From Chiridota heheva (taxonomy: Eukaryota; Echinodermata; Holothuroidea; Apodida; Chiridotidae): 64,000 bases of DNA. The DNA lies in assembly GCA_020152595.1 (NCBI GenBank), contig JAIGNY010003802.1, positions 132,501 through 196,500 of the forward strand. The letters are read 5' to 3'. A program made the position numbers and the translations under genes. Below, piece by piece: positions 1 to 64,000 of this stretch. Within the stretch, counting starts at the first letter, position 1. The number at the start of each line of letters is the position of its first letter. The notes beneath the pieces were generated by a model. It ran no database searches. It was given only the letters and a program-made list of their open reading frames with translations, and had not been told where the DNA came from.

Positions 1-126
1 AAACATATCTTTATGATCTTTAAGTAAATCAAATGCCTCTTTTTCTGCCATCTGGTCTATACGATCATCTAGTTCAAGCTTTTTTGCTACCTTTTTTGCT
101 TCTTGATTGAGGTTAGTTACATCTTA
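1..126 (-). pseudogene. Reverse-transcriptase-like retroelement fragment, runs off left edge
   Basis: On the minus strand a frame is open from about position 126 to the window edge (roughly 42 codons). It reads through KKVAKKLELDDRID, EKEAF and LLKDHKDMF. This pattern (charged helix, LELDDRI, then LKDHK) resembles the segment just before the RT core in a family of invertebrate retroelement proteins. A stop codon lies immediately upstream in frame, so the copy is broken or begins mid-ORF. Homology is from memory of the family pattern, and the rest of the protein is outside the window. Confidence 0.4.
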
Positions 127-186
127 CGGTTTGGCTTTTTGGAAGTTTCGGTGATATTAGCATGGAGTAGGGGGTCATAGTTTTTT

Positions 187-583
<397 letters not shown>

Positions 584-2032
584 AACTTCTGAGAGATTTT
601 CGGCAATTTTCTTTCAATTTCGGGAAATTTTCGCCTATTTTCGGGAGATCTTGGTGAATATTCGGGAAATTTTGGCCAGTTTTGGGAAACTTTTACCAAA
701 ATATCCAACAATTTGATCATATTTTTCAATTTTATATTAATAATTTCCCAATACACCTCCCAACCAAACAGAAAGCATATCGGGAAGGTGAAATGCGCTC
801 AGTGGGCAGCTTGTGGTGTGACGTCAAGTGTGGTGGGTATACGTGCACCCCCTCCCCTTCCCTACCTCAATTGTAAAATAAGTTAAAAGGTATATATGTT
901 TTATATTACGAGACGATGACCTTTCATCTGTTTGTTAAAGAGGGAGGCTCGTCTCAGTAAAATACGGTAAAAATGGGGGATACTTTATTTTGACGTCACT
1001 TCCGGTTGTGGAGGCAAGATCTGATCCTCTGTCTGTTTGTACCACACAGTACAGCCAGACACTAGCATGTACGTTGTGTGTGCAGAATTACATACACAGC
1101 GCATTATGTTACTGTGACGAGAAACTTATTTGTTTTTTCAATGTTTTTTTTGTCAGAAAGCGAAAGTTAAATTTTAGTATCATAATACTACAATGATAGT
1201 CACCAAATGAAAATTACTGAGAAAAAAAAAAAGAAGAAGATGAATACAAAAAGTCAAAATAAACGATTCTACCGGGACTTGAACTCACGGCATGATTTGA
1301 AATAAAACGTTACATGCGATCGCCGCAAGCTTCTGGGCAATCTCGTGAGGTGACCTCCTAAGTGCTTTAAATAAGTATATACCTTGCAATACGAGACAAC
1401 GAATCGCGCAGCAAAATTTCAACCAATCAAAAAATTTGAAAGGAATTCTAAATGTTGTGCACATATGATGATATCGCCTCTTTAAATCAGGGAGTTGATC
1501 ATCCTCCGAGCAATGTAATACACTGCTATTTTAATGAAATTTTTGAAAATATTTTGGGCAATATCCTTTTTAAAGTTGCAAATTTTAAAAATTGCCAGAT
1601 ATCGTGTTAACATGGGCTTTTGGTCAGAACTTATCTGTACATGCGCCATCAGGCAGAAATACAAAATATTGTATTCTTATACACTCTCGTTATAAATAAC
1701 ACATTTCCATTCAGCACTGCATAATGACAAAAACACAGTATTCAGAAACATAATAACACAAATTACATATTATAGCGGCGGAACTGAGGAAAGTCTTAAA
1801 AAAACTCTTCAGTGATTATGATTAAACTGACTATATTATGCTGTGGCCTTCGTCCACATTCATACACCAACCACCTTTAAGAATATATAGGATTATATCC
1901 CAGTAAACACAATAACGTTTTTAAAACATCATGGAAACTAGTGTCATAAAAACAAATTATAACATTATTTTCAAAAACTTTTATAAAAACATAAAACTTT
2001 TGCATAAAAACATAAAATATATATAAAACAAA

Positions 2033-2033
<1 letters not shown>
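584..2033. other. No gene seen
   Basis: AT-rich sequence without a convincing coding frame. Positions 590-740 carry a degenerate array of GGGAAATTTTC-like motifs that recurs elsewhere in the window. A GTTCAAGTCCCGG-like B-box pattern occurs on the minus strand near 1270-1285, possibly a decayed tRNA-derived element. Confidence 0.6.

Positions 2034-2034
<1 letters not shown>

Positions 2035-2114
<80 letters not shown>
2035..2114. repeat. (TA)n microsatellite
   Basis: About 80 bases of uninterrupted alternating TA. Confidence 0.97.
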
Positions 2115-2117
<3 letters not shown>

Positions 2118-2119
2118 AT

Positions 2120-5100
2120 ATATAATATATATTTAATTATAATGTTTTTACGACACCACATTTTGATATTATTAAAACTTTATAACACAAAATATCTTTT
2201 TAAATGCTTAGTGTTTTTCTGGGATGTAACCTACAAAACGGAAGATCTAACCCCCCCTCCCCCTCTTTCCGCATGCCGACCTAACACAGTAGAGTTCAGC
2301 CCCATAACAATTTAGAGTCGGTACCAGTGGCAGAACCAGGAGTTGGTCATGGAGTGGCAAGATAGGGGCAATTTTGTCTCATGGAGGAAAATACTTATAA
2401 ATCGAACAAAATATGTCATCTTCCAAAATTGTCTGGTGAGCAAGGGAGGCAAAGCGATCTAGTGGTGGAAAATCCCCGCATGCTCGCCGCCACTGGTCAG
2501 TACACCCCATATGTCAGCACGGGGGTAGAAGGATACAGCCGTCGGGGGCCCAGCCGGGGAGTTATATGAACAGTTCTTATGTAGTAACATTTTCTTTTAA
2601 CTGTATCCCATCCCCCGTTCTTGGGCTATCCTTCTCCATTCGGGAAAATCCAGTCGAAACCTTTGTTTGGTATACACCCCAAAACTCCAATCCTGCGTAC
2701 GGTCTATGGCCTGTTTTACAACATTCGATGAATTATTTAAATAGTTCCCGCAATGTTTCATTCCAAAGTTTGTTTATAAGCTTGCTGGCTAAGCTAACAA
2801 TAGGGTCTACTCTATTATATTCTAGATCAAGAAGTTCAAACAGTCGAAGGTTAACCCTTTGAAATCTCCGGTATTCCCCGTCGTGCCACGGAAATAATTT
2901 CTCGCTAGGCAGCTAGGTCTGAAGTTAATGAATGTGGAAGTTCTTTGGCTTGTTGGTTTGACAAACCAAGGACGTGTACCCAAAATTGTATCTTTTTCAC
3001 CTTAATGAGTTCGCAGAAAATTATCTAGTTTCTGGTGCTTACATGTTAATCCTAAAATGGGGGTTATAAAAGGTATTTTCCCTTTCAGCAATTTTTCAGT
3101 AAAAAGCTGTAACCCATCACGTGGTTTAGATCCGGGTTCTGTTAAGTTAAGTTAGTCTTAAGTTTTCACCGTGGATGATTTGAGTTTTTTTGCGTCATTT
3201 GCTTCTAAAAATATATTCATAAAAAATGTCTCACAGAACTCCAATTCCATGCATGCCCATTTGTGGTCTGCTGGTGGGGGACGTCCATCCATCGTTGTTA
3301 GTCCACTAATATTGCCGACATGAAAAACCTGCTTAAGAAACTTATAGTGGACATACAGGTAGCAACAACTTATAACCCATTAAAAAAGCATACAATTTTA
3401 TCGAAATCGGTTAAAAATCTGACAATTGACCATTTTACAGCATATTTCAAAGTTATCTTAATAAATTATACAAATTTAATTGTAATTTTGTAACATCACA
3501 ACAAGAAAACCTATAATTTTCCTAAAGATATCCTTTTTTATTTTTCACCACTGTTCTTTGAATGGGATCAAAGAAGTCGAACTGATGACTAAGAGTTTTC
3601 TACCAGCCTGAGGGCCGTAATTCGGAGGGGGGAGGGGGGGGGGACATGGCCTCTTATCCAAAAAGTGGGGAAACAAAAGGCAAATTTTTCCCAAATTGTA
3701 CTGATTTTTTTATTCTACGAAAAAGTGGGGGGAGGAGACATGTCCCCCTGTCCCCCCGGAATCACAGCTTTGATTTCCACCATACCCTATATCAAAATTT
3801 AGCAGGAGAAAATTGTCTAATGATTTTCAGTGACTGAATTTTAGGACAGAAATGGAGAAAAAATTACGTTACAGATTTAGAGCTGTCTTCTCTTTCATAC
3901 GTCATAACTTTTGCATTCATAAAATCTATTCCAACTTGATTAATCATAAGTCGGAAACAAGAGGTGGTACTGTCCTAATTCAAAGACTATAGCTCTGTTC
4001 AGAATTTAAAGCTCTTTCTGGTAAAAAATAAAATCTTTAAGTGTCCTTATACCTTTAAACTTTCGAATCAGTGACGTCACTTAGGGGGCACGTTCCCCGA
4101 ACAATTCTTTGTTTTGCTCCCGTGCACCCCTCCCCTTTTCCCAAATGCAAAACCGGCATTCAAAATGATTTTCACCAGTGATTTTGATTTCAGACAATTT
4201 CCGTCCTTTTTTTATCGGCTACTGATATACCATCTTCAAAATCATTGGTCCTAATAATTACTTATTTCATGTTCTAAAATTTCACATAAAAGAAAACTTA
4301 AATTTTGGTCAATGTTTCAATAATATTCTTTGATAAATTTTCATTTCAAACTTTGCTTCAGATTTTACCATTTTATTGCACAATAATACCATTTAAACTG
4401 ATCAGCTGACCAGCTGACAGATGCACCACTATGGTAAGGTGGTTTTGTGCCAGATTTCATGCAGGCATAGTTTGTAAGTTGTACGGGCAGACGGGAGATC
4501 TGAGGCATATACCTGTGTATACGCGCCCAACATTTTCAACGTGGAAAAGAGTGTTTCGACTGAAAAAAGGGTTTTTTTCTTGCAAAATTTGGCGGATCTT
4601 CATCAAATTCATCAAAGTCTGAAAATGGCGGCAGACTACTCTGACTAGCAAGACATGCAGGTGACATTTTTCTCCACTCCCCACCTTTCAGGGACCTTTT
4701 CATAAATATATTTATCAAATATCCAATCATTCTTCACCCGACAGCTCGGATATTTTTAATTTTTAGAGGAAAATTTCTTCTGTAACTGCTTATCTCTGTT
4801 GTCTTTGCTTAGCTTTAGTTGATTTTACAGGAGGTATAGAATTTAAAATGTTGTAATTTTGTAATGTTCTCGTGTCTTCAGCTTTTAAGCTATGCAAGCA
4901 TTTTGGCGCATCAAAATCATGAATGCTTCCGCGGGCTTCGCTCCTGGACCCTGCAGATCTTTACCCGAATTGCCTCAATTTTCAGGAGAAATATCTTAAC
5001 CTGTTTTAGAAATGATAGCACACTGAAAATGCTTACGTGAGTCGATTTTAACGTCGGAATCTAAACTTTCTTCTTTTCATCAATCACGTCAATTTTTTTT

Positions 5101-5720
5101 TTTTAACTTCTGTGTTTGATTTTAAGTCATTGCTACTCATAGCACCCTCACTAAATATTTCTTAAATAGTGTATCACGCCTAAACCTTTCCCGAATCAAC
5201 TACGTACGTACGTATTTACGTACAGTGTATGTATAATTATACAATGTATCATGTATGGGTGTGGAGCAGTAATGCGTTAATTTTTCAATGGCCTTAAGAT
5301 TTTGATTTTTGAACATGTGGAAAATCAGAATATCGTTGATGTAAGGGCGCAAATTTTCCACGAGAGTACTTTTATAAGTAGCATGCCGGAATCTTGCTGT
5401 ACCGTTGGTCGCACTAACTAACAGACGTGTTTAGAATCCACTGATTAAGATTACATGAAGTACATGGAGGGTAATTTCTACTTTAAAATAACATTTTATA
5501 TTAAGCAAAAAATTCATCTGGGCAGTTCATTGTAACCAGCGCGTATGCCCAGCACGTGTTTCACATGCCCAGCGCGTGTTTTCATCACCGCGTGCTATAG
5601 CGCGTGTTTTTGATCGAGTCTGTTTTTTTACGTGTGATGTGACTAAAGATCATACGCGTGAAATAATCAACGCGCAGAGCTTTGACCTGCAAAATGGCTC
5701 CCAGTTAAGTTAGAGTCTCG
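2120..5720. other. No gene seen; low-complexity patches
   Basis: No ORF with recognisable protein features. G-rich runs occur at 3625-3645 and 3725-3740, and ACGT-repeat microsatellite-like sequence near 5200-5225. Short frames at 2381-2862 show no family motif. Confidence 0.55.
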
Positions 5721-5734
5721 TGATGAAAACCCTC

Positions 5735-6270
5735 TAAAGACCTATTCAAATCTGGATCAGCAATTTCCGGAAAACTAATCAAAATAATGTCACATGGCCG
5801 AAATTCACATGTTTATAATGGACCAATGGTATCCTGGAGAAATTTTATCGACCAATCAAATGCTGGAGGAATATTGGTCATCTGCACAATTCACGCACGG
5901 TATGGAACCGAGCGTATAAAAAAAAAATGCTTTCAAAGGCATGCATCATTCGTGTGTTATACATAAAGGTAATACGTGCGCATTGCCAGATTGTTGCTTA
6001 CAAAATATTCCTAACAAAACTGTAGCTGATTGGTTGGGTAACAAAGAGAAAATTCCCCAGCAGTTGACTGGTCGATATTCTGAAGAAATCACGCTCGGCT
6101 AAAGTCGGTTTAAAAAGGTCTAAAGACCTTTTCAAACCAAGTTTAGACGAACGTGACGTCCGAGTACTTTAACCAATCAAATGCTGGAAGAATTTTCCTT
6201 TAACCGGGCCAACCAATCAGATGCAGGGGAAATTGTAAACAACAACAATACGCGCGCGTATTACCTTCAT
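5735..6270. repeat. Inverted-repeat (foldback) element remnants, CCAATCAAATGCTGG family
   Basis: GACCAATCAAATGCTGGAGG near 5850-5870 is mirrored by an inverted, diverged copy near 6050-6080, and again in direct orientation near 6170-6195. Around 6112-6135 two element ends meet as AAAAGGTCTAAAGACCTTTT, an imperfect palindrome. The same motif pairs as an inverted repeat at 48580-48830. These features suggest old non-autonomous DNA elements with inverted ends. Boundaries are approximate. Confidence 0.5.
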
Positions 6271-7097
6271 AAGGTTGTACGCACGTACGTACTAGTACAA
6301 TGCAATAAGTCAGTGTGTACACAAACATGTAAAATGTATGTTTTTTGTTGTATGCGCATGCACACGTAAAGTATCTAAATTTGCGTCAGACTTCCAATTC
6401 CAACTGCTCTGCCTCATTATTTGTTTTCTTATGGGAATGTTTTTCATTTTCCACGAGGATAGGAAGTCTTCCCTTCAGACTGTCGTAATTAAGGAATATG
6501 CGATAACCAGGTAAGATTTGAAGTTAAATTTTTACCTCACTTACGTTTACGACACAGTACTCATTAGTCATCAGTACGTTCAATGTTTGGAGCTGCAGGC
6601 CTAAAACTAGTGTGCTCGTAAAATGCTGTTTTTTATGAACTGGTGAACGGAACACTGAATGTTCGTTGGGGTTCATATTCCCTCAGAATCTACGAAACAT
6701 TGAAAACATTTGTGCACAATTTGGACACAACAGTACGACGTAAAATGGCAAAGACCATTTTAATTTTTAAAATGTTGGTGTTCAGTGCAGAACCTGCCTA
6801 ATGGTAAGAAATTGTGCCGTTGACCTCACAGCACAAAATGTGAAAACAGTATCGAGAACTTTCGGCAGCAAATCCCTTGTAATCTGTGAATGAGACGACA
6901 AATTTTGCATATCGGAAAACTTGTGTTAATGGAGTTGGATACAGTTATACTAAGTTTCCTGTTTGGTATGGAATTTCCTAACCAAATTAAGCTGCGCAAT
7001 TCAAGCTTTTTTGAATAGTTCAGTGAAGTGCCTATTTCTGTATGCATATACTCTTGATTAGTGTGTGAAGTTGTGTTTTTAATGGGCTTGACCCCAT

Positions 7098-8390
7098 ACG
7101 CTAATTGTCCAGACGATCAGGATTCCTCCAGAATTTGATTGGTCCATTATGATCACGTGAAATCAGCCACGAGACATTATTTTAATTCATTTTCCCGGAA
7201 ATAACCGATTCCGATATGAAAAGATCTATACCGGATTACATCTCTATTTTCATTTCCCTGTTTGTAAAGACTGTAAAAAGTGTATAACGTATGGTACGTA
7301 TGGATATGCGACCAAGAAGCAAATGGATGAATGGCAGCTCTCTGATGCGGGCTAGAAAATCTTGGACAGCTGGAATTGCGTTGATCCTACTATCCGGTAT
7401 TCCTAACATTTCGAATGTTAAATACAAATATTGTGCAATTGCGTAACCTAGTTTATCCATACATCTATCCACCACGCATAGTTAACTTTGGATCAAATAT
7501 TTAAATCAAAACAAATGCAGTGACTTCGCTGATCCCCTTCTCACCCCATTTCGAAAAACTTGGTCAGTAAATTTGTTATTTCCAATTTTATTATATGAAA
7601 TAATGATTATGTCAGACTTTGTCTCCTTTAAAGACCATACCTAGTAGCTACTGTACGACGCCAAACATATTCATGCCTAAGCCGGACCTTACAAGAGGTC
7701 GAAAATTCAGTTTAGAATCAAAGTTCACGTCTCTTCGGAAAACATGCGCTAATTGTCCAGACGATCAGGATTCCTCCAGAATTTGATTGGTCCATTATGA
7801 TCACGTGAAATCAGCCATTAGACATTATTTTAATTCATTTTCCCGGAAATAACCGATTCCGATATGAAAAGATCTATACCGGATTACATCTCTATTTTCA
7901 TTTCTCTGTTTGTAAAGACTGTTAAAAGTGCATAACGTATGGTACGTATGGATATGCGATCAAGAAGCAAATGGATGAATGGCAGCTCTCTGATGCGGGC
8001 TAGAAAATCTTGGACAGCTGGAATTGCGTTGATCCTACTATCCGGTATTCCTAACATTTCGAATGTTAAATACAAATATTGTGCAATTGCGTAACCTAGT
8101 TTATCCATACATCTATACACCACGCATAGTTAACTTTGGATCAAATATTTGAATCAAAACAAACGCAGTGACTTCGCTGATCCCCCTCTCACCCCATTTC
8201 GAAAAACTTGGTCAGTAAATTTGTTATTTCCAATTTTATTATATGAAATAATGATTATGTCAGACTTTGTCTCCTTTAAAGACCATACCTAGTAGCTACT
8301 GTATGACGCCAAACATATTCATGCCTAAGCCGGACCTTACAAGAGGTCGAAAATTCAGTTTAGAATCAAAGTTCACGTCTCTCCGGAACA
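7098..8390. repeat. 648-bp tandem direct duplication (two copies)
   Basis: The segment beginning GCTAATTGTCCAGACGATCA at about 7100 recurs at about 7748 and runs nearly identical to about 8385 (CACGTCTC-CGGAA). The offset is 648 bases, with only scattered substitutions. Each copy carries the same 79-codon minus-strand frame (7236-7475 and 7884-8123), which differs at only a few residues. Its product matches no family I recognise. The first ~150 bases resemble the dispersed element at 48780-48900. Confidence 0.9.
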
Positions 8391-8399
8391 CTTAAAAAC

Positions 8400-9714
8400 A
8401 TTACGGTACATCAACGATTCCACAGGTGGTCAACAGATCAATATTAGATCAAATTGTGGTTTTTCACTGTTAAGTTTCATCAAAATGTATGTTTGTAGCC
8501 TACGTGTACATTTTTGAGAATTAGCAGATTGGTATAACTATACTGGCAAATTGGATAAACGAGCACTTGAAGTATGACCAACAATTGGTCATTTAATGTA
8601 TATGGGGAAGGGGGGGGGGTGGTATTCTATTCCTAGACAATCCAATCTGTTTAAATAGCTCTGTGTACTAGGGATGTAGCCAAAAGATTGACATTTGAAA
8701 AAGTGGGGGGGGGGGGGGAGCGGCCTCTGTGGAAAAAAATAGTTTGTTTGCACCGGACCCAAAGAGACTATTTATAATCATACACTTACGGGACTAACCT
8801 CTACTTTGGGGTGGGGATCTGAACTCTATTTTCCCCAAAAAAAAGTTCAGAACTTTTTACCCAAATTGTTGGGTTTGACCTCTTTTTCAGTTTTTACCGG
8901 TTTTCTAAGCAGTGAAGTATTTAAAAAAAGGGGAGGTTTTTTTTTTTTTCTTTGGAAAATTGACGGATTGTTTTGGAAAATTGCCAGACTGATTTTTTTG
9001 GATAATAGTTAGCTGAATTTTTCGGAATATTGTCCGAAGTTTTCAGATAATTGGCAATAAGAGAAGTTTAGGAGCCCATGCATATCAGTACGCCCTACAT
9101 GCCAAATTGCTGCAGTTATCAGGTTATTCATTAATTTATCGCCCAAAAGGGGAGCGACCGCACTCACTGCTTCCCCGGCTACGTCCATGTTGTTTATAGA
9201 TAAGTGCATGGGGCAAATGCAAAGTTTCGTCTGGCAAATTTGTCTCTTTCCCCACACATTTTTACGGATAAATCAAGTTTCCATAGAAAGTTGCTTTTAA
9301 TCTCCTTCAATTTTCGGGAAATTCCTTTCATTTTAGGGCACTTTTCTGGAAAATTCCTTCAATTTCAAGCAATTTTCGGGGATTTACCATTAATTCGGGA
9401 AATTTCATTCCTTTTCGGACAATTTTTGTACTTATAGAGATACATCTCAAATCATGCTCGAATTGCCACTTATATTAGAATGATATCCTCCCGACTCAGT
9501 ATCATGATGCTAACAACATAGTACTTGGGCACATAGTCGGGCAGAGATTTGAAATATCTGATGTACTGTTTAAATCAAAGATACATCTCAATCGTACCCG
9601 ATTCGTCTTGATATCAAAATTATTCTCCACTAGATTCGGCATGATGCTGAGGCTGAATGGGCTCCGGGACGTATATATAAAGATGCCCACCCATACACGT
9701 TTAAAATTGTCCAC
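8400..9714. other. No gene seen; degenerate GGGAAATT array
   Basis: G runs at 8608-8620 and 8705-8720. Positions 9300-9430 contain loosely repeated TTCGGGAAATTTC/TTTCAATTTTCGGG units also found near 600, 9940, 21130, 23590 and 55260. Confidence 0.55.
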
Positions 9715-9905
9715 TAACTGTGGTGTAGCGGTAATCATGTCTACAGACCACGAGGCCCTGGGTTTAAGCCTGTGTTGGGTAGACCAAAGAGCTTCCACAC
9801 AAAGCTCTTTGGGTAGACACACCAGTGCACCACAACTGGTTATCAAAGGCCGTGGACATTGACTTGGTTGTTGATGTTATGTCTTTGTTCTCGTCCGAGT
9901 CGACA
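9715..9905 (+). mobile_element. tRNA-derived SINE, copy A
   Basis: A Pol III A box (TGGTGTAGCGG, 9721-9731) and B box (GGTTTAAGCC, 9761-9770) are followed by a body shared with the two minus-strand copies at 14233-14506 and 59799-60076 (CACCAGTGCACCACAACTGG, then GACTTGGTTGTTGATG). Unlike them it carries an extra ~30 bases with a small hairpin (AAAGAGCTT / AAAGCTCTTT) after the tRNA-like region. The 3' part diverges after about 9890, so this copy looks truncated. Confidence 0.8.
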
Positions 9906-9929
9906 TCGGGCCAAAAATCATTGGCAAAA

Positions 9930-10175
9930 TAATTCCTAAAAATGATCACAATTTCCTGATAATTAAAGGAACTTTCCTGAAAATTGAAAGGAATCCCCGT
10001 AAATGAAAGATTTTCCACAAAAAAGGCACGAAAATGTTCCAAAATTCGAAGAACATTTCCCGAAAACTGAAAAAAAAAAATTGATGAAAATTTCCCGGAA
10101 AAAATGAAGACAATTTCCGAAAATGAATGAAAATTTAAGAATATTTCCCAATAATTTGAGTCTTCCCGAGTAGCA
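9930..10175. repeat. Degenerate GGAAATTTTC-type array
   Basis: Loose repetition of CCTGAAAATTGAAAGGAA and TTTCCCGAAAA-like words. The long minus-strand frames here are by-products of the repeat. Confidence 0.55.
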
Positions 10176-11721
10176 GCAACTTGCACGTTGATATAAACTT
10201 AAATTAGCAGTACAAGTTTCCACTTGTAACTGGGAACTCCCCCCCCCCTCCCCGGGTTCTCCCCCTTCCTATGCCTCTGGTCCGGTACAAGGTAAAACAT
10301 CCCATCTTTGAAGTTCATACTTTAAATTGAATATGGACGTAATCAACATGGTGTTATTTAGTTGACTTCAAAATGATTTGGTTATAAAGGCCTATAGGCT
10401 ATCTGTTTTCACTTCTTGTTTTACAAAATCGCCATATTATCCCATTAAGAATATTATCTTTCAAGCTATCAATTTCCAGCATGTAAGCTGGATGTTAATT
10501 CCTTTAATAAGAAAATTAAAACAATATTTATTTCAACAATAATCACCATTAATTTACAAAACTCTTGAGATTTGTGTCATTTATGTTTGTAGAAATATTC
10601 TCATCTGAATGAGAATTAATCAATTTGTTCCAATAATTTGATTTTCAAAGAAAGATATTCTGTCTAAATAATACATTTGTAAGTCAAAATTGGAGGGCCA
10701 AACACCCCTCCCCCCCCCTCCCCTCCCTCCATTACTCCGCTTTAGACGCCGAAACTCATGAATGATACATCCCTCAGAATTATATATATGTCTCCTTTCT
10801 CTTGAGCTTTTTACCTTATGCTCTCTTATATACCAGCTGAACAATATACGGAATTGATAAATGTTATTAATTATTGGGGATGAGGAGTACTTTGGCCCCG
10901 TAGAAATAAATGACACAAAGACACCTTTTATTTTAGCACATCGTTTAGAAACCCACTGGGGGTCATGATGCCACCTGCACCCCCTCCTCCTCCCCGAAAG
11001 TATCTAATTAGCATAAATTGAACAATATTTGACATCAGAAAATGAAGACAATGAAATTGTTTGATTATGCAAAGTTATTGCTTTTAACCTTTTTCACAAT
11101 TGTTTGAGAAGGAGTAACTGAATATAATTGAGAGGAAATGGATATTAGGTCTAGCTATTGGTAAAAACTTTCCTAGCTATTAAAAAAAACCTTGACTTGT
11201 TGAGATGAAGTATATTGCAAGTTAAAAGTGTTTGATGGCTGAAACCAAAAATGAAATAATAATGCAAAAAAAGTATTCTATAGATTTTGAACTGTGCTTT
11301 TGCCCATCAAAAATTACCCATTTCTTGAAGAAAAAAAGAAGAAGGTATTGACGTAATTTAAAGATTCTACTTTGTTCAGAATCTAAAGCTGTTTCTGGTG
11401 AATACTCTCTACCTGTACAACTGGCCAACTGGGAATTTAAAGCTTTTCCTTCTCTACACAACATCCAGACATCTCTTTCAATAAAAACACAAACAAACAA
11501 ACAAGTAAAATAAACTGATAAACAGCAAAGAAGTAATTCTGTATCAATGTCATGTGCACAATGGTATTGCTGACGGTGATCAACAGCAGGTTGTAAAAGT
11601 TGTTAAAGAACCATATTATTGACCGCCTTGTCACCTTGCAATGTCTGGGAAGCTGCAGATGCATAAATTGATGCGCGTTGTTTGCAAAGGAAACTTAAAT
11701 GTAGAATGTTATCTTCTAAGT
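10176..11721. other. No gene seen
   Basis: AT-rich sequence with C-rich patches (10238-10265, 10703-10730, 10978-10995). No supported coding region or RNA gene. Confidence 0.5.
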
Positions 11722-11729
11722 TCCATATC

Positions 11730-13371
11730 CAGGGGAGGACTGGCCAGTCCGTCCATCGGTCAATGTCCGATGCGCCCGGCCCGCCTTGGTACCGCCCGGC
11801 TTCAATATTCCAGGTATCAGGCTCAAGTGAGGCCCATATGGGGGAAAACTGGGCCACTTGGGCATGGGCCAACCCATATGGGTTAACCCATATGAGATCT
11901 GCTTGGGCTGGCCCATATGGGTACCGTATGGGGAAAATCTGGGCAAGCTCATGTGGGCTGCATGAGGAATGACCCATGTGGACAACATATGGGGAAACCT
12001 GGGCAAGCTCATGTGGGCTGCATGAGGGATGACCCAGTTTATGAGTAAAATATGGGCTATCCATTATGGGCATTCTGTGGAATTCATCTGGGGCCCAAGT
12101 GGGCATGCAATAATATAAGCCAGTCCATACGGGCCATCTCTTATTGGTAACACATATGGGGAAAACCTGGACAAGCTCATGTGGGCTGCATAAGGGATGA
12201 CCCATGTGGGGAACACAAGGGGAAACCTGGGCAAGCCCATGTGGGCGACAAATGACTGGTCCATGTGGGCAACATGTGGAAAAAACCTAGGCATGCCCAT
12301 GTGGGCAGTAAATGGGTCTGCCCATGTGGGTATCATATGGAAAATACCTGGGCAAGCCCTGTGAACAAAATGTGGGTTGGTCCATTTCAGTGTTATATGG
12401 GTAAAAACTGGGCAAGTCAATGTGGGCAGCATATGGGTCGGCCCATGTGGGTATCAAATGGGAAACACCTGGGCATGCCTATGTATGCAGCATATTGAAA
12501 ACACCCTGATGGCAGGAGAAAACTCTCAAGTAGGAGGAGTTTCGATGTTTGGTTTTTGAAAGAAACAATATCTTATTTGTTCTATCCGCAAGCAGTTTGC
12601 TCCCGTTTTCCATTCAATGTGGTTATTGGTGATCAGAACAGAGAAATAGCTTAAAAGATTTGGTGTTTTAATAAACAAATGAAGTGAATATATTTTAATT
12701 TTGGGATTACAATAAACCAATTATGGTGCAAGGATGATACAAAATGAATATATTTTTCAGATCTGGTATGACATTGATTAAGTTCTCCTCTCGCGTATAT
12801 AGATATGCAATTGATGAGGTGTATATGTATATGTGTATCTAGAAAGGTATTCTTTAAGCTCGATCCATTGAGGTCAGTTGATCATATATGGAACAACTGA
12901 CCTCAATGGATATACACAAATCTGGATCCCATGTGTTGCCATATGGAATGGCCCATATGGGCTAGCCCATATTATTGCATGCCCACCTGGACCCCGGATG
13001 AATCCCAAAGAATGTCCATAGGGGATAGCCCATATTCTACCCATAAACTGTTTGCCCATATGAAACCCATATTATGCCCACCTGGACCTCAGATGTTACC
13101 CACATGGGAATCTGGGTTGAATCATATGGGTCCCATATGATTCTTGGGTGCAGATTCCTAAGGGGCCCATATGGGATAACCCAGATGGGTCCCATATTTT
13201 TGCCCATAGTCAGCCCATATGGGCATGCTATCTGCGATTGTGTCTGATATCACAAAGCGTGACAAACCGCCGGAACGGTCCACCGGGACTTCAGACTTCC
13301 CCCGTTCAGTCCATATTGGGGATCCTTTGGGGCACCTCGACCGATGGAATTTGTACCCCAGTCCGCCCCTG
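11730..13371. mobile_element. hAT-like non-autonomous transposon with CCCATATGGG arrays
   Basis: The element is bounded by a perfect 8-bp direct repeat TCCATATC (11722-11729 and 13372-13379), the size of a hAT target-site duplication. Its ends are inverted: left CAGGGGAGGACTGG, right (reverse complement) CAGGGGCGGACTGG, fitting the CAG-start typical of hAT ends. No transposase frame is present. The interior is mostly degenerate ~60-bp tandem units rich in CCCATATGGG, GGGCAAGCTCATGTGGGC and related words, in two blocks (about 11830-12490 and 12940-13230) separated by unique sequence and a perfect hairpin. Long frames on both strands with repeated MGHP/HMG-type residues are artefacts of these units. 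Assignment to hAT rests on the duplication length and end sequence. Confidence 0.85.
12863..12911. repeat. Perfect 18-bp hairpin inside the hAT-like element
   Basis: ATCCATTGAGGTCAGTTG at 12863-12880 is exactly complementary in reverse to 12894-12911, around a 13-base loop. It sits just before the second CCCATATGGG block. Confidence 0.95.
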
Positions 13372-13499
13372 TCCATATCTATGGACAAAAAACTATTTGT
13401 CCAATAAATTGTCAGATTCGTCCCTTAGTTTGGTACCCATATACTACCACAAAGTTCCTGTCTTGATCTGCTGAAAAATAGCAGAAAATACTGGTCCAT

Positions 13500-15530
13500 T
13501 GATATGACTGCTTTAAAGGAATATATTTTTTAATCAGAATTAACAACAGCTCTATCTGACAATGTATGTAATGCTGCTGATCAATTTAATGATATCCTAT
13601 CAAACCTTCTAGACAAACATGCTCCACCTGTTACTAAATCAGTTTCGCATAGCAGTCCTGGTTCACAGATATTGTAAATAAAATCAAGCATTGAACGCAG
13701 AAAGGCTGAACGAAAGTGGATAGCAAGTGGCCTTCGTACTAAATTTTGACAGGTTTAAAGAAGTCAGGAATAATTATAACAAAGAATTGTACTGTGCAAA
13801 ATGTCACTACTTCAACATTCAACCATATAACTAAATGTAGAAACGACTCTAAGTCTATGTTTCGTGCTATCAATGACATTCTACACAATAAGAAACCCAC
13901 CAAGTTACCTGACCATGACTGTCAGACTGTGCAACCACCTCGGTTTGCCTCATATTTTACTGAGTAAAATACAGAACATCAGAGATAACCTCACTTGTAA
14001 AAGTGCAGATATTCCTGTGGTGTCATTGAACTCTCACTCATCAGCTTAAGGGATTCATTTGCCATAGTTGATGAAATGGATATCATACAGATAATATCTA
14101 GCTCAGACAGCTCTTCATGTATTCTTGATCATTCCTCTACCTACCTGGTTGGTTAAATCTGTTGTGGACATTCTGCTGCCATCCATTACTGGAATTATGA
14201 ACAATTTACTCAGTTCCGGTGTTGTCCTAGATAGAGAGAGAGAGTTGAACACACAATTACAATGACGGGGTCGTCGCCTGCGTATTCGGTTATGATAGTA
14301 CAAATGCTATCACGAAACGCTTAATACGACCCGGACGAGAACACAGGTACGACGTTCGGACAGACATAGCATCGACAACCAAGTCAATGTCCACGGCCTT
14401 TGATAACCAGTTGTGGTGCACTGGCGTGTCTACCCACCCCAGGCTTGAACCCGGGGCCTCGTAGTCTGTAGACAGGCATGATAACCGCTACACCACAGTA
14501 GGTAGATGTTGTCCTAGATTCTCTGAAAGAGGCTGCAGCACTTTGAAAGAATTTGAAGGCAAGCTTAGCCTCCACAACATCCTAAAGAACGTCCGTTCTG
14601 TCAGTAACCATGCCACTCCTCTCAAAGGTGCTTTAGCGTGTAGCAGCAAAACAGCTGACAAAGTACATGTCAGAGTTTAATCTGCATGAACCTCTTCAAT
14701 CTGGGTTCAAATAATTTCATAGTGTTGAAACTGTTTTAATCAAGGTGAATAATGATCTACTGTGGATCATGGAGAGGCAAGGACACAATTCTTACACTCT
14801 TAGACCTGACCGCCTGAGTAGTGCTTTCGACACTATCGATCACAAAGTACTATTGCAGCGATTAGAAGATATCTTGGGTATACATGGTATCCACTCTCCT
14901 GGTTTGGATCCTTTCTCTGGGAAGATCTCAGCGGGTTCTTATTGATGGCAAATTTCAATCTCCACAACCATTGCATTTTGGTGTACCACAAGAACCAGTG
15001 CCTGGACCACTGCTATTTGCCATGTACATTCTGCCACTTGGACAACTGATCTGTCAGTATAATCTTGATCTGCATATGTAGGCTGATGACACACTGATTT
15101 ATGTTTCTGTTTATCCAAAACCTGTGGAAGGTGTCAATCTAGCAGTAACCAAATTAAAGGACTGTGTAAATATAATTCAAGATTTTATGTCACGAAACTT
15201 TCTTAAACTCTATGCCGATAAAACTGAAGTGATGGTACAGAGCGCAACTTGCGAAATTAAATTTGGCCTCTGTGACTATAGCACTGATGCTCGTATCAAA
15301 TTTAGCCGTTTGTAATCTTGGTGTGATGTTTGATACTGGCATGTCAATGTCTGCTCATGTGACCAATATTATCAAATCTGCCAATTACCACCTAATAAAT
15401 AGAAGTAGAGTGAGAAACTGAGAAAGATGCTTACTTTGGATGCAAATAAATTAGTCACTCACACTCTTGTATCTGCCAAATTAGATGTTAAATATAAGTT
15501 AAGCATTTAATTTGCATAAATACGTGAAAA
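13500..15530 (+). pseudogene. CR1/L2-like LINE relic (endonuclease tail, reverse transcriptase)
   Basis: Several plus-strand frames read in order as a decayed LINE ORF2. First come DKHAPPVTKSV and ERRKAERKWIASGL, the linker between endonuclease and RT. Then RAINDILHNKKPTKLP; then LSSAFDTIDHKVLLQRLE (RT motif A region), GVPQEPVPGPLLFAMYI (motif B region) and ADDTLIYVS (catalytic motif C, 15078-15110), preceded by an in-frame stop. NKLVTHTLVSAKLD follows near 15450. Stops and frameshifts separate the pieces. A SINE (14233-14506) interrupts the element with a 13-bp target duplication. FIYNGIKVWN near 15895-15925 could be part of the tail, displaced by a GC-rich insertion. RT would copy LINE RNA at a nicked target, but this copy cannot encode it. 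Confidence 0.85.
14233..14506 (-). mobile_element. tRNA-derived SINE, copy B, with 13-bp target duplication
   Basis: It lies between perfect direct repeats TGTTGTCCTAGAT (14220-14232 and 14507-14519). On the minus strand it starts CTACTGTGGTGTAGCGGT (A box at 14485-14495), has the B box GGGTTCAAGCC near 14443-14453, then a ~180-base body, and ends in a CTCTCT tail next to the duplication. It is inserted into the LINE relic at 13500-15530 and so is younger than it. Confidence 0.93.
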
Positions 15531-15554
15531 ATTGAAAAATTTATTTGGAATATA

Positions 15555-15845
15555 AAATTTTACATATGAAAGAATAGTAAATATGTAAATAATAAAAAAT
15601 AAAAAAAACATTTTTCATGACTTTTCCCCCCTTTTCTGTGGAATTGACTATATATTTCGCTCCTGCATGCTGGCGGTGGTCTTGATAGTGGTGCGGCGGA
15701 GTTCGAGGAGCAGAGGGTAAAGCCCCCTGAAGTCCTCGCATTTTCATAATCCCGGCGCAAAAGTAGTGCGGCGAGCACTGCACCAGCCGCACCGCCTAAG
15801 ACGGGCCTGCTTTTTAGCGCACAGAACATGGATATTAAGATCATG
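15555..15845. other. GC-rich dispersed-repeat-like insertion
   Basis: A GC-rich block (15655-15820) in otherwise AT-rich DNA interrupts the tail of the LINE relic. It supports 83-94-codon minus-strand frames with low-complexity Ala/Leu composition and no family motif. It is more likely a repeat fragment than a gene. Confidence 0.4.
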
Positions 15846-16043
15846 ATACCCTAGCAATCTTTTTGTCCCATCTGTCAAAAGCAATGGCTTACCATCTTTT
15901 ATCTACAATGGTATTAAAGTCTGGAACCATCATCAAGGATAACCATGCACTCCAAAGATGCTTTTAAATTGAATTGCAAGAAAATCCTCACTGAAGCATG
16001 CTGGGTTATTGCTGCTTCTGTGTTTTAAATGAGTCTATCTTAA

Positions 16044-16535
16044 AAAGGATTACTTCAGGAGTCCTGCAAGTTTATCTTATTTGAAAGAGGACTTTAAAAG
16101 AAACAAAATGGCGAAGAAAGCATTTAAAAATCTTATTCCGTTAAGGAGATATTTTAAGGTTAAAGTTCGGTATCATTTGTGTAGAAACGACTGAGATCAG
16201 GCTAGTTGTGATGTTCTACCCTCAGATTCCTCAGTCTTGATGTATTCTATCATATTTTGTTCTGCGATTTTGTGGCTTATAAACCTTGGGATATGTCAAA
16301 AAATAGTAAAACTGAATCTAGGGAGGGTATTTATAACATACCACCTCAAGAAAGTTTGAAGAATAATGATTTAATAAGTGAAAGAATTAAATAAACTTTC
16401 TTTTTAAATACATAAAGACTTTGAGGAGTCTGAGGCTGTGACGTCACAAGTAGTCTAATTTCAGTCGTTTATACAGAAATAATACCAAACTTTAAACTTA
16501 AAGAACTCCTTAACAGCTTAACGGAATCAGATTTA
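16044..16535. mobile_element. Inverted-repeat MITE, copy 1 (right end truncated)
   Basis: It starts AAAGGATTACTTCAGGAG and then GAAAGAGGACTTTAAAAGAA. An inner block containing CTTATTCCGTTAAGGAGATA and GTAGAAACGACTGAGATCAG (near 16130-16200) returns in inverted, diverged form near 16435-16530 (TTTCAGTCGTTTATACAG, then CTTAACGGAATCAGATTT). The same arrangement occurs at 25780-26340 and 56850-57400. The outer right end is missing here. Confidence 0.85.
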
Positions 16536-16539
16536 GGGT

Positions 16540-18515
16540 TTGTATATCTAAATTGGGCTCACTTTTCACTGTTTATGATTTTAATATTTTATTCCTTTGT
16601 ATTATTATTATTTTTCATATATATGCTCCTTTTTGTTTTAGTTTTGCATTTTGTATGCCCCTTTTACCATTTTATACTGTTCTCCTATTGTAAGTTTGCT
16701 TTTTTGCTATTTTAGTCATTTGTCAGGTCTATTAGGTTGTGTAACGGCCTTTAAGATTCGCTTTAAATCTAAATTCGCTTTAGTGGGGCGCGATTTTCTG
16801 TCGCGACGCGAATTTTGCTTTAATGGGCGTAGAAAAGCCCTTTCGATCAATTTTCAGTTATCATCTGAATAGCCATGCGATGACGATGCTTCTCTGAAAA
16901 CAAGAGGTCAAAATGTTTCTTTTCCTTTGTTTTATTCAATTTTGTATCAAAAATCACTCGCCGCGTTCCGTTCGATGTGGAACGGCCTTGACTCTCTCCG
17001 CGAATTTGTGTGTAACCAGGGAGTTGAAATCCCTGCGCACGCGAAGTGAATGGCAGTCAGTTAGTTCCCAGCCTCGCGAAAAGTCGCTTATTCACTTCTG
17101 TGCGTATTCCGCCCACAAAAAACGTTATTAATACATGAAATTTAGACAGATAAAGGGTTGAAAATACTATTCATTAACATTTAAAGAACTACTTCGGGCA
17201 AAAAATAATGAAAATCGGAGGAATTTAAAACGATTTCATATTTTGAAAAAACGGGTGCCAAAAAACGTGGTCACAAACCACATTTCCAGTCTTCGGCCCG
17301 TATGATTTTTACATATGTGATAGAAAAATTCCCTTTCCATGTTAATCTATGAAAATAAGCATGAAGACCATAGGAAACCAGTAAGGGGTTCGCAAGTTTT
17401 GCACCTATTTCCAGAGGAACCATGTTATTTTCGCTAATATCGTACAATCCATATCATGATTGGACAATGTGCAGTCACGTGGTGTTGTTTACATCTGTAT
17501 CGTAATCTCGCATGTGCATGCTGTATATGTACCGTATAAAATGGCGTTCGCACGAAATAGCCACAAACCTGTGGGGCCCCTAATGCCAGTTTCTTTGAAA
17601 TAACCAACAGTATATACTTCAGCATGGGAACTTAATTGTATATCAAATTCAGAATAAAATGAATGATATTTGGTGACGACAGAGCTTCTTGAGGGAACTG
17701 ATTACACTCAGTGTATGTAGGATTTTGATAATTAGAACCTTGGTATATGCATAATGTGGTGTCGATACTGATTTTCTCAAATTCAGCCTGTGCAATAGTA
17801 TTTTCACTATTCTTTTGCTATAATTCATAGGGATAAATACATTTATATTTGCTTATATTGTTAAAATACAATTTCACCAGAGATTACTTATCCATATAAC
17901 AAATCCTTGATTTCATGTTGTACCTCCTGTAAACACATTGTTGCTTTGTAGGCGGTATGAATTTTCATCATCATGAACTATGGATTGGACTCTGCTTCCT
18001 CTGACAAAATGTTAAGTTGAGATTATTTTGGTAATTTAGTATGATAGCAATTTAATGAATTATGCCAATTAAAATTACACGCATTCAAACATAACGAAAA
18101 ATATTCAATTTGTTTTTATGGACCTGGGGATAAATCTGGCAGGAAATCACATTCAAATGGTCAGAAAAACACTGACTCTCATCTCCAATGGCGTGCATAT
18201 AAAAACAAAACATAACCTTCGTGAGGTCGCAGATCAGCAGATCAGTAAACAACAGCAATCACACAATGTCAGCATACAGAAACGGGTTGGGTGAAAGACA
18301 TTTGGCCAAACGATGGTAAATGATTCCATAACTAACTAGGCCCTAGGCTAGGTCAGAGTAATAAATAGATGGATGCAAAACAATAAATCTTATTCTAGCA
18401 ACCACACTAGCTTACTCTTGATCGCGATAAGAATCCACATAAAATTGAAAGCTGATCTCTGTAATGGTGGCCATTTTAACTTAAAATTACCGTCACTAAT
18501 CGCCACCGGGCCCAT
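16540..18515. other. No gene seen
   Basis: Frames of 60-75 codons at 16651-17131 show no recognisable domain. No tRNA or other RNA gene is evident. Confidence 0.5.
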
Positions 18516-18517
18516 AA

Positions 18518-19005
18518 AAATGTGGTACTGGCAGAAAGCTTCTCTATACGGATACGAATAGTCATCTGCTTGAAATCCAAACCGAGGATGTGTATGCTGA
18601 TATGAGTTCTGAGTCACACCTCTATGACACGAGTAACTGTCCAAAAGACCACCTGCTCCACAGCACCACGAACAAAAAGGTGCTTGGCAAAATGAAAGAC
18701 GAATATGCTGGAGTACCCATTAGCGAGTATATAGGACTTCGACCTAAAATGTATTCTATCCTGAAGGAAGATGGAGGCGAGATTCGAAAAGCAAAAGGTG
18801 TTAAAAAGTATGTTGCGAAAAAAAAATATACAAAAAAGCACTATATGACAGCAAGACATTTCGTCATGGTATGAATCTATTGAGAAGCGAACACCTCATT
18901 ATATAAAGCATGCGAATGAATACAATTTCCTTGTCACCTCTCAATACCAAGTGCTGGGTTGTGAGTAGATCACCCACCTCAAAGGCCTTTGACTACAGGG
19001 ATTAA
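18518..19005 (+). pseudogene. Family-B DNA polymerase C-terminal fragment (Polinton/Maverick type)
   Basis: One frame is open from 18518 to 18874. It begins KCGTGRKLLYTDTNSH, which matches the region around motif C (YxDTDS) of protein-primed family-B polymerases; the second catalytic Asp position is Asn here. It continues DTSNCPKDH, NKKVLGKMKDE, EYIGLRPKMYS and KAKGVKKYV, a series I associate with the C-terminal part of polymerases of Polinton-like elements and related invertebrate sequences. Near 18840-18850 the frame shifts at an A-run. The next frame (LYDSKTFRHGMNLLRSEHLI, then a stop, then LSPLNTK) carries on to TAA at 19003-19005. The N-terminal palm, exonuclease and other element genes are absent nearby. 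A remnant of a large self-synthesising DNA transposon or related viral integrant is inferred. Confidence 0.7.
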
Positions 19006-19024
19006 ACATACAAAAAAGATAAAG

Positions 19025-19027
<3 letters not shown>

Positions 19028-19075
<48 letters not shown>
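19028..19075. repeat. (TA)n microsatellite
   Basis: About 48 bases of alternating TA immediately after the polymerase fragment. Confidence 0.95.
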
Positions 19076-19080
<5 letters not shown>

Positions 19081-19129
19081 TTTATAAATAAATAAATATT
19101 TTTCTGTCATATTTTTCAAGATAGGTGGG

Positions 19130-19575
19130 TGGCGGCCCCAGACAAAAACGACAAAAAGTGCGTCAGAACCCCAGTTAGTGAAATACAAAAATTTTTTTAA
19201 CAACGACGCAAGTTAGTGAAAACAAAAACAACATAAAAAATGGTCCAGAACCAGTGAAAACAAATTGACATAAAAAGTGGCTCGTAGTAGTGTTCAAAAG
19301 AGGGGTTTTGGGGCCCAGTCCACTCAGTGAAATCAAAAAATATGAAAACGACGCAAAAGTGCGCCAGAACCCAGCCCCAAACAAAGAAACGACGTAAAAA
19401 TTGGCCCAGAATCCCTATTTTGTATACTACTCCTCTCGATATAGCCTATTTTCGATAATTGCCGTTTGCCCCTTCTGGCACCTACAGCTGAATATACCAA
19501 CACTGCAACATAAAAAGTGGTCCAGAACCAGCAGACCAGTGAAAACAAAACGACATAAAAAGCAACACTGTACTG
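19130..19575. repeat. Degenerate tandem repeat, CCAGAACCAGTGAAAAC family
   Basis: Units of about 35-60 bases built from CAGAACC, AGTGAAAACAAA and CGACATAAAAAGTGG recur irregularly through the block. The inverted TCAGCTGTAG-like sequence near 19480 interrupts it. Confidence 0.6.
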
Positions 19576-19579
19576 TTCT

Positions 19580-22565
19580 TGGCCAGTTGAAAACTTTGGA
19601 ATCCGCAATGGGTTCGCTTTGCTTATAAACCTCCGACTTTTACAGCTGACTGCGTTAATGCTTCCCAAGTGTCAGGGTGTACTCGTGCATTTTCAGACAC
19701 TTGCTCCCATATTTTTTGTAAAAAAAATGTAGAAAAATAACACATTAAAGGTATATTTTGAACGTAAATTGTTTGCACATTAAATAAATAGTCCTTTTTA
19801 ACATAAAAAGCAAAGCGAAGTTTGGCAGCACGTTTTTGGTCGGTACTCTCTCTTCAAACTTTTGGGTGAAATCCACTATGACCCACGAAACTATATTCTG
19901 GTGTCTGTACCTCCACAGTATGCCTACTATGAAATACAAGCAAATTTTGAAGTTTAAATTGAGCCAGGTTCATAAACAAAGCTCTTCAAAAGCGCAAAGA
20001 GTCTTTATCATAATTATTATGTTGTATAAATAATAATTACTTTTTGTTCAACGATCCCATTATCCTTTTGTTTTTGAATAATCATTTTTTTTTTTTTTTG
20101 GTATGGGCATGTATTTTGTGTCTACGTTCGTGTTTGTTTGTGTTTAAAACATTATTAATTCTTTTTTGATCAAAAATTGTTAAATCAATATACTTATTTT
20201 TGTATGTAATAGGCTTTGATCAAAAATTGTTAAAATCAATATACTTATTTTTGTATGTAATAGGCTGGAGGCCTGAACATTGAATGAAATAAATATATAA
20301 TACTATCAGATATTCAATTGTATAAGCTTTAAACGCTCAGAATAGCACCTCAACTTCAACTTTGAAGAACGCGCCCCGAGAAACACTGTCGGTATGAAAC
20401 TGCCACTGTCATTTTTATCCCATTTCACATTCTCTCAACGAGTTGACCATGTATTAGGAAATCATTGGATCACAAATTTTGTGATAATACAAAGTGGAGC
20501 AACGTGAAAATGAAATAGGAAACTCAGTGACCGCATATTAAGGTCATGTAATCGTTCAAGCGGGTACTAAAATGCCACAGGCACAGAAAACCAGGATCAA
20601 GGGGCGGATTCTGTATGATGTATACTTTTTAAGTTACAAAAAAAAAATCAAAGTTTGTAATATTTTTCAGCATGTGCAAAAGTGATGATGAAAAGGAATA
20701 CAGCTAAGATTCTTTAACGTAATTCTAAGTTCTTTCTTAACTTCAAATAACAAAGAACGTTCTACTGTTAAATCTGGGTCAAAGTTATGATAATATCTAA
20801 TTTATTAACCAACTTCTCCCATTTAAAATATTTTGGGGAAGGACTAAAAGCAGTAAGCTAACAGCAATAATTTTCAAAATATTGCACAATTTATGCTAAT
20901 TGGGTATCTAAGTTTTAAAATTATGTAAAATGAACACTTGCTATAACCTGGTAAACGCAGGTATAACCGCTTTTGACTTTTTACTATCTGCGTGGTTTTT
21001 AGTATATTTTAAACCATTTAAATTCATGCTGTTGCTCCCTGTCCATCAGAGGCGTAGGAAGCGCCGGTTGAGAGGACTAGAGGAGAAATTGGGGATAATT
21101 TTTTTAATGAAATATGTAATAAAATTATTGGATATTTTGGTAAAATTGGCCAATCTTTCCCGAAAATTGACCAAAAATTTCAACAAATATAGAAAATGTT
21201 GTCCATAGACCTAACAGTTTAAGGGAAAGAAACAACACACGTCGAAGTCTCGAATTCTTGCAATCCCAAATTACAATAGAGTACAGGCGCCACAACTTGA
21301 TGAGTTCACCATCAGGACAATGACAAAGTTGCAGTAAAACAAGGAATTTGTCATGGGGAAATCCCTCGTAAAACATAAAAAAAAAAAAAAACACCTGCTT
21401 AAGCACGAGGAACTATACTGCTAAATGGAACCTTCCAGCCATCCAGGGTCCAGATTTAAGATAAACGTCGTGGTGGTGAAGAAGGGAGGGGGGAGGGTCT
21501 CTTACACACGGGGCACATTTTAATGAGCTATAGTTGACACCGTAGTTCAAAGCACTGACAAAAGTTTTAAAAAGCAAAAACAAAGGTCTTCAGCCTGAGC
21601 TGTCAGACAGCCGCAAATCCACCACTGACTATTCTTAAACGTAATCGATCTAAGGTGCAACGTACACCTGACCCCTTCCCTCTCTCTGCTGGATTGACAG
21701 TAAAACTTCACCCGTCCGCCACCATGCCCACACCGCCAATTAAGCCCGCATTGGTAAAAGGTCACGTCCGAGTTATAAACCCAACCTGTTTCTCATGACC
21801 TACAATTTCACAAAGCTAGTTCCGTGATACACCGAAATCTGAATAGAGAACAAAAACAACCGATTTGTATGTGGTTTTCTAATATTGACAAATCACATTC
21901 AGATAATATTTGCTTTTTTATTGTTGCAAGCGGATTCTTTATACCATGAAATTAATACAGAAAACTGCATAGGTATAAGCCTAAACATTGCCAGTAGTTA
22001 TATGATTTCAACAAAAGAATATGAAATCTTTAAGGCAGTAAGGCAAGGTATTTTGATACCTTTGGAATAAAATGTGATTGAATTATACGATTCCATTTTG
22101 TATGTTGGTCCAAAGTACACAATTAATCCTACAAAAGTTATGTATATCGCTTTAAGGCATATGCAGAGGCAATTACTTGGGCTAAAATCAACCGGGAAGT
22201 CATTTAAAATCCACTAAAAACACGCAATAAATGATGAAGAAAGCAAAACATAAATAAATATCTGATATGAAAAATTGGCCATTTGACAGCTTTTTTGAAG
22301 ATTTTTGTGGAAACATGTGGAAATATGTACATTCTTGTGTTACTCTTGTGAAGTATGAATGGGACATAGGTTCTAATTTCTGATGTAAATTCATTGTATT
22401 TTAGACCTCTACTATTTCTTTTTGAAAAAGGGGAAATGTTTCTAATGAAGAAGATTTGATCTTTACCATAATTTTAAGCCAGCAAGCTGGAGAAGGCATT
22501 CTGACTGTTCATCTTCATGGTCCATTCAAAGTTTATTGTTTTTTGTACTGAATACAGTCTAATAT
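19580..22565. other. No gene seen; one short tandem duplication
   Basis: A ~51-base duplication (TTTGATCAAAAATTGTTAAA to GTATGTAATAGGCT) occupies about 20166-20265. A T-run lies at 20086-20099. No supported genes. Confidence 0.55.
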
Positions 22566-22567
22566 TT

Positions 22568-22789
<222 letters not shown>

Positions 22790-24340
22790 TAACCCACTAA
22801 GTGGTTAGAATTGTTTTAATCGACCTGCCAGTTTGCCTCCCCACAACTCAACTGAAATCCGAGGCTCAAGCCTGACTTGCCCCTGCATTCCAGGCTTTCC
22901 ATAACAGTCTGACAGTGACATTGATAGTCTAGAACTTTAGAGTGATAAAACAATCAGCAGAATATATAATTGTTTTAAATTTCTCATTTGATTCATTTAC
23001 CTAATTCTTTCAATATTTACAATTAAAAAAACGACCTACCGTTTTTATAATTTTTGACCGCAATATTTTCAAAACGTAAAGCTAAGATCCTTATCACTTT
23101 TAGGGTTAAAAAAAGGACACAATATTCTCGGAAAATGAACTCGAAAATAAATTAAAATTGGCAAATTTTCAGACTTTTTCTCCAAATTATCGAGATAGTA
23201 AGTATTTCCCCCTTTTTTTTCTCTCTTACACTATATTGTATGGTAAGGATTTTTTTAGAAATAGATCAAAAAAAGAGAAGGTTTATAGCGTGTGTATATG
23301 GTTCAGGTACATTTGCCTCAGTCCACTGCCCGATTGCAGAATTGCACACAGTTGCGAATTGGCGTGTCAATCTGGTACATTATATTCAAGTGCTAACTTA
23401 ATTCAAGAACTGCAGTGTATTAAAACTAATTATTCAGCGGCCGGAAAACTTGCAAAATGCATGCGGAATTAATGTGTGAGCGCTTTAAGTACATAGGAAA
23501 AGGGCTGTAAAGCTGCCCCGGAAGTTGCCCTTGAAAAATTTTCACCTCCCCGGTCTGCCGGTTGCATACTTTTTTGAAAACTTTACTTAAATTTTTGATA
23601 GTTTTTTGTAAAATCTGGCAATATTTTCCGAAAATGAGGGAATTATCCCGAAAATTAAAGAAAAGTGTAAATTATCATTACATTCATTTTACTTACTTCT
23701 GGCAAAAATATCTATACCTCGTTCTTTCCGCTAAATTACCTCTCCAAATCCATCTGCCTTATGGAAATGAAAGGGCATTTGTCGTCTTTAATGTATGAGG
23801 TAAATATAATTCAATTTGTGGTCAAAATACGATGGCCCAATGTGCACTTATAATTATTCTGATATAGTCTAATCAGTAATCGCTTTTAATCAAATGTACG
23901 CCGCCACATTTTAATTACGATAGATGGCCTGAAATTCTCCTTCAAACAAGCATATTATTTATTTTTCGGAAAGCTAGAAGTTACTAAATATATATAAAAG
24001 GTTTTGGGAATAACCATTATCGCGACGTAGGAAAAAAAATGACATACCGAGAAGAAAGGGAAGGGGAAGGGGGGTGGGGGAGGGGGAGGGGGAAGGGAGT
24101 TTGATTTTGCCCCAACACGGCCAACCTACATAACTTTTGTCAGATTACACAACATCTTGGCAAAATATTACAGTGTACTTGAACTTTGAATTTTATTCAA
24201 TCTTTGTCGACCCCTTCCAAATCCGGGAAAGTAGAGATAAAAAATGGAGAAACAAAAATAGCATGAGTATAGTCTTAATGTGACTCGTAAAATAGGAAAG
24301 ATACTATATACAAATGTATGTACATTATAAATGTACAGTT
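22790..24340. other. No gene seen; G-rich tract at 24058-24099
   Basis: AT-rich DNA with the 23158-23472 frame lacking any recognisable domain. A G-run cluster at 24058-24099 has at least four runs of four or more G. Confidence 0.55.
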
Positions 24341-24342
24341 AA

Positions 24343-24458
24343 GATTTAGAAAGATATGGCATGTATTTAGAAAGATATGGCATATATTTAGAAAGATATG
24401 GCATGTATTTAGAAAGATATAGCATGTATTTAGAAAGATATGACATGTATTTAGAAAA
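24343..24458. repeat. 21-bp tandem repeat (ATTTAGAAAGATATGGCATG)
   Basis: Five to six head-to-tail copies of the 21-base unit with single-base differences (GGCAT, AGCAT, GACAT). Confidence 0.93.
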
Positions 24459-24539
24459 TCTTTGAAGGTCGCTGAGAAAACAAAGGCAAAAGGAGTAAGG
24501 ACAGAACGGAATTTATTTTCTGAAAATGTTTAGTTATCA

Positions 24540-27500
24540 CTTTAATTTAGTTTAGTTTAGTTTATTCTTACTCTGTCGACCCCTTCCGGGGTATGAGAGA
24601 TACAAGAACAAACAGATTAAAATGGTGGTACAAAATTAACATGAATAATTAAAAGTAAGTCTATACACAAAAGTTAAAAGTAGAACAGCTAGAAAAGAAT
24701 TTATACAAGATATATATACAATATGTACAGTTATGATGAATGGAACGATCTGTCGTATTATTACTTAGAAAGTTAACAAGTGAATTGTAATAAAAAGCTG
24801 TGGTCTCAACGAACGGATAAAAATCACAAAAAGTTCTCCATAATCACTTTAATACATATGCATAGCTTTTAAAGCGTACAGTTATCAGATGAGCTAAATA
24901 ATTCAATCATTTTAATTGTGTTCGGACGTTTGTAGAAGTAACTGTTCAGATATTTGGTTTTTTTAGTCTTGAAATAATTACAGACAAATAAGTAATGGAA
25001 TTCATCACCTAGTATATCATTCTGACATAGGTTACATGTTTTATCATTATCGTCACGGTGAATTTTTTTTCTGGTTATTTGGCAATTTAACATTTCCACA
25101 TCTGAATTTCGTCATGGATAATCTGTCATCGTGATTTACCTGTAGTAGATAACGTTCAAAATTTAAATTTGTTTGAAAATGATGTAAGTGTAACAAAGAC
25201 TATTGCTGTTCACATCACTTGACCAGTTCTGAAGGTCCATATCCTGTAGGCGACGATTAAGGGTGTTTCTTAACCAATTTAAATTGTGATTATCTTACAC
25301 CTGCCAAATGAAACTTAAGCCACAACGATCTAAATAAAATTCCTTTAACTTTGCACATCCACAATGATTTATAATCGTTGGTTAATGACTCAGTCATGGT
25401 TTTCATTAAACTGTAAAGCCTATACGAAAATTTTGATTGGATGCCAGTAACAAAGTGTACTCCAGAAGTTAATTAGTCTTTTTTCAAAGGTGCTATTTAA
25501 TTTGTATTTACCAACCTCACCATATAACATACAGTTGGCAGTCAGCTTATTAACCTTAAGAAGCCTTCTAAGAAAATTGTTATAAAAAACTTCAACATGA
25601 TCAATTTTCTCAATGCCCCATACCTCACAACCATAAAAGAGGATAGGACAAGCTCATCAAAAAGGTGGCATGTAAGATCAATGGGAATGTAGTTTAGCTG
25701 CTTTGGATAGGAGGGCCAACATATATCGTGTCTTGCTTGAGACACTTGTTTGCTGATGGCTTTACAAAAAATTGCCATTAAAGGATTAGTTCAGTGGTCA
25801 AACATGTCCAGTTTATATGAAAGAGGACTTCTAAAGAAACAGCATAGTGAAAAAAGCATCGCAAAATCTTATTCCGTTAAGGAAATATTCAAGTTTAAAG
25901 TTTGGTATCTGTAGAAACGACTGAGATCAGACTAGTTGTAATGTCATAGCCTCAGATACCTCAAAATCTTTATGTGTTTTAATGAAAATTTATTTAATTT
26001 TTCACTATTTAAACTATTTTCCCCCAAACTTTCTTCAGGTGGTATATTTTAAATATCCCTTCCTAGATTTACTTTTACTACTTTTTTCACGTATCTCATG
26101 GTTTTTAAGTCACAAAATCGTAGGACAAAACAATAGAATGCATAGAAATTTTGAGGAATTTGAGGATATGACATCACAATTAGTCTGATTTCAGTCGTTT
26201 CTACACAAATGTTACCAAATTTGACACTTGAATATTTCCTTAACGGAATAAGATTTGTGAATGCTTTCTTCACCATTTTGTTTCTTTTGGAGTCCCCTTT
26301 TATATAAGACGAATATGCTTGACCACTAAACTAATCCTTTGAAATTAAAAACAACCGCCAAATAGGTGAAGTCATCACACACACATCAGTTGTGTCACAC
26401 CAAAGTTGAATGAACGCTTGGTTCTTTTTTCAGCTCTGGAAAAATAACAATTTTGTTTTACTAGGATTGACACACAGGTGCCAAGTTTTACAATAATCAT
26501 GCTTAGCATTAAGAGCATTCTGCAGATCAGTTTTACTTTCAGATCAAATAACTGTGTCATCAGCATTAAGCAGAACATAAGTCTTAACCACATCTTGGTA
26601 CCATCAGTACTCAAATGCGTACCAATTGATAAAGTTTAACCCGGTGACATTACTTTTCCTCATAGATGATTCTAAATCATTGAGGAAAAACTAAAAATAA
26701 TATATAATAAAGGAGACAAATGTTCTCCTGGACGGACACCAATATTGCAACTGAAATAGGAAGATAATGAATTGTTGTATTTAATACAAGATTTAGCTTC
26801 AAAATACAGATTATAAATGACAGGTAAAAATTTACCATTTATACCGTTAGCAATTAGCTTTGACCAGAGTGCTGATCTGTTAATCATATTAAAGGCTTTT
26901 CTGTAGTCTGTGAAGGTACAGTATCTTTGCTTGCGATAGATATCAATAATACAATGGAGTGTAAAAATATGGTCTAATGTCAAATAATTTTTACGAAAAC
27001 CTGCTTGATTTTTACACATGGTACCGGTACTATCTAAAACCTTGTTAACTTATCATTTAATATGCAGTGAAGAATTTACAGATACAGCTCAGCAATGTGA
27101 CACCACGATAGTCATTGGGATCAGCAGGAAATCCCTTCTTTTTGTAGATCGGTATGATATACCCTAAACTCCACTTCTTTGGGATAATGCCAGTATCCAA
27201 AACAATATTAAAAAGACTGGTGATTAGGGTTAGAACTGAGTCAGGACAATTCTTAAGAAATTGATTGATTATCATATCATGACCACAAGCTTTGTTATTC
27301 TGGAGTTAATTCTAACTTTGCAGACCTCATCCAAAGTGATGGGGTTATTGATATATTCATTGATTAAGTGACTTATTTGTCTTGGATTAAAAGAAACGTC
27401 AAGATCAGCGTTTTCAATAGCAGAACTGTAATTAACATCTGAACCTAAACTGTTAAAATGATGAAAAAATATTGTCTATTCCAAGCATGTTAAACTGATC

Positions 27501-28815
27501 ACCAGTTTGTTTGTTATCAGCTCTGTTTATAGTGTTCCAGAATTCTTTAGGATCAGCAGTTTCAGATTTTTGAGTTTGGAAGACAATTTAGTATAATAAT
27601 CTTTCTTGGGTTTTTTATAAACATTTTATAAATTGAAGCTTTAGATTTGAGCTTAGATTGTGCTTCACTAGATTGATCTTTTCTCAGTTTGTTTTTCAAT
27701 TCCATATATTTAGACCAATTTGCACACATATTGTTGAACCATGGATCAGAATTTGAGTTTTTTTCTGCATTTTGCTTCTTAAATCCTTTATCTTTGTTAT
27801 CAATTACTTTCAAACACCAATTTTAATGGCAGGTGAAATAAGTGATTGGCAAATTTCATCACATATATCATCTAACTGATACTGACCTATATCATCAGTA
27901 ATCATCATGTTACCAACCTTCAATTTAATGTTCAGTGAATTTGGTCAGTATCAAAATTTTCACGAAAAGATTCAACTTTATTTGAGCACCAATAGGATTT
28001 ATTGTAACACGAATCAGTATCAATGTTGATAATAATAATGATGGGCGGCATCAGTAGTAATACTACTATTTTTACAATCACTTTTTGACTATCACTTTCA
28101 CAAATATTAGCATCAAGTTTCAAGTAGATAACTTTGTGTTTGTCCGAACATGTATCCAGATTGTCAATTACAAAATCCATAGCCAATGGAAGCAAGCAAC
28201 AGAGCAATGTGATAAAATAATATGATCAGTGGTACTCTTTCCAGATGGGCTGACACATGTAGGCACCTGTCACAATCACTACCAACCCTACCTTAAGTAT
28301 GCAAAGATCAAAAATTTTACACATATCAATTACAAAATTAGTTGAGTACCATTATTATTAATTTTTGAATCACAGTTTGATCTTGATTCATTAAAGACAA
28401 CATGGTGAAGATCTGAAAATGAGTTCATAATAGTGCAATCAAGAAGTAACAGGTCAAGGTTGTTTACTCCAGTTTCCATGGTAATAAAATCTTTTAAGGT
28501 GCTTGTTCTTGCATTGAAATCACCGGCCAGGCAGACAGGAACATAGGGATGAAATTTCAGTACTAAAAGAGTCAAATTGTTCCTTCTTATAATAAACAGA
28601 GTTTTCATGAGGCATGTATATTGCTCCAATAATAAAGGAAAACCAAGGAGCTCTTTGCCAGCTAATAGCCAGAGAACGGAATCTGAGTTACAAGAGCTGC
28701 TATCAGTGATGATTGAAAAGTGTCTAGCGTGATGATTTTAATCAATTTGCTTACAGTAGAATAGCTTTGTACTACCATCATAGATTTTGTACTCCAGTCG
28801 TTTGTCCCTGATGTT
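24540..28815 (-). pseudogene. Non-LTR retrotransposon (APE endonuclease + RT) relic
   Basis: Read from right to left, minus-strand frames give a LINE ORF2 in order. They are an APE-type endonuclease piece with AGDFNARTS (about 28520-28550); a linker (27562-27813); RT motifs PNDYRGVTLLSC, NQAGFRKNY, FTDYRKAFN and GVRPGEHLSPLL (26672-27275); LLNADDTVI followed by a stop (about 26545-26585), where the usual Tyr before ADD is Asn; YGCEVWGIEKIDHVEVFYNN (about 25575-25640); and a terminal CNLCQNDILGDEFHYLFVC zinc-knuckle-like motif (24980-25045). The 3' end has an AAACT-type short repeat tail (24541-24562). Multiple stops and shifts make it inactive, and a MITE (25780-26340) is inserted in it. A second truncated 3' end lies near 24205-24330. 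Confidence 0.88.
25780..26340. mobile_element. Inverted-repeat MITE, copy 2 (most complete)
   Basis: The ends are AAAGGATTAGTTCAGTGGTC at the left and, inverted, TTGACCACTAAACTAATCCT at the right. About 150 bases of each arm pair with each other, including CTTATTCCGTTAAGGAAATA and GTAGAAACGACTGAGATCAG with their inverted copies. It has no coding capacity. It splits the LINE relic between the ADD motif and the YGCEVWG motif. No clear target duplication can be read. Confidence 0.9.
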
Positions 28816-28875
28816 AATATTTGGAAACCCGTCACAACCTGGCGAAAATTAATGCAAAACATAAAACTGTCGAAA

Positions 28876-47694
<18,819 letters not shown>

Positions 47695-48566
47695 ATTTAA
47701 CGATAGCGCTGCCATGGAAGAAGTCATCCAAGGATACATACACAGAAACGTCACCTGCATAAAATTCATATTTTTCTTTTTTTTTATGAAAAACATGACT
47801 TAAATGTTGCTCAGTTGCAAGTTTTGATTCGTTAGTGACTTATTTAAGTAGATGCAGAATTAACAAAGTTGGATGATAGTGAACTCAGTAAGCCACATCA
47901 TATATGTTGGTGTGGTTATTAACAAAAAGCTCCCTTTATTTTTACGAATCATACTTTGAGAGTCTTGGAAAAGTTTGGATGTTATTAAGAGGCTCTGTTG
48001 CTCAGAGGCATTTGGGTTTGATTTGTACTTTCTTACATGAGTAAAAGCTTTCAATGACAAAATTGTCATTCAGAGAAAATTTATATTCTTCGAGCTTCAG
48101 TCTTCATATATAAATGAAAACATTTTCGCGCAACCAGTTTTATATAAAGCTCCCAATGACAAAATTGGCATTCATAGTCAGAGAAAATTTATATTCTTCG
48201 AGCTTCAGTCTTCATATATGAATGAAAACATTTTTGCGCAACCAGTTTTATATATGACACCAAGTTGAATGATATTTGTGCATAAAGCGTTGCTACAGGT
48301 TAAATAGATAGTAATCCCAGTTATTGCCTGGTGTACCAAATAATTATATCCTCTTAAAGAATATTTTTGGATAATCCAAACAAGCAGAATTTGTTTTTTG
48401 TGTGGTTGTTTTGTAAATTTGATTTGAGACTTGCCTTAGCAGAGTTGGTTTATACTCACATTAAAGATCTGTGGACTCATACAAAGACACTCACCAAGAA
48501 AGAAATTCTGTGTAGATGTGTAAAATAGTCTTTATACTTCTACAATAGACATTTTCTAACAAAGTT

Positions 48567-48910
48567 TAGCCAAATATGGTTTCTTTAATACTTTGACCAA
48601 TCAAATGCTGGGGGAACTTTTATTTGTTTCCCAACTAATTGGGTGCAGTTTGGAGAAAAAATTGTAAGCATTCTATACGCAAGCATGATCATACATGTAT
48701 TTGAAAACATGCTTTCATACGCTTGGTCCTATACTTGATGAATTGTGCAGACGGCCAAGAATCCCCCAGTATTTGATTTGTCAATAAGATTCCTCCATTA
48801 TACGATTGGTCCATTATGGACACGTAAATCTCAGCCATGTGACATTATTTAAATTGGTTTTGCGGAAATTGTGAATCCATATTTAGAAAGGTCTATAGAT
48901 GATGTACTTT
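48567..48910. repeat. Foldback-type element, CCAATCAAATGCTGG family
   Basis: TTGACCAATCAAATGCTGGG at 48592-48611 faces an inverted copy near 48760-48790 (CCCCCAGTATTTGATTTGTC). The right side also matches 7120-7240 (TTGGTCCATTATG, then TCAGCCA-GTGACATTATT). No coding capacity. Confidence 0.65.
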
Positions 48911-49137
48911 GCGGGTTTTGGCTGATCAGAGTGCAGGTATTTTCAATACAGTATGCAAAAATTATGATGTATGGATGGGAAGAGTACTCAAAATCTGTAT
49001 GTAATTCTTTTCAAAAATTCCTGAATTAAAGAAAACACTGAAAATGTCTTAAACAATTAGATGGTGATTGATGTCTGGTAAAGATTCAAGAACACTTGCA
49101 TCAGATTCATCTGATCTTCAAAGAATGTTTATAGGGA

Positions 49138-49477
49138 TTAACCCTTACTCTACCAGCACTGTTTTGAAAATGCGCCTGAGAGGCGGAGTCATAGACGGGG
49201 CACCCAAAACGGTGATAATATCGCTGCGTGGTAGAGTAAGGGTTAAGCACAGGGTAATTTATTGAAAGGTCCTCTGTCTTCGAGCAGCAAAGTCTGGCTC
49301 GATCCGCTTTAGTGACCCGCCCACCGGGACCATACTGCATACATTTTCGAGTTGGCATACTTGTCGCGGGTTGATTAACCCTTACTCTACCAGCACTTTT
49401 TTGAAAATATGCCTGGGAGGTGGAGTCAAAGACGGCACCCAAAATATGGATATTATCGCCTTGTGGTAAAGGGTTAA
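49138..49477. mobile_element. Pair of TTAA-flanked piggyBac-like MITEs, inverse of the intron 8 array
   Basis: Two elements, 49142-49242 and 49379-49473, start CCCTTACTCTACC after TTAA and end GGTAGAGTAAGGG (degraded to GGTAAAGGG in the second) before TTAA. Between them is the reverse complement of the spacer found in the 41752-42268 array. The whole unit is therefore the same composite in opposite orientation. Confidence 0.87.
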
Positions 49478-52059
49478 GGGAGCAATAGATTTGTGCAACA
49501 AAATAGAAAATTCTGCCCATTTATACATCACAAATTTGGCTTAAAATTTGAATTCAGATCTGAATATTAAGAAAGCTATAAAATATGTTATTAATCTGTT
49601 TGCTTTTTCCTTTTCGTTAACTTTAAGATCTACACATCGGATGGCATATCCATTGTGTAGTACTTCTCGTGTATATGGCATGAAGTAATACCCAGTTGTA
49701 GTTATCTGCTTATACATGTTCAAGAAGTGCAATTAATTCAGTGACTAAAAAGAAATTTCTTTCAAGTATCCGATGTAACTTTTTTCAATTGCATGTGTTT
49801 AGAATCTTTTTTCAATTGTATGAGTTAAGAATCTTTCTAGTTAATTTTCACAGCCCTAATTACATGTATGTTATCATTGGGACAATTTTGTTGTGTAATT
49901 AGGTTGTTGCAGATGCTTTGGTGTCAGCTAGAGTCACACTGAAGCAACGTTTTCCAAAATGTGATAAACTCGCATTCATTTCTGCACAGACTGATAGGAT
50001 TTTCACCTCTTCTTTGGTTAACGCTTTACATTTGGCAAATTTTGACTGCAAATTAGGCCTACACTGAAAAACGGTGCGGAGCATCGCAACTTGGTTAGAT
50101 GCAAATCTACAAGCAAATTATATGGGATTTGAATAACCTCTAACAGGTCATTAATCAGTAAACATCAGTAATCATTGAACATCGGCCAACAAGGAAGAAA
50201 AAGATGAGTATGGTCGTAAAAGGCCTGGAACGGAGGTATATGACAAATAACAAGAACAACTCATTATAAATTGCCCGTTTTAATAAACACTAAAGATTTT
50301 CATCCTTTCAAAGTGAATGTGTGTTTATGTAGGAAGTCACATTAAACAAATTTCAGTTCAGAGGAAAGTATAAAGTGATGTACTGCACATGATTTAGAGC
50401 AATTTATATTTGTTATAATGAAAAAATGCTGGATCAGATTATAAATCTTTTGCCATCATCTTTGTTAAAATTCATCACTTATTTAGATATTTGTACACAA
50501 AATGTGATTGTATGTAGAATTAAGTTGAACACCCCCCCCCTCGCCAAGTCATTTGTGTTGTTTAAACTGTATGTGCTCCTTAGTTTTATCCTAGCGTATA
50601 TCGTCACTGCACAGTGAGGTTAGCAAGCATGTGGTATGATTTTAGAAAGAAGAATTTGTGGCTTTGGTTATCACCTAATAAGGGTGAATGATGTCCCCAA
50701 AGAAAATGCACCTTTTGTTTACACTAATAATTGTGCACAATGGTTTTTTGAGTTGGACCATAATTTTGAAGATTTAGAGACATTTTGCTTGACTAATCAA
50801 TACTTAGGAGCTTGACCTGTAAAGCACAAACATTTGTGTGTTTATAAGTGTAGTCAGTCGTTATTGTTTAACTTGATGTGGTGGCCAGCTTTCTTGGCCA
50901 CATATTCTGAAATTGATTGGCTCAGAACTATCTGCATGCTTGATATTCCTTTTTAGTGGAAGATAGTACAATGGGAATATTAAATGAAATTTCAATGGAA
51001 CAAATTTAATGCTATATTTTGAGATGAGATGGCTGTACTATAGTAACTTCATTTGGTAGTTTTTTCAAAATGGAAAAATTGTCTGTCCTTTCATACAGCA
51101 CTGGCATATGTTGTTTTAAACATTGCTACTTCATTGTTACACCAATGTTGTTCGAGCTTCTTATTCCTGTTCATTTTGTTGCTACTTCATTGTTACACCA
51201 ACGTTGTTTGAGTATCATGTTCCTGTTCATTTTGCACTTGTCATGTTTCATTTTGCACTTATTATTTTCGTGCCAATTTGCACTTGTTATCCTTGTGCCA
51301 AATTGAGTTAGCTTGACAAGGTTGAAATTTATTATTGCACGTCAGCATGGGGGAAATCTTCCCTTTTTTACTTAGTATTGGTAGAAAATTGTCAAAATAG
51401 TGAATTGCTGGTGTTGCTCAAATCTTCATCCAACTTTCAGGTTAATGATCGTTTTCACCATTTGTGATATATATGTTTGGGTTATTTTGTTTTGTTTCTT
51501 GTAAGCCAAGAAATGATTTCTAAAAATGGTATTTAAAAAAACTAATAAAATTACACATAAGATAACTTTGCTTAACAAGTGCCCTTGTAGTTATGTGTAT
51601 CAAAATTTGTATGTGTATGTTGAAAAATGGATACAGTTGAAAAAACAATATTTCTTATTAAAAGCCTCAGTATTTTCTGTAAGAGTGCTTGGAAGAGAGA
51701 AACCATCGGATAGGATAGTTCAACTTGTAGATAATTTGTTAGTTTTAAGGGACTGGGAATCAGCGAAGATCAAGACCGAAATTATATTCATAGTATATAT
51801 AACTGGTCATTGTCTGAATTATTCATTGCTTGATGTTGATGTGAAAATTTTTTGAACAGAAACTCAACTTAGATTTGTGCAACTTTGAGTGATTAAAATG
51901 AATAAATAGTTCTGTTGATTATTGTTTGCAAATCACAAGAAAATAAATAAATACTGAATGTAAAATAAAGAACGTGGTATTTGTATTAAAATGTGATTTT
52001 GTATATCAAACTAAATGGGATTGCACTGCTCGTTTCTTTTGTAAATTTTGACTTTTGAT

Positions 52060-52295
52060 GTGGTGAAGTGAAAACAATACTTCTAACATGCGATGTGGTT
52101 GTCACGTGGAACGGCAAAAGGATCATATGTGATGGAGTTGTCAACTTATTTCGTGATGGTATAAACTTATTTAATGAAGGTGTCAACACATTTCATGAAG
52201 GTGTTAAGTTATATAATGAAGGTGTCAACACATATTATGAAGCTATCAACTTATTTGATCAAGGCATCAACTTATTTTATGAAGGTATTAGTTGA
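52060..52295. repeat. Left inverted arm of compound 21-bp array (foldback-like)
   Basis: GGCAAAAGGATCATATGTGA precedes about seven degenerate 21-base units of the type GAAGGTGTCAACACATTTCA, which is the reverse complement of the units in the large array downstream. Because 21 is a multiple of three, the plus strand reads as repeats like FHEGVN; this is not evidence of a gene. Confidence 0.85.
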
Positions 52296-52494
52296 GTGGT
52301 TCACCAGTGTGGTTTTCTTGACAAACTCCGGAGTTGTATCCTATTGACAAATTGCATGTTGTCCTCATAATGTTATACATATTGAATACTTCTGAAATAG
52401 CTGAGTAGTATTTTTGTTCTTTAGTGATTGGTTGTTGGCCCTAAATTAACATAATCAAATGCATGGATATCTGGAACTTCACATGTTGTTGTCC

Positions 52495-54095
52495 TAGGTC
52501 GCCAAAAGGACCACATTTGATGATGGTGTGGGAGCACACACCTGTTACAAAGTGATAATGACATGACAATCAAATCAGTTGATACCATCATCAGATAAAT
52601 TGACAAATGACTCAAGTTGATACCTTCATGATGTAAGTTGATACCTTCACCATTTAAGTTGACAACTTCATGAAATGTGTTGACACCTTCATGAAATGTG
52701 TTGACACCTTCATGAAATGTGTTGACACCTTCATGAAATGTGTTGACACCTTTATAAAATGTGTTGACACCTTCATGAAATGTGTTGACACCTTCATGAA
52801 ATGTGTTGACACCTTCATGAAATGTGTTGACACCTTCATATGATGTGTTGACACCTTCATATGATGTGTTGACACCTTCATGAAATGTGTTGACACCTTC
52901 ATGAAATGTGTTGACACCTTCATGAAATGTGTTGACACCTTCATGAAATGTGTTGACACCTTCATGAAATGTGTGTTGACACCTTCATGAAATGTGTTGA
53001 CACCTCCATGAAATGTGTTGACGCCTCCATCAAAATAAGTTGACGCCTCCATCAAAATAAGTTGACGCCTCCATCAAAATAAGTTGCGCCTCCATCAAAA
53101 TAAGTTAGCGCCTCCATCAAAATAAGTTAGCGCCTCCATCAAAATAAGTTGACGCCTCCATCAAAATAAGTTGACGCCTCCATCAAAATAAGTTGACGCC
53201 TCCATCAAAATAAGTTGACGCCTCCATCAAAATAAGTTGACGCCTCCATCAAAATAAGTTGACGCCTCCATCAAAATAAGTTGCGCCTCCATCAAAGTAA
53301 GTTGGCGCCTCCCATCAAAGTAAGTTAGCGCCTCCATCAAAATAAGTTGACGCCTCCATCAAAATAAGTTGCGCCTCCATCAAAATAAGTTGCGCCTCCA
53401 TCAAAATAAGTTGGCGCCTCCATCAAAATAAGTTGGCGCCTCCATCAAAATAAGTTGGCGCCTCCATCAAAATAAGTTGCGCCTCCATCAAAATAAGTTG
53501 CGCCTTCATCAAAATAAGTTGACGCTTCCATCAAAATAAGATGACGCCTCCATCAAAATAAGTTGACGCCTCCATCAAAATAAGTTGACGCCTCCATCAA
53601 AATAAGTTGACGCCTCCATCAAAATAAGTTGACGCCTCCATCAAAATAAGTTGACGCCTCCATCAAAATAAGTTGACGCCTCCATCAAAATAAGTTGACG
53701 CCTCCATCAAAATAAGTTGACGCCTCCATCAAAATAAGTTGACATCTCCATCAAAATAAGTTGACACCTCCATCAAAATAAGCCGACACCTCCATCAAAA
53801 TAAGCTGACACCTCCATCAAAATAAGCTGACACCTCCATCAAAATAAGTTGACACCTCCATCAAAATAAGCTGACACCTCCATCAAAATAAGCTGACACC
53901 TCCATCAAAATAAGCTGACACCTCCATCAAAATAAGCTGACACCTCCATCAAAATAAGCTGACACCTCCATCAAAATAAGCTGACACCTCCATCAAAATA
54001 AGCTGACACCTCCATCAAAATAAGCTGACACCTCCATCAAAATAAGCTGACACCTCCATCACATGTGGTCCATTTGGCATCCATAGTCACACACC
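52495..54095. repeat. Large minisatellite: 21-bp then 22-bp units
   Basis: About 18 copies of the 21-base GTTGACACCTTCATGAAATG(T) run from about 52625 to 53020, then about 47 copies of a 22-base unit, GTTGACGCCTCCATCAAAAT(AA), to 54060. The last ~17 units carry GCTGACACC, others GTTGCGCC or GTTAGCGCC, in homogenised blocks. The array is bounded on the left by GCCAAAAGGACCACATTTGA (about 52501) and on the right by the inverted TCACATGTGGTCCATTTGGC (about 54059-54078). Both match the sequence before the left arm. Confidence 0.95.
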
Positions 54096-54099
54096 CATT

Positions 54100-56720
54100 A
54101 TGACCAGAGCTCATTTTTGGAGCAAGTGCAAAGTCCAGTGCAATTATAGAAATATCCTTTTATCCCAGTAAGAATCAAGGGCCGGATCAATGACGCTGCT
54201 ATATGTTTGTTACAGGCCCACAGAACTCTAGGCGTACCACTGACTGTATACAATAAAAAGCATGATACGATGAAAATAAAGCTGTTGGAAATTTCCATAA
54301 ATCTGGTAGCTAATGTTTGATATCATTTGCAGCTTGAGTTTTATCACACAACAGCCATATCAAGCGATATGGGATCTTCCATGCATTTTGCCCCTGACAC
54401 CTTCAGAGGGTTGCGATCTTGGACCCTCTTTTATATGTATATAAAAAACATGAAGTTACGACAATAAAAGATGATGCGATTTAACACATCTCCCAATCAA
54501 CCCTGGTCCTGAATATCCTGTCAATTGTATAAAAGATAAATTCCTTTGAAATCTTAAACCCAGCAAATAAAATCCAAAAATTTCCTATAGAGGAAAAATG
54601 GGAAAATTTGTGTCACTTTTTGAAGATGCTCACAAGTGCCCTAGAAATCAGAGGTTTGAAACGTGAACAAATTTGAGATGTAGGTTAAATAAAAAGTACA
54701 TTGAATGTGTTAATTAGTCCGTCATTAATAAGATATAAGCATATAAATTAATTTGACAAAGGCATGGCTTTCAGAATAACTTCAAATTTTCCCCTTCACC
54801 TGTTTACAGAGGAACTTATTGAGCTGTTGTTCCTGGGAATAGATTTGAAAGGAATTTTTCTTGTGGTCAATAATGGCAATTGCCCATTGGCAGCAGCAGG
54901 TAGGGGGAAACTACCCACCTAAGATGTTTTCCTCTGATCTTTCCAGATGGTACATTAGGGAAATATTAACATAAATTGAAACAATTCTAGAAAAACGAGG
55001 TTAAAAAATTGATTAGTAGCAACCACAGGCATATGGGACTATTGTCAATTAAGAGGGGGGTTAAGCACTTTTGCCCGAAAATTCCCAGAAATGCATACAT
55101 GTTTGTACATGCATTCAAAATCTGAAGGTTAAGTTTTGTAGTTCCAGGCTGGATTCAGAGGGGCCACCCCCCTTAAATCCCCCCCTTCCCTCTCCTTCCC
55201 CGAGATTATTTAGATCACATCTTTTTTCTACCGTAAGATAATTCTTAGTTGCGCTTTTGAAAATTTATTTCAATGTTTGGGAAATCTCTTTCAATCTTTC
55301 ACAAATTTCCTTCATTCTCATGTTATTTTTGGAAATTTCTTTCATAATGGGGGCAAATTTTCTTTGATTTCATTCAATGTGTGAGAAATCACTGTTAACT
55401 TTGAATAATTTCCTTGTGATGCTTGTGTAATTTAAGAAATATTTCCTTTATTTTGGGGTGTTTTTTTTTTGTGGAAAATTTCCTTCATTTTGGGGCTGAT
55501 TGACATGCTAAATTGCTTTTATTTTTTGGGCCCTCATTGATGGCATGTCACTTGCATATGTGAGAAGCCTGTACAGTCAGACAGTAGAAGCCCTTACAGT
55601 CAGACAGTACGGATGTGGAGGTTGCGGAAGTACCACCTCGCTAAAACTTATCGTAAAGTTTGAAGTTTTGCCGACCAAGGGTATCAAAGGTAGAAAGAAT
55701 TGTGTGCAAAAGCATCCCCAATTTCCCAAACTACCTTTTCTACATAATGACATGTTACTAAACGGTCAAATCTCAATTAATTCGAAATTATAAATTTTAT
55801 GTGAGGTTTCCTGGAAAACAGTTGTTTTTTTGGACATATTTTACATTTTGGAGTCTGCCACACCCCAATCAAATTCTAACAGGAATACGCTTTCCCAGAT
55901 TTGAACTGTTTGTTTAGTCACACATCAAGTACGTAATAAAATCATCGATAATTCATTGATAACATCCTTGATAAAACTTTTTTTAGGCAAGGCGCTTTTT
56001 TATTCTACTTTTGTTTGAAATTATTAACGTACGCGTTAGACTTTTGCGATGCATACGATTTCCGCTCAAATTGAAACATTAAACAGTAAATTTCAACACT
56101 TAAAAAATGGCAAGATGGTCAGGGATGACAGCGATACAGCCACTGTCAGGTGGAGGAGCTTAAGAAGTAATTGGGCAAACTTCAACGAAAAGTTATAAAA
56201 TGGGCGAGTCGCATTAATTTCTTTTGTGTCAATGGACCACTTTTTTGGTTTCGGCCATTATGTTGGAAATAATGCAGAAATGTTTAATTGCACACAATTT
56301 CTTTTCTATAATCTTCTTTATTCAAAATAGCATTGGTTCTTCCCTTGATAGAGAGTTTTCAGTTTTATGACATTCTTTTTCCATTCTTTGATAAAAGTAG
56401 GGTTTTGCATTCACAAAAGGCTATGCCAGCTCTCATGTCGATGTGGAGAAAATTTGTAATTGATTGGCAGATTATATTTACACATGTACTGACAAGCAAA
56501 TCAAAAACTACAGCGGAACAAAATGACTTCGCTGGTATATAGCAGATTTTAACTGGTGTGTCAAATCATTTTCTTGTGATCTAGTTTTGTGTATTTTGCA
56601 ATGGAATTTTAATCGTAGGCCCATTTTTTAGCCCTGAATATGCAAAAATCGTAGAGCTTCAAGGGGCTTTTCCCCCTCACACCACTAGCTGGTCCCTCGC
56701 CCTCAAGCCGTTTGGCACAT
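54100..56720. other. No gene seen; GGAAATTTCC-type degenerate array at 55255-55500
   Basis: Loose units of GGGAAATTTCTTTCAATTT type at 55255-55500. Short frames such as 55545-55793 have no recognisable domain. Confidence 0.5.
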
Positions 56721-56728
56721 ATGGGGTG

Positions 56729-56842
56729 CCACCATCGGATGCAACCATCCGTGCCACCATTGGATGCCACCATCGGAAGCCACCATCGGATGCCACCATC
56801 GTATGCCACCATCGGAAGCCACCATCGGATGCCACCATCCGA
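56729..56842. repeat. 13-bp minisatellite (CCACCATCGGATG)
   Basis: Eight to nine copies of the 13-base unit CCACCATCGGATG/CCACCATCGGAAG with scattered changes, directly beside MITE copy 3. Confidence 0.93.
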
Positions 56843-56849
56843 TCAAGCA

Positions 56850-57400
56850 AGTCCATCTTGTATGAAAGAGGACTCCAAAAGAAACAAAATCGTGAAGAAA
56901 GGATTAAAAAATCTTATCCTGTTAAGGAGATATTTAAGTTTAAACTTTGAAATTATTTGTGTAGAAACGACTGAAATTAGACAGTTGTGATGTCATAGCC
57001 TCAGATTCCTCAAAGTCGTTATGTATTCTATCATATTTTGTCCTGTGATTTTAAGGCTTAAAAATCATGGGATATGTCAGAAAAGTAGTACAACTGAATC
57101 TAGTAAGGGTTTTTTTTAAATACCACCTAAAGAAAGTTTGAGGACAAGTAATTTAAATGGTAAAAGATTTAGATGAAGTTTTTTTTATATATATTAACAA
57201 TTGTAAAAAATATGATGCCAACTTTCCAGAGTAGACTTACTATACCAGTCATTTCTACACAGATAAGACAAGAGCTTTTAGCTTGAATATCTCCTAAACG
57301 GAATAAGATTTTTGAATGCTTTCTTAAATATTTTGTTACTTTTTAAGTCCTCTTTCATATAAGATAAACTTGCTTGACCATTGAACTAATCGATTAAGAG
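56850..57400. mobile_element. Inverted-repeat MITE, copy 3
   Basis: Same order as 25780-26340: GAAAGAGGACTCCAAAAGAA, then CTTATCCTGTTAAGGAGATA, then GTAGAAACGACTGAAATTAG, a central spacer, and the inverted right arm ending CTTGCTTGACCATTGAACTA. The left terminal sequence is replaced by the 13-bp minisatellite. Confidence 0.88.
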
Positions 57401-57404
57401 CTCA

Positions 57405-59695
57405 AAATTCTTAACAGAATAATCTTTCAGTTATGTTAAAATCACCTGCAGTTATGGATATTCAAAGTTATGGATATTCAAAATTTGAATATCTTTCAGG
57501 TTGTGATTGTGGAAGAGACGACAACTCAAAATCTGTAAATATAATTCTTTGTTTGTTTCTTTGATGAGGGCTCAACGGCACCATGACAACAAGGGTCAAA
57601 TTGTGCCTGAGAGGTCAGATCATTCTAGAGGTAGGAAGGATAGAGGTAGGAAGGAAAGGAAACAGGAGGAGAATGAGATAAATTCAAGAACAAAAAGTCA
57701 GAAAGCTGGGATCGAGAGAGGAGGTGCATGGGTGAAACAAAACAGTAGAGAGAGGGTGGAAGAGGAGAATTAAATATGGTTGGAAAGGGAAGTATGATGA
57801 AGGAAGGAGATAATTTCATCCGAGGATTTTTCCCGAAGAACTCCGCAATTGAGTTGTGGGGAGCGAGGGAAGCTTGTACAGGGGGCAAGCAAGAAGAACG
57901 TGATGGATAATTCTTAAAATTGTTGCCCCTAATTTCTGTCACTGAAATCATCAAGACTGCATCCTCATGCTAAATTTTGATTCGGGGTATGATGTAGATT
58001 CAAAACCTCTCCTATTCAACTGCCTCAATTCAAACAACACCAGAGAAAGATTGAAAAACAATAGGTTATTGTAAGAAAATTCATTCTTGTCATGTCACAA
58101 AATTTCAATAAAAATTGCACAATTATATTAAATTTGCACAATTATAATACAGCTTTAAAATTAAAAATACTGTGAAATGATTAATGTTTAACTGATTTTG
58201 AGGAAACTTTTTTTTGCTTAATACTTTTCTAGGTCAAAATAAAAATGGGGGCACACCCAGATTGGCTTGTGGTTCAGTGCAGATGAGTGGTTCAAATTCA
58301 ATTAGGTGGTGGGGTTGGGAACCTAGAAGTCTATCAAGTTGGTCCTAGTCATGAAATTTGGGCAAGATACCATGTTTTCAGTTGGCTCCAAGATTTTTGG
58401 ATACAAATTTGAAGATTTTGGGTCTAAAATATGCATGCATAATTGGTCCAAAATTGAAGTTAACTAGTCTCAAATTGACAATAATTCAGTTTTAAATTTT
58501 TACAAACACCATTATAACCTTTTTCCAAAGAATTGTTGAGGAGAAACTGCCAGAGGGGGCAAGTTGCCTCTCCTCCCACCCACTTTGAGTGCACCCCTAG
58601 GGACAGGTCTGTGCACCATTCAATTGTGACTACTGCGCCACAATATTATTTCTATCAAGCCTATAGCCAGGGGGGTTTGTCCAAGAGAACGAACCCCCTT
58701 TTGTTAAGAAAGTGCCCTTTTAAACAAGATTGTTCACCCTTTTATACAAAAAATGACCCCTCCCCCCTTCCCCCATCCCTTTCAAATTCCTGAATCCAAT
58801 TTTGCTGAGGAAGTGCTTAGGTCTTTTCAAATCTAAAAAAATAATAAGCACCCGGAATTTCAATTTTTTTTGCCCCTTTATACAAAAACAAAAACCTTTT
58901 AAATTGCTTGCTACAGGTCTGTACATGCCTTAGCATTCTACTAAAAGCAAAACAATTATCCTACATTTCTTCATCATCACTATATAGCTACACAGTGGTG
59001 CCCACATGGGGGAAATGTGCCCCCCTCCCATCCTAAAAAATTCAAAATGGTTTTGATGTGTATTTGACATGATTTTTAATCAATTTCCTGCCACCAAGAC
59101 CAAAAAAAAATTATAGGGCTTCCGGGAGCTCTGTCCTCTGGACCCCACAAGGGGCCTTTTAGCAGGCCCCTGGATCCCACACCGTTGTGGGGCCTGCTTT
59201 GCATGCGCAGTGCTACCATTAGGTTGTACACACTTTTACATATAATTTAATTTATGCCCCGTCCCCAATAAATTTGTTCTGGCGGTGCCACTGAAGCTAG
59301 ATATGGTCTGTTTTGAGTAACATACTTTTATGTTGAGTTCTAGGAAATCATTGCTGTTAAGCATATGCAACCCAATAACAACCTTGGGATATTTGAATCT
59401 TAAACATTCAAATTCTTAACCTTTACATAATGATAATCATTTTTACAGCTATCCATATGAAAAAGGAAATATCAAACATACACAATGTCAAGGTTAAATA
59501 AATGAAAGAAAGAAATTGACATACCTGAGGGATTAACAAAATTACACACGTGAACATGAAAGAGTTACAGATTTTGAAAGTACTGTACTATAGCACTGGC
59601 AGTATAAAATACTATTGAATTGAATATCATTTAAATTCTGTACCTGACAGATGCAGTGTTTAATAAGAGTTAATTAAATTAAATCCTTTCAAAAA
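57405..59695. other. No gene seen; purine-rich tract
   Basis: A purine-rich stretch (57625-57800) gives charged low-complexity frames on both strands. No domain or RNA gene is recognisable. Confidence 0.5.
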
Positions 59696-59699
59696 AATG

Positions 59700-60235
59700 A
59701 AAGGCTCACTTAGGGTGGTCCCCATATTCGGTCTCTTTGGTGCAAACTGATGAGAGGACGTGACTTCCTGGATGGGACACCAGTCTTTGCAAACTCCCGA
59801 CAACGACGACGAGTGAACACACAATTACAATGACGGGGTCGTAGCCTGCGTATTCGGTTATGATAGTAACAATGCTATTACAAAACGCTTAATACGACCC
59901 AGATGAGAACACAGGTACGACGTACGGACAGACATAACATCGACAACCAAATCAATGTCCACAGCCTTTGATAACCCAGTTGTGGTGCACTGGCGTGTCT
60001 ACCCAACCCAGGCTTGAACCCACTGCCTCGTGGTCTGCAGACATGTATGATAACTGCTACACCACAGTTGGTAGACTTGCAAACTCCCTCTCCAGCTAGC
60101 ACTTATAAATGAGTCAACTGGAGCAATAGCAAATGAAGGGTCTTGCTCAAGGACACAATGTGGTACCCAATGGTAGAATCAAACTTGAATTCAAATCAAA
60201 AGATCTATCACTGAGCTACCACCATGTCCCTTCTT
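59700..60235 (-). mobile_element. V-core-like SINE interrupted by a second SINE
   Basis: On the minus strand it starts GGGACATGGTGGTAGCTCAG (A box). It then has a B-box-like GTTTGATTCTACC, then GTGTCCTTGAGCAAGACCCT (about 60140-60160) and, after the insertion at 59799-60076, GACTGGTGTCCCATCCAGGA. The order matches the element at 44113-44425. Confidence 0.8.
59799..60076 (-). mobile_element. tRNA-derived SINE, copy C, with 12-bp target duplication
   Basis: It is flanked by perfect TTGCAAACTCCC repeats (59787-59798 and 60077-60088) and inserted in the V-core SINE. Its body matches the copy at 14233-14506 nearly base for base (A box TGTGGTGTAGCAGTTATCAT, B box GGGTTCAAGCC). The 3' tail is a CGTCGTCG-type simple repeat, where the other copy has CTCTCT. 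Confidence 0.93.
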
Positions 60236-60308
60236 TGAATAAGTGAATGACAAAAATATCAAATTTGCTGTATTTGTGCAGCAGATGGAGGGTAACTAAA
60301 AATTTGTA

Positions 60309-60535
60309 TAAAATTCTTCGAAGCATTTCTTAAAATTCTTTGAATCATTTTTTGAATCATTTTTTGAATCATTTTTTGAAATTCTTTGAATCATTTATTG
60401 AAATTCTTTGAACCATTTTTCGAAATTCTTTGAATCATTTCTTTCAAGATTCGTTGAACCATTTTTTTAAAATTCTTTGAATCATTTATTGAAATTCTTT
60501 GAATTATTTGAAATTCTTTGAAATTCATGATGACC
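60309..60535. repeat. Degenerate minisatellite GAAATTCTTTGAATCATTTT
   Basis: About ten units of 13-23 bases built from AAATTCTTTGAATCATTT. Confidence 0.9.
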
Positions 60536-60639
60536 ATTCGAAGATCATTAAAGCTAAATAAAGTATGACAAACGCTTCTATAATTTATTTCTCAACAAAG
60601 TAAGAGTACTGAAAAATTATAAATATAATTACACCGACA

Positions 60640-62150
60640 ATCAAAAAGCATTTCAGTTATAGTTTTTATGAAAATGATGAAAGATATCAAGTTTTGAAGA
60701 TTGTATGACATGCATCAAAAAAATAGAACTAACTATAAGGCAAAATCATCCTTTGAAGGTACTGTAAATACTGGTTAAGGTATAGTAGCAAAGTTGATCA
60801 ACATTTCTTGTAAAACCTTTGTAAATAAGTCAAAATAAGCCAAAGTACTAAAATGTTAGTATAATTATCATTTCAGTTACAATTTTAAAGGTAAATGCTG
60901 ATATGAGATATTACATTTGCATGATCTATGTAATGCATCAAAACATAATATAACACAAAGTTTTCAGATTTCTATATATCAATTAAATTAAATTACCTCT
61001 ACACCCACTTTCTAAACATCTCTTGCAAGAAATCTATAATTTGCAAACAATACACTTAGTATTAAAATGCTAGTACAAGAATCATTTCAGTTTTATGGCA
61101 AATGATGACAGATATTACATTTGCATGATCTATGTAATGCATCAAAACATAATATAACACAAAGTTTTCAGATTTCTATATATCAATTAAATTAAATTAC
61201 CTCTACACCCACTTTCTAAACATCTCTTGCAAGAAATCTATAATTTGCAAACAATACACTTAGTATTAAAATGCTAGTACAAGAATCATTTCAGTTTTAT
61301 GGCAAATAATGACAGATATTACATTTGCATGATCTATGTAATGTATCTAAAACAAAGGATTACACAAGCAGTTTTCAGATTTCTATATATCAATTAAATT
61401 ACCTCTACACTCACTTTCTAAACATCTCTTGCAAAAATCCTTAATTTGCAAACAATACACTTAGTATCAAAATGCTAGTACAAGAATAATTTCAGTTTTA
61501 AGGCAAATAATGACAGATATTACATTTGCATGATCTATGTAATGCATCTAAAACAAAGGATTATACAAACAGTTTTCAGATTTCTATATATCAATTAAAT
61601 TACCTCTACACTCACTTTCTAAACATCTCTTGCAAGAAATCCTTAATTTGCAAACAATACACTTAGTATTAAAATGCTAGTACAAGAATAATTTCAGTTT
61701 TATGGCAAATAATGACAGATATTACATTTGCATGATCTATGTAATGCATCTAAAACAAAGGATTACACAAACAGTTTTCAGATTTCTATACATCAATTAA
61801 AGGAATCCTACTCTCACTTACTGACCTTCGAGGCAAATCATGATCCTTTTAAGCTATTATAAATGTTGGTTTAGTTATGACAAAGTTTCTAAACATCTCT
61901 TGCAAGAAATCCATAATTTGCAAACAATGCACTTAGTATTAAAATGCTAGTACAAGAATAATTTCAGTTTTAAGGCAAATGATGACAGATATTACATTTG
62001 CATTATCTATGTGATGCATCTAAATAAAGAATTACACAAGTAGTTTTCAGATTTTTATACCAATTAAAGGAATCCTACTTTTACTCACTGACCTACGAGG
62101 CTAACCATGATCCTTTTAAGTACTATAAATGTTGGTCAATGTAAGTTACT
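60640..62150. repeat. ~204-bp tandem repeat beside the P450 3' end
   Basis: CATTTGCATGATCTATGTAA recurs at 60914, 61118, 61322, 61523 and 61725 (spacing 201-204), then at 61995 (spacing 270). The internal units are highly alike. The outer units (60640-60880 and 61800-62110) also contain ATGATCCTTTTAAG-like sequence and are longer, suggesting an ancestral ~255-270-bp unit and later amplification of a shortened form. Confidence 0.93.
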
Positions 62151-62440
62151 AAACATCCCTTGTATGAAATCCTTTTCTAACAATACAAAAAGTAGTACTA
62201 AAAAGTAATAGATATAAATGAAAGTTAAACAAATAGTAAAATATTATTTCAGTCGCAATTTTAACATTGATGGCAATGGGGTATTGGCATGCATCACAAC
62301 CTACGATTTAACTAATAAGTTTTCTGATTTCTATGTATCAATTAAGAAAATTCTTTCATAGCCACTTGTTCATACTACTGACCTACACTTCAACATCAGT
62401 CACAACTGAAGTTGACTTCGCATCCACTGATGCAAACTTC

Positions 62441-62533
62441 TTAGCTTTCTTCTGGCTTCTGCTTCCTTGACACGACTTTCAATGTGATGCCATTGTCAGG
62501 TGCGGTTGATCTCTTTCCAAATTTCACAGGAAT
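62441..62533 (-). CDS. Cytochrome P450 (CYP3-like), last exon
   Basis: After the acceptor ATATCTAG, the minus strand reads IPVKFGKRSTAPDNGITLKV and VSRKQKPEES, then TAA (62441-62443). This aligns in position and pattern with the last exon of CYP3A proteins (IPLK..., then LKV-SRDG). It covers the last beta-sheet region of the P450 fold. Phase 0 fits the preceding exon, 1.2 kb upstream. Confidence 0.88.
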   Translation of the reverse strand: MPVKFGKRSTAPDNGITLKVVSRKQKPEES

Positions 62534-63767
62534 CTAGATATTAGAGTGAGAAACGTTGGTAAAAAAATAAAAATATCTTCTAATCTCATTGTGATTGTAA
62601 ATCTTTTATTGAAAATTTTCACACTGGAAGAAATGAATTGCCTGATTGTTTGATGCCTATTGCCATCTTCAGGTAATGTTTGCTAGATTGTCTAAAAATA
62701 TATTGGAAATCATACAAATAGCAACAAATCACACCAAAATCAGTCAAAATTGATCATTTTACAACTTTTAAGTTCAATTTTCAGGTTTTATTATTCCACA
62801 AATTATGCAAATTTCTCATGACATCATCAGTTGAATAACTCTCAATTTTATTTTATAAATTCATTTCTTTTTAATTTTTTGCAACAACATTTGAAGGAGG
62901 ACAGCAGTGTCTAAGAATTTGTTGAACTTAAGTTCACCCCAAGTCAATATTGTGATGGGGAAGAAATGATTGAATTTACAGAAAATTTCAACAGTACAAA
63001 ATATAACAATTTACACAGAGATTACGGTCATGCATTCAACTTTAATACTGTAAACATTCTTCTCATAACAATATGGGATTTTCAAAAAACTGTTACACTA
63101 AAAGTTTGAATGCTCTAGCTTTCACCTAAAATGTGTGTTACTACAGTTTTTACTTGTGCTTTATAATCACCAGCTGGAGTAGATGTCCAGGGGTCTAGAC
63201 AGCTCTTTGGATTGGCGGTGGGGGCAGGGAGGGGGGAGAGTGGCAGGGAGGTAGTAGAACTCCAAATAGTGGTTTTTAAATTGTTCAGAAGCTTTATTTT
63301 AAAGTAGAGCATAGAAATTAGCAATGGTCATTGTCTCAAAATCTAAACCTAGCAAAGTTTCTGGGCCTTTTAGCAAATTTTCAGAACCTTTTAGCAACAT
63401 TATATAATGCTCAGCAAAATTTCTGGAAATTTGTACCTTCTGGGGGTATCCATTGAGGGGAGGGGGTCAAAAAGCCCAGTCAACTCCCCTGGCTACACCC
63501 TTGATGTCAGTGTTGGCTGGAAGTGTCTTTGATCCTACTATTTTGTGCCTGCACAGCCCGGCTTAAATCATATCACTTGAATGTTATTTCTAAGTGAATC
63601 ATACATAACAGCTTAGAGCTTTAGGCTTCTCTTTTATTCCTGTTTGTTATGTGTATTAGTTTATTTAAAAATGCAAAACTTTTTGTTAGATTTTTCCTTC
63701 ATACAGAGAAAGCACCATCAGCTTACAAATATATTACTGCCATACGCAGAGTGAAAGAAACACTTAC
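62534..63767 (-). other. P450 last intron; nothing else seen
   Basis: GT-AG intron between the two P450 exons. The Pro-rich minus-strand frame at 63115-63324 spans a C-rich patch and has no P450 features. Confidence 0.6.
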
Positions 63768-63929
63768 TTCTGTTTCCTCACAAGGTTCAAATTTGAAATT
63801 CTGTAAGACACGAATGATAGCCACCTTGACTTGAAACAGAGCAAAACGCACCGCAATGCAGCCTCTTGGTCCGGCGCCAAATGGCAGATAGGTGTACGGA
63901 ATTAGTTTGTCCTTGTTTTTTTCGAGAAT
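63768..63929 (-). CDS. Cytochrome P450 (CYP3-like), heme-binding exon; gene continues past right edge
   Basis: This 54-codon exon has acceptor TTATCAG and donor GTAAGTG. It encodes [40 protein letters not shown] and [24 protein letters not shown] is the P450 cysteine loop: the Cys is the thiolate ligand of heme iron, and the final position is Ala rather than the commoner Gly, which the family tolerates. The wording, including NKD, PF, RFAL, ALIRVLQNF-like and F-PC-ET, is that of CYP3 family exon 12. P450s of this clan are ER-bound monooxygenases that oxidise lipophilic substrates. The N-terminal ~400 residues lie outside the window, so the exact subfamily is open. Confidence 0.93.
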
Positions 63930-64000
63930 CTGATAAGATACAAAATTGAGCGAGCAATATGACGTCAAATTAATTCTGTTCCTTATTCAGTGATCACAAA

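Follow-up and report, generated by a model that had tools for sequence, protein, structure and literature searches.

The question raised by this locus is whether two tandem arrays of a 21/22-bp unit, lying between 52113 and 54078 of the window (the whole 64-kb stretch of DNA that was analysed), are the arms of a foldback transposon or an ordinary minisatellite. With modest confidence we favour a transposon: the locus is probably the remnant of an old, non-autonomous, non-coding foldback-like DNA transposon, one arm of which was amplified after insertion.

The left, short array (52132–52290, + strand) contains ~7.5 units of 21 bp according to Tandem Repeats Finder, which reports periods of 21 and 42 with 72–77% matches; its seven full units have an average mutual score of 73%. 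The same program places the long array at 52614–54067, with period 21 at 52616–53078 and period 22 at 52975–54061. By a unit matrix, the long array begins on its inner side with a unit at 52571–52591, which is itself in the matrix and owes its score to that construction; including it, the array occupies 52571–54059 and holds roughly 68 units. The two arrays have opposite orientation (52124–52288 aligns inverted and ungapped with 52620–52784 at 79% identity over 165 bp), and a BLAST search of 52113–52290 against the rest of the window returns the inverted array match at E=1.6e-37. The arms are very unequal in length, ~0.16 kb on the left vs. 1.49 kb on the right. Thus, the first-pass annotation, which described a short and a long array with units in opposite orientation and asymmetric arms, is borne out on all of these points; it correctly recognized the long array but started it at ~52625, ~50 bp beyond the beginning of its innermost unit. 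Because a single unit is reused in tandem arrays, inverted matches look long, and the independent evidence therefore consists of the unit, the border, and the phase between them.

The long array (− strand) is not uniform. Reading inward from its border, a 22-bp block of GTGTCAGC is followed by a 22-bp block of GCGTCAAC mixed with 21-bp deletion variants, then by a 21-bp block of 17 units, and lastly by a few diverged units. With approximate boundaries, the outer 22-bp block (CTCCATCAAAATAAG type) occupies 53031–54059, with the GCTGACACC variant in 11 of the 13 outermost units; the inner 21-bp block (TTCATGAAATGTGTTGACACC type) occupies 52661–53030; and the innermost, non-homogenized units lie at 52571–52660. 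For comparisons between units, the right array was cut by script into 69 pieces; two of these, 3 and 38 nt long, were discarded, leaving 67 of 17–24 nt. The alignment score per base averages 0.943 between neighboring units, compared with a maximum of 0.847 in 2000 permutations, and the score falls with distance, from 0.94 between neighbors to 0.88 at lag 8, 0.78 at lag 20, and 0.68 (0.676) at lag 50. The block-wise homogenization proposed in the first-pass annotation is thereby upheld. Exact copies of the 21-bp inner type ATGAAGGTGTCAACACATTTC number one in the left arm and 10 among the 67 right units. Three of the seven left units find their best right match at the diverged inner end of the array (units 65 and 67 of 67) and two in the 21-bp block (51 and 60); for the remaining two, the best match is junction unit 49 in one case and a tie among 17 right units, the first being unit 16, in the other. 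This pattern fits local amplification, after the arms had formed, in the portion of the right arm near its border; these data do not distinguish replication slippage from unequal exchange.

Each array adjoins a short border sequence, which is present in three copies: a left core at 52113–52131 (+ strand; 22-mer site 52113–52134, three mismatches to the consensus), a middle core with the first ~10 nt of a unit at 52501–52529 (+ strand; 22-mer site 52501–52522, one mismatch), and an inverted right core at 54060–54078 (− strand; 22-mer site 54057–54078, one mismatch). The consensus was built from these three copies, and their low mismatch counts are partly by construction. The same border had been annotated in direct orientation at ~52105 and ~52501 and inverted at ~54060; the three copies are confirmed, with the left one beginning at 52113. 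Allowing as many as 6 mismatches in 22 reveals no further border site in the 64 kb; at this level, 50 Markov sequences contain on average 0.34 sites (0.02 at up to five mismatches and 0 at up to four). A 16-mer from the middle copy, at up to three mismatches, finds the same three sites only, where 0.66 are expected and three or more appear in 4 of 100 shuffles. The middle and right borders are 86% identical over 29 bp (E=1.6e-4), first unit nucleotides included; when queried alone, 54061–54160, which has the right core without the unit start, matches nothing in the window at E 0.1. In view of the missing core-only match and the shuffles with three 16-mer sites, the cores, which by themselves lack the length for significance, are not strong evidence alone. 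Border and array together are statistically strong: against 300 mononucleotide shuffles, local alignment scores are 72 for left–right (shuffle maximum 49.5), 46 for middle–right (36.5), and 43 for left–middle (41.5).

The junction between border and array is the same throughout. Toward the interior, the last nucleotides of the left core are CATATGTG and those of the right core CACATGTG, and each core is directly followed by ATGGAG-TGTCA-CTTATTT, which is the unit in the same phase; the middle border continues into the first ten unit nucleotides (ATGATGGTGT). All three borders therefore run straight into the start of a unit in a common phase. Since the border is directly joined to an in-phase unit, border and array can be regarded as one composite inverted repeat that is able to fold back.

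Similarity beyond the cores is weak, depends on scoring, and reaches ~20–40 bp at most. A 59-bp inverted match joins 52093–52151 and 54040–54098 at 75% identity, and outward alignment anchored at the cores suggests a possible, weak outer extension of the left border of ~20 bp (52093–52112, + strand). Over 20–40 bp, loose scoring gives P=0.004–0.005 for left–middle and P=0.005–0.012 for left–right, and strict scoring gives P=0.005–0.017 and 0.035–0.047, respectively, with no score for middle–right. For 40-bp flanks in particular, P is 0.004 (left–middle), 0.010 (left–right), and 0.033 (middle–right) under loose scoring and 0.005, 0.047, and none under strict scoring. By window count, left–middle reaches 13 of 20 at offset 10, the sole pair above the 99% null; next to the core, left–right has 11 of 20 and middle–right 9 of 20, with a null at the next offset of 10 (95%) and 12 (99%). 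Local alignment of the 103-bp outer flanks yields no signal, 263, 161, and 374 of 500 shuffles being equally good. No terminal repeat longer than ~20–40 bp is claimed. An alignment of left and middle flanks over ~140–150 bp, obtained under one loose-gap setting, was set aside (control P=0.02; 0.28–0.38 for the other pairs).

In layout, the locus resembles a foldback transposon, as the first-pass annotation had proposed: it has long inverted arms built of short tandem repeats, unequal in length and separated by a spacer, and the terminal border is inverted at the two ends (52113 on the + strand and 54078 on the − strand), with an extra direct copy at 52501. Nor do the arrays occur alone without borders, the finding that was to mark an ordinary minisatellite; they have shared borders and an inverted partner. 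Folded as a single strand, 52113–52800 forms 129 pairs between the arms at a predicted energy of −131.6 kcal/mol (15 shuffles: −63.3 ± 5.0 kcal/mol); the hairpin potential in this model is as for any inverted repeat. The proposal is partly supported: the layout holds, but neither a target-site duplication nor, within the 64 kb, a second copy of the element was found. Around the left–right and middle–right ends, the best exact repeat is 5 bp and within chance by random-region controls (P=0.79 and 0.73, respectively). When matching ends are also required, the left–right pair yields repeats of 3 and 5 bp only, with no 6–10-bp duplication, and the middle–right pair yields one 4-bp and one 6-bp repeat; the positions of these repeats are unrelated to the borders, the one exception being GGC, which trivially overlaps the border cores. 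Target-site duplications can be lost from an old element, so that the absence of one here lowers the case for membership among foldback transposons and leaves the resemblance as it is. The direct border at 52501 has no place in a simple foldback and suggests that the element is compound or rearranged; this third border is not explained by a single simple insertion.

The same end test does detect an insertion elsewhere in the window, which makes the missing duplication at 52113–54078 more telling. A survey of inverted repeats identified an element at 11730–13371 with ends CAGGGGAGGACTGG and CAGGGGCGGACTGG (one mismatch in 14; CAGGGG(A/C)GGACTGG), for which the window has only these two sites at up to two mismatches. 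An exact 8-bp duplication, TCCATATC, lies outside both ends, and the test was passed by 0 of 100 random region pairs. Within the element, inverted arms at 11973–12155 and 12931–13108 are 76.6% identical over 184 bp, and a tandem array of 60-bp period lies on the left (12153–12495), with units that also match within 11904–12072. The right half matches this left array in only two inverted 19-bp pieces (E 0.003), and no comparable array was found in it even at low score; the element thus has inverted arms and a one-sided array, rather than being a symmetric array foldback. An element with inverted arms and an array has thus been inserted in this DNA. Its CAGGG ends, like the 8-bp duplication, are reminiscent of hAT elements, to which we presume it is related.

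The main alternative is that the locus is an ordinary minisatellite, whereby a short array and its flank were locally duplicated in inverted orientation, a fragment of the border was duplicated once more in direct orientation, and one array then expanded by slippage, all without transposition. We consider this unlikely, although it is a serious possibility. It is consistent with the lack of a target-site duplication at the left–right or middle–right ends, with the restriction of border and unit to one place within 64 kb (no second locus with either was found in the window, and no array unit elsewhere in it exceeds 12.1 bits of a possible 28.8), with the location of all three border copies within 2 kb, and with unit similarity that declines with distance, as is typical when local slippage or unequal exchange is at work. 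However, the three borders share an inner limit and unit phase, and their similarity fades outside within ~20–40 bp, which is more module-like than would be expected of arbitrary duplication breakpoints; moreover, the third, direct copy is not produced by a simple inverted duplication.

Two further explanations are much less probable. The locus could combine two elements or end fragments of one family, namely a left-arm fragment (52113–52290) and a nearly one-armed element (52501–54078), a very unlikely arrangement. The middle border with its half unit, a short loop of ~40 bp to the long array (52530–52570), the inverted array, and the inverted border do constitute a minimal one-armed foldback by themselves, and the spacer (52291–52500) has no unit relics above the window background by the unit matrix, and a BLAST search at E 0.1 pairs it with nothing else in the window. 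Yet this would require two insertions 0.4 kb apart. In addition, the best match of six of the seven left units falls among the inner right units (49 to 67 of 67), a pattern that could arise from two arms of a single element, although two elements of the same family would also look alike. A non-autonomous Helentron (HINE-like), with central tandem repeats between two modules bearing subterminal inverted repeats, is likewise highly improbable: short inverted borders around arrays and a missing target-site duplication fit the description of such elements in oysters (PMC7492417), but here there are two arrays in opposite orientation instead of one central array in one orientation, and beyond the right subterminal repeat, where a short palindrome would be expected, none is evident (the 72 bp beyond the right border form short stems, with a fold z=−1.48 and 14 of 200 shuffles as good).

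A coding reading of the 21-bp block (ORF 52984–52424, minus strand, heptad GVNTFHE) was rejected because the 22-bp block shifts the frame with every unit. In Pfam, this ORF has only sub-threshold matches, on repetitive sequence, to CHORD (24.2 bits; cut-off 24.6) and IFT20 (20.1; cut-off 27), and ORF 53073–52657 in the long array and the neighboring ORF 51517–51852 have none; with no Pfam family at cut-off for the two scanned long-array ORFs, there is no support for coding. None of 4227 RNA families was found in the window at gathering scores. Literature searches found no mention of six repeat and border strings, and exact repeat and border patterns had 0 matches in viral and prokaryote collections, which are uninformative for animal-type sequence.

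The surrounding DNA includes exons of a PP2A scaffold subunit at 39.6 kb (Pfam PPP2R1A-like), 42.4 kb (Pfam HEAT; the translation agrees by eye with a PP2A chain), and 45.3 kb (Pfam HEAT and a PDB match, E=1.9e-38), as well as a further exon-like piece near 46.8 kb recognized by motif. These exons suggest that the DNA is of animal type. The foldback-like locus is ~5.3 kb beyond the 46.8-kb piece, in the last intron or downstream of the gene. Other repeats are present in the window. A ~0.5-kb repeat in three copies (16044–16514, 25778–26340, and 56843–57397), with inverted arms of 109, 200, and 132 bp (81–82%), constitutes a MITE-like family with long inverted repeats, and its third copy directly adjoins a 13-bp tandem array (56727–56843). 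A dispersed direct repeat (14246–14506 and 59814–60075) is 91.6% identical over 262 bp; no listed dispersed pair longer than 100 bp has a higher identity. A ~234 bp repeat forms a tandem pair with an inverted copy ~7 kb away (41776–42272 and 49136–49478; 82–83%), and a 204-bp tandem array (60906–61801) has 4.4 copies with 93% matches. A reverse transcriptase fragment at 26675–27049 (− strand; Pfam RVT_1, E=1.4e-9) is probably from a decayed retroelement.

For the favored foldback-like remnant, we infer past movement of the element and an outside source of its transposase. Its original ends would have been composite terminal inverted repeats, each made of a ~20–40 bp border and a tandem array of the 21-bp unit, and a transposase supplied in trans may have recognized the border and perhaps the units, by analogy with Galileo. 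After insertion, the left arm would have decayed, and the right arm would have been amplified in successive blocks, by replication slippage or unequal exchange, as the 22-bp variant spread at its end nearest the border. We take the additional direct border at 52501 to be a remnant end from a second copy, either nested or rearranged. A bolder proposal, which we regard as rather doubtful, is that the locus represents a foldback family that has not been described before and whose composite ends are made with 21/22-bp units. One arm would be turning into a satellite-like array in place and the other retaining ancestral units, so that this one locus would capture the transition from transposon end to satellite. 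If this is true, the element at 11730–13371, which also has a one-sided array, would suggest recurrent one-sided array growth inside transposons in this genome. If other copies confirm the locus as an element, a foldback-type element with very short units would be added beyond the well-studied Drosophila examples. The present evidence makes a modest case at the level of one locus.

Among known systems, sea urchin TU elements, which the first-pass annotation named, have long inverted arms with short tandem repeats, and on this general description they share with our locus inverted arms of short tandem repeats. The oyster Cg_HINE/Helentron elements have a central array of one or, exceptionally, two consecutive repeat types (PMC7492417); they are comparable in having tandem arrays between modules with short inverted repeats and no target-site duplication, and differ in that the array is in a single orientation and is accompanied by a 3′ palindrome (PMC7492417). 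Galileo, of the P superfamily, is described as having long inverted ends, with internal tandem repeats in some copies that are unequal between the ends and can contain transposase binding sites (PMC4168063, PMC3688188). Inverted ends with tandem repeats that differ in number are also found here, unlike the ~140 bp repeat unit of the one D. willistoni copy with tandem repeats, the 7–8-bp duplications, and the transposase-coding segment of some Galileo copies (PMC4168063, PMC3688188). The terminal inverted repeat of Tetris in Drosophila virilis combines an external flanking domain with variable tandem repeats, and the internal repeats are reported as seeds of satellite-like arrays (PMC4079207). 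Border and variable tandem repeats likewise form a terminal inverted repeat at our locus, with a 21/22-bp unit in place of one of ~220 bp and none of the 8–10 bp target-site duplications of complete Tetris copies (PMC4079207); if confirmed, the growth of one arm into a minisatellite would follow the transposon-to-satellite route proposed for Tetris. FB elements consist of mirrored blocks of 27–31 bp tandem repeats that flank a middle region, with inverted end sequences of 467–479 bp that are at least 97% identical (PMC7642927). By comparison, our locus has a ~20–40 bp border, arms that are 79% identical, a 21/22-bp unit, a third border, and no duplication. The likeness to FB is one of layout, in that mirrored short-repeat blocks surround a middle region, the sides are unequal, and the ends are inverted (PMC7642927); unequal arms are not unusual in this respect, given FB elements with two blocks on one side and seven or eight on the other (PMC7642927) and the Galileo copy with unequal repeats (PMC4168063).
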